Shown in pieces: positions 1 through 64,000 of a stretch of 64,000 bases of DNA (position 1 is the stretch's first letter; each line of letters starts with the position of its first letter). A program made the translations under genes and the position numbers. The stretch is from Sideroxydans sp. (GTDB lineage Bacteria > Pseudomonadota > Gammaproteobacteria > Burkholderiales > Gallionellaceae), in NCBI GenBank assembly GCA_024636935.1, contig JAGXGC010000004.1, positions 143,287 through 207,286 of the forward strand, read 5' to 3'. The notes beneath the pieces were generated by a model that did no database searches, was not told the DNA's origin, and was given only the letters and a program-made list of their open reading frames with translations.

Positions 1-293
1 ATGAATTCGTAATCGTGCTCGGCGACCTGTCCAGCAGTGCTGAAGAAATGACGACACAAGCTAAAATCGTTGCAAATAAAATCTCTGCATCGCTATACGA
101 GCCCTACCATTTGATCAAACATGATACTGAACAGACCACCTCGGTCACACATAGATGCACCTGTAGCATCGGCATCACTTTGTTCGACGGAAAATCCGAC
201 ACACAGTACGACATCCTCAGTCGTGGCGACAGCGCCATGTACCGCGCAAAAGAATCAGGGGAAAACCAGATACACATACATACATCCACGTAA
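1..293 (+). CDS. GGDEF-domain diguanylate cyclase, C-terminal fragment
   Basis: The 5' end lies outside the window. The frame starting at base 3 reads E-F-V-I-V-L-G-D, and the two bases before it (AT) fit the end of an Asp codon, so the window opens within the DEF of a GGDEF signature. Further on are the usual GGDEF landmarks CSIGITLF and GDSAMYRAKESGEN (the A-x-x-AMYxAK helix), then the stop. GGDEF domains make c-di-GMP from two GTP. Whether the enzyme is active cannot be judged, because the front half of the domain and any sensor domain are missing. It is the first of several c-di-GMP-related elements in the window. The stop lies 27 bases before the promoter of the next transcription unit. 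Confidence 0.85.
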   Translation, partial: EFVIVLGDLSSSAEEMTTQAKIVANKISASLYEPYHLIKHDTEQTTSVTHRCTCSIGITLFDGKSDTQYDILSRGDSAMYRAKESGENQIHIHTST

Positions 294-319
294 CCACCCA
301 AGCACACCAGCCCCCCCCA

Positions 320-348
320 TTGACTTCGCCCGAACTTCACCCTACATT
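320..348 (+). promoter_or_regulatory. Sigma-70-type promoter, leader copy A
   Basis: TTGACT (320-325) and TACATT (343-348) are separated by 17 bases. The predicted start is near 355-357, exactly where similarity to the second leader (5339-5487) begins. A run of eight C (311-318) sits just upstream of the -35 box. Confidence 0.6.
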
Positions 349-356
349 CATACCCG

Positions 357-502
357 ACTTGCAGTTCGCTCAAGGCACATCGCACCGCATGTACGGTGTG
401 GGGCCAAAGACGAAATCCCCGGAACAGGAGGCTGGCGCAAGATGAAATTCCCGCATCGACGGGGACTAACCAGCACCAAATTGTTCGACAAAGGGGAGGG
501 CA
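357..502 (+). promoter_or_regulatory. Structured 5' leader RNA, copy A of a two-copy family
   Basis: This untranslated leader resembles 5339-5487 throughout, although the genes behind the two are unrelated. Shared blocks include ACTTGCAG, TTCGCTCAA, GCACATCGC, GAACAGGA, GCTGGCGCAAGA, ATTCCCGCA, TTGTTCG and AAAGGGGA. Visible stems: 382-387 with 394-399 (loop CATGTA); a GGGG/CCCC stem at 400-403 with 417-420; an outer stem GCTGG 431-435 with CCAGC 470-474; and inside it TTCCCG 448-453 with CGGGGA 460-465. The conserved stretch CGCAAGA-GA lies unpaired between the outer and inner stems. TTCCC (448-452) could instead pair with the Shine-Dalgarno region GGGGA (493-497), which suggests control of translation. 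I do not recognise a known riboswitch class. Function is inferred only. Confidence 0.65.
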
Positions 503-1396
503 ATGAAGCACCTGTTCGCAGTCATCACACTGCTCGGCTTGATATTTCAAGCAAGCGCGCTAGATCAGTCTGATAGCGGCAACTACGCCGCAGTCCATCG
601 TGATGGACATTTCACCGACTTCACCTTCTTCGTCACGCACAACGCTGGCCAATGGAATGTCGAACAACGGCAACCGGATGGCACATGGGCCAGTGCCACC
701 TGTTCCAACAACTGCATGTTGCAAAAATCACATGCAAGTGATCTTGCTCGTTTCTTTTCCACAAACGAATTAAACGAGACCCATCCTTCATGCGTACATA
801 ACAATGCATTCGCATTCTGTCGCCAAGATTCCATCCTCCGACCTGGCGAAAAGGAATACTCCCTCGTCGCGCTGATGATGATGGAGCGCCCCATCCAGAT
901 TCAACTCAAGAGACTCGACTCAGGATGGAAAGACCCGCAAGGCCGGATGCACCCCGACTCAGAATCCAGAAAAGCTCAGAACGGTTTTGGTGGATGGTTA
1001 CTCGTCACCTCAGATGATGACTGGGAAGCGAAATGGAAAACGGAACCAGCAGCCACCCCGCACATCAGCATGGCCACCTCCATAACCAAGGGGAAGCCTG
1101 TTTATGCACTCACCTTCTTCAGCAACCCCAAGCTCAATGAATACGGTGACGCCGACATCAGTTGTGACATAGACCTGCGCAAACCGGATGGCAGCGCCTC
1201 CTTCCAGCAGACTGATGCGACTTGCTTCAAAGGGACATTAAAAGGCCAGCCAAACTACCTCTACCTTTCGGCCCCAGTCATCAAGTTCATAGGAGAGCAG
1301 AACGACCCCTACGGCGAATGGAAAATCAGCATCACGCTCAAAGACAATGTCGGGCATACCAACCTGCCGCTAAAGACTTCGTTTATTCTTCAGTGA
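503..1396 (+). CDS. Exported protein of unknown function
   Basis: The 297-residue product starts with a clear signal peptide (MKHLFAVITLLGLIFQASA, probable cleavage before LDQSD), so it should be periplasmic or secreted. The mature part has six cysteines in pairs (TCSNNC, SCVHNNAFAFC, and one each in ISCDID and ATCFKG), enough for three disulfides. The last 110 residues alternate hydrophobic and polar positions and may form an Ig-like beta-sandwich, which is inference. The start is fixed by the strong ribosome-binding site AGGGGAGGG at 492-500. It lies behind structured leader copy A and is followed closely by the KTSC gene and a 52-codon gene, probably one operon. I do not recognise the family. 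Confidence 0.75.
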   Translation: MKHLFAVITLLGLIFQASALDQSDSGNYAAVHRDGHFTDFTFFVTHNAGQWNVEQRQPDGTWASATCSNNCMLQKSHASDLARFFSTNELNETHPSCVHNNAFAFCRQDSILRPGEKEYSLVALMMMERPIQIQLKRLDSGWKDPQGRMHPDSESRKAQNGFGGWLLVTSDDDWEAKWKTEPAATPHISMATSITKGKPVYALTFFSNPKLNEYGDADISCDIDLRKPDGSASFQQTDATCFKGTLKGQPNYLYLSAPVIKFIGEQNDPYGEWKISITLKDNVGHTNLPLKTSFILQ

Positions 1397-1417
1397 CAAA
1401 CTGAAGGGAGTAGCCGC

Positions 1418-1684
1418 ATGGAAATGAAGAAGATCAACTCGGGAAAACTGCGCGCCATCGGCTACGATGCACAGGCACGCATCCTGCAGGTGCAACTAGA
1501 CAACGGCGACACATTGCAATACCTTGGCGTCGGAGTAGAGCTCTGGCGCAGACTCAGCAGTTCAGGGGCTGCATGGAGCTTTTTCCGCGACAACATAGAA
1601 GAAGAGTTCACCGTGAAGAAAGTCTCGGCCTATGCACCGACAGGCAAGAACCCGCTAGATGATCTGTTCGGGCCAAGCGAATAA
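1418..1684 (+). CDS. KTSC-domain protein
   Basis: This 88-residue protein matches the KTSC family: INSGKLRAIGYDAQARILQVQLDNG at the front, then the tyrosine-glycine-V turn (YLGV) and the SSGAAWSFFRDNI helix. The family is small, has no firmly known biochemical role, and is often found alone or fused to nucleic-acid-related domains. The domain covers residues 5-65; a short tail ends in PLDDLFGPSE. The ribosome-binding site GAAGGGAG lies just ahead of the ATG. It begins 21 bases after the exported-protein gene and should share its transcript. Confidence 0.75.
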   Translation: MEMKKINSGKLRAIGYDAQARILQVQLDNGDTLQYLGVGVELWRRLSSSGAAWSFFRDNIEEEFTVKKVSAYAPTGKNPLDDLFGPSE

Positions 1685-1732
1685 TACCGAATGCATCGTT
1701 CCATACCCTTTCACTAACATGAGGAGGAAACA

Positions 1733-1891
1733 ATGAGCCAACCCGAAGACGACTCCATCATCATCAGCGAAGAAGGCGAACACGATGGAAAGACAGTCAT
1801 CCTGCAGCGCTGCCCCAAGCACAATATCGTTTTCCTACCGAGCGAAGGTTGTCCGGAATGTGCCAAAGAGAATGGAGCTACCGGTAGCTGA
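1733..1891 (+). CDS. Small Cys-rich (zinc-ribbon-like) protein, 52 residues
   Basis: A short open frame preceded by a very good ribosome-binding site (GAGGAGGA, 1721-1728) encodes an acidic N-terminus (MSQPEDDSIIISEEGEHDG) followed by a compact metal-site pattern: Cys-Pro-Lys-His, twelve residues, then Cys-Pro-Glu-Cys. That C-x2-H ... C-x2-C spacing suggests one zinc knuckle. It follows the KTSC gene by 48 bases in the same direction. No partner or function can be named. The evidence for it being real is the ribosome-binding site, the ordered Cys/His spacing and the codon usage in line with its neighbours. Confidence 0.6.
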   Translation: MSQPEDDSIIISEEGEHDGKTVILQRCPKHNIVFLPSEGCPECAKENGATGS

Positions 1892-1919
1892 GCAGAGAAG
1901 GTCTCATCAGCTCTCGACC

Positions 1920-2828
1920 TCAATCCTCCGCCACCAATCCCCCATCCATACTGGCGGCCCGTTCGGTCTGCTCGTTCATCACGATGATGCTGATGCGTCG
2001 ATTGCTGGGACTGAACGGATCGCCCACATCGAATAAAGCCGAAGAAGCCAAGCCGACCACTCGCAAAAACTTTTCGTCATACAGGCCGCCCGCCACCAAT
2101 TCCCGACGAGCCGCATTTGCCCTGTCCAGCGACAGCTCCCAGTTTGAATAATTGCCCATCCCACCCTGATAAGGTGTCGCATCAGTATGGCCGGTCATGC
2201 TCACTTTGTTCGGCACACTATTCAGCACACTACCGATCTTGTGCAATATTTCTACGGTGTAAAACTTTAAATTGGCACTGCCAATATCGAACATCGGACG
2301 ATTCTTCTTATCGATGATCTGGATGCGCAAACCATGCGTCGTGATATCGATCAACAGTTGATCCTTGAACTTATGCAGATTCAAATCTGCTTCAATAGCT
2401 TGTTCCAGACTCTGCTTCAACGCGATCAATTTAGTGCGTTCCTCACGTCGCGCATCACGGCGACCATCACTAACATCGAAGCGGTGAATCGGCTTCACTT
2501 CACCTTTTTGCTCCAGAGCGCTACCCTCTTTGAGGCTGTTATTCCCTTGGTTGATGATATTCATACGATCGGTCATCACTTGGCCGCCGGCCATAGCCAC
2601 CATCAAAGGAGTCTGGAAATATTTCGATATACCGTGCAAACGATCTTCTGAATTATTCGAAATCAGCCACATCAACAAAAAGAACGCCATCAACGCGGTC
2701 ACAAAGTCCGCATATGCGATCTTCCAGGTTCCAGTCGGGCCTGATCTTTTAACCAGCTTCGTTCGTCTGACGACAACCGGCTTGATCTTCTTTTTTGACT
2801 TTCTTGAAGTCGGCATTTCCACTGCCAT
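1920..2828 (-). CDS. motB: MotB-type flagellar stator protein (orphan, no motA beside it)
   Basis: The 302-residue product has the MotB layout: a basic cytoplasmic N-terminus (SRKSKKKIKP), one membrane helix with the proton-carrying aspartate in the motif WKIAYADFVTALMAFFLLMW, a linker, and a C-terminal OmpA-like peptidoglycan-binding domain (MTGHTDATPY, then NWELSLDRANAARREL). MotB pairs with MotA to form the ion channel that drives the flagellar motor, anchored to peptidoglycan. No motA lies next to it. The longer frame up to 2921 is rejected because it runs into the riboswitch; ATG 2828 (MAVEMPTSRK) is taken, with 2816 as an alternative. The ribosome-binding site is weak (ACGGGA). The gene is preceded by a c-di-GMP-I riboswitch. 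Confidence 0.88.
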   Translation of the reverse strand: MAVEMPTSRKSKKKIKPVVVRRTKLVKRSGPTGTWKIAYADFVTALMAFFLLMWLISNNSEDRLHGISKYFQTPLMVAMAGGQVMTDRMNIINQGNNSLKEGSALEQKGEVKPIHRFDVSDGRRDARREERTKLIALKQSLEQAIEADLNLHKFKDQLLIDITTHGLRIQIIDKKNRPMFDIGSANLKFYTVEILHKIGSVLNSVPNKVSMTGHTDATPYQGGMGNYSNWELSLDRANAARRELVAGGLYDEKFLRVVGLASSALFDVGDPFSPSNRRISIIVMNEQTERAASMDGGLVAED

Positions 2829-2904
2829 AATATTCCCGTAATGGTGATAAGCACCGATCCCGAGATAGCAGAAAGCCGAAAGATAATGAGGAATGAACTT
2901 ACCT

Positions 2905-3008
2905 TGCGGCCCCGCTGACACTCGACGAATTGTCGAATAGGAACTAGTCCCTTAGCCCGGAAGCTTTGCGTCCCTATCTTTCGACAGGTTTGCCCTTGTG
3001 CCCACTGA
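2905..3008 (-). promoter_or_regulatory. c-di-GMP-I (GEMM) riboswitch upstream of motB
   Basis: Read on the minus strand, the core matches the GEMM-I class closely. GCACAAGGGCAAACC (2999-2985) leads into a hairpin CCTGTC-GAAA-GATAGG with the family's GAAA tetraloop. GGGACGCAAAGC (2974-2963) is the second invariant block. TTCCGGGCTAAG supplies a tetraloop receptor (CTAAG, with TAT after a short GGGA/TTCC stem). The 3' strand AGCGGGG (2917-2911) closes the aptamer. The G that separates c-di-GMP binders from the cGAMP (GEMM-Ib) variant appears to be kept. An additional hairpin TCGAC-AATTC-GTCGA (2936-2922) sits in the third helix. No T-run terminator follows; an ATTCC (2894-2890) could pair with GGAAT at the motB ribosome-binding site, so translational control is possible. 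Confidence 0.88.
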
Positions 3009-3031
3009 CCTATCGATCAGCGAACACAGTC

Positions 3032-3084
3032 GAATGGATGAACCATTCAACTGGAACGTATTTTCACACATAAAATACCGTTCC
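3032..3084. other. Two operator-like inverted repeats between motB riboswitch and rhodanese gene
   Basis: GAATGG (3032-3037) and CCATTC (3043-3048) are perfect arms around ATGAA. GGAACGTATTTT (3053-3064) and AAAATACCGTTCC (3072-3084) form 12-base arms with one extra base, around a seven-base centre. Both lie where the leftward motB promoter and the rightward rhodanese promoter should be. They may bind a repressor or form a hairpin. The rest of the gap between 2829 and 3235 is the riboswitch plus unassigned sequence. Confidence 0.4.
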
Positions 3085-3234
3085 ACTATCAGGAAATTCC
3101 CATCTTTCCTAAATAAGCAGAGAACTGCACGTATGAAACCACTTGGATTCCCAAGCCACCCCATGCCTGCACCGACACCACAGACTGTGACTTCGGTACA
3201 ATCCAAGACACTTCCAGCCCTAAATGACTCCGCC

Positions 3235-3810
3235 ATGACTGAATACAACATCACCATCGGCCTGCCCAAGGTGGACGTGCAACACCAGGGCACCCCCGTC
3301 ACTATCCAGCGCGAGCAAGACCCGTCAGCCACCCTCCGCGCCGAATATGTCCCCACCGCACGCGCCTGCCCGCCCTACTGCATCCAACCGATGCGCCTGG
3401 CAGATGGCGTCGAAACATTCGGCGAACTGGAAGTATTGGATTACCTGAAACGCATCCACGCAGGCGACAAACAGCTCATGGTCATCGACTCGCGCACCAC
3501 AGACTGGTACGAAAAAGTCACCATCCCCAGCTCGGTAAACATCCCCTACGCACAAAACATGGCAGGTCAAGCGACCGACCTGCCCGCGGTGAAAAGAACG
3601 CTAGTGGAATCGTTCGGCGTGAAAGAGAACAACGGCAGCTACGACTTCGGCAACGCCCTCACCCTCGCTATCTTCTGTAACGGCCCATGGTGCGGACAGA
3701 CCCCCAACTACATCCGTACTCTGCTTAAGCTCGGCTACCCGGCTGAAAAATTGAAGTGGTATCGCGGTGGCATGCAAGACTGGTGCTCGCTCGGACTGAC
3801 CACCGCCTGA
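3235..3810 (+). CDS. Rhodanese-like sulfurtransferase domain protein
   Basis: The product has a single rhodanese domain: VIDSRTTDWYEKVTIPSSVNIPY at the front of the fold, and the active-site loop FCNGPWCGQTP, where the first Cys is in the position of the sulfur-carrying residue and a second Cys four residues on is unusual. An N-terminal CPPYC pair precedes the domain. It ends in WYRGGMQDWCSLG, the typical rhodanese C-terminus. It likely moves sulfane sulfur or senses redox state; the substrate cannot be told. The open frame runs back to 2998, but that part lies in the riboswitch region, so ATG 3235 is chosen (191 residues) although no good ribosome-binding site is seen. ATG 3133 is an alternative. 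It converges with tpm. Confidence 0.75.
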   Translation: MTEYNITIGLPKVDVQHQGTPVTIQREQDPSATLRAEYVPTARACPPYCIQPMRLADGVETFGELEVLDYLKRIHAGDKQLMVIDSRTTDWYEKVTIPSSVNIPYAQNMAGQATDLPAVKRTLVESFGVKENNGSYDFGNALTLAIFCNGPWCGQTPNYIRTLLKLGYPAEKLKWYRGGMQDWCSLGLTTA

Positions 3811-3819
3811 CCGTTCGAT

Positions 3820-4476
3820 TTACTTCAAAGTAAGCAGAAAGATGTTCTCCTGCATCCGTGTCACACCTCGCGCCTTGAAGCGCGGCTCCCGATCCAGAAT
3901 ATCCACCTGCTTCAGCAGATCGATCTCTGCATACTGATCATAGAGCGCCCGCACCTCCTCCACCGACACAGCGAACGGCGGCCCCGGCATCTCCTCTTGC
4001 GGATAATCGAAAGTCACCAGCAACACCTGCGTACCGGAAGGCAGAATCTCTGCCAGATGATGCGCATAACGCTCACGCATATCTGTCGGCAAGGCCACCA
4101 ATGATGCGCGGTCATACACCGCGTTCACGTTCGCCATATCCTCTTTGCGCAGATCGAAAAAATCCCCGCACAGGATGCGTACACCATCCGCCTCGCAGCA
4201 TTCGAACTTATCCGTGTGCGTATGTGTAGGTGACTTGCCTTGCTCGGTGAAAAAATCCCGCACCGCGATGCCACTCAACTCAACACCCAGCACCGATTGC
4301 CCCTGCTCGCGCAGCCACACCATATCCAAACTCTTGCCACACAATGGCACGAACACTTCACCGCCCTGTGCAGACTTCAACGTCGGCCAGAACTGTTGCA
4401 GATAGGGATTGATATCATTCTGATGGAAGCCTATCTCCGCCCGCTCCCACCGCTCCAGCCAGAATTCTTTTTTCAT
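3820..4476 (-). CDS. tpm: Thiopurine S-methyltransferase
   Basis: The 218-residue product opens with MKKEFWLERWERAEIGFHQ and carries VFVPLCGKSLDMVWL followed by VLGVELSGIAV, the S-adenosylmethionine-binding motifs of the bacterial TPMT family. Further on, GDFFDL and YDRASLVALP match family blocks. The length is normal. The enzyme methylates sulfur (in bacteria also selenium and tellurium) compounds in the cytoplasm using S-adenosylmethionine; the natural substrate is uncertain. It stands alone, convergent with the rhodanese gene, and may share sulfur-chemistry context with it. Confidence 0.9.
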   Translation of the reverse strand: MKKEFWLERWERAEIGFHQNDINPYLQQFWPTLKSAQGGEVFVPLCGKSLDMVWLREQGQSVLGVELSGIAVRDFFTEQGKSPTHTHTDKFECCEADGVRILCGDFFDLRKEDMANVNAVYDRASLVALPTDMRERYAHHLAEILPSGTQVLLVTFDYPQEEMPGPPFAVSVEEVRALYDQYAEIDLLKQVDILDREPRFKARGVTRMQENIFLLTLK

Positions 4477-4666
4477 TCACATCTCCCGGCCAACACCCGT
4501 CGGCAAAATATATGACGCCACACACTGAATCCCTGCACGACCGACCTCATCATCGTGCCGGAAGGAAGTTTTCCTAAAAGTCCATGATAAAATCGGACTG
4601 CAACCTACAAAAACGTAACACCACTTCGACAACTCCAATGGGCTCCAACTGCCCTTGATAAGCCTA

Positions 4667-5275
4667 ATGCCTAATACCAAACTACCCAGCCAACCCAAGC
4701 GAACAAAAGAACAAAAACAATCGGTGATGCGACTGGGCATCATCCTGATCGCATCCGTATTCATCGTCGAGGCCTCAGTCATGGGCATCATGACCTGGGT
4801 ACCCACGAATTCCAGGTTAGGATCTGTGCTGCTAGATGCCACCCTGCTCTCCCTGCTGCTGTTCCCAATCTTCTACTACTTGCTATTACGTCCGCTAGTA
4901 AAAAACATCGAACGGCGCAAAGCGATCGAAGCAGACCTACGTATCGCCGCCGTCTGCTTCGAGATCAAAGACCCCACAATCATCACCGACGCCGATGGCA
5001 ACATCATCCGCGCCAACCAAAAATTCCTAGACAAGACACGCTACACGATGGCAGAGATCGCCGGCAAGAATCCGCGCATCTTCAAATCAGACATGCACGA
5101 CGATAAATTCTACCAGCAACTCTGGAGAACTCTCCTGAAGCAGGGTTCCTGGAGTAGCGAGATCCGCATCAAATCCAAGGATGGCCGCACCCTCCACCCG
5201 TTCTGGGTCACCATCACCGCCGTCAAGAACGACCAAGACGAAATCACCCACTACATCGCCATCTACAACTTCTGA
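4667..5275 (+). CDS. Membrane PAS-domain protein without output domain
   Basis: The 202-residue product has a charged N-terminus, two membrane helices (about residues 23-42, and 55-75 with SVLLDATLLSLLLFPIFYYL), a short helical linker (NIERRKAIEADLRIAA) and one PAS domain (TIITDADGNIIRANQKFL, YTMAEIAGKNPRIFKS, then the WSSEIRIKSKDG strand). It stops at HYIAIYNF, exactly where a GGDEF or histidine-kinase domain usually follows a PAS domain. It may be a remnant of a larger sensor, or a stand-alone sensor working with a partner. TTG 4655 is possible, but ATG 4667 is preferred. Leader copy B begins 28 bases after the stop. Confidence 0.75.
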   Translation: MPNTKLPSQPKRTKEQKQSVMRLGIILIASVFIVEASVMGIMTWVPTNSRLGSVLLDATLLSLLLFPIFYYLLLRPLVKNIERRKAIEADLRIAAVCFEIKDPTIITDADGNIIRANQKFLDKTRYTMAEIAGKNPRIFKSDMHDDKFYQQLWRTLLKQGSWSSEIRIKSKDGRTLHPFWVTITAVKNDQDEITHYIAIYNF

Positions 5276-5284
5276 TGCATCCCC

Positions 5285-5332
5285 AATGCCATGCGAATGG
5301 CATTGACACCCCCCGCCCCACTCCCCTACAGT
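5285..5332 (+). promoter_or_regulatory. Promoter of leader copy B with overlapping palindrome
   Basis: TTGACA (5303-5308) and TACAGT (5327-5332) are 18 bases apart, giving a predicted start near 5339. A perfect palindrome AATGCCAT-GCGA-ATGGCATT (5285-5304) overlaps the first two bases of the -35 box. It has no T-run, so it looks more like an operator than a terminator for the PAS gene, but it could end that transcript. Confidence 0.55.
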
Positions 5333-5338
5333 TCACCA

Positions 5339-5487
5339 ACTTGCAGATTCGCTCAACGCACATCGCGCCGCACGCACGGCGCTAGGCACACAGCGAGCCC
5401 CCCAGAACAGGAGCTGGCGCAAGACGAGATTCCCGCACGGACGGGAACAGTGTCAGCTCATAACTTGTTCGCAAAAGGGGAAACACA
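5339..5487 (+). promoter_or_regulatory. Structured 5' leader RNA, copy B
   Basis: This is the partner of 357-502. Stem one is GCGCCG (5365-5370) with CGGCGC (5377-5382) around CACGCA. The A-U and G-U pairs seen in copy A are G-C and G-C here, that is, compensatory changes. The outer stem GAGCTG (5411-5416) with CAGCTC (5454-5459) is one pair longer than in copy A. The inner stem TTCCCG (5430-5435) pairs with CGGGAA (5442-5447), replacing a U-G of copy A with U-A. The unpaired block CGCAAGACGAGA (5418-5429) is almost unchanged. TTCCC could alternatively pair with the GGGAA of the ribosome-binding site AAAGGGGAA. The next gene is unrelated to the one behind copy A. Confidence 0.65.
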
Positions 5488-6294
5488 ATGGCTTCTATTC
5501 CAAAGAAAGTTTCTGAGCGTCTGGTAAGTGGCATCAAGAAATACCAGACGATCCTTGCTTCTGCAAAATCACGCGATGTAGGTGAAGCAGATACCGTCAC
5601 CATCATCAAAGACATGCTTCAAGACATCTTCGGGTATGACAAATACTCCGAACTGACTTCCGAATATGCCATCCGTGGAACCTACTGCGACCTCGCCACC
5701 AAGATCAACGGCGTCCTGCAAACCCTCATCGAGGTGAAAGCCATCGGTCTGGATTTAAAAGACCAGCACGTCAAACAAGCAGTCGACTATGCCGCCAACC
5801 AAGGCGTGGATTGGGTTCTCCTCACCAATGGTGTCTGCTGGCGCGTCTACCACCTGACCTTTGCCAAACCGATAACCAACGATCTGATCGTCGATATTGA
5901 TTTCACCAAGCTCAACTCTCGCAGTGTGCACGACCTTGATCTGCTCTACTTGTGGTGCAAAGAAGGATGGCAACGATCCGTCTTGGGCGAATATCACACC
6001 CAACAACAAGCCCTCTCCAAATTCTTCATCGGGGCCATGCTGCAATCAGACCCCGTTCTAGAAGTCATCCGCCGAGAGCTACGCCGTGTCTCACCAGACG
6101 TGAAGATCGATATCGAACAGATCAAATCTGTACTCGTAAGTGATGTCATCAAGCGCGATGTCATCGAAGGCGAGAAGGCCGAAGAAGCGAGAAAGAAAAT
6201 CGCCAAAGTTGCGTCAAAATCTTTACGCACAACAGCACCAAAGAAGGCCCATATTGAAATTGGGGCAGTTACGAAATCGAGCAACGAGAACTAG
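5488..6294 (+). CDS. HsdR N-terminal-type PD-(D/E)XK nuclease-like protein
   Basis: The 268-residue protein resembles the N-terminal domain of type I restriction subunit HsdR, without the helicase part. The nuclease core is visible as Asp68 (YCDLA), then Glu82-Val-Lys84 (LIEVKA), then a Q-x3-Y motif (QAVDYA, residues 97-102), which together form a PD-(D/E)XK site. The C-terminal 70 residues are charged and end in a basic, Lys/Ala-rich stretch. No HsdM or HsdS is nearby, so it is not a standard type I system. The ribosome-binding site AAAAGGGGAA belongs to leader copy B. It is followed 88 bases on by the ABC-type ATPase. A defence or DNA-damage role is inference. Confidence 0.75.
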   Translation: MASIPKKVSERLVSGIKKYQTILASAKSRDVGEADTVTIIKDMLQDIFGYDKYSELTSEYAIRGTYCDLATKINGVLQTLIEVKAIGLDLKDQHVKQAVDYAANQGVDWVLLTNGVCWRVYHLTFAKPITNDLIVDIDFTKLNSRSVHDLDLLYLWCKEGWQRSVLGEYHTQQQALSKFFIGAMLQSDPVLEVIRRELRRVSPDVKIDIEQIKSVLVSDVIKRDVIEGEKAEEARKKIAKVASKSLRTTAPKKAHIEIGAVTKSSNEN

Positions 6295-6382
6295 TGCGTC
6301 GATATTTCTTATTAATCGAGACGCTGCCAAACTTTATCCACCCCACCAGCTATTTCATATTTCCGAATTTAAGGAGCTTCAG

Positions 6383-8491
6383 ATGCAAGTGAAGTTACGC
6401 AGATGTAACAACATTGAAACTGGTTCCGTTGAAATTAAAGAACAGACCCTAAATTTAAAATACGCCCCAAATGGAAGTGGCAAAACCACCATTGCAAGAG
6501 CCGTGCTAGCCTCCATTAATGAAAGGTTAGGGACTGAAATAAATTCACTTACTTCTCTTACTCCTTTCAAGTACAGGCAAGATGAAGCTGGCAAGCCTGA
6601 AGTCACGGGAACCGAAGCGATTCAATCCGTTAAAGTCTTCGACGAGAAATACATAAGCGAATTTGTATTCCAAACAAATGAATTGATCAAAGGTAGCTTC
6701 GATATATTCATTAGAGGTTCATCCTATGATCAGGGTATGAGTGAAATAGACGCTCATGTTGCTGAAATGCAAATAGCTCTCAGTGAAGACAAAGACATTG
6801 CTGACCTAATTGCAGATTTCAACGAGATTAGCAGCAGCTTTGGAAAAGAAACGAAGAGCGGAATTCATGGCTCCAGTGGTCTTGCCAAAGCTTTTAAGGA
6901 TGGAAATAAGGTTGCGAACATTCCTGAAGGACTTGAGCCATACAAGTCGTATATTCAACATTCAGGAAACTACAAGTGGGTGAAATGGCAACTGGGGGGT
7001 GCCGAGTTCATGGATATTGGTGCTGACTGCCCATATTGCACAAGCAACATTGAGGAGAAGCGCGAAACCATAAAGCTTGTCAGTGAAATCTACGATTCAA
7101 AATCCATCGAAAACCTGAACAAAATTGTTTCGGCATTTCATCGTCTCAACATGTACTTCTCTGACGACACTAAAGCCAAGATTGCAGAATTTGTAGAATG
7201 TGTGGGCGGATATACCGCCGATCAAGCAAATTTCCTAAGAGAGGTTAAGGCCCAGATAGATCGCTTGGGAGACAAGTTCATTAGGGCGCAACGGCTTGGA
7301 TTTTCGTCTCTAAAAGACGTAGACAAAGTCATCAACGGCCTTAACGATCACAAAATTGACCTTTCCCTTTTCGTACACCTCAATTCCAAAAATACAAAGC
7401 AGAAGGCTGAAATAGTTAACGTTGCAATCGGCAAACTATTAGAACAGGCAGGGCAATTGCAGGGAATGATCAACAAACAGAAGAAACTTATCGAAGATTT
7501 GGTGAAGGAACATAGTGCTGGAATCAATGCATTCATGCAAAACGCAGGCTATGTTTACCGTGTTGCCTTACAAGACGATGGTAAGGGGCAGCATCAATTG
7601 AAGCTAATTCATAGTGACCTCAATGGGGAAATCGAAAATGCAAAAGCACACCTTAGCTACGGCGAGCGAAATGCGTTTGCGCTAGTCTTATTCATGTATG
7701 ACGCGTTGAAGACGGCACCTGACCTTATAGTTCTGGACGACCCAATATCTTCGTTCGATAAGACCAAGAAGTACGCCATCATTGACATGTTGTTCCGCAA
7801 AGGGAGCGGATCACTCCGGGATAAAACTGTCCTCTTGTTGACTCACGACCTCGAACCAATTATTGACATGATGGCTCACCATCCCGATCGGTTCAAAAAA
7901 CCGTTCGCGACATTTCTCCAGAACAACAACGGAACGCTCACCGAAAAGGAAATTGAGCGTGCAGATATACAAACTTTCATCGAAATCACCGACAAAAACC
8001 TAGCGTCAGAAAGCCACATCTTAAATAAGCTCATATACCTGCGGCGACGTTTGGAGATCACAGGAGAAAAGGGGCTTATGTTCCAAGTAATCTCAAATGT
8101 TCTTCACAAACGTCCTACCCCACAAATGATTGAGGGACAGGACAGTAGAGACATGACCGCTGAGGAACTGCAAGACGGCGTTAATGAAATTGCAGCTAAT
8201 ATTCCTAACTTTGATTATCAAACATTGTTAGCTTATATCTGCAACGACGAGAAGATGATTGAACTCTATAGCAATACGGCGAGCAACTACGAAAAGCTCC
8301 ATTTATACCGGACTATTTTCGATGACAAAGATGACCTAATTGACTCGGACATAACACGAAAATTCATCAATGAAGCATTTCATATTGAAAACGACTATAT
8401 CTATCAACTTAACCCGCGTGAATTTCAAACGGTGCCACATTTTGTAATTGAGCAATGTAATCGGCACGTCGAAATATTAGCTACTACATAG
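6383..8491 (+). CDS. PrrC/RloC-like ABC ATPase (AAA_13 type), possible defence protein
   Basis: The 702-residue product carries a full ABC ATPase set: Walker A APNGSGKTT (28-36), a CPYC pair at 216-219 amid helical arms (as in zinc-hook proteins), signature LSYGER (424-429), Walker B LIVLDDP (448-454) and the switch histidine in LLLTHD (488). This order matches the AAA_13 family that includes the anticodon nucleases PrrC and RloC. The C-terminal 210 residues include R554-x3-E558 and H575, which resemble the Arg-Glu-His triad of those nucleases, though with different spacing, so nuclease activity is only a guess. ATG 6383 is chosen for its AAGGAG site at 6371-6376; the frame is open back to 6140. 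The gene is clearly AT-richer than its neighbours, which suggests transfer. Confidence 0.75.
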   Translation: MQVKLRRCNNIETGSVEIKEQTLNLKYAPNGSGKTTIARAVLASINERLGTEINSLTSLTPFKYRQDEAGKPEVTGTEAIQSVKVFDEKYISEFVFQTNELIKGSFDIFIRGSSYDQGMSEIDAHVAEMQIALSEDKDIADLIADFNEISSSFGKETKSGIHGSSGLAKAFKDGNKVANIPEGLEPYKSYIQHSGNYKWVKWQLGGAEFMDIGADCPYCTSNIEEKRETIKLVSEIYDSKSIENLNKIVSAFHRLNMYFSDDTKAKIAEFVECVGGYTADQANFLREVKAQIDRLGDKFIRAQRLGFSSLKDVDKVINGLNDHKIDLSLFVHLNSKNTKQKAEIVNVAIGKLLEQAGQLQGMINKQKKLIEDLVKEHSAGINAFMQNAGYVYRVALQDDGKGQHQLKLIHSDLNGEIENAKAHLSYGERNAFALVLFMYDALKTAPDLIVLDDPISSFDKTKKYAIIDMLFRKGSGSLRDKTVLLLTHDLEPIIDMMAHHPDRFKKPFATFLQNNNGTLTEKEIERADIQTFIEITDKNLASESHILNKLIYLRRRLEITGEKGLMFQVISNVLHKRPTPQMIEGQDSRDMTAEELQDGVNEIAANIPNFDYQTLLAYICNDEKMIELYSNTASNYEKLHLYRTIFDDKDDLIDSDITRKFINEAFHIENDYIYQLNPREFQTVPHFVIEQCNRHVEILATT

Positions 8492-8498
8492 AAAAAAC

Positions 8499-8522
8499 AA
8501 AGGCGACCTCCCAGTCGCCTTT
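8499..8522 (+). terminator. Hairpin terminator between ATPase gene and purL
   Basis: AAAGGCGAC (8499-8507) and GTCGCCTTT (8514-8522) form a perfect nine-base stem around CTCCCA. A-rich and T-rich flanks make it usable in both directions, ending both the ATPase gene and leftward purL. Confidence 0.8.
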
Positions 8523-8547
8523 ATTCATTCCCTCTACAACTCCAAAC

Positions 8548-11500
8548 CTACCCCACCCACTTCCTAGCATTCTGGAACATGCGCAGCCATGCGCCGTTCT
8601 CTTGCCAGTCTTTGGGATACCAGGAGTTCTGCACGGCACGGAACACGCGCTCGGGGTGCGGCATCATAATGCTGAAGCGACCGTCGGCGGTGGTGAGGCC
8701 GGTGATGCCTTGCGGCGAACCGTTGGGGTTGAGCGGATAGGTCGTGGTCGCCTTGCCGTAGTGGTCGATATAACGCAGGGTGACCACATCTTGCGCGGCA
8801 TGCAGACGCTTGGTGTTGCCGAAGTCGGCAAAGCCTTCGCCGTGCGCGACGACGATGGGCATGCGGCTGCCGGCCATGCCGTCGAACAGGATGGAGGGCG
8901 ACTCTTGCACTTCCACCATCACGAAGCGTGCTTCGAACTGCTCGGACTGGTTGCGTGAGAAGTGCGCCCAGTTCTCTGCACCGGGGATGATCTCGTGCAG
9001 GTTGCTCATCATCTGGCAGCCGTTACACACGCCGAGTGCGAACGTGTCGTTGCGATTGAAGAAGGCTTCGAACTCGTCACGCGCACGCGGGTTGAACAGG
9101 ATGGACTTGGCCCAGCCTTCGCCCGCCCCCAGTACGTCTCCGTAGGAGAAGCCGCCGCAGGCGACCACACCTTTGAACTCTTCCAACTTCACACGGCCAC
9201 TGATGATGTCGCTCATGTGTACGTCTACCGCTTGGAAACCGGCGCGATCGAATGCAGCCGCCATCTCGACATGACCGTTCACGCCCTGCTCGCGCAGGAT
9301 GGCCATCTTGGGACGTGCATCGATGAAGGCCGGTGCGACGTATTCGTTCACGTCGTAGCTCAGCTTCACATGCAGACCGGGGTCTTTCGCGTCGAGGATG
9401 CGGTCGTATTCTTGTTGTGCGCAGGTTGGGTTGTCGCGCAGCTTTTGCATCTGGTAAGTCGTTTCCGACCACATGCGACGCAGCACGATGGCGTTCTCTT
9501 CGTAGACCGTTTGCTTGGCGCGCATGACGTTGAGCGTGCCACTGGTGTTGAGGCGTGCTACTTCGTGCACGTGGGCGAGACCGGCTTCTTCACACAGCAC
9601 GAAGATGTCGGCCAGATCGGCACGACGCACTTGCACCAAAGCACCCAACTCTTCGTTGAACAGCACTTCTAGGTCGTCGCCCTTCAGTTCGTCCAGCATC
9701 ACATCCAGACCGACGTGCGAGGCGAAGCTCATCTCGGCCAGTGCGGCGAACATGCCGCCGTCGGAGCGGTCGTGATAGGCGAGCAGTTTGCCTTCGCGGT
9801 TGAAGCGTTGGATCAGGTTGAAGAATGCTTTGAGCGTGTCGGCATCGTCCACGTCTGGCGCGATGTCGCCCACTTGTTTGTACACCTGCGCCAGTGCGGA
9901 ACCGCCGAGGCGGTTCTGGCCACAGCCCAAGTCGAACAACAGCACCACGGTGTCGGTGTCGGCCACCAGTTGCGGGGTGAGTGTCTTGCGCACGTCCGGT
10001 GTGGGCGCGAAAGCGGAGATGATGAGCGACAGCGGCGCTGTGACAGTCTTCTTCTCGCCCTGCTCTTCCCATGCGGTCTTCATCGACATGGAATCTTTAC
10101 CCACCGGGATGCTGATGCCGAGTTGCGGGCACAGCTCCATACCGACCGCTTTCACGGTGTCGTACAGCGCGGCGTCTTCGCCATGGTGACCGGCGGGCGC
10201 CATCCAGTTGGCGGAGAGTTTGATGTCGCCGATCTTGGCGATCTGCGCGGCGGCGATGTTGGTGATGGCTTCGCCGATGGCCATGCGGCCGGAGGCCGGT
10301 GCGTCGATGACGGCGATGGGCGTGCGTTCGCCCATGGCGAAGGTCTCACCCGCGAAGGTGTTGTAGCCGAAGGTGGTGACGGCCACATCGGCCACCGGCA
10401 CTTGCCACGGACCGACCATCTGGTCGCGTGCGGTGAAGCCGCCCACGGTACGGTCGCCGATGGAGATGAGGAAAGTCTTGTCGGCCACGGAAGGCAGACG
10501 CAACACGCGCTCGGCGGCGTCCTTGATGGCGATGCCGCTGGTGTCGAACTTGGTCAGCGCGACTTGCTCGCGCTTCACGTCGCGCGTCATCTTGGGCGGC
10601 TTGCCCAGCAGCACGGAGAGCGGCATATCGACGGCGTCGTTGTCGAACTCGTTGTCGTGCACCACCAGACGGTCTTCATCCACCGCGGTGCCGAGCACTG
10701 CGAACGGGCAACGCTCGCGTTCGCACATGGCTTGGAATTCTTCCAGACGTTCTGCCGGGATGGCGAGCACGTAACGCTCTTGCGCTTCGTTGCTCCATAT
10801 CTGCATCGGCGACATGCCGTGTTCTTCACTCGGCACTTCGCGCAATTCGAAACGCGCGCCCATGCCGCCACCGTGCACCAGCTCCGGGAGAGCGTTGGAG
10901 ATACCACCCGCGCCCACATCGTGGATGCTCAGGATGGGGTTGTTCGTACCCATCTGCCAGCAACGGTCGATGACTTCCTGCGCACGACGTTCCATCTCTG
11001 GGTTGCCGCGCTGTACGGAATCGAAGTCTAGATTCTCGGCATTGGCACCGGTATCCATAGAAGACGCTGCACCGCCGCCCAGACCGATGAGCATGCCGGG
11101 GCCGCCCAGTTGGATGAGCAACGCGCCTTTCGGCAGATCGGATTTCGCGGTGTGCTTGTCGCTGATGTTACCCACGCCACCGGCCAGCATGATGGGCTTG
11201 TGATAGCCGCGCACTTCGCCGTTCACCTTCTCTTCGAAGGTGCGGAAATAACCGGTGAGGTTGGGACGACCGAATTCGTTGTTGAATGCTGCGCCGCCCA
11301 GCGGGCCGTCGATCATGATCTGCAACGGTGAGGCGATGCGGCCCGGCTTGCCGATGGCATCCACTTCCCACGGTTGTTCGAAACCGGGGATGTTGAGGTT
11401 GGACACGGTGAAACCGGTGAGGCCAGCCTTGGGCTTGGAACCGATACCGGTCGCGCCTTCGTCACGGATCTCGCCGCCGCTGCCGGTGGCCGCTCCCGCG

Positions 11501-12429
11501 AACGGGGCGATGGCGGTCGGGTGGTTGTGTGTCTCCACCTTCATCAGGATGTGGGTGAGTTCATCGCTGAATTCGTAGCTGCCGTCGGCACGCGGGTAGA
11601 AGCGCTCGAACGACGCACCTTCGATGACGGAGCAGTTGTCCGAATAGGCGATCACCGTGCCTTCGGGGTGCAGCTTGTGCGTGTTGCGGATCATGCCGAA
11701 CAGCGAGATGGCTTGCTGTTCGTCGTCGATGATCCAGTCGGCGTTGAAGATCTTATGGCGACAATGCTCGGAGTTGGCCTGCGCGAACATCATCAGTTCG
11801 ACATCGGTGGGGTTGCGACCCAGCTTCTTGAAGTTCTCCACCAGATAGTCGATCTCGTCCGGCGACAGCGCCAGACCCAGGGCGCGGTTGGCTACTTCAA
11901 GTGCCGCTGCGCCGCCTTCGAGGATGTCCACGCTGGACAGCGGCTGCGGTGTGCCGTGTTGGAATATCTTCTCTTCGATACCGTCGGTGTCGAACACCAC
12001 GGACTCGGTCATGCGGTCGTGCAGCAATGGCAATACGGCGTCTTGCTCGGCAACGGTCAGTGCCTTGCCGCTCTTGCTCTTCAGGTAATACGTCACGCCG
12101 CGCTCAAGGCGCATCACTTGCGGCAGTGCGCAGTGACGGGCGATGTCGGTGGCTTTGGATGACCAGGGAGAGATGGTGCCCAGACGCGGCACGATCAGCA
12201 CGGACTGCGTAGCGGCATCGGTCTTGGGCGCTGCGGCATGTTCATCCAAGCTCAGCAGGCGTTGCAGCAGAGTGTCTTCTTCTGCGCTGAGTGCCTCGGA
12301 AAGCTCTGTGAAGTAGCAATGTCGGGTGTCTTCGAGGGTGACGCCACTGCCGGTGGCAGCAAGGGCTGCACGCAGTTTGTCGAGACGGAATGATGAAAGA
12401 GCGGCTTTACCTGTCGAAGTGAGGAACAT
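8548..12429 (-). CDS. purL: Phosphoribosylformylglycinamidine synthase
   Basis: The 1293-residue product is the large single-chain PurL of proteobacteria. It converts FGAR, glutamine and ATP to FGAM in purine synthesis. It shows the N-terminal domain, the two AIRS-like catalytic halves (motifs such as [14 protein letters not shown] and the glycine-rich [13 protein letters not shown]), and a C-terminal class I glutaminase with its nucleophile in GVCNGCQMM and the catalytic pair in MPHPERVFR. Length is normal, and no frame damage is seen. It faces nnrD across a short divergent region and ends before the bidirectional terminator. Confidence 0.97.
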
Positions 12430-12462
12430 AGCTTGGATAAACGGCGTTGAAAACAGGCAGCG

Positions 12463-12470
12463 ATTATAAT
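12463..12470. promoter_or_regulatory. Palindromic -10 element shared by purL and nnrD
   Basis: ATTATAAT reads the same on both strands, so a consensus TATAAT -10 box exists for rightward nnrD (12465-12470) and leftward purL (12468-12463). No strong -35 was found for either direction at normal spacing. Confidence 0.4.
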
Positions 12471-12503
12471 GCAGCCGACTCTCTACGACCCGAGGAAAAC
12501 CGC

Positions 12504-13358
12504 ATGAAGCTGCCCCGCCCTACCCCGATCACCCAAAAACAGGTCGCCGCCTTCCTAAAACCGCGCCAAAAAGACAGCCATAAAGGCAATTTTGGCAATG
12601 TCGCCATCATCGGCGGCAGCGAAGGAATGATCGGCGCGGCCTTTCTGGCGGGGCGTGCCGCGCTGAAGATGGGGGCGGGTGTGGTGCATGTCGGCCTGCT
12701 GGCCGACAAGATGCCGGCTGTGGATATGCGCATGCCGGAGCTGATGGTGAACCGGGCGCAAGACGCTCTCAAGCTGCCGGGATTGGACGTGGTCGCTATC
12801 GGCAGTGGCCTTGGCCGCAGCCTGCCCGCACAAAAATTATTGTTCGATGCGATCAAGATGGATGTGACGCTAGTGCTGGATGCGGATGCGTTGAACATCC
12901 TTTCCGAGCGCCCCGACCTGCGCGGCATGTTGTTCGAACGCAAACGCCCCACTCTGCTCACCCCGCATCCGGGCGAAGCAGCGCGCTTGCTGCATATGAA
13001 GACAGAACAAGTTCAAGACGCACGCGTCGCCTCGGTGCTGGACATCGCCAAGCGCTATCACGGTAGCGTGGTATTGAAAGGCGCTGACAGCTTGATCTCC
13101 AGTGCTGACGGCAAGGTGTATGTGAACAAGACCGGCAACCCCGGCATGAGCGCGGCAGGTATGGGCGATGTGTTGAGCGGCATGATTGCCGCCTTCATCG
13201 CACAAGGTCTGACAGGCGATGAAGCCTTGATGCTGGCAGTTCATCTGCACGGCGCTGCAGGCGATGCGCTGGCCGAACAAGTCGCCACACTGGGCATGAG
13301 TGCGACCGAAGTGACCGAATGGGCACGCTGGTTGTTGAACCAGATGGCGCCCCACTGA
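12504..13358 (+). CDS. nnrD: ADP-dependent NAD(P)H-hydrate dehydratase
   Basis: The 284-residue protein repairs hydrated NADH/NADPH. It belongs to the YjeF C-terminal (ribokinase-fold) family: [21 protein letters not shown] binds [15 protein letters not shown] is the conserved phosphate-binding block, VLKGADSLI follows, and [20 protein letters not shown] holds the catalytic aspartate. The N-terminal epimerase half (NnrE) found in the E. coli fusion is absent. ATG 12504 is chosen because GAGG precedes it at 12492; the frame is open back to 12447. It starts a rightward run with the DUF2937 gene 7 bases downstream. Confidence 0.92.
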
Positions 13359-13365
13359 GATTACG

Positions 13366-13896
13366 ATGGGTGATCCTATCTACCGCTACATGTTGATCGT
13401 CGTCGCCTGCGTCGCGCTATTGCTCGGCTTGCAGATCCCGAACTTCGTCGATCAATATCAGAAGCGAGTGGATGCGCATCTGCGCGAGGTCACCATCAAC
13501 CTGCAACCGTTCCAAGCCATCGCCGACAAATACTTCTCGGGCGATATGGACAAGCTGATCGCACTGCATCGCGGCAGCCTTGAAAAACCGTTCCAGGAAG
13601 AAGGCTCGGCGCTCGAACAGATGGTGCTTCGCAAGTTGCGCTTCGAAGACGAGATCGCCGCTTTGAACGTGAACCTTCCGCTCCGGGTATGGCATGTGCT
13701 GATACAGTCTGACAAAGAACTACGCGAAGAGACGCTTGCTCAGTATTCCTATGCTGTGCCCATGGGACTGGATGTGTTGGCCTTTGCCGCGGGCTTCGCC
13801 CTGACCATTCTGCTGCTGCTTGAATCATTGCTGGCTCTGGTAAGGTTCGCTCTGCGCCGGTTCGCGGCAACCAAGCCAGCGATACCGGAAAAATGA
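13366..13896 (+). CDS. DUF2937 family membrane protein
   Basis: The 176-residue product has an N-terminal membrane helix (YRYMLIVVACVALLLGL), a soluble middle part with the family pattern QIPNFVDQYQKRVDAHLREV, and a second helix near the end (LDVLAFAAGFALTILLLLESLLAL) with a basic tail. This is the DUF2937 layout. Function is unknown. It starts 7 bases after nnrD, so it is probably translated from the same message. Confidence 0.75.
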   Translation: MGDPIYRYMLIVVACVALLLGLQIPNFVDQYQKRVDAHLREVTINLQPFQAIADKYFSGDMDKLIALHRGSLEKPFQEEGSALEQMVLRKLRFEDEIAALNVNLPLRVWHVLIQSDKELREETLAQYSYAVPMGLDVLAFAAGFALTILLLLESLLALVRFALRRFAATKPAIPEK

Positions 13897-13947
13897 GTTG
13901 ATTCTTCGTCGACGTGTAACAGATCTCATCTGCCTCAGGAGGCATAT

Positions 13948-14316
13948 ATGAACAAGCGCATCGAACTGCTGATGGAAATCATCCAAAACCCCCGCCCTGA
14001 CACACAGGTACTAGAGGAGCTGAGCAGGTATGGTGCGAACGGCGACGGGCAACTGGCTTACGTTTCGAGATCGTGTTTCATCAACACCCTGCGTCAATTC
14101 GAAAACCATGAGTTGAGCGCCACCGAACTGAAAGCCTGGGCGACACGGTTGCTCGAACGTAACGAGATCGGTTTCGAATTCGGCGACGAAGGTGCGCTGG
14201 AAGAAGCTGTCTTTCAACTGGCCCACGACGAGATCTATGGCAAGCCGAATGATTTACTATGCCAGCATATCGAAGCAATGCTGGAAAGGCGCAGCCCCGA
14301 CCGCCCACCTCAATGA
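13948..14316 (+). CDS. Unknown acidic helical protein, 122 residues
   Basis: The product is mostly charged helix (MNKRIELLMEII, LEELSRYG, ELKAWATRLLERNEIGFEFGDEGALEEAVFQLAHDEIYG) with no membrane segment or metal motif. Two Cys are present but not paired in sequence. A strong ribosome-binding site (CAGGAGG) precedes the ATG. The overall look is of a small cytoplasmic partner or immunity-like protein, but no family is recognised. It lies between the DUF2937 gene and the spermidine-synthase-like gene in the same direction. Confidence 0.6.
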   Translation: MNKRIELLMEIIQNPRPDTQVLEELSRYGANGDGQLAYVSRSCFINTLRQFENHELSATELKAWATRLLERNEIGFEFGDEGALEEAVFQLAHDEIYGKPNDLLCQHIEAMLERRSPDRPPQ

Positions 14317-14352
14317 CAACCACTTTTCATTCCCTATCATCCATCAATTAAT

Positions 14353-15108
14353 ATGAGTTTCCCCATCGACATCAGCGAAGAGGCGGGTGTCCGCTATCTT
14401 CATTTCGGCTCTCTCTGGATACAAGGCGCGATGCGCATCGCCCGCCCGTGGAATCTTGAATTGGAATACACCAAGGAGATGATGGCCAGCCTGCTACTGC
14501 GCGACGGTGTGCGTTTCCCGCGCCGCGTGCTGTTGATCGGCCTAGGCGCTGCTTCCATCACCAAGTTCCTGTATCGCAACTATCCGCTTTCTAATCTGAC
14601 GGTGGTGGAGATCGAGTCGGGCGTAGTCGCCGCGGCGAAACAGTTTTTCAAATTACCGGAAGATCCTCTGCGATTGAACATCGTGATCGCTGACGGTGCG
14701 CGATTCATTGAGGAATGCGAGAAACAATTCGACCTGATCCTGGTGGATGGCTTCGATGAGAATGCACGCGCGGGCGAATTGGATACTTCACCGTTCTATC
14801 AATCCTGCTACGCACGTCTGAATGAGAACGGCATCATGGCAGTGAATCTACTGGGACGCACACGCGGCTACAAGGCCAGTTTAGAGCGTATCTCGGAGAC
14901 GTTCGATGGCCGTGCACTGGCATTTCCTTCATGCGATAGCGGTAACGTGATCGCTATCGCCGCGCGAGGCAAACCGATCAAAGTCTCGCTGGATGATCTG
15001 AAGGACGATGCGGAGAAGATGAAAAACAAGACCGGTTTGAATCTGCTGCCTACGATCACCCGCATCGAACAAGCGCATACCTGTAAAGGCGGCATGCTCA
15101 CAATTTAA
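14353..15108 (+). CDS. Spermidine-synthase-like (SpeE-fold) protein
   Basis: The 251-residue product has the Rossmann core of the spermidine synthase family: VLLIGLGAASITKFLYR (cofactor loop), LTVVEIESGVVAAAKQFF (acidic residue after the second strand), IVIADGARFIEE and FDLILVDGFDE. The aspartates that bind putrescine and dcSAM in true SpeE are only partly kept, so it may be an orphan methyltransferase-like protein instead of a polyamine enzyme. Such SpeE-like orphans are common in betaproteobacteria. It lies in a rightward run behind nnrD. Confidence 0.75.
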   Translation: MSFPIDISEEAGVRYLHFGSLWIQGAMRIARPWNLELEYTKEMMASLLLRDGVRFPRRVLLIGLGAASITKFLYRNYPLSNLTVVEIESGVVAAAKQFFKLPEDPLRLNIVIADGARFIEECEKQFDLILVDGFDENARAGELDTSPFYQSCYARLNENGIMAVNLLGRTRGYKASLERISETFDGRALAFPSCDSGNVIAIAARGKPIKVSLDDLKDDAEKMKNKTGLNLLPTITRIEQAHTCKGGMLTI

Positions 15109-15200
15109 TCTCCCCGTCACAGGAAATGTGTAGAATCGCGTCAGTGACAGGCTTTCAAGCGTGTCAGGCATACCGAATTTTACTTAAGAGGGGAAACACC

Positions 15201-15590
15201 ATGGCTACTGCAAAATCTGCTAGCACTACCAAAAAAGTCGCAACCGCGACCAAGAAAACAACTGTTGCTGCGAAGCCTGCTGTAAAGAAGCCTGCTGCTG
15301 CTAAGCCTGTTGCAAAAAAAGTTGCCGCTCCTAAAGCTGCTGCGAAGAAAGTCGCTGCTGCCAAGCCAGCTGCAAAACCTGCTGCAAAGCCGGCCGCCAA
15401 GGCTGCTGCGCCTAAGAAAGCTGTAGCTAAGAAAGTTACTGCGAAGTATGTGCCTTCTCCTGAACAGCGTTATCGCATGGTGCAGGATGCTGCATACTTC
15501 ATGGCAGAGAAGAACGGCTTTGCCGGTGGCGCGTTGGGTTACTGGGTCGCTGCAGAAGCCCAGATCGAAGCACTGCTGTCCGGGAAGTGA
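15201..15590 (+). CDS. Histone H1-like Lys/Ala-rich protein with DUF2934 tail
   Basis: About 75 N-terminal residues are low-complexity repeats of the type AAKPAAKK / KKVAA, strongly basic like the tails of eukaryotic H1 and bacterial AlgP/HctB-type DNA binders. The last 50 residues (SPEQRYRMVQDAAYFMAEKNGFAGG, then YWVAAEAQIEALL) match the small DUF2934 module. It probably binds DNA nonspecifically and affects nucleoid structure. ATG 15201 is selected because of AAGAGGGGAAAC just before it; the frame is open further up, but without a site. Confidence 0.8.
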   Translation: MATAKSASTTKKVATATKKTTVAAKPAVKKPAAAKPVAKKVAAPKAAAKKVAAAKPAAKPAAKPAAKAAAPKKAVAKKVTAKYVPSPEQRYRMVQDAAYFMAEKNGFAGGALGYWVAAEAQIEALLSGK

Positions 15591-15594
15591 TCCT

Positions 15595-15921
15595 TCAGTC
15601 TTGCGGCAAAGTGTTGCCGCATTCGACGACGTAACGCACATACGGCAGAGAGATGTTCTCTGCCGCAATGACGCCTAGCAACTGGTTGGCACGAGTGGGT
15701 TCGAGCACGAACTCAACTTGTACCGGCAGGTCTGCACCCAATTCAAAGAAAGTCTCTTCGTGCAAACGACCGTGTCGTCCGTATCCCGCGACTGCACGAA
15801 ACACTGAGCCACCCGGTGCGCCCAGTGCACGCGCCGTTTCCAGCAGCCACTCGGACATCAGTTTGCTTTGGTGATGTTGTTGCTCGGTCAGGTAAAACTT
15901 GAGATAGACATTGCTTTGCAT
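15595..15921 (-). CDS. DUF190 family protein, linked to crcB
   Basis: The 108-residue product has the DUF190 pattern: KFYLTEQQHHQSKLMSEWLLETARALGAPGGSVFRAVAGYG, then PVQVEFVLEPTRANQLL. The fold is PII-like. In many proteobacteria it sits directly beside the fluoride channel gene, as here, where it starts one base after the crcB stop. It may regulate or accompany the channel, but its role is not proven. ATG 15921 (MQSNVYLK) is preferred over the upstream start inside crcB. Confidence 0.85.
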   Translation of the reverse strand: MQSNVYLKFYLTEQQHHQSKLMSEWLLETARALGAPGGSVFRAVAGYGRHGRLHEETFFELGADLPVQVEFVLEPTRANQLLGVIAAENISLPYVRYVVECGNTLPQD

Positions 15922-15922
15922 A

Positions 15923-16312
15923 TCACGCTCCCGCATTGAACCATTTGAAAGTCTGAATCCCCAGTATCGTCATCAACAGCGAACCGCCGAGGTGAGCCGC
16001 TACGATGCCGGACGCCCAAGCATATTGCCCGCGCATCAACAGGGTGACAGTCTCAGCAGAGAATGTCGAGAAGGTCGTGAGGCCTCCGAGAAAGCCAGTG
16101 ATGATGAACAAGCGCCACTCGGGGGAGATCCCGGGATGCTGCATGAAGAAGGCGATGGAGACACCGATGAGATAACCGCCGATCAGGTTGGCGGCCAGCG
16201 TACCCGGTGGCAACTCGGCCATACTCGGATTTAACCAAGCACCCAATATCCAGCGCAGCCAAGCGCCACATGCTGCACCACATCCGACGGCGAGGAATGC
16301 GTAGAGCGTCAT
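15923..16312 (-). CDS. crcB: Fluoride ion channel CrcB (Fluc)
   Basis: The 129-residue four-helix membrane protein shows the family signatures [24 protein letters not shown] (with the conserved Asn) and [13 protein letters not shown] (the TFSTF box that lines the pore and coordinates sodium). It works as an antiparallel dimer that lets fluoride out of the cell. Length is normal. It lies 12 bases downstream of tldD and is followed at once by DUF190. No fluoride riboswitch is seen between tldD and crcB. Confidence 0.94.
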
Positions 16313-16324
16313 CGCCGTCGCGGT

Positions 16325-17764
16325 TTAGGCCGTTCCGCCGACGGTGAGGCCGTCGATACGCACAGTCGGCTGTCCCACGCCCACCGGCACGCTCTGCCCT
16401 TCCTTGCCGCAGGTGCCGACGCCGCTATCGAGTGACATGTCGTTGCCGATCATGCTGATGCGGGTCAACGCGTCCGGACCGTTACCGATCAAGGTGGCAC
16501 CCTTCACCGGATAGGTGACTTTGCCGTTCTCGATCATGTAAGCCTCGGTAGTGGAGAACACGAACTTGCCGCTGGTGATGTCGACCTGACCACCGCCAAA
16601 GTTGGCCGCGTACAAGCCGTGCTTGACCGAGGCGATGATCTCTTCCTGTGTCTTGTCACCGTTCATCATCATGGTGTTGGTCATGCGCGGAATCGGCAGA
16701 TGCGCGAACGATTCACGACGTGCATTACCGGTGACCGGCACCTTCATCAGGCGCGCGTTCATGCTGTCCTGCAGATAACCGCGCAGGATGCCGTCTTCGA
16801 TCAACACGGTGCGTTGCGTGAGGTTGCCTTCATCGTCGATGTTGAGTGAACCGCGTCGGTCTTTGATGGTGCCATCGTCCACCACAGTTACGCCCTTGGC
16901 CGCCACGCGTTTTCCCACGCGACCAGAGAAGGCCGAGCTACCCTTGCGATTGAAGTCGCCTTCCAGTCCGTGACCCACTGCTTCATGCAACAGGATGCCG
17001 GGCCAGCCGTTGCCGAGCACCACGGTCATGTTGCCTGCCGGTGCGGGACGCGCATCGAGATTGACTACGGCCTGATGCACCGCTTCTTTGGCATAGTGTT
17101 GCAATATCTCTTCGGTGAAATAGTCGTAACTGAAACGTCCGCCGCCACCTGCTGAACCTTGTTCGCGCTTGCCGTTGCCTTCAACGATGACTTGCAACGA
17201 GAGGCGCACCAGCGGGCGGATGTCCGCGCTCATCAATCCGTCGTTACGCGCAACCAGCACCACTTCATATTCGCCGGCCAGATTGGCCATCACCTGTGTC
17301 ACACGGGGATCGAGCGCGCGGGCGATGCGTTCCAATCTTTCCAGCAATGCCACCTTGTCGTCGGCACGCAGCGAGGCGATGGGGTCTTGCGGCAGATAGA
17401 GTTCGTGCGCTTTGCTGCGACGCAGGATGGGGGCAGTTTGGTTGCCACCTTGACGACCGATAGCACGTGTCGCGATTGCGGCTTGTTGCAATGCATTAAG
17501 CGTGATGTCGTCAGAATAAGCAAAGGCGGTCTTGTCGCCACTGACGGCACGCACCCCCACGCCTTGATCGATGCTGAAGCTACCAGATTTGACGATACCT
17601 TCTTCCAGCGCCCAACTTTCGGCACGGCTGTACTGGAAATACAGGTCAGCGTAATCGACTTTATGCGTCAGCATATTGCCGAACACTTGTTGCAGCTGGG
17701 CTGCTTTCAGGCCGTGGGCATCGAGCAGCGTTTGTTCAGCGATCTTGAGGGTACTCGCGCTCAT
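16325..17764 (-). CDS. tldD: Metalloprotease TldD
   Basis: The 479-residue product is a TldD subunit. It has the zinc-binding HEAVGH motif (in [19 protein letters not shown]) and the C-terminal block [17 protein letters not shown]. TldD works with TldE/PmbA as a heterodimer that degrades unfolded peptides and matures some peptide antibiotics; tldE is not in this window. The start codon overlaps the stop of the upstream nitrilase-family gene (ATGA), so normal translation may depend on coupling to it. That matters because the upstream gene is interrupted. Confidence 0.95.
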
Positions 17765-18627
17765 TTCTTGTCGCAGCAGGTGCAGCTGATTGTGCGATGA
17801 GTCAAGGCAGGCAGGCTGCTGCGCAGACTCTTTTGGTATGAAGCATTCACATCGGCGATAACCACGCCGGAGCCGCGTTGCAGCTCATCCATGATGCGGC
17901 CCCAGGGATCGACGACCATGCTGTGACCGTGCGTCTCGCGTCCGTTCACATGATAGCCACCTTGTGCAGCGGCAATGACGTAGGACAGGTTCTCTATTGC
18001 ACGTGCTCGAATCAGCGGCTCCCAATGTACTTTGCCGGTGGTGGCGGTGAAAGCGGATGGCAGTACGAGTATGTCGACATTCTTCATGGCACGGAAAAGT
18101 TCAGGGAAGCGCAGGTCTTAGCAAATGGCCAGACCGATGCGACCAAATGGGCTGTCGACCACAACGACTTTGTCGCCTGCTTCTATGGTCTGAGCTTCGT
18201 TGTAACTTTCATTACCCAGCGTCAGGTTGAACAAGTGGATCTTATCGTAGCGTGCGACTGAGGCTCCGGTCTCGTCGAATACCAGCAAGCTGTTGCGCAC
18301 TTTGTTCGGTGTGTTGGATACCAGCGGCAAAGAACCCATCAGCCATATTTTGTGTTTGCGTGCGGTCTCGCTGAGAAATTTCTGGATCGGCCCCTGGCCC
18401 GGCTGTTCGCATACTTTGACCTTGTCCTGTTCGTTCATACCCATGATGGCAAAGAACTCCGGCAGAACGACCAGCTTCGCGCCCTGCCCGGCAGCATCAG
18501 CTACCAAACGTCGCGCCTCACTTAGATTGCCTTCCACATTCGGGCCGGAGGCCATCTGGATGGCGGCGACCTTGAATGCACTTTGTTGTGCGGCGATGCG
18601 GGCTTGGGTGGAATCAAGAGAGCTCAT
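17761..18627 (-). pseudogene. Carbon-nitrogen hydrolase (Nit family) with in-frame stop after the catalytic Cys
   Basis: The full frame would give 288 residues of the nitrilase/Nit1 family: VVLPEFFA with the catalytic Glu, then YDKIHLFN with the Lys, then GLAIC with the catalytic Cys. The next codon is TAA (18120-18118), where relatives have Tyr in CYDLRFPEL. The same frame continues without shift as DLRFPELFRAMKNVDILVLPSAFT and runs to the tldD overlap. One base change from TAC or TAT explains it. The family acts on deaminated glutathione or omega-amides. Both halves look otherwise intact, so the mutation is recent or a sequence error; the product as written ends at residue 169. Confidence 0.85.
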
Positions 18628-18664
18628 GTTGTCAGTGCTTTCAGTTGGAATATGTTGTGAGATT

Positions 18665-21600
18665 TTATTGATTTGGTTCAGTCACAGCTTGCGAACCGGC
18701 TGCGCCGCTCCGTTCTACCTTCGGATCGGCCCAACTGCCGCTGACATTGTAGTCAAACGACACCAGCTTATCGAGCGGATCGCGCAGAAGTTTGTTTGTA
18801 AGCAACACCCCCACGCCGATAGCCGGCCCGGCAGCGAAGGACAACAACGAAATATTGTCACCGATGGCAGGCAACACCCGCACCTTGAGATCCTGCGTCT
18901 CACGCGTCAGATCGACTTCGCCTTTAAGCGTGACTTTGGCGGATGAGCCAATCATCTCGAAATCATCGGTTTTCAACAGTCCATTCTGAATGACCGCCTC
19001 GCCCTTGATACTGCTGAACTCGAAGCCCGGTGTGAACACATCGGTGAAATCAAGCGAAATGCGTTTGGGTATCGATTGCAGACTTAGCACGCCCAGCAGT
19101 TTCGCCGCCCCGGGATCGACCTGCAGGAATCGCCCTTTGCCGGTCGTCAATTGCAGACTGCCGTTCAAACTAGGAAAGTCGAAGGCATCAGGAGAGCCGC
19201 GCCAGTGCAGTTCACTCACCAACAGGCCGCCGCCGCCCGTCAAGCTTTCCGGATAACCTGAGCGTGCAAGGATACGGCCAGCGTCAGCGATCTCGATGCG
19301 TACGCTAAGCTCTGTCTCGCCCTGCATAGGACGCCAGCGTCCGCCGAGGTTCACCACTCCATCCGGATTGGTCAGACGCATTCTTTTCAGGACAGCGTCG
19401 CCTGCTTCATCATCCAGCAGCAGCTCCAGCTTGCCCAGTTGCCGCCCCTTCCATGTCAGTTGGTCGATGACCAGATCTATCTCCGGCATGGAGATCGCCT
19501 CAGCCACCGCTGGCGGCACATCCCGCGGAAGGTCGGGCTGCGGCGCAGTTGCCTCTTCGCCCAGCATGAGATGCTTCAGACGTACATACAGTTTGCCTTC
19601 GTCCTGAGGTTGCCAGATCAGATCGCCGCTCACTTCACGCGCATCAAGCCGGGTACTGATCAGGCCGTTGCGTCCGCTACCGCGCACGCGCAAGTCATGC
19701 AATGCACTGCCGTATCCTTGTACTTCATCGATATTCACATCGATACCGGCGATATTGGGCAGTACACCTTCGCCATCCGGAAATGATGACCAGCCGCTCC
19801 AGCCTTGCGCAGAGAAATAGGGCAATTGTCCGTTGATCCAGATGCCATCCTTGCTCGGAACATCTAAGACTTTCCCCAGCGCGATGTTGCCGCGTTTGAT
19901 GTTCATGTGACCGGACTCGGTCTCATTGCGAGCCAGCTCGACCTTGAAGATGTCGCCGTAACGAAATTTCAACAGATCATTTCGTGCATCGATGTCCTGC
20001 AGGTCGAAGCGCAGGGCTACACGCTGCGCTGATTGCTTGTCGAACGGCTGCGGCAGGCTGGAACTTAAGCCCAATAAATCAGAGCTTATATTGATGTTTG
20101 CCAGCTTGTTTTTGACACGGATCTCTGCCAACCAGCCGGTCTTGCCATGCAAACGCCTCAACAGGGGATAGCCGTAGGTACCGTAAAGCACATCGGCATC
20201 CATCTTGCCGTTCGCATTCACAAGTAGTACATCGCCATCATTGCGCAATGAGACGCGCGCGGGGCCTCCGAGTATCTGCGCTGTAACACCCTCGGCATTG
20301 ATACTTTGTTCGGTGAAGGTCAGGCTACCTTTCGCCTTGTGCAGAAGCGGGATACTGCCCCCCAGATCGATCTCATTGTCATCGACGAGATAACTGCCTT
20401 TTACACGCGTATGACCTTCTCCGCTGAGCGGGATGTCCAGCCGCAGTTTCAGCAACCCACGTCCTTTGGCGTGGAAGTCATCGGTGTATCCATCTAGGTA
20501 TTTGCGCACCGGACTGCTGCGGATATAGTCCAGCGAATGCTCGGTTAGACCCGCGGCCTCGCCGTCAACTTCCAACACAAGTGCATCAGACAAGATATCT
20601 GGCAAGGCAACGCGCACATTCTGCAAGGCCGCACCCACCGTTTCGGCCTTGGTAGCACGCACTTCCAGTAGGCGCCCTTGAATCAGCAGATCTGCCTTGG
20701 CTTTTTCGATACGCGGCCAGCCAGAATCAAATTCAATGGCGACATCGCGCGCCTTGGCGGTGATACGGAACAGGCCCTGCTTGTTGTCTGGAAACGGGAA
20801 ATCGTTCAAATCACCGCGCACATGCAACTGAAATGAATCTGCCGTCCCACCCTGCAAACCGGTCTGCAACCAATGGTATGTCTTGTCATTGAAGGCATGC
20901 ATCGGGATGTAACGTGCTGCATTCTTTACCTCGGCGCGTGTCAGGCTGACTGTCATATCGGCGATGCCAGGGCCATCGTTGATCTGATAACTGCCATACA
21001 CGGTGCCTTCTGCATCCGCATTGGAGACCAGCACCTTGTTCAGTTTTAGGTCCCAGCCATGCTGGCTGTTACGTTGCCAGTCAAGCTGGCCGTATAGCCG
21101 GTCAAAAGTCAGCGACTCAGACAGAAAGCCCGGCGCCTGCACTCGCAATTTTCGGCTGTCTATATTCAATATCCCATCGCTGTCGTTGCCCTCAACCGTG
21201 CCGCTCAAGCCCGAAATGGACGGCCATTCACCGACTTGCTTCAGGCCGATCTGATCGAATTTGGCGTGGATCTGATAGCGCTGCAACTTTTCCAGATCAC
21301 CCTGCCAACTTAGTTGCAGGTCGCTCACTTTTCCTTGCGGCGAAAAGTCAGTCAGCTTGCGTTTGATGTCTTCCGCCAAAGGCAGGTAGACCAGCAGGCG
21401 ATTGATGTCAGCCAGATTCAGAACGTTTACTTTGACTTCGCCCGAGGCGGAACGGTATCCGCTCTTGGCCGAGAAATTGAGCAAGAAGTCTGTCGATTGC
21501 AAAATAAAACCATTGTTCGTGCGCAACGACAATTTTTCGCTGGATACTTCGAATCCGCTATTCGACTGTTGCCAACCCAAGCGGCCTTGCATGCGCTGCA

Positions 21601-22501
21601 GCACTAAGTCAGGCAGGTCTTCCGCCAAGCGAACATCGACTGCATGCAGATCCACATCAGCTTGCATAGTCAGCGGCAAACCTTCTGCCATGCCCAGCCA
21701 GATGCGCAGCCCACCGCTCCCCTTTTTTAGAAAAGACGGCAAATCGAACCATGTGCGCCAAGCCGCCACATCAGTGTGATCCACTCGGGCGTATATCTCG
21801 CCTTTCCAGCCATTGGCATCGGCAAAACTGTCGCCCATCAGATCTGCACGCAGATCAATAGGGGTTCCCAATACTGTAGGCGGCGTAGCGTTCAATGCGA
21901 ATCGATGGTGACCGCGTCGATTCTGGATGATGAGATCAATATTCTCGAACGAGACCGGTGGTGCATTTCGCATCTCGTCCTGCCATACGAGGCTGCCATT
22001 GCGCACGACTATCAGTGACTGATGCAACAGCCAGTCTGCGCTCTTTGCGTCCGAACTTAGGCCACTCTGTCCATTGGAAGAGATACCGGCCACAAAGCGA
22101 TTCCCGGCCGCATCACGCCGCACCAACAGTTGAGGACTTTCAATTTCCAGACTTTGAAAGCGCAGTTCGCCGAAAAATAAAGTTGTCCATGCCACTGCGT
22201 TTCTCATCAAGGGAAACTGCAATGCAGTTTCCCCCTGCTCGTCCAGAATACGCACATCCGACATCAACAGACGGGGACGAAAACCGTGCCAGTCAGCTTC
22301 TATGTGAGCGATAGTGACCTGTCGGCCAACGGCAGAACTTGCAGCGAGTTCGATAATGGAATGATAGCGTTCAACGCCGGGCAACACCCAGTAACGCAGC
22401 GTCAACAGGCCGCCCGCTCCGATCAAGATAAACAGCAGGAGTAGCAAACGGGAAAGTTTCCATGTGCCAATCGCGGTAAAACGAAGCGCGAGTTTCAGCA
22501 T
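18665..22501 (-). CDS. yhdP: YhdP family (TIGR02099) envelope protein, AsmA-like
   Basis: The 1278-residue product has one N-terminal membrane helix (LLLLLFILIGAGGLLTLRYW) and a very long periplasmic part rich in alternating beta strands. The AsmA-type C-terminal region includes GVLSLQSIPKRISLDFTDVF and ends in a hydrophobic block LLSFAAGPAIGVGVLL. YhdP, TamB and YdbH are thought to carry phospholipids between the membranes. The start MLKLALRF is chosen over an upstream frame that runs into glnE; a clear ribosome-binding site is not seen. Gene order yhdP, nitrilase, tldD is usual for betaproteobacteria. Confidence 0.9.
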   Translation of the reverse strand: MLKLALRFTAIGTWKLSRLLLLLFILIGAGGLLTLRYWVLPGVERYHSIIELAASSAVGRQVTIAHIEADWHGFRPRLLMSDVRILDEQGETALQFPLMRNAVAWTTLFFGELRFQSLEIESPQLLVRRDAAGNRFVAGISSNGQSGLSSDAKSADWLLHQSLIVVRNGSLVWQDEMRNAPPVSFENIDLIIQNRRGHHRFALNATPPTVLGTPIDLRADLMGDSFADANGWKGEIYARVDHTDVAAWRTWFDLPSFLKKGSGGLRIWLGMAEGLPLTMQADVDLHAVDVRLAEDLPDLVLQRMQGRLGWQQSNSGFEVSSEKLSLRTNNGFILQSTDFLLNFSAKSGYRSASGEVKVNVLNLADINRLLVYLPLAEDIKRKLTDFSPQGKVSDLQLSWQGDLEKLQRYQIHAKFDQIGLKQVGEWPSISGLSGTVEGNDSDGILNIDSRKLRVQAPGFLSESLTFDRLYGQLDWQRNSQHGWDLKLNKVLVSNADAEGTVYGSYQINDGPGIADMTVSLTRAEVKNAARYIPMHAFNDKTYHWLQTGLQGGTADSFQLHVRGDLNDFPFPDNKQGLFRITAKARDVAIEFDSGWPRIEKAKADLLIQGRLLEVRATKAETVGAALQNVRVALPDILSDALVLEVDGEAAGLTEHSLDYIRSSPVRKYLDGYTDDFHAKGRGLLKLRLDIPLSGEGHTRVKGSYLVDDNEIDLGGSIPLLHKAKGSLTFTEQSINAEGVTAQILGGPARVSLRNDGDVLLVNANGKMDADVLYGTYGYPLLRRLHGKTGWLAEIRVKNKLANINISSDLLGLSSSLPQPFDKQSAQRVALRFDLQDIDARNDLLKFRYGDIFKVELARNETESGHMNIKRGNIALGKVLDVPSKDGIWINGQLPYFSAQGWSGWSSFPDGEGVLPNIAGIDVNIDEVQGYGSALHDLRVRGSGRNGLISTRLDAREVSGDLIWQPQDEGKLYVRLKHLMLGEEATAPQPDLPRDVPPAVAEAISMPEIDLVIDQLTWKGRQLGKLELLLDDEAGDAVLKRMRLTNPDGVVNLGGRWRPMQGETELSVRIEIADAGRILARSGYPESLTGGGGLLVSELHWRGSPDAFDFPSLNGSLQLTTGKGRFLQVDPGAAKLLGVLSLQSIPKRISLDFTDVFTPGFEFSSIKGEAVIQNGLLKTDDFEMIGSSAKVTLKGEVDLTRETQDLKVRVLPAIGDNISLLSFAAGPAIGVGVLLTNKLLRDPLDKLVSFDYNVSGSWADPKVERSGAAGSQAVTEPNQ

Positions 22502-22606
22502 CGTGCGACGGCGCGCAGGATTTCGCGACGAATTGAAAATCCAAGAGACATGGAAGACTATAATGTGATGCAAAATGTACGATTTGTATTTTAACCGAAT
22601 CCCGCC

Positions 22607-25300
22607 ATGAAAAACCCCGAACCTATCCTCGATTTCGATCAACTCGTCATGCATGCCGCCCAGTGCAGCCGTTATTTTTCACGGCTACTGGAAGCTGAGC
22701 CGGCTTGGCTGGAAATCTTGCGCGCAGAGCATGACACTCCTGCCGAGGAAACTTTGATCCGCCGCTGGCTGGACGAACTGCCCACTGGGGATGAAGACCA
22801 GCTTTCACGTGCGTTACGCATGCTTCGTAAACGAGTGATGCTGCACCTGATCCTGCGCGATCTGGGCGGTTTGTGCGGCTTGGAAGAAGTGATGAACGCC
22901 ATGACTGCGCTGGCCGAGCTGGCTGTACAGCGTGCGCAGGCGTTGATGATGGAAGCCTTGAGCACACAATTCGGCCAGCCGATCGGCGCTGAAAGCGGCG
23001 AGCCGCAGCAGATGCTGGTGATCGGCATGGGCAAGTTGGGAGGCGGCGAGCTCAATGTCTCTTCCGACATCGACCTCATCTTCACCTATGCGGAAGAAGG
23101 CGAGACAAACGGTAGCCGCACCTTGTCCAATCACGAATTCTTTAGTCGTCTTGGACGCAAAGTGATCGCACTGGTGAATGACCTCACGGCCGATGGCTAT
23201 GTGTTTCGCGTTGATATGCGCCTGCGACCTTATGGCGACAGCGGGCCACTAGCGATGAGTTTCGCTGCTCTGGAAGAATATCTGGTCGCACAAGGACGGG
23301 AATGGGAGCGCTATGCATGGATCAAAGCGCGAGTGATCTCTCCGCCCGGTGATGCGAGCATCGCCGAACTGGAAAAACTGGCACAGCCATTCGTATTCCG
23401 CAAATATCTGGATTTCGGCGCTTTTGACTCCATGCGAAAACTGCACGTGCAGATACGCGCGGAAGTTGTGCGCCGCGACCGTCAGGACAACATCAAGCTG
23501 GGCTCGGGCGGCATCCGCGAGATCGAATTCATCGCACAGGTGTTCCAACTGATACGCGGCGGCCGCGACGCCAGACTGCGCATCAAGCCAACGCGAAAAG
23601 TTTTGCAACTTCTGGCACAGGAAGGCGAACTACAAGCCGACGTGGTGAAAAAACTGGATGAAAGCTATGTATTCCTGCGCAATCTGGAGCACCGATTGCA
23701 ATATCTGGATGACCAGCAGACGCAGATGCTGCCAGAAGGGGAAGAGCAGAGATCCATCATCGCACGCGCCATGGGCTATACCGACTACGCCATGTTGCTA
23801 GCTGAGTTGGACCCGCTGCGCGAATTCGTCAGAACACAATTCGAAGCCGTGTTCGGCAGCAAACAGGGCAACGCAGACGACAGCCTGTGGCAAGAAAATA
23901 GCGAGCATGATGCGCTCGCGGCTGAGCTGAGCACATTGGGCTATACCGAAGCACTCGAACTTGCCGACATCCTGCTACAGATGCGCGCCAGCAGCCGTTA
24001 CCGCCAATTGCCGGAGATCAGCCGGCAACGCATGGATAGTCTGGTGCCAAGATTCATCAAATCATGCGCTACTGAAGCTCAGGCCGATGCCGCATTACGC
24101 CGTGCACTCAATCTATTGGAGGCTATCGCACGCCGCGCTGCTTATCTGGCTTTTTTGGCCGAATATCCACAAGCCCTGCCCCGCTTGATTCGCATCCTGG
24201 GCGCTAGCGCTTGGGCAGGTGACTATCTGACCCAACACCCTATCTTGCTGGATGAATTGCTGGACACACGGGAACTGTACGCCCCGCCAGATTGGAAAGC
24301 CCTGGACGAACAGTTACTGGAACAACTCGATGCTCATCACGGTGATACCGAACGCGAGATGGATGTGCTGCGGCAGTTCCGTCAGGTGCAGACATTCCAC
24401 TTGCTGGCGATGGATCTGCAAGGGGTGCTGCCTCTGGAAAAACTGAGCGACCATATCAGCGATCTGGCAGACCTGATTCTGCGTCATGTACTGCGCCTAT
24501 GCTGGCGGGATGCACGCAAAAAACACTGCGAACAACCCAGATTCGCAGTGATTGCCTACGGCAAACTAGGCGGCAAAGAACTGGGCTATTCATCCGACCT
24601 TGACTTGGTGTTCCTGTTCGATGATGACGATGCCGATGCTGGGCAGAACTATGCCCGACTGGGACAACGCATCAATACGTTGATCTCCAGCCATACCGCA
24701 GCGGGCCGTTTGTATGAAGTGGACTTACGCTTACGCCCCAATGGTGATAGCGGGCTATTGGTCAGCTCGACCGAAGCTTTTGAAAGCTACCAACGAGAAC
24801 ATGCATGGGTATGGGAGCATCAAGCGCTAACGCGCGCGCGCTTTTGTGCCGGCGATGCGGCTGTCGGTGAGAAATTCGAGCAGATACGAAAATCGATCCT
24901 ATGCCTGCCGCGGGATATTGAGAAACTGAAGAACGATGTACGTGAGATGCGCCAGAAGATGCACGACGGACACCCGAATCATTCCGAACTGTTCGACATC
25001 AAACACGACAGCGGTGGCATGGTGGATATCGAATTCATGGTGCAGTTTCTGGTGTTGGCCTATGCCGCACAACATCCGGAATTAGCCGCGAACAGCGGTA
25101 ATCTGGCATTACTGCAAACAGCGGCAGACCTAAAACTGATCGATCATGACATCAGCACCGCCTTGCAAGCGCACTACCGAGAGTTACGCCGCTTGCAGCA
25201 TCAGATGCGATTGAACAACCAGTCTCCTTGCCGCATCGAGCCGGGCAGGCTGGATACAGCCGAAGTCAAAGCCTTGTGGAGGGTACTGCTAGAGCAGTAA
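22607..25300 (+). CDS. glnE: Bifunctional glutamine synthetase adenylyltransferase/deadenylase
   Basis: The 897-residue enzyme adds AMP to, or removes it from, glutamine synthetase according to PII status, tuning nitrogen assimilation. Both nucleotidyltransferase halves are present: GKLGGGELNVSSDIDLIF in the N-terminal (removase) domain and YGKLGGKELGYSSDLDLVF in the C-terminal (transferase) domain, each with the G-x-D-x-D metal site. The regulatory helical part lies between. It is slightly shorter than the E. coli protein. It is divergent from yhdP over about 105 bases and ends exactly where the convergent cyclase gene ends. Confidence 0.96.
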   Translation: MKNPEPILDFDQLVMHAAQCSRYFSRLLEAEPAWLEILRAEHDTPAEETLIRRWLDELPTGDEDQLSRALRMLRKRVMLHLILRDLGGLCGLEEVMNAMTALAELAVQRAQALMMEALSTQFGQPIGAESGEPQQMLVIGMGKLGGGELNVSSDIDLIFTYAEEGETNGSRTLSNHEFFSRLGRKVIALVNDLTADGYVFRVDMRLRPYGDSGPLAMSFAALEEYLVAQGREWERYAWIKARVISPPGDASIAELEKLAQPFVFRKYLDFGAFDSMRKLHVQIRAEVVRRDRQDNIKLGSGGIREIEFIAQVFQLIRGGRDARLRIKPTRKVLQLLAQEGELQADVVKKLDESYVFLRNLEHRLQYLDDQQTQMLPEGEEQRSIIARAMGYTDYAMLLAELDPLREFVRTQFEAVFGSKQGNADDSLWQENSEHDALAAELSTLGYTEALELADILLQMRASSRYRQLPEISRQRMDSLVPRFIKSCATEAQADAALRRALNLLEAIARRAAYLAFLAEYPQALPRLIRILGASAWAGDYLTQHPILLDELLDTRELYAPPDWKALDEQLLEQLDAHHGDTEREMDVLRQFRQVQTFHLLAMDLQGVLPLEKLSDHISDLADLILRHVLRLCWRDARKKHCEQPRFAVIAYGKLGGKELGYSSDLDLVFLFDDDDADAGQNYARLGQRINTLISSHTAAGRLYEVDLRLRPNGDSGLLVSSTEAFESYQREHAWVWEHQALTRARFCAGDAAVGEKFEQIRKSILCLPRDIEKLKNDVREMRQKMHDGHPNHSELFDIKHDSGGMVDIEFMVQFLVLAYAAQHPELAANSGNLALLQTAADLKLIDHDISTALQAHYRELRRLQHQMRLNNQSPCRIEPGRLDTAEVKALWRVLLEQ

Positions 25301-26614
25301 TCAAGCAACGGCGGGAGATCCGCCTTGTGGCAACTGATAAATATTGTTCTTGCTTGAATCATTCGGCGAGTCTGCATGACCGACCAAACGGTAAGAGGTC
25401 ATCTCTCCCTTACCCTTGACGTTCAACACATTAGGCGGCTCGAACAAATATTCATGACGGAGACGGTTGTAGGTCAGGCGGTCAGTCAAGATATGTCCGG
25501 ATTTCGCATCGTCAGTCAGGCGGCTGGCAATGTTCACCGTATCGCCCCACAGGTCATAGATGAAACGCTTAGTGCCGATCACACCCGCCACCACTGGACC
25601 TGTGGCGATACCGATGTGTACACCGAGATTTCGCTTGGCGGCCAGAGGATGCTTGTTGATGAACTCAATCATCTCCATTCCCATGCTCACCACATCAGCT
25701 GCGTAATCAGGACGCTCACGCGTCAACCCCCCAACCACCATATAGGCATCGCCTATGGTTTTGATCTTCTCAAGCCCGTACTTTTCAGACAACTCGTCAA
25801 AGCCGGAGAACACCGTATTGAGCAGGCCGACCATCTGCTCAGGAGACATCTGCTCCGTAAGCTGGGTAAAGTTAACCAGATCAGCGAACATCACAGTCAC
25901 ATCAGCGTAACCGTCAGCGATCAGTCCCTCGTTACTCTTCAGTCGCTCGGCAATATTGGATGGCAGCACGTTGAACAGCACACGCTCAGACTTCTTCTGC
26001 TCTTCCGCCAGCAAGGCATGTTGTTCATCCAGCTGGTGCTTGATCTTCTCGGTCTCTATAACGAAGTAGCGCACCAAAAAATACAGGATGGCAGACATCG
26101 CAGCAAAGTTGAGTGCAAAGAAAAAACCGATAGTATTTAGCGGAATGCCTGTCGTTACACCGGTCCCCAGATAGAAATCGAAGAAACCGGACACCGCCGT
26201 CAACACCATATAGGCCACGAACCAGGGGACAGATTCCTTCCAACTGGATACCACCAGTGCGCCGATCGGCGCCAGCAGCGCCCAAAGGGCCACACCACTG
26301 GAAGTGATTGAGCTGCCAATGCTCCATTGCATGATAAAAGGCGCAAACAGGAACAAATTCAACTGCACGAAACGCAGCACTTCGAAATTGCGCGTTTTCA
26401 TGTAATAGACCAATGATCCGACCGAGATGACCTGATACACCAGTGGCACATTGCTGGAGAAGTTCAGGCCCATCATCCAATAGATCGCCAGCCAGAACAT
26501 GACCGCAAAAGTCATGAAGGCCGCAGCAAAGATGAGTAGGCTCTTGCGCAGTTTGTCTTCCTGCGTATCGAGAATCTCAGGGTTGATTTGTTCTGAAGTG
26601 ATGTGCTGCACCAT
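25301..26614 (-). CDS. Membrane-bound class III adenylate cyclase
   Basis: The 437-residue product has six predicted membrane helices in the first 195 residues, a short coiled coil (EKIKHQLDEQHALLAEEQKKSERVL) and a C-terminal class III cyclase domain. VMFADLVNFT holds the first metal Asp, and IKTIGDAYMVVGG the second. The purine-selecting residues are Lys (in EKIKTIGD) and Asp (in DLWGDTVNIASRL), which favour ATP over GTP, so the likely product is cAMP. The stop directly abuts that of glnE with no spacer. Confidence 0.9.
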   Translation of the reverse strand: MVQHITSEQINPEILDTQEDKLRKSLLIFAAAFMTFAVMFWLAIYWMMGLNFSSNVPLVYQVISVGSLVYYMKTRNFEVLRFVQLNLFLFAPFIMQWSIGSSITSSGVALWALLAPIGALVVSSWKESVPWFVAYMVLTAVSGFFDFYLGTGVTTGIPLNTIGFFFALNFAAMSAILYFLVRYFVIETEKIKHQLDEQHALLAEEQKKSERVLFNVLPSNIAERLKSNEGLIADGYADVTVMFADLVNFTQLTEQMSPEQMVGLLNTVFSGFDELSEKYGLEKIKTIGDAYMVVGGLTRERPDYAADVVSMGMEMIEFINKHPLAAKRNLGVHIGIATGPVVAGVIGTKRFIYDLWGDTVNIASRLTDDAKSGHILTDRLTYNRLRHEYLFEPPNVLNVKGKGEMTSYRLVGHADSPNDSSKNNIYQLPQGGSPAVA

Positions 26615-26782
26615 GCTGCCCCTTGTCTATGCCAGACATAATGCTCGCGATGTTACCCGAAGCGGCTCCAAAGTGATATGCCCCATATGAAGGATTTGAA
26701 GTTCGCACACCTTCATTATCGTCACGGAAACAGCTAGAATCCCCACCCCGAATTAAAATCCAACGCTTTCAAGGAAATCATC

Positions 26783-27703
26783 ATGTCCATGTCCGACCGC
26801 GACGGCTTCATCTGGCACGACGGCAAGCTCGTCCCCTGGCGCGATGCCACCACCCATGTCCTGACCCATACACTGCACTATGGCATGGGCGTTTTCGAGG
26901 GCGTGCGTGCATATAAAACGACACAAGGCACGGCGATCTTCCGCCTGCAAGAACATACCGACCGATTGTTCAATTCGGCTTACATCTTCAAGATGAAGAT
27001 GCCGTTCGACAAAGAAACCCTGATCGAAGCGCAAAAGGAAGTGGTGCGCGCCAACAAGCTCGAGTCCTGCTATATCCGTCCTATCGTGTTTTACGGTTCG
27101 GAAGCGATGGGCATCGCAGCCAATAATGTCAGCGTGCATGTCGCCATAGCAGCCTGGCCGTGGGGTGCTTATCTGGGCGAAGAAGGTATGGCCAAGGGAA
27201 TCCGTGTGAAGACATCAAGTTTCACCCGCCATCATGTGAACGTGAACATGTGCCGCTCCAAATCGGTCGGCACTTATACCAATTCCATCCTAGCGCATCA
27301 GGAAGTGGCGAACGACGGCTATGACGAGGCGCTGTTGCTGGACGTGGACGGGTACGTCGCCGAAGGTGCAGGCGAGAACATATTCATCGTGAAGAAGGGC
27401 AAGCTGTACACACCCGACCTGACCTCGTGTCTGGAAGGTATCACGCGCGACTCCATCATCACACTGGCCAAGGATATGGGGCTTGAATTGATCGAGAAAC
27501 GCATCACCCGCGATGAAGTGTATTGCGCCGAAGAGGCGTTCTTTACCGGTACCGCCGCTGAAGTGACGCCGATCCGTGAACTGGATACGCGTACCATCGG
27601 TTGTGGCAGCCGCGGCCCGGTGACCACAAAGCTGCAAGCGGCATTCTTCGACATCGTTGCCGGCAAGAACGACAAATACGCCGATTGGCTGACACACGTA
27701 TAA
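26783..27703 (+). CDS. ilvE: Branched-chain amino-acid aminotransferase
   Basis: The 306-residue PLP enzyme of fold type IV makes the last step in Leu, Ile and Val synthesis. Motifs include [13 protein letters not shown] at the substrate entrance, [19 protein letters not shown] with the PLP lysine, and [10 protein letters not shown] followed by GITRDSI at the phosphate site. AAGGAAATC precedes the ATG. A promoter is suggested by TTCATT (26712) and TAGAAT (26735), 17 bases apart, though the -35 is poor. It leads a four-gene rightward set with a zinc-finger protein, waaF and the phosphomutase. Confidence 0.95.
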
Positions 27704-27727
27704 CAAGCAGGAATCAAGGGGGGAAGC

Positions 27728-27928
27728 ATGGCCAACGATCAAATCTCGCAACGTTTCGTCGAAGTCACGGCAGAGGCGCTACCGCTGTTCTGCCCGACGC
27801 CTTCGGTGAGCCTGTGGAGCGCACATCCGCGTGTCGCCATTCCGGTAGACAAGCTGGGCGAAGCGGTCTGCCCGTACTGCGGTACACACTATAAGTTCAA
27901 GGGCGAGTTGCCCCACGGTCACCACTGA
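27728..27928 (+). CDS. Small zf-CHCC zinc-finger protein
   Basis: The 66-residue protein has the zf-CHCC pattern: a Cys in LFCPTP, a His in WSAHPRVAIP, and CPYCGTHYKF near the end, followed by a His-rich tail. Relatives include the NDUFS6-like accessory proteins. In betaproteobacteria this small gene is regularly found between ilvE and waaF. Function in bacteria is unknown. AAGGGGGGAAGC just before the ATG is a good ribosome-binding site. Confidence 0.85.
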   Translation: MANDQISQRFVEVTAEALPLFCPTPSVSLWSAHPRVAIPVDKLGEAVCPYCGTHYKFKGELPHGHH

Positions 27929-27938
27929 TAACTTCAAG

Positions 27939-28943
27939 ATGAACAAGATACTTGTCGTCGCACCCAGCTGGGTAGGGGACTGTGTTCTGATGCAGCCCAT
28001 GCTGCAACGACTGACACAGCGCCACCCCGGGCTGCAGATAGACGTGCTCGCGCCACCGTGGACTGAGAAGCTGTTGCGCCAGATACCCGAAATCGGCGAG
28101 ATCATCATCAATCCCTTCCCGCATGGTGCACTGCAACTCGGTGCGCGGCGTGCTTTGGGCAAGCAACTGCGGGCGAACAGTTATGATCAGGCCATCGTCC
28201 TGCCTAACTCGCTCAAGTCCGCACTGGTTCCGTGGTTCGCCGATATTCCTTTGCGCACCGGCTTCACTGGCGAGATGCGCTACGGATTACTCAACGATGC
28301 ACGCAAGCTGGACAAGAAAAAACTGCCACTAATGGTCGAACGTTTCGCCGCCCTAGCTGAGGAACGCGACACCGACATCACGCGCCCCATCCCTTCGCCG
28401 ACACTACAAGCCAGCGACGAACAACGTGCCGAGGCACTGGGCAAGTTAGGACTGTCGCTGGACAAGCCGGTCGCGGTGTTCTGCCCCGGCGCTGAATATG
28501 GCCCTGCTAAACGCTGGCCCGCGCACTACTTTGCCGAACTCGCTCAGCGACTGCGCAACAAAGGTTATGCGGTGTGGTTGATCGGCTCCCCTAAAGACAA
28601 GGAAGTGGCCGACAAGATCGTTGCACTGGGCAACGAACCGTGTCGCAATCTGTGCGGCACGACCGACCTCACCGAAGCCATCGCGCTCATCTCCTGTGCC
28701 AAGCTGGTGGTCAGCAACGATTCCGGTCTGATGCATATCGCTGCCGCCTTGGATAAGCCGATGCTGGCAATCTTTGGTTCAAGCAGTCCTGAATTCACGC
28801 CTCCATTGTCCGATCAGGCCCGTGTGCTCAAACTCGATCTACCTTGTAGCCCCTGCTTCAAGCGCGAATGTCCGCTGGGACATTTCAATTGCATGCTGCA
28901 ACTGACACCGCAGGAAGTGGCACGACATCTTCCTGACAGATGA
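27939..28943 (+). CDS. waaF: ADP-heptose:LPS heptosyltransferase II
   Basis: The 334-residue glycosyltransferase (GT9 family) adds the second heptose to the inner core of lipopolysaccharide at the cytoplasmic face of the inner membrane. Visible motifs: ILVVAPSWVGDCVLMQPML at the N-terminus (acceptor side), CPGAEYGPAKRWP in the middle, and SNDSGLMHIAAALDKP, which holds the ADP-heptose site. Length is normal. The start lies ten bases after the zinc-finger gene. It shows this cell makes a heptose-containing LPS core. Confidence 0.93.
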   Translation: MNKILVVAPSWVGDCVLMQPMLQRLTQRHPGLQIDVLAPPWTEKLLRQIPEIGEIIINPFPHGALQLGARRALGKQLRANSYDQAIVLPNSLKSALVPWFADIPLRTGFTGEMRYGLLNDARKLDKKKLPLMVERFAALAEERDTDITRPIPSPTLQASDEQRAEALGKLGLSLDKPVAVFCPGAEYGPAKRWPAHYFAELAQRLRNKGYAVWLIGSPKDKEVADKIVALGNEPCRNLCGTTDLTEAIALISCAKLVVSNDSGLMHIAAALDKPMLAIFGSSSPEFTPPLSDQARVLKLDLPCSPCFKRECPLGHFNCMLQLTPQEVARHLPDR

Positions 28944-28946
28944 AGC

Positions 28947-30323
28947 ATGCCCGCCGTACCAGCTGAGATTTTCAAGGCTTATGACATACGCGGCATCGTC
29001 GGCAAATCACTGACCGACGACATCATCACCATCATCGGCCACGCCATCGGTTCGGAAGCCAAAGCCCGCCAGCAGCACACCATCGCCATCGGCTACGACG
29101 GTCGTTTGTCCGGCCCTGCTTTCTCGCAAGCACTGTCGAACGGTATCCAGCAAAGCGGCATCAATGTAATCGACCTCGGCCGCATCACCACCCCAATGGC
29201 CTACTTCGCTGCATTCCAGCTCAAGACCGACTGCGCAGTGATGATCACCGGCAGCCACAATCCACCCGATTACAACGGCCTGAAGATCGTACTGGCCGGA
29301 GAGACTTTATCGGGCGAGGCCATTCAGGGATTGCGCGCACGCATCGAATCCGGCGACTTGATTGCCGGTGACGGCAGTTATTCCCAATATGATATTGCAC
29401 CGGATTACATGGCACGCATCATCGGTGACATACGTTTGGCACGTCCGATGAAGCTCACGGTGGATTGTGGGAACGGCGTGGCAGGCGACTTCGCCGCTAG
29501 GCTCTACCGCGGCCTCGGTTGTGATGTGAACGAATTGTTCTGTGAGGTGGATGGCAATTTCCCCAACCACCATCCCGATCCGTCCAACCCAAACAACCTT
29601 GCAGACCTGATCGCCGCTCTGCGCAATAACAGCAGTGAATTGGGGCTGGCCTTCGACGGAGATGCGGACCGGCTGGGTGTCGTCACCCAAGACGGCCACA
29701 TCATCTACCCGGATCGACAGCTGATGCTGTTCGCGGCGGATCTGCTCACGCGCCATCCCGGCGCAGAAGTGATCTTCGACGTGAAGTGCTCAGGAAAACT
29801 GTTTTCATGGATACGCGAACATGGCGGCACACCTTCGATGTGGAAGACAGGCCATTCGCTGATAAAAGCCAAAATGAAAGAGACCGGCGCACTACTTGCA
29901 GGCGAGATGACCGGCCATATATTCATCAAAGAACGCTGGTACGGCTTCGATGATGGCTTGTATGCCGGAGCCAGACTGCTGGAGATATTAAGCAAGTTCG
30001 CTGATCCGAGTGCGGTGTTGAATGCGCTGCCTGACTCGGTGAACACGCCAGAGTTGCATATCCGCACTGCCGAAGGCGAGAACCATGCCTTGATTAGTCG
30101 ACTTCAAGAGGAGGCTAGTTTCGCTGATGCGCTTGAAATCATCACTATCGACGGTTTGCGTGTGGAATACGCTGAAGGTTTCGGCCTGATGCGCGCGTCA
30201 AACACAACACCCGCTATCGTACTGAGGTTCGAAGCTGAAAATGAAGTTGCGCTGAAGCACATACAAGAAGATTTCAGGAAAGTCTTACTGGATGCAGCAC
30301 CGAAATTGATGCTGCCGTTCTGA
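28947..30323 (+). CDS. Phosphomannomutase/phosphoglucomutase
   Basis: The 458-residue protein is an alpha-D-phosphohexomutase of the AlgC/ManB type, which interconverts the 1- and 6-phosphates of mannose and glucose for LPS and exopolysaccharide precursors. Motifs: KAYDIRGIVG at the start, TGSHNPPDYNGLK with the phospho-serine, FDGDADRLG binding magnesium, GEMTGH reading the sugar, and a C-terminal phosphate-binding RASNTTP loop. It starts three bases after the waaF stop, which fits a shared envelope-sugar operon. Confidence 0.93.
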   Translation: MPAVPAEIFKAYDIRGIVGKSLTDDIITIIGHAIGSEAKARQQHTIAIGYDGRLSGPAFSQALSNGIQQSGINVIDLGRITTPMAYFAAFQLKTDCAVMITGSHNPPDYNGLKIVLAGETLSGEAIQGLRARIESGDLIAGDGSYSQYDIAPDYMARIIGDIRLARPMKLTVDCGNGVAGDFAARLYRGLGCDVNELFCEVDGNFPNHHPDPSNPNNLADLIAALRNNSSELGLAFDGDADRLGVVTQDGHIIYPDRQLMLFAADLLTRHPGAEVIFDVKCSGKLFSWIREHGGTPSMWKTGHSLIKAKMKETGALLAGEMTGHIFIKERWYGFDDGLYAGARLLEILSKFADPSAVLNALPDSVNTPELHIRTAEGENHALISRLQEEASFADALEIITIDGLRVEYAEGFGLMRASNTTPAIVLRFEAENEVALKHIQEDFRKVLLDAAPKLMLPF

Positions 30324-30335
30324 AGCAATTGCAGT

Positions 30336-30794
30336 TCAGGAGTGTATGGTCTGCTGCAACGCCTTGCCAATTCCGTTCTCGTTCAACCAACCTAACTCAA
30401 TCAGATCGCACATCAACTGAGTGAACTCGGCCAGATTCTCCGGCTTGCGCACGAAACTGTTGGCGCCGATCTGATAGGAAAGCACTACATCGGATGGTTC
30501 ATGGCTTTGTGAATAGACCACGATGGGCACATGAGTCAGGCGACTGTCCATACGAAGGGTACGCAACACCGCCAGTCCGAGCAGCTTTGGCAACTTGAGA
30601 TCGATCAGAATCAGGCGCGGCACCGGATGACCATGAGAAGTCTCGGCAGACAACCAATCCAGCGCGGATACACTATCGGGCACCACTGCCAGATACAACT
30701 CTCTGGGGCAACTGGCAACCGCCTGCTGCACCAGCAGGATTGCTGCTTCCTCGCTCTCAACCAGCAAGATCGTGTCCCCAGACTGCTTCAACAT
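30336..30794 (-). CDS. Single-domain response regulator (Rcp1-like receiver)
   Basis: The 152-residue product is a receiver domain with no output part: ILLVESEEAAILL gives the acidic pocket (Glu-Ser-Glu in place of the common Glu-Asp), LILIDLKLPKLLGLAVL has the phospho-accepting Asp, VYSQSHEP the switch Ser, and SFVRKP the Lys. The pattern is that of receivers that pass signals by protein contact. No kinase is adjacent, so the partner is unknown. It converges with the phosphomutase gene. Confidence 0.85.
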   Translation of the reverse strand: MLKQSGDTILLVESEEAAILLVQQAVASCPRELYLAVVPDSVSALDWLSAETSHGHPVPRLILIDLKLPKLLGLAVLRTLRMDSRLTHVPIVVYSQSHEPSDVVLSYQIGANSFVRKPENLAEFTQLMCDLIELGWLNENGIGKALQQTIHS

Positions 30795-30836
30795 CTGCCT
30801 TCCCCGCCTCTAATTATGCCCAGTGATGCAGCGCAA

Positions 30837-30857
30837 ACTGCCTGAAGTTCAGGCAGT
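30837..30857 (-). terminator. Hairpin after alaS
   Basis: ACTGCCTGAA and TTCAGGCAGT form a near-perfect hairpin, four bases past the alaS stop. On the minus strand only three T follow, so it is a weak intrinsic terminator or a 3' stabilising stem. Confidence 0.5.
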
Positions 30858-30860
30858 CAA

Positions 30861-33482
<2,622 letters not shown>

Positions 33483-33578
33483 CTGGTCACCGCTGGCCGC
33501 AATCGTTCAATAAACACGCCGCCTCACGAGCGGCTTCACGGCGCGAATCATACCATTTGACAGACAGTTAGGGCATAG

Positions 33579-34055
33579 CTATGAGTCCTCATCGGCCAGA
33601 TCGGTGCCGGCAGATTTCAGGACTTTTAGGATCACATCGGCGGAAAATCCACGGGATTGCAGGAAACGCATCTGACGTGCCTTTTCCTTGGATTCCTGTG
33701 GAGCTTTTCCGAACTTACGCTGCCACACCTCGCGTGCGGTTTCCAGTTCTGAAGCTTTAAGCTCGGGTAGTGCCTCGGCGATCAGATCATCACCAATACC
33801 GCGTTGTCGTAGTTCATGGGCGATGCGCTGGCTACCGAAACGACTACGCTTGGCATCCACCAGTTGCGTGGCTGCGCGCGCATCGGATAGCCAGTTACGC
33901 TTTTCCAATTCATCCAGCACGGCAGCAAGGTCTTCCCCTTCCTGCACATGTGGTTGCAGCTTACGCTGCAGCTCGGCCCGACTATGCTCGCGCCGCGCCA
34001 GATACTGCATGGCGCGGATACGCAGGCTTGATTCAGGCTTCTTCTGCGGCTTCAC
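33579..34055 (-). CDS. recX: Regulatory protein RecX
   Basis: The 158-residue helical protein has the three-helix tandem repeats of RecX ([18 protein letters not shown], then [31 protein letters not shown] and the final [16 protein letters not shown] repeat). It binds RecA filaments and limits their activity. The frame begins with GTG 34055, overlapping the recA stop by 23 bases, which suggests translational coupling; ATG 34010 is a possible later start. Confidence 0.9.
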
Positions 34056-35058
34056 TTGTGCCCATGGCGTTGACGCCTAGCGCGGCACGCACCTTGTTCT
34101 CGATCTCGACAGCGATCGCAGGATTACTGCGCAGGAACTCGCGCGCATTATCCTTGCCCTGACCGATCTTCTCGCCGTTGTAGGAGTACCAAGCGCCGGA
34201 CTTCTCGACGATCTTGTGCTGCACACCCAGTTCGACGACTTCGCCTTCGCGGGAGATGCCTTCCCCGTACAGGATGTCGAAATGCGCTTCCTTGAACGGT
34301 GGCGCGACCTTGTTCTTCACCACTTTGACGCGCGTCTCGTTGCCGATCACCTCATCGCCCTTCTTGATCGCGCCGGTACGGCGGATATCCAAGCGCACAG
34401 ATGCGTAGAACTTGAGTGCGTTACCACCAGTGGTGGTCTCTGGATTACCGAACATCACACCGATCTTCATACGGATCTGGTTGATGAAGATGACCAGTGT
34501 GTTGGAACGCTTGATGTTAGCAGTCAGCTTGCGCAGCGCTTGCGACATCAAACGTGCATGCAGACCCATCTGCGCATCGCCCATCTCGCCTTCAATCTCG
34601 GCGCGCGGTGTCAGTGCAGCGACCGAGTCGATCACCACCACATCGACCGAGCTGGAGCGCACCAACATATCGGCGATCTCCAGTGCCTGCTCACCGTTGT
34701 CAGGTTGCGAGATCAGCAGATCCTCCACGCGCACGCCCAGCTTCTGCGCGTACTGTGGGTCGAGCGCGTGCTCGGCGTCGATGAAAGCAGCGGTGCCGCC
34801 CAGCTTCTGCATCTCGGCGATGACTTGCAAAGTCAGCGTGGTTTTGCCGGAAGATTCCGGGCCGTAGATCTCAACCACACGGCCGCGTGGCAGTCCGCCG
34901 ACGCCAAGTGCGATGTCCAAGCCCAAGGAGCCGGTGGACACCACTTCGATGTCCTTGATCACCTCGCCCTCGCCCAGGCGCATGATGGAGCCCTTGCCGA
35001 ATTGTTTTTCGATCTGGCTCAGTGCCGCAGCGAGAGCCTTGCTTTTGTTGTCATCCAT
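34033..35058 (-). CDS. recA: Recombinase RecA
   Basis: The 341-residue product shows Walker [14 protein letters not shown], the L1/L2 DNA-binding loops ([14 protein letters not shown] and [22 protein letters not shown]) and the short acidic C-terminus EAAEEA. It drives homologous recombination and co-cleavage of LexA. A good AAGGAG precedes the ATG. The 77 bases to cinA contain an inverted repeat but no clear CTGT-N8-ACAG LexA box. Confidence 0.98.
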
Positions 35059-35097
35059 GTTCGATCTCCTTGGGAAAATTTCGGAGCGGATTGTTGC

Positions 35098-35115
35098 ACA
35101 AGGTTTTCGACTTGT
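35098..35115 (-). promoter_or_regulatory. Inverted repeat upstream of recA
   Basis: ACAAG (35098-35102) and CTTGT (35111-35115) flank an eight-base centre, about 40 bases from the recA start. The spacing is LexA-like but the half-sites are not the usual CTGT. It may be an SOS operator variant or chance. Confidence 0.3.
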
Positions 35116-35135
35116 ACAGAACGTTCGTTCTTTTT

Positions 35136-35627
35136 TTATGCGAGAAGGGTATTTGGGGATAGCCGCTCAAGTACACCCTGCATGGCCACACGCACTGCCT
35201 GCGCTCTCACCTCGTCCCGATTGCCGGAGAACTGGTGACGCGCCACTGTAGTGACGCCGTTGGCAAGCGCCCAAGCGAACCAGACCGTGCCGACCGGCTT
35301 ATCGGGTGTACCACCTTCAGGTCCGGCGATGCCACTCACCGCCAGTGAGAACTGAGCTGTACTGTTGCCCAAAGCACCATCCGCCATCTCGCGAACGACC
35401 GCCTCCGATACCGCACCGTAAGCGATCAGCGTGGATTCTTGCACACCCAGCATCTGCTGCTTGGACAGGTTTGAATAGGTGACGAAGCCACGGTCAAACC
35501 ATGCTGAACTTCCTGCGACACTGGTGACCGCCTGCGCGATGCCACCGCCTGTGCAAGACTCCGCAGTCGCCAACATCATGCCGTGCGACTTGAGCGCACC
35601 ACCTATCTGTGCGGCAAGCACATCCAT
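35136..35627 (-). CDS. Nicotinamide-nucleotide amidase (PncC / CinA C-terminal type)
   Basis: The 163-residue product is the stand-alone amidase domain: [34 protein letters not shown] carries the conserved Ser/Glu region, and [21 protein letters not shown] the glycine-rich active-site block. It turns NMN into nicotinate mononucleotide for NAD recycling. The N-terminal competence-type domain of CinA is missing. Its ATG overlaps the metZ stop by one base (TAATG), and it precedes recA as in many bacteria. Confidence 0.92.
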
Positions 35628-36796
35628 TACAGACCTCGTGCCAGATCGTTCTGAATATCGACGACGGCTTCCAGCCCGACCGCGATACGGATCAAACCTT
35701 CAGTGATGCCGGCTGCTGCACGCGCTTCCGGTGTGATGCGTGCATGGGTAGTGGTGGCGGGATGGGTGATGGTGGTCTTGGTATCTCCCAGATTGGCTGT
35801 GATGGACAGCAACTTGGTGTTGTCGATCACCTTCCACGCAGCTTCCTTGCCGCCTTTCACCTCGAACGCCACGATGCCGCCGCCGGTCTTCTGTTGCTTC
35901 ATCGCCAGCGCATGTTGCGGATGCGAAGGCAGACCAGGGTAGAACACGCGTGCCACGTTCGGCTGTTGCTCCAGCCATTGCGCCAGTTGCAAGGCATTGG
36001 CGCTGTGCGCGTCCATGCGCAACTTGAGTGTTTCCAATCCCTTCAAGAATACCCAAGCGTTGAACGCGCTCATCGTCGGCCCGGCCGTGCGCAAGAAACC
36101 GTACACCGGCTCCATCAATTTCTTGCTACCCAGCACCGCTCCACCCAGCACGCGACCTTGGCCATCGATGTATTTGGTGGCGGAGTGGATCACGATGTCT
36201 GCACCCAGTTCCAGCGGGCGTTGCAGGATGGGCGTACAGAAGCAGTTGTCGACCGCAAGCAATGCGCCACAAGCTTTCGCGACTGCTGCGATGGCCGCGA
36301 TATCGGAGATCTCGGTCAGCGGATTGGATGGCGTCTCCAGAAAGAATAGCTTGGTGTTCGGCTGCACTGCAGCCTGCCACTCCGCTACGTCGGTCGCCGA
36401 GACATAAGTCGTCTCCACGCCAAATTTCTTGAAGTAGTTGTTAAACATGTTGATGGTCGAGCCAAACAGGCTTCTCGAAGCGACAATATGGTCGCCCGCC
36501 TTCAGCAGGCCCATGCAACAAGACAGGATGGCTGACATGCCGCTTGATGTCGCCACGCACTGCTCCGCCCCTTCCAGTGCGGCCAATCGCTCCTCGAACA
36601 TGCTGGTCGTGGGATTGGTGAAGCGTGCATAGATGTTGCCCGGCTCTTCTCCGATAAAGCGCCGCGCCGCCTGCGCCGCATTATCGAACGTGAAGCTAGA
36701 GGTCAGGAACATCGCCTCGCCATGTTCCATGAAAGGAGTTTGTACGCGTCCGGCCCTAACGGCCAAGGTCTCAAGTTGATATTCGTTGTCAGACAT
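35627..36796 (-). CDS. metZ: O-succinylhomoserine sulfhydrylase
   Basis: The 389-residue PLP enzyme joins O-succinylhomoserine and sulfide to homocysteine in methionine synthesis. It belongs to the Cys/Met gamma-family: YARFTNPTTSMFEERLAALEGAE binds the phosphate, and HSATKYIDGQGRVLGG holds the PLP lysine. ATG 36796 (MSDNEYQLE) is preferred to an in-frame GTG six bases upstream, because GGGAGG is spaced properly only for the ATG. Behind a SAM-II riboswitch and terminator, its expression should fall when S-adenosylmethionine is plentiful. Confidence 0.94.
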   Translation of the reverse strand: MSDNEYQLETLAVRAGRVQTPFMEHGEAMFLTSSFTFDNAAQAARRFIGEEPGNIYARFTNPTTSMFEERLAALEGAEQCVATSSGMSAILSCCMGLLKAGDHIVASRSLFGSTINMFNNYFKKFGVETTYVSATDVAEWQAAVQPNTKLFFLETPSNPLTEISDIAAIAAVAKACGALLAVDNCFCTPILQRPLELGADIVIHSATKYIDGQGRVLGGAVLGSKKLMEPVYGFLRTAGPTMSAFNAWVFLKGLETLKLRMDAHSANALQLAQWLEQQPNVARVFYPGLPSHPQHALAMKQQKTGGGIVAFEVKGGKEAAWKVIDNTKLLSITANLGDTKTTITHPATTTHARITPEARAAAGITEGLIRIAVGLEAVVDIQNDLARGL

Positions 36797-36827
36797 CTTC
36801 ACCTCCCGCGCGGCACTCGCCCACGCA

Positions 36828-36863
36828 ACAAAAAACCCGGAAAGCTTGACGCTAAACCGGGTT
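36828..36863 (-). terminator. Riboswitch-controlled terminator before metZ
   Basis: On the minus strand AACCCGG (36863-36857) and CCGGGTT (36840-36834) pair, followed by a T-run. The competing antiterminator is also visible: GCTAAA (36876-36871, part of the SAM-II aptamer) with TTTAGC (36856-36851), and CGGG (36869-36866) with CCCG (36861-36858) around CGAA. The two folds exclude each other. Confidence 0.8.
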
Positions 36864-36865
36864 CG

Positions 36866-36920
36866 CCCGCTTTAGCTGTATTTATATAGCGCCCGCAAGC
36901 TGTTCCTCAAATCGGCGCAG
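36866..36920 (-). promoter_or_regulatory. SAM-II riboswitch upstream of metZ
   Basis: The minus-strand sequence shows the SAM-II (metA-type) aptamer: GCGCC followed by the conserved GATTTGA, then CAGCTTGC, the returning strand GGGCGC that pairs with GCGCC, TATATAAATACAGCTAAAG, and GCGGG. GATTTGA, TAAAT and AGCTAAA are the class hallmarks and match the crystallised metX aptamer from marine metagenomes closely. Binding should tie up AGCTAAA in the pseudoknot and free the downstream terminator, switching metZ off. Confidence 0.88.
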
Positions 36921-36924
36921 TTGG

Positions 36925-36954
36925 AAAGTAGCACTCCCCGCCTTGCTTCGTCAA
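36925..36954 (-). promoter_or_regulatory. Promoter for SAM-II/metZ
   Basis: TTGACG (36954-36949) and TACTTT (36930-36925) are 18 bases apart on the minus strand, just past the purF stop, placing the start at the aptamer's 5' end. It would give metZ its own transcript apart from purF. Confidence 0.5.
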
Positions 36955-36955
36955 C

Positions 36956-38482
36956 TTACATGGATGAGGCAGACATCGCCAGATCCAGCTCCAGTTGATC
37001 ATCATCCGGCGTCTTGTTCGCTTTGCCAGCCCCGCGCGCAGCTTCGATAGCATCGAGATATTCTGGTGTGATGTCGCCGGTGATGTACTGACCGTCAAAG
37101 CAGGAACAATCAAAGCCACTCAATGCCGGATTCGCCTTGAACACAGCCGATTTCAAGTCTTCAATATCCTGATAGAACAAGCGATCTGCACTGATCTCAC
37201 GGCAGATCTCTTCATCGGAACGACCAGTCGCGATCAACTCGGTGCGGCTGGGCATGTCGATGCCATACACATTGGGGAACTTGACCGGCGGCGCGGCGGA
37301 AGCGAAATACACTTTGCGTGCACCAGCATCACGCGCCATCTGCACGATCTCGCGACTGGTGGTGCCGCGCACGATGGAGTCATCCACCAGCAACACGTTC
37401 TTGTCTTTGAATTCGATGCTGATGGCGTTCAGTTTCTGGCGCACAGATTTCTTGCGCAGCGCCTGTCCCGGCATGATGAAGGTACGGCCGATGTAACGGT
37501 TCTTGACGAAGCCTTCGCGGAACGGGATACCTAGATGGTTCGCCAGTTGCAGCGCACTCGGACGGCTGGAATCCGGAATCGGAATGACCACATCGATGTC
37601 GTGCTCCGGCCATTCACTCTTGATCCTGTCAGCCAAGAACTCTCCCATGTACAGGCGTGTGGCATATACGGAGATGCCATCCATCACTGAATCTGGACGG
37701 GCGAAATACACGTATTCGAAAATACAGGGATTGAGTTGCGGATTCTCGGCGCACTGCTGGCTGAAAAAGTTCGCTTCCAAATCGATGAATATCGCTTCGC
37801 CCGGTGCGACATCGCGCAAGAAATCAAAACCCAAGGTGTCCAGCGCCACACTTTCGGAGGCGACCAGATACTCAATGCCCTCAGCATGCTGATTGCTTCC
37901 CACCACCAACGGACGGATACCGTTCGGATCACGGAAGGCGATCAGCCCGTAACCGGCGATCATCGCCACCACTGCATAAGCACCCTTGCAGCGACGATGC
38001 ACGCCGGACACGGCTGCAAAAATCTTCTGCGGGTCGAGCTTAAAACCGGTGGCATTGGCTTGCAGTTCGTGCGCCAACACATTGAGCAGCACTTCCGAGT
38101 CCGAGCCGGTGTTGATATGACGCAGATCCTGTTTGTACATGGCGCTGCGCAATTCATCGGTATTAGTCAGATTACCGTTGTGGGCCAACACGATACCGAA
38201 TGGTGAATTGACATAGAACGGCTGTGCTTCGTTGTGATCGACCGAGGAGCCAGCCGTCGGATAGCGTACATGGGCGATACCGGAGTTGCCTTTGAGTGCT
38301 CGCATGTTGCGTGTACGAAACACGTCACGTACCAAGCCGTTACCTTTATGCAGGTGAAATGTCCTCTCTTCCAGCGTGGCGATGCCCGCCGCATCCTGCC
38401 CTCTATGCTGCAACACCTGCAAACCGTCATACAGCACTTGGTTCACCGGCGTATTCGCCACCACTCCCAGAATCCCGCACAT
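36956..38482 (-). CDS. purF: Amidophosphoribosyltransferase
   Basis: The 508-residue product makes phosphoribosylamine from PRPP and glutamine, the first step of purine synthesis. The N-terminal nucleophile Cys directly follows Met ([10 protein letters not shown]); the PRPP loop is [18 protein letters not shown]. Length and order are normal. It is the last gene of the folC-SPOR-cvpA-purF run and is 36 bases from cvpA. Confidence 0.97.
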
Positions 38483-38518
38483 ATCGTTTTCCGTTTCCTG
38501 TGAATTTTATCGTTCGTT

Positions 38519-38998
38519 TTAGCGTTTCACTGCCTGCGTCGGCAGATAGTCCCGTGCATACATGGCGGCCTGATGCAATGGTTGGCTGGTCCATGCGTCC
38601 TTCCACCAGGACTTCTCCGGCAAACTGGTCAAGCCACCTATCCACACTAGCGCCAGCACCACCAACATGCCACGCAACACTCCAAACATGACTCCGAACT
38701 TCCCGTCCAGCCCGCTCAGCCCGGCGAACTTGGTCAGCTTGGAAAGGAACCAAGCGAATACAGCCGCCACGATCAGCGTCACAATAAATACCAGCGCAAA
38801 TGCTGCTGCCGAGCGTATCGCCTCCACCTTAATGGCCTCAGGAATGTAGGGCAAGGCCTGATCCGACATGGTCGTAGCCGCGATATAAGCAGCTATCCAG
38901 CCCAACAGCGAAAAAAGCTCATACATGAAACCACGCCACCATCCCAGCAATGCCGACAAAGCGATGATAACCAGTACCGCAATATCAAAAACCGACAT
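38519..38998 (-). CDS. cvpA: CvpA family membrane protein
   Basis: The 159-residue product has four membrane helices (first VFDIAVLVIIALSALLGWWRGFMYELFSLLGWI) with the family's G-W-x-R-G-F motif. CvpA is needed for colicin V production and envelope tolerance in E. coli; here, as there, it is directly upstream of purF. Confidence 0.88.
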   Translation of the reverse strand: MSVFDIAVLVIIALSALLGWWRGFMYELFSLLGWIAAYIAATTMSDQALPYIPEAIKVEAIRSAAAFALVFIVTLIVAAVFAWFLSKLTKFAGLSGLDGKFGVMFGVLRGMLVVLALVWIGGLTSLPEKSWWKDAWTSQPLHQAAMYARDYLPTQAVKR

Positions 38999-39003
38999 GC
39001 AAC

Positions 39004-39615
39004 TTATTCCGGATTGATCACGTTAGGCTGCAGACCAATAGCTTCAAGCTTGAGCTTCACCTTTTCCGCCGCCTCGCGAGAAGGATAGCCCCCAACACGC
39101 ACGCGCAACATGCCTGCGACCTTTTCAGTGTAAGCAGGAAAGCCGCGCTTCTTCAGATTGTCCAGCATCTGTTGTCCGGCATCCTCACGGGAATAAGCAC
39201 CAACCTGCAACACCCAGCCAGACGGCGGAACGACTTTCTTGGGAGCCACGGCCTTGGGGGCGGGTTGGACAGGCACCGAAACTTTGGGAGTGGCTGGTAC
39301 TTGCACAATTTTGTTCTCAATAGGAGTTACCTTGGGGGTGACAGGAACATCGACCGGGGTGGGTATAGGTCTAGTAACGCTGCTGGCAGCTGGCTCCGGC
39401 GTCAGCTCGGCTTTCGTCTCGGGACGGAATTCAGGCGCTTCTGACCTATCCGGAATTCGCAGCTCTATGTTCCCGACGCTCACGCTCGGTTCGCTATCGA
39501 ACACCATCGGCAGGAAGATCACGATCGCCAACATCAGTGCCACAGCACCGATCAAACGATGCCGTGCTTGCCTTTTTAATTTTGATTCTTCGTCCGTATT
39601 GATCTGTTTAGCCAT
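39004..39615 (-). CDS. SPOR-domain cell-division protein (DedD-like)
   Basis: The 203-residue product has a short cytoplasmic N-terminus, one membrane helix (LIGAVALMLAIVIFLPMVF), a Pro/Val/Thr-rich periplasmic spacer and a C-terminal SPOR domain (GWVLQVGAYSREDAGQQML, then RVRVGGYPSREAAEKV). SPOR domains bind septal peptidoglycan without stem peptides. Size and place between folC and cvpA agree with DedD. Confidence 0.87.
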   Translation of the reverse strand: MAKQINTDEESKLKRQARHRLIGAVALMLAIVIFLPMVFDSEPSVSVGNIELRIPDRSEAPEFRPETKAELTPEPAASSVTRPIPTPVDVPVTPKVTPIENKIVQVPATPKVSVPVQPAPKAVAPKKVVPPSGWVLQVGAYSREDAGQQMLDNLKKRGFPAYTEKVAGMLRVRVGGYPSREAAEKVKLKLEAIGLQPNVINPE

Positions 39616-39632
39616 GGTGAATACCGGGAATC

Positions 39633-40898
39633 TCAGACACCGCGCACTTTGCGCAGATGCATCACTTCCGCCACTGTATAGAAGGAACCGAGGACCGCGA
39701 TTCTATCATTTTCACCCGCCCGATTGCTGGCCTCATTCAGTGCATTTTCGATGGAATTGCAGTCAATTACCTCGCCACGTACTGGCAATCCAAGGAGCAC
39801 TTGGGCCAACTCACCCGAATTTGCACCGCGTGGTGCATTGATACCCGCGACCAACCACACGTCGATCTGCGCATCCAGCGCCTGCACCACACCCGCCATA
39901 TCCTTGTCTTTGAGCATGGCAAGTACCGCGAATGTCTTGGCGGGAGGCAGATTAGCCAAATTCTGTGCCAGCGAGCGTGCGGCATGCGGGTTATGCGCCA
40001 CGTCCAGTATCCATTGCGGCTGGCCAGGAATGAACTGAAAGCGCCCCGCCAGCTCGACTTCGATCAAACCGCGGCGCACCGCCGACATGCTGACAGGCAA
40101 TGCAGTTTTAAGCACATCCAGCGCTGCCAGTACCGCACTGGCATTCTGCAACTGGAAGGCACCGCGCAAAGCTGGATAAGGCAAAGCACTACGCCCGCCG
40201 TCCTTACCGAAATAATCCCACTGCCCTTGATGCGCCCGTAGGCCGAACTCCTTGCCGATACACCATAAGTCAGCACCGATCTGCTGCGCATGCGCACTCA
40301 AGGCAGGTGGCACGTCACTGTCGGCACAGATCGCCACTTTGCCTGAACGGAAGATACCTGCCTTCTCGAAGGCGATCTGCTCGCGCGAATCGCCCAAATA
40401 ATCGATGTGATCGATATCCACACTGGTCACTACTGCGCAATCCGCATCGAACACATTCACCGCATCCAAGCGACCACCCAGCCCAACCTCAAGGATGGCG
40501 ACATCCACTTTGTGCGCGATGAAACACTGCATCGCCGCCAGCGTGCCGAATTCGAAATAGGTCATTTCGATATCGCCACGCACCTGCTCGATAGCCTCGA
40601 ACGACGCACACAATTCCGCATCACTGGCTTGCTGCTTGGCGATGCGCACACGTTCGTTGTATTGCAGCAGATGCGGCGAGGTATAGCAGCCGACCTTGTA
40701 ACCCGCGGCATGCAGGATGGATTCAAGCATCGCACACACCGAGCCTTTGCCGTTCGTGCCTCCGACGATGATCACGGGAAAATCAGGTTCGAGATTGAGA
40801 CGTTGTTTGACTTGCGCCACACGCTCCAGACCGAGCGCAATGGTTTTGGGATGAAGTGATTCGAGATGTAAAAGCCAGTCGGCTAGAGATTTTGGCAT
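39633..40898 (-). CDS. folC: Dihydrofolate synthase / folylpolyglutamate synthase
   Basis: The 421-residue Mur-ligase-type enzyme has the P-loop VGGTNGKGSVCAML, the folate site LLQYNERVRI and the Mg/Lys region VEVGLGG-type block (AILEVGLGGRLDAVN). It attaches Glu to dihydropteroate and lengthens folate tails. It follows the accD terminator and starts the SPOR-cvpA-purF group; in E. coli accD-folC-dedD-cvpA-purF is the same order. Confidence 0.95.
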   Translation of the reverse strand: MPKSLADWLLHLESLHPKTIALGLERVAQVKQRLNLEPDFPVIIVGGTNGKGSVCAMLESILHAAGYKVGCYTSPHLLQYNERVRIAKQQASDAELCASFEAIEQVRGDIEMTYFEFGTLAAMQCFIAHKVDVAILEVGLGGRLDAVNVFDADCAVVTSVDIDHIDYLGDSREQIAFEKAGIFRSGKVAICADSDVPPALSAHAQQIGADLWCIGKEFGLRAHQGQWDYFGKDGGRSALPYPALRGAFQLQNASAVLAALDVLKTALPVSMSAVRRGLIEVELAGRFQFIPGQPQWILDVAHNPHAARSLAQNLANLPPAKTFAVLAMLKDKDMAGVVQALDAQIDVWLVAGINAPRGANSGELAQVLLGLPVRGEVIDCNSIENALNEASNRAGENDRIAVLGSFYTVAEVMHLRKVRGV

Positions 40899-40910
40899 TT
40901 CATTACTGGC

Positions 40911-40940
40911 AAAAAAACGACCGACAGGAATGTCGGCCGT
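40911..40940 (-). terminator. Terminator after accD
   Basis: On the minus strand ACGGCCGACA and TGTCGGTCGT pair (one G-U) around TTCC, followed by seven T. It should end the truA-trp-accD transcript, at least partly, ahead of folC. Confidence 0.85.
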
Positions 40941-40952
40941 TGATACTGAAGA

Positions 40953-41837
40953 TTACGCAGCTTCCAGTTTCGCCACAGCATCCTGTTTGGTCAACAGGGT
41001 GATCAGCGTCGCCAATTGATCGCGCATCTGACGACGATCCACGATCATGTCGATGGCACCATGCTCAAGCAGAAACTCCGCACGTTGGAAACCGTCCGGC
41101 AGGGTCTCGCGCACGGTCTGCTGAATCACGCGCGCTCCGGCGAAGCCAATCAGCGCGCCGGGTTCGGCGATGACCACGTCACCCAAGAAAGCGAAACTGG
41201 CAGAGACACCACCCATGGTCGGATCGGTCAGCACGGAGACGAACGGCAACTTAGCTTCACTCAACTGCGTGAGCGCAGCGCTGGTCTTAGCCATCTGCAT
41301 CAGCGACAACAGGCCTTCCTGCATACGCGCACCGCCGCTGGCAGAGAAGCAGATGAAGGGGCATTGCTGTTCCAGCGCGACTTGCACGCCGCGCACGAAA
41401 CGCTCGCCGACGACAGAGCCCATCGATCCGCCCATGAAGTTGAACTCGAACGAAGCAGCCACGACCGGCAAGGCATGGATGCTGCCTTGCAACACGATCA
41501 AAGCATCGTCCTCATCGGTCTTCTTCTTAGCCTCGACCAAACGGTCGCTGTATTTCTTCTGATCTTTGAACTTCAGCGTATCGACCGACAATACCTCGGA
41601 ACCGATTTCGAAGCGGCCTTCGCTATCCAACAGCCAGTTGAGACGCGTACGTGCGGTGATGCGGTGATGGTGATTACACTTGGGGCAAACGCTGTGATTC
41701 TTCTCCAGATCGGCGTGATACAGCACGGCCTGACATTCCGGACATTTGAACCACAAGCCTTCCGGCACGTTCTTTTTGCCATCTTCGCCTTCACGGCGCT
41801 TGATCTTCGGCGGCAACAGCTTTTGGAACCATCCCAT
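40953..41837 (-). CDS. accD: Acetyl-CoA carboxylase carboxyltransferase beta subunit
   Basis: The 294-residue product carries the N-terminal four-Cys zinc finger ([15 protein letters not shown], then VCPKCNHH) and the crotonase-type carboxyltransferase core ([35 protein letters not shown]). With AccA it transfers carboxyl from biotin to acetyl-CoA in fatty-acid synthesis. It lies 12 bases after trpA, a common betaproteobacterial arrangement. Confidence 0.97.
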
Positions 41838-41849
41838 GACTTACTCCTT

Positions 41850-42647
41850 CTAGTTATCTATCGCTACGCGCAATTCTTGCACCAATCGACCTACATTGGC
41901 GACCACATTCTGTTCGGTGGAATTTTCTATTTCCTGCACGATGCGGCTACCCACCACCACACCATCACACAACTTCGCTACTGCCTTGGCTGTCGCCGCA
42001 TCACGAATACCAAAACCGACACCGATCGGCAGTTTGATGTGCTTGCGCAACTGCGGCAGTTTCTCCTCGATAGCAGACAGATCGAGATTGCCCGCACCGG
42101 TCACACCTTTCAGCGAAACATAATACACATAGCCGCGTGCCAGCTTGGCGACCTGCTCTATGCGCGCCTCCTTGGTGGTCGGAGCCAGTAGAAAGATAGG
42201 CGCGATGCCATGCGCTTGCAGGTGCTCAAATGCCTCGTGACTTTCTTCCGGCGGAAAGTCCACGGTCAACGCACCATCCACACCGACTTCGGCGCAACGC
42301 TTGGCAAATGCTTCCCAGCCCATCGCCTCGATGGGATTGCCGTATCCCATGAGTACCACCGGCGTGGTCGTATCTTGTTTGCGAAACTCGGCCACCAAGT
42401 CCAACACACCGCGTAGCGACATACCGTTCTTCAGTGCACGCTCGGAAGCGCGCTGGATGGTCGGGCCATCCGCCATCGGATCGGAGAACGGCACGCCGAG
42501 TTCGAGCACATCAGCACCGGCTTTTACCAGACCATGCATCAGCGGCACTGTGAGCGCCTGCGCAGGATCGCCTGCAGTGATGAAAGGGATAAGTGCCTTG
42601 CGGTTCTGCTGCTTCAGATTTTCGAAAGTGGTATCGATGCGGCTCAT
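41850..42647 (-). CDS. trpA: Tryptophan synthase alpha chain
   Basis: The 265-residue TIM-barrel subunit cleaves indole-glycerol phosphate. Motifs: [28 protein letters not shown] (catalytic Glu and Asp) and [14 protein letters not shown] at the phosphate site. Its ATG overlaps the trpB stop by four bases, as expected for stoichiometric alpha/beta synthesis. Confidence 0.97.
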
Positions 42648-43843
42648 AGCGTGATGCCCTTGATATTAGCCACGGTGTTCATGTCTTTGTCGCCACGACC
42701 GGACAAGTTCACCAACAACACTTTATCTTTTGCCATGCCCGGCGCGATCTTCATCGCATGTGCCAAAGCGTGACTTGATTCCAGCGCGGGGATGATGCCT
42801 TCGAAACGGCATAACGCATCAAAAGCTGCCAACGCTTCATCGTCATTGATCGCGACATACTGAGCGCGCCCGATGTCTTTCAGCAAGCAATGCTCGGGGC
42901 CGACACCAGGATAATCTAGGCCGGCTGAGATGGAATGTGTCTCGATGATCTGTCCATTCTCATCCTGAATCAGATACACCTTATTTCCGTGCAGCACGCC
43001 AACTTTGCTGTTGGCGGTAAGCGGTGCGGCATGCTGGCCACTGGCGATACCATGACCGCCCGCCTCCACACCGATGATCTGCACCTCCGGCACATCGATA
43101 TATGGATGGAACAAACCGATGGCGTTGGAACCGCCGCCAACACAGGCGATCACCGCATCCGGCTGACGACCGATCATCTCCGGCATCTGCACCTTGGCTT
43201 CGTCGCCGATCACACACTGAAAGTCGCGCACCATCATCGGATAAGGATGCGGACCGGCAGCCGTGCCAAAGATATAGAAAGTGGACTCAACGTTGGTGAC
43301 CCAATCACGAATCGCTTCGTTGCAGGCATCCTTAAGTGTTCTGGAACCGCTTTCCACGGGCACCACAGTCGCACCCAGCAGCTTCATACGGAACACGTTC
43401 GGCGCCTGACGCTGAATGTCTTCCGCCCCCATGTACACGATACATTCCATGCCAAAGCGTGCCGCCACGGTGGCAGTCGCCACACCGTGCATGCCCGCGC
43501 CGGTTTCGGCGATGACACGCTTCTTGCCCATACGTTTGGCAAGCAGTGCTTGGCCGATAGCGTTATTGATCTTGTGCGCGCCGGTGTGATTCAGGTCTTC
43601 GCGCTTCAGATAGATCTGCGCACCACCCAATTCATCGGATAGACGCTTGGCATGATAGATAGGGCTGGGACGACCGACGTAATGCTTGAGCTCGTATTCG
43701 AACTCAGCCTTGAACTCCGGATCGTCGCGAAAACGCAGATATTGATCGCGCAACTCTTCCACTGCGGGAATCAGCGTCTCCGCCATGTAGACGCCACCGA
43801 ACTGGCCGAAGTGACCTTCTTGGTCAGGATAACTATATTTCAA
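42644..43843 (-). CDS. trpB: Tryptophan synthase beta chain
   Basis: The 399-residue PLP subunit joins indole and serine. Motifs: [15 protein letters not shown] with the PLP lysine, [14 protein letters not shown] with the catalytic Glu, and [13 protein letters not shown] for the phosphate. Overlaps trpF upstream by 11 bases and trpA downstream by four. Confidence 0.97.
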
Positions 43844-44453
43844 CGTTCTTAACCTCTTTGATGAATGCAGCGATCTTCACTGCATCTTTAATTCCTTTTG
43901 ATGCCTCTACGCCGCTGGACACATCCACTGCGTAAGGCCGCACTGCACGCACTGCCTCGGCCACATTGTGAGGATGCAAGCCGCCCGACAGAACCACACG
44001 CGATGCCAAGTCCTTAGGTATCAAGCCCCAGTCGAACGCCTCGCCAGTACCACCCGGAACGCCTTCCACATAGGCATCCAACAACAGGCCTTGGGCATCC
44101 GCGTAACGGGCCGCGCATTCTACCAAATCCACCCCTGCCCTGACGCGTATCGCCTTCAAATAAGGACGACCGAACTGGCGGCAGAATTCCGGTGTTTCGT
44201 CACCATGGAATTGCAATACATCGAGCGGCACTTGCGCCAATACTTCGCGCACAGTCTCGACAGTCGGATCGACAAACAGACCAACACTGGTCACGAAAGG
44301 CGGCAAGTCACGTAGCAATTCAATCGCTTGGTGCAGCGCAATATTGCGTGGACTTTTGGCGTAAAACACGAAGCCGAGCGCATCCGCTCCGGCCGCTACC
44401 GCAGCTTGCAGGTCTTGTTCACGGGTGATGCCGCATATCTTGATTCGGGTCAT
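43833..44453 (-). CDS. trpF: Phosphoribosylanthranilate isomerase
   Basis: The 206-residue barrel enzyme begins [18 protein letters not shown] with the catalytic Cys and shows the conserved [12 protein letters not shown] and [14 protein letters not shown] blocks. It catalyses the Amadori step of tryptophan synthesis. ATG 44453 is chosen; the upstream frame overlaps truA. Only trpF, trpB and trpA are here; the front of the pathway must be elsewhere. Confidence 0.95.
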
Positions 44454-44460
44454 CGTGGAT

Positions 44461-45243
44461 TCAATCGTTTTCCGAGGTCGGCATTGTACCTTGTGGCAGC
44501 CCCCACTTTGCGTCGTAGCCGATATGACGCAGATAGAGGCCGTCCGGCGCAAACGTTGGCGCAGCCAGCTTGCGCTCGCGTGATTCCAGTATCTGCTTCA
44601 TCCAGATCGGTGAATATTTACCTTTGCCTACATACACCAGACAACCGACGATGTTGCGCACCATGTGATGCAGGAACGCATTGGCAGTCAGATCAAAGAT
44701 GATGGTATCGCCATGATGGTGTATATCCAGCTTCGCCAGCGTCTTGATCGGAGATTTGGCCTGGCACTGTGATGCACGAAAGGCGCTGAAATCGTGCTCA
44801 CCCAGCAGATAATTCGCCGCTTCCTGCATCGCCGCCACATTCAGCGGCGCGTGGAACCAACCCGCTTTTCCAGCATGTACGGCCAGCCGCGTGGGACGAT
44901 TGAACAGTACATATTGATAACTGCGCGAGTGCGCCGAGAAGCGCGCATGGAATTCATCTGACACCTCATGCGCCCACAATACGGCGATACCCGTTGGCAG
45001 CAGCGCATTACAACCGCGCACCCAGGCTGTGAGCTGACGAACCGTGGCAGTTTCAAAATGCACCACCTGCTCTAGGGCATGCACACCGGTATCGGTACGA
45101 CCGGCCGCGATGATTCCTATCCGCTCGCAGGCGATAGTAGACAATGCATCCTGCAAAGCATCCTGTACGTTCGCCATATCCGGCTGACTCTGCCAGCCGT
45201 GATAGCGGCTACCGTCATATTCCACACCGAGCGCGATCCTCAT
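44461..45243 (-). CDS. truA: tRNA pseudouridine synthase A (38-40)
   Basis: The 260-residue product begins [20 protein letters not shown] and has the nucleophilic Asp in [15 protein letters not shown]. It modifies uridines 38-40 in the anticodon arm of many tRNAs. ATG 45243 overlaps the stop of the EcfT-like gene (ATGA). It lies ahead of trpF, as in many betaproteobacteria. Confidence 0.95.
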
Positions 45244-45863
45244 TTCCAGACCCCGTAAAGTAGCGCTGCGCATAGCAGCAAACAAATCACATCGACTGCT
45301 TTGAGACTATTCCTATCCAGAATTAAATGTTGTTCAGCCTCTTGCGCCGAACTTAAGGCGTTCTTAATGGCATGCTTCCAGTCATCCGCCGCTTCTCGCA
45401 TGGTCGGTTCGGCATATTGCAGTGTCAGCGCCAGTCGCACAGCGATGCGCTCGCGTGACATACCGAACCAAGTCACCGGCAGGGCCAGCGCAAAAATACC
45501 ACTAATGAATTGTGCTTGAGTCAGCAAAGACAACAGGATCGCCAAGCCTGACAACATGGATAGCAATCTTGCCAGTTGCAGAAGCCCATCCATCAAGCCC
45601 TCCTTTGTCGGGGAGTAAAGCCCAAATTCGCTCACCAATGCGGCACCCGGCGTTGTGTAGGCATAGATCAACAACAGAGAAAACAATATCCAGCGCGTAC
45701 GCCGGATCAAGCTGAACAGTTGGCGCGCGTTCAACTTTACTGCCGAGATGAACAGCAAAACCGTCATCAGCGCCAGTCCCACTGCAGGCAGCACCTGCGC
45801 CGCAATCGCCAGTGTGATCCAGACCAGTATCTGTACCGCGGGATGGGGCATCAGCCTGTCCAT
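45240..45863 (-). CDS. CbiQ/EcfT-like membrane protein (orphan)
   Basis: The 207-residue product has about five membrane helices and a cytoplasmic helical pair with the A-rich coupling motif region (GMSRERIAVRLALTLQYAEPTMREA), as in the T component of ECF vitamin/metal transporters. No ATPase or substrate-binding gene adjoins it, so the cargo is unknown. It starts right after the fimV terminator without a clear ribosome-binding site; ATG 45851 is an alternative start. ATGA overlap with truA suggests coupled translation. Confidence 0.7.
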   Translation of the reverse strand: MDRLMPHPAVQILVWITLAIAAQVLPAVGLALMTVLLFISAVKLNARQLFSLIRRTRWILFSLLLIYAYTTPGAALVSEFGLYSPTKEGLMDGLLQLARLLSMLSGLAILLSLLTQAQFISGIFALALPVTWFGMSRERIAVRLALTLQYAEPTMREAADDWKHAIKNALSSAQEAEQHLILDRNSLKAVDVICLLLCAALLYGVWK

Positions 45864-45873
45864 TCGTTCAAAT

Positions 45874-45900
45874 AAAAACGGCAGCCGAAAAGGCTGCCGT
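45874..45900 (-). terminator. Terminator after fimV
   Basis: On the minus strand ACGGCAGCC and GGCTGCCGT form a nine-base stem with a TTTTC loop, followed by a T-run. The next start codon (45863) lies just ten bases beyond. Confidence 0.88.
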
Positions 45901-45918
45901 CGCTGTCATGCGAAATAT

Positions 45919-48822
45919 TTATATTTGATCAAGCATACTCTGTGCCGACGCTCGTTGCTCCTCATCGCCATCACGCATCACCTCATCAAGGATCTCTTTC
46001 GCACCGGCCCCGTCACCCATCTCCTGATAGGCTTTAGCCAGATCAAGTTTGGTGGCGACTTCCTGCCAGCGCTCATCTTTGACCGCACCTTCTGTGCTGC
46101 CCACCTCGGCGCCGCCAAGCGAATCCAAATTCAGATCGATGTCGCCCAGTCCAATATCAACTGGGGCAGAAGGCTTCTCTTCGTCAGATTTTACATCTTC
46201 AGGAATGTCTAGAGTGAAGGCCAATGCATCGTCAGCAGCAGGTTCCTCAGCTGTTGCAGATGCAGCAACAGACTCAGCCGGTTGCGCAGCGGTCACATCA
46301 AACATCAGGTCATCGAGGCTTGCAGAAGACTCAGATTCTGTGGCGGCAGCAGCTTCCACCGGAGCCTGAAAGCCAGGATGGGTAGCCGTCACATCAAACA
46401 CCATATCATCGGAACTCTCCACCTGATCGGCGGCTTGTCCTTCTTTTTCAGCCGTCTGCGCAGGAATTCCAGAATGGGTAGAAGTGACATCGAAAATCAG
46501 ATCATCCGAGTTGGCATCGCCCATATCCATTTCTGACTCCGTAGCTTCAGCCACGGTCTTTTTGCCGGGATGTGTCCCTGTAATGTCGAAATCCATGGGT
46601 GCTGCACTCGCTGCCTGCATATCTTCAGCAGAAAGAATGGTAGTGGCCTCACTGGAAGTAGTCTGTGGCTGCATCACTACGGTACCCAGGAAATCATCAG
46701 CTGGCACTGCTTCTTCACGTTTTTCAGTCGAGAAGGTATCCATCATCAATGTATCGAGTGTGTTGGCATCGCTGCCTTCTGCCTCAGAAGAACCAAAGCC
46801 AAGGTCGAAATCGACAGCTGGTTCTGCTGTTTCTTCAGCCTGAGATGCTGAAGCTCCCTCAGTTTCGCCTTCACCACCGTAGAACGGATTATTCGGCTCA
46901 AGCTCGCGCCCCATGGCAGCCGCTTGCTGCCATGCAGATTCATCGCCACCGTCTTTGATCTGGCGAGCATAGGTCATGAATGCGTTCGCATCCTTGCGTG
47001 TCGCGAAGATGGACAGTAGCTTGAGGATTATCTGCACATTACCCGGCTTGGAATTCAGCGCTTCTTTCAAAACTTCTTCAGCTTGAACATCGCGCCCGAA
47101 TGTGAGGAACAAGTCTGCTTCGGCAATAGGATCAACCTCCTCAGACGACTGCTCTTGCTCTTTAGGCACATCCTCAGACTGCTGTGTGAAATCACCCGTA
47201 TCAGGGGACGGCATCACCGGCTCTGCAATACGTCCGGTGGCACTGCCGACGTCATTGGTGTCAGACGATTCCGTTACTGCCTTCTTGGGAACTGGCTTGC
47301 CACTTCGGCGCGACAGCCAAAATCCAGCGCCCAGCAAGGCGAGCAATCCAGCTGCCCCGCCACCCAGCAGTACCGGATCTTCAAGCAGACTGTCGATTAA
47401 GGAAACTTCAGGTTGAGGAACCTCTACCGGTGCAGGCACGGCCGGCTTGGCGACAGGCTTGGCTGGCGCTGGTGCACTGGCGCCAATTGCGGCAGTAGGT
47501 ACTTCAGGAGCAGGGGCAGGAGTAGCCTTTTGCGCTGCCTCAGCTTGTTGCTTCTTCAGTTCCGCAAGACGTTGCAAATCCTTTACGTTCTTTTCTAGGA
47601 GGGCAGTGCGGTCTTGCGCTTCCTTCAGAGTTTTGGCCTTGGCAACTGATTCCTCTTCCTTGCTGGTAGGCGAACTGCCTGCCACACCATCTCCAGGCGC
47701 TTCACCTTTGGAAAGCTTCAGCACTTCAGGCTTAGCTTCATTCGATGCGGCTTTTTCAGTCACTGCGGCCGTGACCTTGCCAGAGGCGGCTTGCTGGGCG
47801 GCTTGTTCGCGCGCTTCGCCTCGCACTGCGGCCAGTTGTTGACGATATGCGTTCCAATCTTCCACTTGTGCGCGGTAGACCTTCACTGCCTCGCCCTGCT
47901 GCACTGCCTCAATCTCAGCTGCATCCGGCACGCGGATAATCTTGCCAGCTTTTAGGCGGTTCATATTCTTGCCCGAAAAGGCTTCACTATTGGCGCGATA
48001 CATAGCAACCAACATGCGTTCCAGGCTGACATCAGCAGGCTTGATCTTCAGGGCGATCTTACTCAGCGAGTCTCCGCGCACCACTTTGATGTCTGCACTC
48101 TCGACCACAGGAATCGCCTCTTCCTTGCTCAAGGCATCTTCCACTACCAAAGGTGCTTCTTGTTTAACGGGCTCAGAGGGCATTGCCGCGACATCTTCGA
48201 TCGGTGTAGCTTCGGCTGGAGACTGTTCGGCAACTGCGGGCTCAGCCTCGGATGGAGCAGCTTCGGTGTCTGCAGGCGTTGCTTCCGGCATCGCTTCCGG
48301 AGCAGCCGCGACAACTGCCGGCTCAGATATCGGAGCAGCAAGAGGGAGTGGTTCACTCAATACTGGTGGTGTCGAAACCACAGGAGCGATAGGCGTGACC
48401 GTCTCGACTTGGGGCTCAACTGCAAATCCGACGGGATCGAGCAGGAAAGTGTACTCGCGCATGAGCTTGCCGGAAGGCCAAGAGACCTCGACCAGCAAGG
48501 TAACAAAAGGCTCATTTACTGGCTGTATTGAAGAGATTCGTACGCGTGGCTGAGCGCTATCACGATTGGTGATCTCGAACTTCAGCTTAGGCAGTGCATA
48601 GGGATAATCGATACCTGCAGCTTTAAAGGCATCCACCGATGCCAGCTTGGCAACAATACTGTTTCTGTCTGCCTTTTCAACAGCAACCAGTTCTATCTCT
48701 GCTTTTAGCGGCTGCCCAAGATTGGAACTGACATCCATACCACCAAGACCCGTCGCACTCGCGATACCGGATACCAGCAAGCAGGCAATATAGCCCGACG
48801 TTTTTAGAATCGTTTTCAGCAC
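45919..48822 (-). CDS. fimV: FimV-type pilus assembly / peptidoglycan-binding protein
   Basis: The 967-residue product has a signal peptide (LKTSGYIACLLVSGIASA), the FimV N-terminal domain (LGGMDVSSNLGQPLKAEIEL), a LysM module (IKVVRGDSLSKIALKIK) around residue 250, a coiled coil, a membrane helix (GGGAAGLLALLGAGFWL) near 490, and a very acidic cytoplasmic part. The last 50 residues (LDLAKAYQEMGDGAGAKEILDEV) form the FimV C-terminal TPR domain. In Pseudomonas and relatives it supports type IV pili and polar localisation. Four tandem-like copies of an F-D-[VI]-T-x-[TA]-[HQ] motif stand in the acidic region. Confidence 0.93.
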   Translation of the reverse strand: MLKTILKTSGYIACLLVSGIASATGLGGMDVSSNLGQPLKAEIELVAVEKADRNSIVAKLASVDAFKAAGIDYPYALPKLKFEITNRDSAQPRVRISSIQPVNEPFVTLLVEVSWPSGKLMREYTFLLDPVGFAVEPQVETVTPIAPVVSTPPVLSEPLPLAAPISEPAVVAAAPEAMPEATPADTEAAPSEAEPAVAEQSPAEATPIEDVAAMPSEPVKQEAPLVVEDALSKEEAIPVVESADIKVVRGDSLSKIALKIKPADVSLERMLVAMYRANSEAFSGKNMNRLKAGKIIRVPDAAEIEAVQQGEAVKVYRAQVEDWNAYRQQLAAVRGEAREQAAQQAASGKVTAAVTEKAASNEAKPEVLKLSKGEAPGDGVAGSSPTSKEEESVAKAKTLKEAQDRTALLEKNVKDLQRLAELKKQQAEAAQKATPAPAPEVPTAAIGASAPAPAKPVAKPAVPAPVEVPQPEVSLIDSLLEDPVLLGGGAAGLLALLGAGFWLSRRSGKPVPKKAVTESSDTNDVGSATGRIAEPVMPSPDTGDFTQQSEDVPKEQEQSSEEVDPIAEADLFLTFGRDVQAEEVLKEALNSKPGNVQIILKLLSIFATRKDANAFMTYARQIKDGGDESAWQQAAAMGRELEPNNPFYGGEGETEGASASQAEETAEPAVDFDLGFGSSEAEGSDANTLDTLMMDTFSTEKREEAVPADDFLGTVVMQPQTTSSEATTILSAEDMQAASAAPMDFDITGTHPGKKTVAEATESEMDMGDANSDDLIFDVTSTHSGIPAQTAEKEGQAADQVESSDDMVFDVTATHPGFQAPVEAAAATESESSASLDDLMFDVTAAQPAESVAASATAEEPAADDALAFTLDIPEDVKSDEEKPSAPVDIGLGDIDLNLDSLGGAEVGSTEGAVKDERWQEVATKLDLAKAYQEMGDGAGAKEILDEVMRDGDEEQRASAQSMLDQI

Positions 48823-48865
48823 ACTGCCACCCTCATTCTTTCCCTGACGATATTCAGACTAACAT

Positions 48866-48916
48866 CAGAGGGTTAGTGATGCAAGCTCACCCACCCTCTA
48901 GGTTCAGGCACTAACC
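48866..48916 (-). other. Alternative hairpins in fimV 5' region
   Basis: GGTTAGTG (48871-48878) and CACTAACC (48909-48916) are perfect eight-base arms. AGAGGGT (48867-48873) can instead pair with ACCCTCT (48893-48899). The two stems share bases, so only one can form at a time. They lie in the 120-base gap between asd and fimV. Confidence 0.4.
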
Positions 48917-48942
48917 AGCGGTAATCAACCGGATTTTTACCC

Positions 48943-50043
48943 TTACCCCAGTAAAATTCGCAACATACGACGTAACGGCTCAGCCGCCCCCCACAGCAAC
49001 TGATCGCCGCAAACAAAGGCACTCACATACTCAGGGCCCAATTCCATCTTGCGCACGCGCCCCACTGCGATATCCAGCTTGCCGGTTACGGAAGCTGGTG
49101 TCAGTTCGCGCACCGACAACTCGCGCTGGTTCGGCACGAACTTGACCCAAGGATTACCGCCTTTGATCAACGCCTCGATCTCGCTCAAAGGCACATCCTT
49201 CTTCAGCTTGAGTGTCAGTGCCAAACTATGGCTGCGCATCGCACCGATGCGCACGCACAGACCATCCACGGGAATGACGGAAGTCGTCCCCAATATCTTG
49301 TTCACCTCGGCCTTACCTTTCCATTCTTCTTTGGATTGGCCATTGTCGAGCTGCTTGTCGATCCAGGGGATCAAACTCCCTGCCAGCGGCGCGCCGAAAT
49401 GTTCAACCGGCATAGCATCAGAGCGCATGGTCTCAGTCAACACACGGTCGATCTCAAGGATAGGAGACTTGGGATCAGCCAACATGCTGGCGACTGAAGC
49501 ATGCGCCACGCCCATTTGGCTCAGCAGTTCACGCATATTCTGCGCACCAGCGCCAGAGGCAGCTTGGTAGGTCATCGAAGACACCCACTCCACCAAACCT
49601 GCATGGAACAAGCCGCCCAATCCCATCAACAGGATGCTATTGGTACAGTTGCCACCGATGTAATTCTTGACTCCTTTTGCCAGCGCAGCATCGATCACAT
49701 CGCGATTGACTGCATCAAGGATGATCACTGCATCATCTTCCATGCGCAATGTCGAAGCCGCATCGATCCAATATCCCTTCCACCCAGCCGCACGCAACTT
49801 CGGAAATATCTCAGTCGTGTAATCACCGCCCTGACAAGAGATGATGACATCCATAGCATTCAGCTCGTTGATGTCCATGGCATCTTTCAGCGCCACGCCT
49901 CGGCCCTCAGCAGGCGCTTCACCGCCCACATTGGAAGTTGTGAAAAATACCGCCTCGATCAGGTCGAAGTCCTTCTCCTCACGCATCCGCTGCAAGAGTA
50001 CCGAACCAACCATCCCGCGCCAACCGATCAACCCTACTTTCAT
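48943..50043 (-). CDS. asd: Aspartate-semialdehyde dehydrogenase
   Basis: The 366-residue product reduces aspartyl phosphate at the branch to Lys, Met, Thr and diaminopimelate. Motifs: [19 protein letters not shown] (NADP) and [16 protein letters not shown] with the catalytic Cys, of the gram-negative type. ATG 50043 is preceded by AAGGAA. It follows leuB by 20 bases; leuC-leuD-leuB-asd is conserved in gamma- and betaproteobacteria. Confidence 0.96.
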
Positions 50044-50063
50044 GTTTATTCCTTGATTCAGAA

Positions 50064-51119
50064 TTAAAGTGCTGCAACCACTGCGTCGCCCATCGCTGCA
50101 CAACCCACCTTGTTGCTGCCCTCGGTAAAGATATCAGCTGTGCGATAACCTTGTGCCAAAGCCTTTTTCACAGCATCTTCAATACGTACTGCATTCGCTT
50201 CATCATTGAAGGTGTAGCGCAGCATCATCGCTGCAGACAAGATGGTCGCCAAAGGATTGGCGATGTCCTTGCCAGCGATATCAGGGGCAGAACCGTGGCT
50301 AGGCTCATACATACCCTTGTTGTTCGCATCCAGCGAAGCAGACGGCAGCATGCCGATAGAACCTGTCAGCATAGAGGCCTCATCAGACAAGATGTCGCCG
50401 AAAATATTGCCGGTGACCATCACATCGAATTGCTTCGGTGCGCGAATGAGCTGCATCGCGGCGTTGTCAACATACATGTGCGACAACTCGACTTCCGGAT
50501 ATTCCTTGGACAACTCGATCATCACCTGACGCCACAGTTCTGTCGTCTCCAGCACGTTGGCCTTATCCACTGAGCACACTTTCTTGTCGCGTTTCATGGC
50601 GATGTCGAATGCGACACGACCGATGCGTTTGATCTCGGACTCGTTATAGCGCATGGTGTTGATACCTTCGCGCTCGCCGTTCTCCAGCGTGGAGATGCCG
50701 CGCGGTTGACCGAAGTAGATGTCACCGGTCAGCTCACGCACGATCATGATGTCCAAGCCGGACACCACTTCGGCTTTCAAAGTGGAAGCAGAAGCCAGTT
50801 CCGGATACAGCAATGCAGGACGCAGATTGGCGAACAGGTTCAGTTCTTTGCGGATGCGCAGCAGACCGCGCTCGGGACGCAGATGACGTTCCAGCTTGTC
50901 ATACTTCCAGTCACCCACTGCGCCCAACAACACCGCATCGGAAGCCTTGGCCAGTGCCAGTGTCGCGTCCGGCAGCGGATCACCCGCTGCTTCATAACCC
51001 GCACCACCGATAGGCGCCTCCTCCATTTGCAGGCCGATGTTCAGTGCGTTCAACACCTTCACGGCTTGCGCCACAATCTCGGGACCGATGCCGTCACCCG
51101 GCAAAACTGCGATCTTCAT
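50064..51119 (-). CDS. leuB: 3-isopropylmalate dehydrogenase
   Basis: The 351-residue product oxidises and decarboxylates 3-isopropylmalate with NAD in leucine synthesis. Motifs: [26 protein letters not shown] and the signature [23 protein letters not shown] 51119 follows GGAAGAGAG at proper spacing, better than the ORF's upstream start. Confidence 0.97.
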
Positions 51120-51142
51120 ACTCTCTTCCAATCGTAAAATTA

Positions 51143-51781
51143 TTATGCGTACAGCCAGGGTTGCGCTGCGCGATGCTTCACTTCAAATGCTTTGATGTCA
51201 TCCACGCGCTGTAAGGTCAGACCGATATCATCCAGCCCGTTCAATAGGCAATGTTTACGGAACGCATCCACCTCGAAGGCGATCTCCTTACCATCTGGCA
51301 TTTCGATGATCTGATGCTCAAGATCGACCTTCAGCTTGTAGCCTTCGCTAATTGCGGCGGCCTTGAACAGTTCGTCCACGATGGCGGCATCCAGCTTGAT
51401 CGGCAACAGACCGTTCTTGAAACAGTTGTTGAAGAAGATATCGGCAAAGCTGGGCGCGATGATGACGTGAAAACCATAGTCTTCCAAAGCCCAAGGCGCA
51501 TGTTCACGTGACGAACCGCAACCGAAGTTCTCCCGCGCCAGCAAAACCTGCGCGCCTTGATAGCGCGGCTGATTCAGAACAAAGTCCGGATTTATCTGAC
51601 GTTTGCTGTTATCCATGCCCGGCTCGCCATGGTCCAGATAACGCCACTCGTCGAACGCATTGGGGCCGAAGCCGGATCGTTTGATCGACTTCAAGAATTG
51701 CTTGGGGATGATGGCATCAGTATCCACGTTGGCACGATCCAACGGCACAACTAAGCCATCAATAGTTTCGAATTTTTTCAT
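51143..51781 (-). CDS. leuD: 3-isopropylmalate dehydratase small subunit
   Basis: The 212-residue aconitase swivel subunit has [21 protein letters not shown] and [19 protein letters not shown]. Its ATG (51781) overlaps the leuC stop as ATGA, as expected for equal amounts of the two subunits. The ORF's extra upstream GTG is not needed. Confidence 0.96.
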
Positions 51782-53184
51782 TGCCACTCCCGCACATCCA
51801 CAAAATGTCCGGCGATAGCCGCCGCCGCCGCCATTGCTGGACTTACCAAATGCGTACGACTGCCCTGTCCTTGGCGACCTTCGAAGTTACGGTTCGAAGT
51901 CGAAGCGCAACGCTCGCCCGATTCCAAACGGTCATCATTCATTGCAAGACACATGGAGCAACCCGGATCGCGCCACTCGAAACCAGCCTCGATGAACACC
52001 TTGTCCAGACCTTCTTTTTCAGCCTGCGCTTTCACCAGACCGGAGCCAGGCACCACCATCGCCAACTTGATGTTCGCAGCGACCTTCTTGCCTTTTGCCA
52101 CAGCAGCCGCTTCGCGCATATCTTCGATACGCGCATTGGTGCAGGAACCGATGAACACTTTGTCCACCTTGATCTCGGCGATAGGCGTATTGGCCTGCAA
52201 GCCCATGTACTGCAAGGCGCGTTCCCAGTCGCCGCGCTTGACCGCATCCGGTGCAGAAGCAGGATCTGGCACACGACCATTGATGTCGGTCACCATCTCC
52301 GGCGACGTACCCCAAGTCACTTGCGGATTGATCTGCGCAGCATCCAGCTCCACTGTCGCATCGAACTTCGCACCTTCGTCTGAATGCAAAGTTTTCCAAT
52401 ACTCGACAGCCTTGGCCCAGTTCTCACCATGCGGCGCGAACGGACGACCCTTCACATAATCGATAGTCGTATCGTCCGCCGCCACCATGCCCGCGCGTGC
52501 GCCAGCTTCGATCGCCATATTGCACAAAGTCATGCGACCTTCCATGCTCAGACCGCGAATCGCAGAACCGGCAAACTCGATAGCATAGCCAGTACCCCCG
52601 GCCGTACCAATCTTGCCGATCACAGCCAGCGCAACATCTTTTGCACTCACGCCACGACCCAATACACCTTCTACTTTGACCAGCATGGCTTTGGATTTCT
52701 TCGCCACCAGACACTGCGTCGCCATCACGTGCTCGACCTCGGAAGTGCCGATACCGTGTGCCAAGGCAGCGAATGCGCCATGGGTACTGGTATGCGAATC
52801 GCCGCAGACCACGGTCATACCTGGCAAGGTCGCGCCCTGCTCCGGCCCCATCACGTGCACCACGCCCTGACGGATATCTCCCATCTTGAATTCGACGATG
52901 CCGAATTCGGCACAGTTGGCATCCAACGTTTCCACTTGCAAGCGCGAGATTGGATCCGCGATACCGGCTGCACGATTGGTCGTCGGCACGTTGTGGTCCG
53001 GCACTGCCAGCATCGAAGCAGTGCGCCACGGCTTGCGCTGTGCCAGCTTCAATCCTTCAAATGCTTGCGGACTGGTGACTTCATGCACTAATTGACGGTC
53101 GATATAGATCAACGCGGTACCGTCAGCATCCTGCCGTACCACGTGAGAATCCCAGAGTTTGTCGTATAAGGTTTTTGAGCTCAT
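51778..53184 (-). CDS. leuC: 3-isopropylmalate dehydratase large subunit
   Basis: The 468-residue subunit carries the 4Fe-4S cluster that isomerises isopropylmalate. The cysteine ligands are in [14 protein letters not shown] and [42 protein letters not shown] is the classic aconitase block. It starts 26 bases past the stop of the MFS gene. Confidence 0.97.
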
Positions 53185-53210
53185 TTATATGCTTCCATAA
53201 GAGCGCAGGA

Positions 53211-54377
53211 TTATGCCACAGCGCTAGGCTTTTCCGCCATGTAGCGCACCTTCCACACCATCAGCAGCAAACCAGCAAACCCCATCAGCGCACTGAAGGT
53301 ATACAAAGCCGAGCCTCCCCAATGCTGCCAGATCGGCCCACTGGCCAGTCCACCCACTACACCTCCAGCACCGTAAGTCACGCTACCGAACAAGGCTTGC
53401 CCCCGCGATTGATGTCGGCCTTGAAAGAACTCATGTATCAAACCCACCGATGCCGCATGAAAGGAGCCAAAGGTGAAGGCATGCATCACCTGCGCCAATA
53501 GCAACAGGTAAAGGATATCCACCGTCCATCCGATCAATAGGAAGCGGATGCCAGCCGCTGCAAAGCTGAACAAAAGAATGCGTTCAAAGCCGAAGCGCCG
53601 TACCAGTGCCGGCATCAGGAAGAACACCCCAATCTCGCAGATCACGCCCAGCGCCCACAGCCCACCCACTGCACTTTTGGCATAACCGTGCTCCACCAGA
53701 TAGATAGAGAAGAAAGTGTAGTAAGGGCCATGGGCCACGGCCATCAGGAAGCTAGCACCCAGCAAAGCCAATACACGGGGCTGCATCACGATCTGACGGA
53801 TAGGCTGATGGTCGGTGTGATGTGCCAGCACCTCGGTCTTGGGTATCTCGCGTGCGAACAGCAAGATGCCGATCTCGCATAACAATCCTGCCCACAACAA
53901 CCAAGCAATGGCTATGTAGTCAAAGGCATAGCCCAGCCCGACCACCGCCACGATAAAACCCACGGAACCCCATGAGCGCAGACGCCCGTAATGCGCCGTA
54001 TTCTTGCCCAGATAGGTCAGCGTGGTCGCCTCCACCAGCGGCATCGAAGCGCTCCAGAAGAAGTTCATCAGCAGCATCACCGCAAACAGCCCCCAGAAAT
54101 TCTCAGTGAAAAACACGCCCGTATAGAACAGCGCACTCAACCCTGCCGCAGCCACCACCACTTCCTGCCGCTTACCGGTATGGTCGGCCAACCATCCCCA
54201 CAGACTGGGCGCGACCATGCGCATCACCGGCTGCAAAGTCATCAGGATGGCGATATCGATGGCATCGAACTGCAAAGATTGCAGGTAGAGGCTCCAATAC
54301 GGGGAGAACATCCCCACGAAGGCAAAGTAAAAGAAGTAGAAACCGGCGATGCGCCAGTGATAGTTGCGGGTGGTCAT
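53211..54377 (-). CDS. MFS transporter, MFS_1-like (HcaT-related)
   Basis: The 388-residue product has twelve predicted helices, with the loop-2/3 signature LWGWLADHTGKRQEV after helix 2, and a repeated half after GFERILLFSFAAAG. The closest pattern is the MFS_1-like family that includes the phenylpropionate permease HcaT. The substrate is not known. ATG 54377 (MTTRNYHWRI) is preferred to an upstream start. Confidence 0.8.
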   Translation of the reverse strand: MTTRNYHWRIAGFYFFYFAFVGMFSPYWSLYLQSLQFDAIDIAILMTLQPVMRMVAPSLWGWLADHTGKRQEVVVAAAGLSALFYTGVFFTENFWGLFAVMLLMNFFWSASMPLVEATTLTYLGKNTAHYGRLRSWGSVGFIVAVVGLGYAFDYIAIAWLLWAGLLCEIGILLFAREIPKTEVLAHHTDHQPIRQIVMQPRVLALLGASFLMAVAHGPYYTFFSIYLVEHGYAKSAVGGLWALGVICEIGVFFLMPALVRRFGFERILLFSFAAAGIRFLLIGWTVDILYLLLLAQVMHAFTFGSFHAASVGLIHEFFQGRHQSRGQALFGSVTYGAGGVVGGLASGPIWQHWGGSALYTFSALMGFAGLLLMVWKVRYMAEKPSAVA

Positions 54378-54433
54378 GGCGAGGTTGTCTTGAACGGCGC
54401 GCATTATCGCATCAAAAAAGTTTCCCTCCGCCC

Positions 54434-54459
54434 CTTGAAATCGAAAATCACGCCCCCAT
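54434..54459 (+). promoter_or_regulatory. Sigma-32 (heat-shock) promoter of grpE-dnaK-dnaJ
   Basis: CTTGAAA (54434-54440), thirteen bases, then CCCCAT (54454-54459) match the sigma-32 consensus (CTTGAA and CCCCAT). The start codon of grpE follows 29 bases on. It sits divergent from the MFS gene. Confidence 0.85.
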
Positions 54460-54488
54460 CAAGCACCAGTCGAAAATAGGAGACGTAC

Positions 54489-55034
54489 ATGGAACAGCAA
54501 GAGAACAAACCTCAGGTCGATCAGCAAGAAGCCGCGACAGCGAGCGAAGCGCTAGCGGAGCAAACCATCGATACAACCCCCAGCATGGAAGAGATGCTGC
54601 AGGAATCTGAACGCAAAGCGCAGGAACACTACGACGCTTGGATGTACGCCAAGGCCGAGGGCGAGAACATCCGCCGCCGCGCCGCCGAAGATGTGAGCAA
54701 GGCACAGAAGTTCGCCGTAGAGCGCTTCTCCAACGAGATGCTGGCGGTGATGGACAGCCTGCAAGCCGGAATGGCCGTCGAGACCGAAAACGTGGAGAGC
54801 TTCAAGAGCGGTATGGAGCTGACGTTGAAACAACTGACCAGCGTGTTCGAGAAGTTCAACATCGTCGAGATCAATCCGATCGCCGAGAAGCTGGATCCGC
54901 ACAAACACCAAGCCATCGGCATGGTGGACAGTGAGCAAGAAGCCAACACCGTGGTCACCGTGATGCAAAAAGGCTACAGCCTGAATGATCGTGTTTTGCG
55001 CCCCGCCTTGGTGATGGTCGCCAAAGGAAAATAA
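54489..55034 (+). CDS. grpE: Nucleotide exchange factor GrpE
   Basis: The 181-residue product has an acidic N-terminus, the long dimerisation coil ([35 protein letters not shown]) and the beta-domain [46 protein letters not shown]. It releases ADP from DnaK. AGGAG precedes the ATG. First gene of the heat-shock operon behind a sigma-32 promoter. Confidence 0.96.
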
Positions 55035-55129
55035 TTAAAGCACTTGAAATATCTGCCAGCGCCCTGATATCAGGCTGCAAGGCAACAGAATCCAACCAAA
55101 TTTAAGCATTCAACTGAAAGGAAAGCATC

Positions 55130-57052
55130 ATGGGAAAAATCATCGGTATTGACTTGGGCACCACCAACTCTTGCGTATCCGTTATGGAAAACGGCAAGAC
55201 CAAAGTGATCGAGAACGCAGAAGGCGCTCGCACCACACCATCCATCATCGCCTACATGGAAGACGGCGAAGTATTGGTTGGCGCACCTGCCAAGCGTCAG
55301 GCCGTGACCAACCCCAAGAACACCCTGTACGGCGTTAAGCGCCTGATCGGTCGCCGCTTCGACGAGAAGATGGTGCAAAAAGACATCGACATGGTGCCTT
55401 ACGAGATCGTCAAAGCCAAGAATGGCGACGCATGGATCAAGGTACGCGACAAAGAGATCTCCGCTCCTGAGATCTCTGCTGAAGTGCTGATGAAAATGAA
55501 GAAGACCGCCGAAGACTATCTGGGCGAGCCAGTCACCGAAGCGGTCATCACCGTACCGGCTTACTTCAACGACTCTCAGCGCCAAGCCACCAAAGACGCA
55601 GGCCGCATCGCCGGTCTGGACGTGAAGCGCATCATCAACGAGCCGACCGCAGCCGCTTTGGCTTTCGGTATGGACAAGCAGGAAGGCGACCGCAAGATCG
55701 CTGTGTATGACTTGGGCGGTGGTACGTTCGACATCTCCATCATCGACATCGCCGAGATCGACGGCGAGCACCAGTTCGAAGTGCTGTCCACCAACGGTGA
55801 CACCTTCCTCGGTGGTGAAGACTTCGATATGCGCGTGATCGAATTCCTGGTGGAAGAGTTCAAGAAGGAAAGCGGCGTCGACCTGAAGAAAGACATGCTG
55901 GCATTGCAGCGCCTGAAAGACGCGGCAGAAAAAGCCAAGATCGAACTGTCTTCCGCTCAACAGACCGAAGTGAATCTGCCTTACATCACTGCCGATGCAA
56001 CAGGTCCAAAACACTTGGCCGTGAAGATTACCCGCGCCAAGCTGGAAAGCATCGTGGAAGATCTGGTGGCACGCACCATCGAGCCTTGCAAGGTCGCCAT
56101 GAAAGATGCCGGCGTAACCAACGCCGACATCGCCGATGTGATCTTGGTCGGTGGTCAGACCCGTATGCCGATGGTTCAGGAGAAGGTCAAAGCGTTCTTT
56201 GGCAAGGAAGCCCGCAAGGACGTGAACCCGGACGAAGCTGTGGCCGTTGGCGCAGCCATCCAAGGCGGCGTGTTGCAAGGCGAAGTGAAGGACGTGCTGT
56301 TGCTGGACGTGACACCGTTGTCTCTGGGTATCGAGACCATGGGCGGCGTGATGACCAAGCTGATCAAGAAGAACACCACCATCCCGACCAAGGCATCGCA
56401 AGTGTTCTCCACAGCCGACGACAACCAGTCCGCCGTGACCATCCACGTGCTGCAGGGTGAGCGCGAAGTGTCTTCCGGCAACAAGAGCTTGGGCCAATTT
56501 AACCTGTCCGACATTCCGCCCGCACCACGCGGTATGCCGCAGATCGAAGTGACCTTCAACATCGACGCCAACGGCATCTTGCACGTAAGCGCCAAGGACA
56601 AGGCCACCAACAAGGAAGCCAACATCACCATCAAGGCCAGCTCCGGTTTGAGCGAAGAAGAGATCGAGCGCATGGTGGCGGATGCCGAAGCACATGCCGA
56701 AGATGACAAGAAGTCAGTCGAACTGGTCACAGCGCGCAACCAACTGGACGCGCTGATTCACTCCACCAACAAGTCGATGAAGGAATACGGCGAGCAGTTG
56801 TCTGAAGATGAAAAATCCGCCATCGAAGCTGCCGTGAAGGAAGCTGAGGAAGTGGTGAAAGGCGACGACAAAGAAGCCATCGAAGCCAAGACCGAAGCTT
56901 TGGCCACTGCAGCACAGAAGCTGGGCGAGAAGATGTATGCCGCCGAGCAAGCCAAGGCACAAGCCGAAGGTGGTGCACAGCCAGAAGCCAAGGCTGACGA
57001 TGCTGACGTGGTGGATGCCGAGTTCACCGAAGTCAAAGACGACAAGAAGTAA
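55130..57052 (+). CDS. dnaK: Chaperone DnaK (Hsp70)
   Basis: The 640-residue product starts [20 protein letters not shown] and keeps [14 protein letters not shown] and [13 protein letters not shown] of the ATPase domain. The substrate domain holds [17 protein letters not shown]. It ends in a lid and the EF-(T/E)-VKDDKK tail. Length is typical. It refolds proteins with DnaJ and GrpE. Confidence 0.98.
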
Positions 57053-57077
57053 GCCTCACCTTTCTTGAAGCTGTAAC

Positions 57078-57101
57078 CGGTGGGGCGCATGCGCCCCACC
57101 G
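57078..57101 (+). other. Perfect 24-base palindrome between dnaK and dnaJ
   Basis: The arm CGGTGGGGCGCA (57078-57089) is followed at once by its own reverse complement. It sits 15 bases before the dnaJ start codon. It has no T-run, so it is not a standard terminator. It may slow transcription, shield RNA ends or adjust the dnaK to dnaJ ratio. Confidence 0.75.
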
Positions 57102-57116
57102 TCACATGGAAAAAAC

Positions 57117-58253
57117 ATGAGCAAGCGCGACTATTACGAAGTCCTCGGCGTCAACCGCGACGCTTCGGAGGAAGAGATCAAGAAGGCTTATCGCAAGCTG
57201 GCGATGAAGTATCACCCCGACCGCAATCCGGACAATCCGAAAGCGGAAGAGCACTTCAAAGAAGCCAAAGAAGCCTACGAGACACTGTCTGACGGACAAA
57301 AACGTGCGGCCTATGACCAATATGGCCATGCCGCATTCGAAGCTGGCGGCATGGGCGGCGGCAATCCATTCGGCGGCGGCGGCGGTGGCGCCGGTGCAGG
57401 CGGTTTCGATTTCGGCGATATCTTCGGCGACATCTTCGGTGGTGGACGCGGTGGTCGCCCGCAAGCACATCGCGGTGCAGACCTGCGCTACAACCTAGAG
57501 ATCTCACTGGAAGAAGCTGCACGTGGTGCCGAGAAGCAGATTCGCATTCCCGTCATGGAAGAGTGCGAGACCTGCGAGGGTTCTGGTGCGAAGCCGGGCA
57601 CCACTGCCTCTACTTGTCAGACCTGCGCCGGTCACGGTCAGGTACGTATGCAACAGGGATTCTTCTCGGTGCAGCAGACCTGCCCGCGCTGTCACGGCAT
57701 CGGCAAGCAGATCAGTTCACCATGCAAAGATTGCCACGGCAGCGGTCGTGTGAAAAAACAGAAGACGCTGGAGATCAAGATCCCTGCCGGTATCGACACA
57801 GGCATGCGCCTACGCCATAGCGGGCACGGTGAGGCCGGTTCACACGGCGCACCTCATGGCGACTTGTATGTGGAGATCCACATCAAGCCGCACAGTGTGT
57901 TCGAACGCAACGGCGATGACCTACACTGTGAGATGCCGATCAGTTTTGCTACAGCAGCATTGGGTGGCGAGATCGAGATCCCGACACTGGACGGTGCAGC
58001 ACGCATCAAGATCCCTGCCGAGACACAGAGCGGCAAGCAGTTCCGCCTGCGCGGCAAAGGCATCAAAGGCATGCGCACGCACGCCCACGGAGACTTGCAT
58101 TGCCATGTCATCGTCGAGACACCTGCCAAGCTGACCGATCGCCAGAGAGAATTACTGCGCGAGTTCGAAGAGATCAGCCAGTCAGATTCTGCGCGCCATA
58201 ACCCGCGTGCAAAATCATGGATGGGTAAAGTGAAAGACTTCTTCGGCAACTAA
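57117..58253 (+). CDS. dnaJ: Co-chaperone DnaJ (Hsp40)
   Basis: The 378-residue product has the J-domain with the HPD signature ([11 protein letters not shown]), a Gly-rich segment ([17 protein letters not shown]), four CxxCxGxG zinc repeats ([32 protein letters not shown]) and the C-terminal beta domains. It is a full type I DnaJ, stimulating DnaK ATPase. It follows dnaK by 64 bases with the palindrome between. Confidence 0.98.
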
Positions 58254-58279
58254 AACCGCTAGTCGGCAAGGAGTGACAC

Positions 58280-58720
58280 ATGCAAGTTAAAGCACTTGGC
58301 CATGTGGTGCTCAAGGTCCGCGACCTTGAGCGTTCCACCATCTTCTATCGGGACATCCTCGGCATGAAAGAAGTCGCTCGCTATAAAGACGCGATGGCTT
58401 TCTTCTCGCTGGGCGACAATCATCACGACCTTGGCCTGATGCAGATCTCTGCGCATGCAACTGAAGCCGATCCAACCAGCATCGGGCTTTATCATGTGGC
58501 GTTCAAGGTGGGTGACAGTCTGGATGAATTGCGTGCGTGCAAAGCGCATCTTGAAGCGAACAACGTCAGCATCTTCGGCATGAGCGACCACGGTGTGAGC
58601 CAGTCGCTTTACCTGCAAGACCCGGACGGCATCGAGATCGAACTGTATGTAGATGCCGATCCCGCCATCTGGCGTGACGATCCCGGCGCAGTGTTGACGA
58701 CCAAACGACTACAACTCTAA
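58280..58720 (+). CDS. Glyoxalase/VOC-family metalloprotein
   Basis: The 146-residue protein has two beta-alpha-beta-beta-beta modules with likely metal ligands His8 (LGHVVLKV), His in GLYHVAFKV, and Glu in GIEIELYVDA. DPDGIEIELY is typical of the CatE-like branch (extradiol dioxygenase or isomerase type). AAGGAGTG precedes the ATG. The substrate is not known. It follows dnaJ by 26 bases and may be on the same message. Confidence 0.8.
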   Translation: MQVKALGHVVLKVRDLERSTIFYRDILGMKEVARYKDAMAFFSLGDNHHDLGLMQISAHATEADPTSIGLYHVAFKVGDSLDELRACKAHLEANNVSIFGMSDHGVSQSLYLQDPDGIEIELYVDADPAIWRDDPGAVLTTKRLQL

Positions 58721-58785
58721 GCGAGCATCGTGCGACGGTTTGTTTTATGATGCGCCGCGATTACTTTAAGAAATAGGAGTTGCAC

Positions 58786-59355
58786 ATGACCTCTACCCTG
58801 CTCCTGCTAGGTGCCACCCTTGTCGTACTGATCTACGGCATCAGCCTGTATAACCATTTGGTCAGCCTCAAGCATGCTGTCAGCAAAGCATGGGCCAACA
58901 TCGACGTGTCGCTCAAGCAACGCCACGATGAACTGCCAAAACTGGTCGAGGTGTGTAAACAGTACAAGCAATTCGAGCAAACGACGCTGCAACGCGTTAT
59001 CGAAGCACGCTCCATGGTGCAGAGTGCGCGTGAAGGTCAGGACATCGCCGCACTTGGCAAAGCCGAAGGCATGCTACGCATGGGGCTGGGAAGCATATTC
59101 GCCGTAGCCGAGGCTTATCCGGAACTGAAGAGCAACGAACACTTCATGCAGTTGCAGACCCGCATCAGCGGACTAGAAAACACCATCGCCGACCGTCGCG
59201 AGCTGTATAACGAGTCGGTGAACATCTACAACGTAGGCATTGAACAGTTTCCGGCAGTATTAATTGCCAATATGTTCGCCTATCAAACAAAACCATTACT
59301 AGAGTTTTCAGCTGCCGAGAAGACTGATGTCAATATCAAGAAACTGTTCGACTAG
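58786..59355 (+). CDS. LemA family protein
   Basis: The 189-residue product starts with one membrane helix (TLLLLGATLVVLIYGISLYN) and continues with a long helical bundle: WANIDVSLKQRHDELPKLVEVCKQY, then AEAYPELKSNEHFMQLQTRISGLENTIADRRELYN, and ends in NVGIEQFPAVLIANMFAYQTKPLLEF. The N-terminus is outside and the bundle in the cytoplasm. Function is not settled. ATG 58786 is selected because AGGAG lies just ahead at 58776. LemA genes often stand near a GIDE-domain gene, as here. Confidence 0.92.
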   Translation: MTSTLLLLGATLVVLIYGISLYNHLVSLKHAVSKAWANIDVSLKQRHDELPKLVEVCKQYKQFEQTTLQRVIEARSMVQSAREGQDIAALGKAEGMLRMGLGSIFAVAEAYPELKSNEHFMQLQTRISGLENTIADRRELYNESVNIYNVGIEQFPAVLIANMFAYQTKPLLEFSAAEKTDVNIKKLFD

Positions 59356-59442
59356 GAACCAAAGTCAATTTGGGCACTCACATGCCAGCCTGCGCGATTC
59401 TTTGACGTGGACAATACTGTTTATTACATAAGGAAATACAAC

Positions 59443-60150
59443 ATGAAGAAGCTGCTCGTACTGACCTGCGCCTTGGGTATCGCCCAACCCGCCTTGGCTG
59501 GCAACATCAACCTAAGCAACCTGACTGGCGGACAAGCATCTTTCCGCAGCGTGTCTGAAGACCTTGGTTCTGCATTGAGCTACAAAGGTGTCGTACCAGC
59601 CGAATCGATCGGCATCACCGGCTTCGATATCGGTTTGGAAGTCACTCAAACCAATCTGGCCAAAAGTGAAGCATTGTGGAACAGCCTGACGGGCAGCAAC
59701 TTCAGCAACCTGTACGTTCCCAAGTTGCATATCACCAAGGGTTTGCCGTTGAACATCGACATCGGCGCCTTCTACTCCGCCATCCCGTCTACCAACATCA
59801 AGCTGATGGGCGGTGAACTGCGTTGGGCCTTCATCGAAGGCAGCACCGCCATGCCGGCAGTCGCCGTGCGCGGCGCGCTGACCAAGCTCTCCGGTGTGAA
59901 CCAGTTGTCACTGGACACCAAGAGCCTGGACGTCTCCATCTCCAAGGGCTTCGCCATGCTGACACCGTATGCCGGTGTCGGTCAGGTATGGACCAACAGT
60001 TCATCGGAACTTTTCACAAAAGAGAGCTTTACTCAGAGCAAGCTGTTTGCAGGAGCAAACTTGAACTTCGGCCTGACCAATCTGGCTATCGAGTTCGATA
60101 AGACTGGTGCTGCCAAGTCGACCAGCTTCAAACTGGGCTTCCGCTTCTAA
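59443..60150 (+). CDS. Exported outer-membrane-like beta-barrel protein
   Basis: The 235-residue product has a signal peptide (MKKLLVLTCALGIAQPALA, cleavage before GNINL). The rest alternates amphipathic strands and ends in SFKLGFRF, with the terminal Phe typical of outer-membrane barrels. A ligand or partner cannot be told. ATG 59443 (behind AAGGAAATA) is chosen over the frame start at 59407. It sits between the lemA and GIDE genes. Confidence 0.72.
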   Translation: MKKLLVLTCALGIAQPALAGNINLSNLTGGQASFRSVSEDLGSALSYKGVVPAESIGITGFDIGLEVTQTNLAKSEALWNSLTGSNFSNLYVPKLHITKGLPLNIDIGAFYSAIPSTNIKLMGGELRWAFIEGSTAMPAVAVRGALTKLSGVNQLSLDTKSLDVSISKGFAMLTPYAGVGQVWTNSSSELFTKESFTQSKLFAGANLNFGLTNLAIEFDKTGAAKSTSFKLGFRF

Positions 60151-60182
60151 CTCTTGATTAGGAAACCGTACGGAGAACAGTC

Positions 60183-61082
60183 ATGCTGAACTCCCTGCGG
60201 CGACAATACGCGCAACTCATCACCTCCGGCGGACAGCTCTTATTGCTGTTCGCCGGTTTTAATTTCGGCACCCTAGACGGGTGGTTATGGACTCTCGGCG
60301 GCATCGCCTTCATCAGCCTCTTTGCCTGGTTCTCGGCTCTGCTTCGCTATCGCATGATCAGCGGCACTCCCACTTCGCGCATCGCTTCGGCAGCGCAAGG
60401 CTATGTCGAATTGGTCGGCCGAGCACATCCGCATGGCGGACCCATACTCGGTAAATATTCCATGTTGCCTTGCCTGTGGTATCGCTACAAAGTCGAGCGT
60501 AAGAATCAGAAGAACGAGTGGAGCCATGAATCCAGCGGCGAAAGTGAGGCACCGTTCTGCATCAACGACGGCAGTGGACTCTGTGTGATCGACCCTCGCG
60601 GTGCCGAGATCATCACCCAACACAAGGATACTTGGCAGGTAGCCGACCATCGCTATACAGAATGGAAATTGATACAACAAGACAATCTCTATGCACTGGG
60701 AGAGTTTAGGACCATGGGTGGCAGCAGCACCCCCATCACCCGAAACGACCTGATCAAACAGGTCATCGCCGAATGGAAGTTGGACAATGCCGACCTAATG
60801 AAGCGTTTCGATCTGGACGGCAACGGTCACTTGGACATAGACGAATGGATGCTGGCACGACAGGCTGCGAAACGTGAGGCGGACAAAAGACTAACTGCTG
60901 TACGCAACGAACCGGATACTCACTTTCTGCGCCAGCCACAAGACAATCGACTGTTTCTGCTCAGCAATCTGTCTCCAACTAGATTATCGCGTCGCTATGC
61001 AGTTTGGGCTTGGGCACATCTAATCTTTTTCTTTGGTGCATTGGCCGGAGAAGCTTGGGTGCTGACCTCGTTTCCAACTTGA
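60183..61082 (+). CDS. GIDE-domain membrane protein with EF-hand
   Basis: The 299-residue product has one or two membrane helices near the N-terminus (LLLLFAGFNFG, GGIAFISLFAWFSALL), then a GIDE domain (GRAHPHGGPILGKYSMLPCLWYRYKVE, TEWKLIQQDNLYALGEF). A canonical EF-hand loop DLDGNGHLDIDE follows at about 215-226. A last helix lies near the C-terminus. GIDE proteins in bacteria are of unknown role; the neighbour LemA is a recurring partner. Its stop directly abuts that of the ankyrin gene. Confidence 0.78.
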   Translation: MLNSLRRQYAQLITSGGQLLLLFAGFNFGTLDGWLWTLGGIAFISLFAWFSALLRYRMISGTPTSRIASAAQGYVELVGRAHPHGGPILGKYSMLPCLWYRYKVERKNQKNEWSHESSGESEAPFCINDGSGLCVIDPRGAEIITQHKDTWQVADHRYTEWKLIQQDNLYALGEFRTMGGSSTPITRNDLIKQVIAEWKLDNADLMKRFDLDGNGHLDIDEWMLARQAAKREADKRLTAVRNEPDTHFLRQPQDNRLFLLSNLSPTRLSRRYAVWAWAHLIFFFGALAGEAWVLTSFPT

Positions 61083-61979
61083 TCACACTGCATAAGCGCC
61101 GCCTGGATTCAGCATGGCAACGATCTCTTGATGCCCTGCTCGCTCGGCCAGATCCAATGCAGTCCTGCCATCACTATATTTCGCGTAACGATTGGCCCCT
61201 TTATCCAGCAACAACTTGACCACCTGCACATGGCCGTTGTTGGCGGCCTTGTGTAGTGCAGTCCAGCCGTCCACCGTTGCCAGATTTACATCGCCGCCGC
61301 GCAATATCAGATATGCACAAGCAACCAGATGTCCGCGAGTCGCTGCCTGCATCAGCGCCGTCCAGCCAAACTGACTCTGTTCATTGGGATTGGCGCCTTT
61401 GTCGATCAGCAGCTTGACCACATTCGAGTAACCATTGAAAGAGGCCCAGTGCAACGGGTTATAGCCATTCTTGTCGCTAGCAGTGATCTTCGCGCCACAC
61501 TTGATCAGCAACAACGCAAACTCTTCGTTACCGTTGAATGACGAGATCATCAACGGCGTCCAGTGACGCTCGTCCCTTACCTCAAGGTCGACCCCGCAGG
61601 ACAGGAATTCATGCACTGCGTTCTGATTGTTCTCCTCGATAGATTTGATCAGCCCTCCGGGGGTGAAGTCATATCCCAGCCGTTCCAGCTCGTGACGTTT
61701 GTATTCAGGCACATCATCCCAAGCTCCGACCTTTTTATCGGCATTGTGCAATCTATCCAGATAGTTGCTCAGACGGATGATCTCAGCCGCCGCTTCAGGC
61801 GGAAAACCCGCACGATCACCCGTGCGCTTATCCACCATCAGATCTTGCAAGTAAGAGTCGATGTGGGGCGTCTCGATCAGTTCCACGATCTTGTTGAACA
61901 CTCTGGAGAAGCGCGTCTCCAGCACTTCCGGATACAGCGATTTGTCGTTACCCAGTAACATTAGCAAACGTGCGTCCAT
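61083..61979 (-). CDS. Ankyrin-repeat protein
   Basis: The 298-residue product has a helical N-terminal 115 residues of no known family, then five to six ankyrin repeats (HWTPLMISSFNGNEEFALLLIKCGAKI, GYNPLHWASFNGYSNVVKLLIDKGANP, GWTALMQAATRGHLVACAYLILRGGDV, GWTALHKAANNGHVQVVKLLLDKGAN). No signal peptide is seen. It likely binds a protein partner. Its ATG overlaps the HD-GYP stop by one base (TGATG), so it should be made together with the c-di-GMP hydrolase. Confidence 0.88.
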   Translation of the reverse strand: MDARLLMLLGNDKSLYPEVLETRFSRVFNKIVELIETPHIDSYLQDLMVDKRTGDRAGFPPEAAAEIIRLSNYLDRLHNADKKVGAWDDVPEYKRHELERLGYDFTPGGLIKSIEENNQNAVHEFLSCGVDLEVRDERHWTPLMISSFNGNEEFALLLIKCGAKITASDKNGYNPLHWASFNGYSNVVKLLIDKGANPNEQSQFGWTALMQAATRGHLVACAYLILRGGDVNLATVDGWTALHKAANNGHVQVVKLLLDKGANRYAKYSDGRTALDLAERAGHQEIVAMLNPGGAYAV

Positions 61980-63343
61980 CAGTCGGCGAACCTTTCTGCA
62001 ATCTGCTTGAAGTCATCTTGAATCGACAGAAAAGCATCCACCACATCCGGATCGAAATGTTTGCTACGCCCGTCTACGATGAATGCCACGGCATCTTGGT
62101 GGCTAAAGGCTTTCTTGTAGACACGCTTACAGATCAAAGCATCGTACACATCCGCCAAGGCCATCAAGCGCGCCGAGATTGGAATATCGTCGCCTTGCAG
62201 CCCTTTCGGGTAGCCACTGCCATCCCACTTTTCATGATGTCCAGAGGCGATCTCACGACCAATATGCAGAAAACGACTAGGGGCAGGAAGACTCGCTTCA
62301 GCTGCGGCCAGTGCATCACCTCCCAGTGTCGGATGCATCTTCATAATCTCGTATTCTTCCGGTGTGAGTTTGCCCTGCTTGAGCAGGATGTAGTCGGGGA
62401 TGCCAACCTTGCCGATATCGTGCAAAGGGGCGAGTTTGTACAATGACTCGATGGTGTCGTCACTGAGGTAGTCGCAAAAACGAGGATGCGCGCGCAGCTT
62501 GATCGCCAATGCGCGGATATAGGTCTGCGTGCGCCGCAGATGGTTACCCGTCTCGTTGTCTCGTGTCTCCGCCATAGTAGCCATCGCGATGATTGTGACA
62601 TCGCGTATGCGGGACACCTCTTCCGTCTTGTGCTGTAACTGTTCGGTGCGTTCGCGCACCTTATTCTCCAGCCCATCATTCAACACAGCCAATTGTTGTG
62701 CCAAAGACTGATTCTCGAAGCGCTGGCGAAGCGACAGCATGACGAGTCTGCTCAGGAACTGCCCCGCGCCCAACATCACGAACATGAATAAAAACAGCAT
62801 GGCGGCTAATGCGGTATGCGTCTCATCCTGCTCCACGGCCACACGAAAAATGAGTGGCAACATCAAGCCCAGCTGATAGGCATAGAAGGCAGGCGGATGT
62901 GTTGCATTCATGGTGGTCGCTCCTGCGGCAAGGCCGAGCATCACACAGATCAGCAACACCTGATCCAACAAGGTATTCGGAAAAAAGAACAGCGTACCGA
63001 AACCCCACATCATGCCGACGACCAAAGAGAACCAAAGGAATCGCCGACTCCATTCCTGACATTCACCAACCGAATTAGTACGATCACGATAACGTAGCCA
63101 AATCACGAATTCAGCTAGGTGAAGCAGATAAGCACAAAAGATCCAAAGCAATAGATCCTGATGTATGTCAGAGCCCCACATCAACCACACGAAAATAGGT
63201 TCCGCGCATACCTGCCCCAGAACTATGTAGGGGAATAACTTCAAACGAGCGCGCAATTGCTCCGAACGCACGGCAAGATTGCCCGTATCGATCCGGAACA
63301 TCAGCTCATCAAAGAAATTCCCCACCACATTCATAGACTTCAA
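61979..63343 (-). CDS. Membrane HD-GYP phosphodiesterase
   Basis: The 454-residue product has about six membrane helices in the first 210 residues, a coiled linker (NDGLENKVRERTEQLQHKTEEVSRI) and an HD-GYP domain with APLHDIGKVGIPDYI and GHHEKWDGSGYPKGL, both complete. HD-GYP enzymes hydrolyse c-di-GMP. Start at 63343 or the next Met (63334); GGGAG lies upstream. It forms a two-gene unit with the ankyrin protein, and may counter the GGDEF protein at the window start. Confidence 0.92.
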   Translation of the reverse strand: MKSMNVVGNFFDELMFRIDTGNLAVRSEQLRARLKLFPYIVLGQVCAEPIFVWLMWGSDIHQDLLLWIFCAYLLHLAEFVIWLRYRDRTNSVGECQEWSRRFLWFSLVVGMMWGFGTLFFFPNTLLDQVLLICVMLGLAAGATTMNATHPPAFYAYQLGLMLPLIFRVAVEQDETHTALAAMLFLFMFVMLGAGQFLSRLVMLSLRQRFENQSLAQQLAVLNDGLENKVRERTEQLQHKTEEVSRIRDVTIIAMATMAETRDNETGNHLRRTQTYIRALAIKLRAHPRFCDYLSDDTIESLYKLAPLHDIGKVGIPDYILLKQGKLTPEEYEIMKMHPTLGGDALAAAEASLPAPSRFLHIGREIASGHHEKWDGSGYPKGLQGDDIPISARLMALADVYDALICKRVYKKAFSHQDAVAFIVDGRSKHFDPDVVDAFLSIQDDFKQIAERFAD

Positions 63344-63451
63344 TCACTCCCAAACACGTGTACACAGTGGACAACAATCCATCCAACCCGTCAATGCAAA
63401 GACACCCTCTCCATCACTATGCAATAGAGTTATATCAGACAAGCGATACGA

Positions 63452-64000
63452 TCACCCCTTGCTAAAGAACGCTACCGCATCCCCCTCGACGCGTGTGCGT
63501 TTGAAAGGCGGCAGACTTTGCCAAATACGTTTGCCGTAGTGCTTGGAGATCAAGCGCGGATCGCAGATCATCAGCACACCGCGGTCACTCTCATCACGTA
63601 TCAAGCGACCTGCCCCCTGCTTAAGATTGATGATGGTACGCGGCAACTGGAACTCCATGAAGGCATTTCGTCCCTGTTTGTTCATCTCGGCGATGCGCGC
63701 CGCCAGCACCGGATCGTCAGGTGGTGCGAACGGAAGTTTGTCGATCACCACCAGAGACAACGCCTCGCCACGCACATCAACTCCTTCCCAGAAGGACTGA
63801 CTACCCAATAACACAGCATTGCCGTGCTCACGGAAGCGTGCCAGCAATTCATTGCGCGAACCTTCGCCTTGGATCATCAGCGGATATTTCAGATTCTTGC
63901 GATCAAATTCCGCCTGTAATATTTCATAGGCGCGCTGCATCGCACGCAGACTGGTGAATAGCAGAAAGGCTCTTCCCTTGCTAGCTTCGATCAGAGGCAA
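63452..64000 (-). CDS. DinG/YoaA-type ATP-dependent helicase, C-terminal part
   Basis: The reading frame runs off the window end; 182 C-terminal residues are seen. LFTSLRAMQRAYEIL, then LLGSQSFWEGVDVRGEALSLVVIDKLPF, and QGAGRLIRDESDRGVLMICDPR are the family's helicase motifs IV-VI. DinG-type XPD-like helicases resolve DNA-RNA and other structures; the iron-sulfur part would be beyond the window. Which paralogue (DinG or YoaA) cannot be told. Confidence 0.88.
   Translation of the reverse strand: MPLIEASKGRAFLLFTSLRAMQRAYEILQAEFDRKNLKYPLMIQGEGSRNELLARFREHGNAVLLGSQSFWEGVDVRGEALSLVVIDKLPFAPPDDPVLAARIAEMNKQGRNAFMEFQLPRTIINLKQGAGRLIRDESDRGVLMICDPRLISKHYGKRIWQSLPPFKRTRVEGDAVAFFSKG

Follow-up and report, generated by a model that had tools for sequence, protein, structure and literature searches.

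Why would closely similar RNA leaders stand before genes that have nothing in common? The question is raised by a stretch of 64,000 nucleotides from Sideroxydans sp., here called the window. A sequence-only reading had noted two similar leaders in it, ahead of an exported protein and of an HsdR-N-like protein, and had taken them for a regulatory RNA. The likeness is plain: in a BLAST comparison against 24.6 kb of the same genome, positions 340-497 align with 5324-5481 at 77% identity (125 of 163 columns, E 3e-23). Chance resemblance of two copies was rejected, as further copies occur in this and in other genomes. Both reported copies are real, but a model search brings the total for the genome to four, the remaining two lying beyond the window at G000:C18:249670 and G000:C18:141073-141205. 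The features of the window copies and of their surroundings are as follows (R1 and R2 are the two model scores).

15..293, + strand: end of a long ORF, CHASE/PAS/GGDEF-type by relatedness to L104; its own leader is copy 4 (G000:C18:141073-141205), outside the window
320..348, + strand: copy 1 promoter, TTGACT-17 nt-TACATT, sigma70-like, 9 of 12 consensus bases, at the expected place
357..498, + strand: copy 1 structured leader RNA (R1 149.4 bits, R2 115.2 bits)
382..399, + strand: copy 1 P2 hairpin, GCACCG-CATGTA-CGGTGT, with CAYGNA hexaloop; its pairs covary
417..426, + strand: copy 1 P3 5' strand, anti-Shine-Dalgarno CCCC plus GAACA; P3b covaries
430..474, + strand: copy 1 P4/P5 arm, conserved GCAAG at 437-441
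482..496, + strand: copy 1 P3 3' strand, TGTTC plus Shine-Dalgarno GGGG
503..1396, + strand: copy 1 gene, exported protein with a signal-like N-terminus by eye, without Pfam match
5303..5332, + strand: copy 2 promoter, TTGACA-18 nt-TACAGT, sigma70-like, 10 of 12 consensus bases, at the expected place
5339..5482, + strand: copy 2 structured leader RNA (R1 152.9 bits, R2 145.5 bits)
5365..5382, + strand: copy 2 P2 hairpin, GCGCCG-CACGCA-CGGCGC
5400..5409, + strand: copy 2 P3 5' strand, CCCC-A-GAACA
5411..5459, + strand: copy 2 P4/P5 arm, GCAAG at 5419-5423
5466..5480, + strand: copy 2 P3 3' strand, TGTTC plus Shine-Dalgarno GGGG
5488..6294, + strand: copy 2 first gene, HSDR_N_2-like protein (23.3 bits, below the Pfam cut-off of 25), no PADLOC match
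6140..8491, + strand: copy 2 second gene, AAA_13 ATPase with a match to candidate defence family PDC-S06 (882.6 bits), ORF start assigned mechanically

The leader is about 145 nt long and consists of two domains. Domain A has P1 at its base; the long P2 arm on top of it ends in a CAYGNA hexaloop and carries two bulged A residues that are conserved. In domain B the strands of P3, CCCC-R-GAACA on the 5' side and UGUUC and GGGG on the 3' side, pair around the P4/P5 arm, in which GCAAG is conserved. The P3 pairing runs in copy 1 between 417-420 and 493-496 and between 422-426 and 482-486, and in copy 2 between 5400-5403 and 5477-5480 and between 5405-5409 and 5466-5470. The pairings that had been read from the two copies hold up: the earlier stem one, which is P2, does change from A-U to G-C and from G-U to G-C, and the earlier inner hairpin, which is P5, from U-G to U-A. 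The outer stem corresponds to P4 and is present, although the larger P3 helix that encloses it had gone unnoticed.

Covariation among copies, most of them from elsewhere, supports this fold. A set of 139 matches in 31 other genomes gave 107 stretches, from which 100 were taken and the 7 with the weakest matches left out; stretches L141-L143 fall outside the R2 scoring. For the MAFFT alignment A5, 42 of 133 copies were selected by length and by how clear their motifs are (of the 57 that passed the filter, six c1-type and eleven more divergent copies were dropped, and two from outside the filter were added); it thus favours the canonical fold. Two further alignments, A7 (131 rows, 129 distinct) and A6 (31 rows, 29 distinct), were fitted to the model. 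Within the 42 copies, 91.0% of cells are paired, against 34.5-45.4% when the structure is slid along the alignment as a control, and two-sided changes occur at 12 of 36 pairs. The cells with a two-sided change number 60, compared with 23.2 +/- 4.1 in shuffles; the covariation score was reached by 0 of 500 shuffles, the pair count by 3 and the pair-type count by 19. For 29 copies from other genera, absent from model building but aligned to the model, the figures are 15 of 36 pairs and 91.6% paired, with 0 of 500 shuffles on every measure, and four of the five P3b pairs show two-sided change. When mutual information was computed with no structure given, predicted pairs took the first four places; it also adds C23-G47 and U25-A46 to P2, after which C26-G45 closes the run. 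P4 shows no two-sided change in either the 42-copy or the 29-copy alignment, and P3a cannot vary freely because its GGGG is constrained. The CCCC of P3 is present in 126 of 161 copies, with CCC in a further 19. Outside the helices as first drawn, 19 positions are at least 90% conserved, or 17 once the added P2 pairs are counted, and these sit in loops, bulges and junctions. An extra closing helix from the 5' ACUUGC to the coding start was weak (at least six pairs in 38 of 161 copies vs 14% of shuffles, at least five in 86 of 161 vs 51%) and is not claimed.

None of the known RNA families accounts for the leader. Rfam 15 has 4227 families, among them c-di-GMP-I, and at gathering threshold the leader matches none of these; up to E 1 there is no match in seven loci, and up to E 5 the only one is a snoRNA (E 1.7, L001:3029-3080) that falls outside the leader. 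A known Rfam family was therefore rejected for want of a covariance-model match. The c-di-GMP-I riboswitch (RF01051) is also a multi-copy leader, with three in the same genome and one of them in the window at 2902-3004 on the minus strand; it differs in that its Rfam model misses the leader, in its fold, and in that the targets of the leader are very mixed. Orphan riboswitch candidates from comparative screens typically combine a conserved fold and loop or junction motifs with a helix that buries the Shine-Dalgarno sequence before genes. The leader resembles them in all of this and departs from them in having its own conserved promoter, in its confinement to one family and in near-identical copies before unrelated genes. 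Among the papers listed from a largely open-access literature, no title or opening of an abstract describes it; one paper names Gallionella capsiferriformans as a species in which c-di-GMP turnover proteins are among the densest. With homologues, covariation above shuffled controls and a recurrent placement between promoter and start codon (below), there is good support for a family of structured cis-regulatory RNAs that Rfam does not contain, and this much of the earlier proposal of a new class stands.

By sequence the leader lies in the 5' UTR, between promoter and start codon. Counted over 161 distinct of 164 copies, a sigma70-like promoter with both boxes at a spacing of 17 or 18 nt precedes 143, vs 0 of 161 shuffled flanks. 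A start codon follows the G run by 3-9 nt in 131 of 161 copies, as opposed to 30 of 161 in a control window. Burial of the ribosome site could be assessed in 123 of the 161 copies, 38 being left out for want of GGGG or for length. Here the mean unpaired probability of GGGG is 0.097, compared with 0.276 behind shuffled upstream sequence, and in 94 of 123 copies at least three of the G residues are predicted to pair with nt 55-73; in 29 of 123 the minimum-energy fold lacks the P3a pairing. P3 is likely the expression platform, predicted to bury the Shine-Dalgarno sequence. The switch first proposed was a different one, with TTCCC of the inner stem pairing alternatively with the Shine-Dalgarno region. 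Such pairing is possible in both window copies and was rejected as a conserved feature: among the 109 copies in which P5 was located by pattern (52 of 161 were not), 41 have TTCCC and 35 AACCC. No conserved alternative fold was found.

A paired Shine-Dalgarno sequence, as predicted here, is also what an RNA thermometer would present. This explanation is most improbable, as domain A would then be superfluous, and neither conserved loops, bulges and junctions nor a G-C-rich P3a are thermometer features. One may also imagine a unit without any signal, in which a ready-made promoter and a stable 5' UTR are copied together before accessory genes and confer fixed expression or stability of the mRNA. 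The fold is indeed stable (its energy averages 8.76 kcal/mol less than that of shuffles and is the lower one in 117 of 123 copies), promoter and leader are shared jointly in several pairs of loci, and many start codons behind the leader open short ORFs only. A fold predicted to hide rather than expose the Shine-Dalgarno sequence is hardly what such a passive UTR calls for, nor does it need the conserved loop, bulge and junction positions, and we consider this account rather unlikely.

The short ORFs deserve attention of their own. Among the 131 start codons, 72 open ORFs of fewer than 70 codons and only 54 open ORFs of at least 100, so that in many loci the main gene would lie further on, with its own start. 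This would be explained by a processive antitermination element acting on RNA polymerase, like the put or EAR RNA, that aids expression of foreign genes; the leader also begins at the predicted transcription start, has two hairpin arms near the promoter and precedes many accessory genes. However, elements of this type need neither a start codon nor a Shine-Dalgarno sequence set against the fold, as found in most copies, which leaves antitermination a slim prospect.

The distribution is narrow. Leader copies were found in 68 of 158 genomes and 6 of 15 genera of Gallionellaceae, the iron-oxidising family to which the carriers belong; draws from the order (399 genomes) and the phylum gave matches only within that one family, and the named carrier records are Gallionella, Sideroxydans and their kin, or unranked MAGs. 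Most riboswitch classes, unlike the leader, are not confined to one bacterial family. Phage or plasmid carriage was rejected: an exact pattern gave 0 matches in viral_contigs, and copy 2 as blastn query gave 0 in plasmids and 0 in phages. A mobile DNA repeat of the MITE or REP type would be marked by terminal inverted repeats and target-site duplications; the inverted repeats listed in the two window copies are of 6-9 nt only, and none longer joins the ends of the unit. As a short intergenic element with many copies per genome, the leader is similar to BRE, a repeat of about 90 bp in several betaproteobacterial genomes such as those of Bordetella and Polaromonas, and to other small bacterial repeats (PMC3110155). 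As BRE is described there, the leader is set apart from it by its promoter and start-codon geometry and by its restriction to its own family among the 399 order genomes.

What the first reading overlooked is that the promoter-leader unit stands before many unrelated genes within this family. These include GGDEF proteins, methyltransferases, secreted proteins and anti-phage genes; Pfam scans of single proteins covered representatives of the large gene groups. Of 24 single proteins picked by eye, 12 gave a PADLOC match with an E of 1e-5 or below (5 of 10, 6 of 10 and 1 of 4). In the first set, the same leader precedes relatives of the copy 1 gene (503..1396) at five further places; judged by eye, L199 is another such place. 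Among 42 pairs of leaders at 90% identity or more, 25 stand before related genes and 13 before unrelated ones, six of the 13 being drawn from only four copies (L061, L063, L067 and L077); four pairs, two with L129, one with L185 and one with L047, are not judgeable because the downstream DNA is missing, short or masked. The promoter-leader unit is re-used before unrelated genes. In horizontal transfer of intergenic regulatory regions (Oren et al., 2014, as described in PMC5890482), such regions likewise change place without the genes under their control. In that case different regions substitute for one another ahead of one and the same gene, whereas the leader is one structured RNA unit before many different genes. 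The genes behind the leader share no common pathway that would name a ligand.

Diverse sets of targets are usual for global RNA-binding proteins. The signal that binds domain A or the loops could be a protein, or a small RNA acting in trans, rather than a small molecule. The hexaloops of both hairpins mostly begin with CA (CAYGNA in P2 and, by eye, often CANNGA in P5), a plausible recognition pair. Checks against the CsrA and ANTAR motif rules found no such partner. CsrA-regulated leaders have conserved ANGGA-type sites, whereas CAGGA occurs in only 101 of 161 copies, AGUGAGG in 13 and neither in 47, and a CsrA-regulated leader was rejected. ANTAR targets consist of two adjacent hexaloop hairpins with A1 and G4; the first position of the P2 loop is C (frequency 1.0 after rounding), and P2 and P5 are spaced about 50 nt apart in the consensus. 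For a small RNA target, a 145-nt fold is more than is needed. A translational switch of this kind appears unlikely, if less so than the passive, antitermination and thermometer accounts.

The best reading is a new class of regulatory leader that hides the ribosome site and spreads together with its own promoter. That it is a translational switch of some kind is probable. The riboswitch type, with a small molecule shifting P3 and so translation, is the likeliest single mechanism, at somewhat below even chances, set slightly lower because many first ORFs are short. The sigma70-type promoter would start transcription at ACUUGCA, and the RNA would fold into domains A and B. Since GGGG is the Shine-Dalgarno sequence, a formed P3 should keep ribosomes from the start codon, which lies 3-9 nt further on. 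A small molecule, either a second messenger or a metabolite, may bind to domain A and the P4 junction; it would shift P3 between closed and open and thereby set translation. At some loci the first ORF would be the regulated gene, while at others a short first ORF may pass the effect on by translational coupling or transcription-translation linkage. The unit would be copied as a module before unrelated accessory genes. The full picture, a self-contained promoter-plus-riboswitch cassette that spreads within Gallionellaceae as a mobile RNA regulon and brings unrelated accessory genes, those of several anti-phage systems, of c-di-GMP enzymes and of secreted proteins among them, under one small-molecule signal, is put forward tentatively, as an idea with the weight of likelihood still against it.

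The ligand of a riboswitch class can usually be read from its genes, since these tend to belong to a single pathway. In the present case a well-defined RNA whose ribosome site is predicted to be buried is re-used before genes without a common pathway, sometimes nearly unchanged while its flanks differ, and several of these genes match known or candidate anti-phage families. The consensus and the 161 distinct natural variants make a ligand search and reporter tests direct. The leader may act as a common on-off switch for its unrelated genes. Should it respond to a signal, control at the RNA level would be shared among defence, signalling and surface genes, and the leader would be a case of a regulatory RNA colonising new genes.

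The two stretches that the sequence-only reading had found to be alike are 77% identical over 163 alignment columns, and both proved to be real copies of a leader RNA of about 145 nt, although the genome holds four such copies rather than two. With copy 1 as the query, two additional copies were recovered from the same contig. R1, a covariance model built from the four copies, found four places in the genome at 119.9 to 152.9 bits, with no fifth copy at E values up to 1, and R2, a model of 42 copies including copies 2 and 3 of this genome, returned the identical four places. Copies 4, 1 and 2 all lie inside 8 kb of one another.

Leader copies and a neighbouring riboswitch (G000:C18, our genome and contig handle)
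Window 357..498, plus strand: copy 1
Window 5339..5482, plus strand: copy 2
Near G000:C18:249670: copy 3, with a class I SAM methyltransferase-type gene downstream
G000:C18:141073-141205: copy 4, upstream of a long CHASE/PAS/GGDEF-group ORF that ends at window position 293
Window 2902-3004, minus strand: c-di-GMP-I riboswitch (57.7 bits; one of three in this genome), between copies 1 and 2
Window 1920-2921, minus strand: MotB/OmpA-like gene (named by eye), preceded by the riboswitch

Of the 34 genomes of the same genus, counting its own, 31 carried the leader by R1 at E 0.1 (one of them reached only E 0.007); outside the genus, R1 detected it in one of three other genomes of the family (Gallionellaceae) and in none of 24 other genomes of the order (Burkholderiales). 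At this cut-off R1 counted up to 12 copies per genome. The covariance-model search that had been proposed from the sequence did find homologues: R2 at E 1e-5 placed the leader in 68 of 158 family genomes, spread over 6 of 15 genera; within the same genus, 30 of 34 had it. Broader draws with R2 gave 8 of 399 genomes for the order, all from the same family, and 2 of 398 for the phylum, both from the same genus; the order draw lists 13 family members, and its other 386 genomes were without a match, the kinship of 371 of them being taken from list order. Searches over more than 40 genomes used stricter filters, at which weak matches are lost. An exact pattern run against named species genomes yielded 30 stretches titled Gallionella, Sideroxydans, Sideroxyarcus, Ferrigenium (which we take to be genera of Gallionellaceae), Gallionellaceae, Gallionellales, or only Nitrosomonadales or Gammaproteobacteria. 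Neither the exact pattern in viral contigs nor blastn against plasmids and phages gave a match.

The fold comprises domain A (P1 and the P2 arm) and domain B, in which P3 (P3a and P3b) encloses the P4/P5 arm. The main test used 42 canonical copies aligned with MAFFT, 36 pairs and 500 shuffles. In this alignment, which is biased toward the structure because the structure was drawn on it, 91.0% of cells are paired, two-sided change occurs in 12 pairs (reached in 3/500 shuffles) and in 60 cells against 23.2 +/- 4.1 (0/500), and the pair-type count was reached in 19/500; with the partner slid, pairing falls to 34.5-45.4%. A second test took 29 distinct copies from other genera, absent from model building and fitted to the model. 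Here 91.6% are paired, 15 pairs show two-sided change and 42 two-sided cells stand against 14.6 +/- 4.0, with 0/500 shuffles on all measures. The main set, likewise fitted and with 129 distinct rows, gave 88.9% paired, 32 pairs with two-sided change and 284 such cells against 80.5 +/- 7.1. The pairing through change first noticed in two copies thus exceeds shuffles in both the 42-copy and the 29-copy sets.

Mutual information, which is free of any structure, ranks predicted pairs in places 1-4 and has 14 in its top 40. It adds C23-G47 and U25-A46, after which C26-G45 fills the run, and P2 is therefore a single long arm with two bulged A residues (A in 123/128 and 121/127 rows with a letter) and a CAYGNA loop. 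In P3b, 4 of 5 pairs covary among the 29 other-genera copies, with variants such as UUCAG/CUGAA and GAAAA/UUUUC seen by eye. P4 changes mostly from G-C to G-U and has no two-sided change in either the 42-copy or the 29-copy set; it is therefore the least tested helix. Positions conserved at 90% or more outside the first-drawn helices numbered 19, and 17 after the added pairs; they comprise the 5' ACUUGCA, bulge and hexaloop bases, GCAAG and a few others.

Promoter boxes (a TTGACA-like box with at most one mismatch and TANANT, spaced by 17 or 18 nt) precede 143 of 161 distinct copies and 0 of 161 shuffled flanks, and 113 copies begin with ACTTGCA. A start codon lies 3-9 nt past the G run in 131/161 copies, compared to 30/161 in a control window; 18 copies have no start codon there and 12 have no detectable G run. 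This Shine-Dalgarno GGGG is predicted to be buried, with a mean unpaired probability of 0.097 versus 0.276 for shuffled upstream sequence, and values below 0.1 in 88/123 copies versus 115/492 shuffled. Its predicted partner is nt 55-73 in 94/123 copies.

In P3, the anti-Shine-Dalgarno CCCC and GAACA would pair with UGUUC and GGGG, and closed P3 would be expected to prevent ribosome binding. The sensor is probably domain A with the P4 junction, where the conserved bases of loops and bulges lie. A translational riboswitch-type leader offers the simplest account, for which we infer sensor, ligand and open state; from its predicted ribosome-site burial, the leader resembles regulatory leaders that hide the ribosome-binding site. 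Ligand binding is what defines a riboswitch. The main rival is that the signal is a protein or sRNA. As the sequence-only reading had supposed, the class is an unrecognised one: at the thresholds used, the leader belongs to no family of Rfam 15, and the literature searches made turned up no paper describing it. The leader also does not follow the sequence rules for CsrA-regulated leaders or for ANTAR-target RNAs.

The 131 start codons open 54 ORFs of at least 100 codons, 5 of 70-99 and 72 of fewer than 70. In four fetched stretches carrying leaders (L105, L113, L122, L124), a 16-17-codon ORF stops at the start of a signalling-group gene or overlaps it, which suggests translational coupling; at other loci the main gene is further downstream with its own start. 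Because of these short first ORFs and separate starts, the direct translational model fits only some loci. The short ORFs also keep alive two less likely readings, in which the leader is a passive expression unit or an antitermination element. In many leaders the likeness continues beyond the start codon (the first 45 nt past the ribosome site in L061, L063, L067, L077, L081, L103 and similar); this shared stretch codes for short peptides, M-I-A-R-L-T-E-H-S among them, and may be a leader peptide or what is left of an ancestral gene start. In L057, L074, L111 and L133, a palindromic repeat of the CCTCCCCCATGCAGGGGGAGG type, which has variants, separates the leader start codon from the methyltransferase gene. 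A second, GC-rich small repeat (words such as CACCGGCGTACCCCTTGCGGGTG) falls within several leaders or at their 5' start: L059:701-893, L096:5892-6095, L135:701-895, L138:701-906 and the 5' end of the copies in L130, L131 and L133.

In 128 of 133 first-set copies, an ORF of 100 codons or more follows within 500 nt; these ORF starts are mechanical, and some are certainly wrong. Downstream genes were grouped by BLAST links and the groups named from scanned representatives; many singletons stand beside them.

Largest groups of genes downstream of the leader
Signalling-type proteins: 28 (L104 scanned: CHASE, PAS, GGDEF)
Methyltransferases: 20 (L055 scanned)
Relatives of the copy 1 protein: 6
DUF3857: 4
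DUF4124-type: 4
DUF6765: 4
HsdR-N-like: 3

So many GGDEF genes could merely mirror how common they are in this group of bacteria; PMC10333796 counts Gallionella capsiferriformans among the species densest in c-di-GMP turnover proteins. Other downstream genes match anti-phage families.

PADLOC matches, with how far the ORF lies from its leader
GajA (L079): 715.9 bits, 94 nt
LmuA (L108): 222.6 bits, 262 nt
Old (L077): 190.8 bits, 482 nt
Old (L121): 106.7 bits, 261 nt
SIR2-STAND (L086): best 70.3 bits, 144 nt
PD-Lambda-5_A (L193): 402.2 bits, 4 nt
PDC-S06 (L198): 875.0 bits, 161 nt
PDC-S06, AAA_13 ATPase (window, second gene behind copy 2): 882.6 bits

From these distances, a small ORF intervenes before several of the anti-phage genes. 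Across 78 proteins scanned jointly, no single PADLOC family had more than 3 matches, and there was no PADLOC match for the HsdR-N-like gene behind copy 2 or for the SLATT, Nmad2, HATPase and caspase-type proteins behind leaders. The HsdR-N-like gene and the AAA_13 ATPase overlap or adjoin (window 5488-8491) and may form a two-gene anti-phage operon.

One neighbourhood recurs, with DUF6765, CHASE/PAS/GGDEF, a copy-1-type exported protein and an HsdR-N-like gene. Each has its own leader in L044 (four leaders), and partly so in L045/L046, L048 and the window with its upstream flank; this is perhaps the ancestral home of the RNA. Among 42 near-identical leader pairs (identity of 90% or more across 90% of the leader), downstream genes are related in 25, unrelated in 13 and cannot be judged in 4, with 6 of the 13 unrelated pairs falling among only four copies. 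Across 184 bp of promoter and leader, L063 is 96.7% identical to L077, and BLAST found no similarity in the tested flanks. L062 and L064, from one genome, are nearly identical from just upstream of the transcription start to about 55-60 nt beyond the ribosome site, whereas their promoter spacers and flanks are unlike, as if the transcribed part had been copied or converted. No leader precedes the PAS gene at window 4655-5275, while a 65% identical relative in L091 sits 195 nt behind one. From the unrelated-gene pairs, L062/L064 and this PAS gene, it seems that leaders undergo gain, loss and re-use, and vertical inheritance alongside one gene is common too (25/42 pairs).
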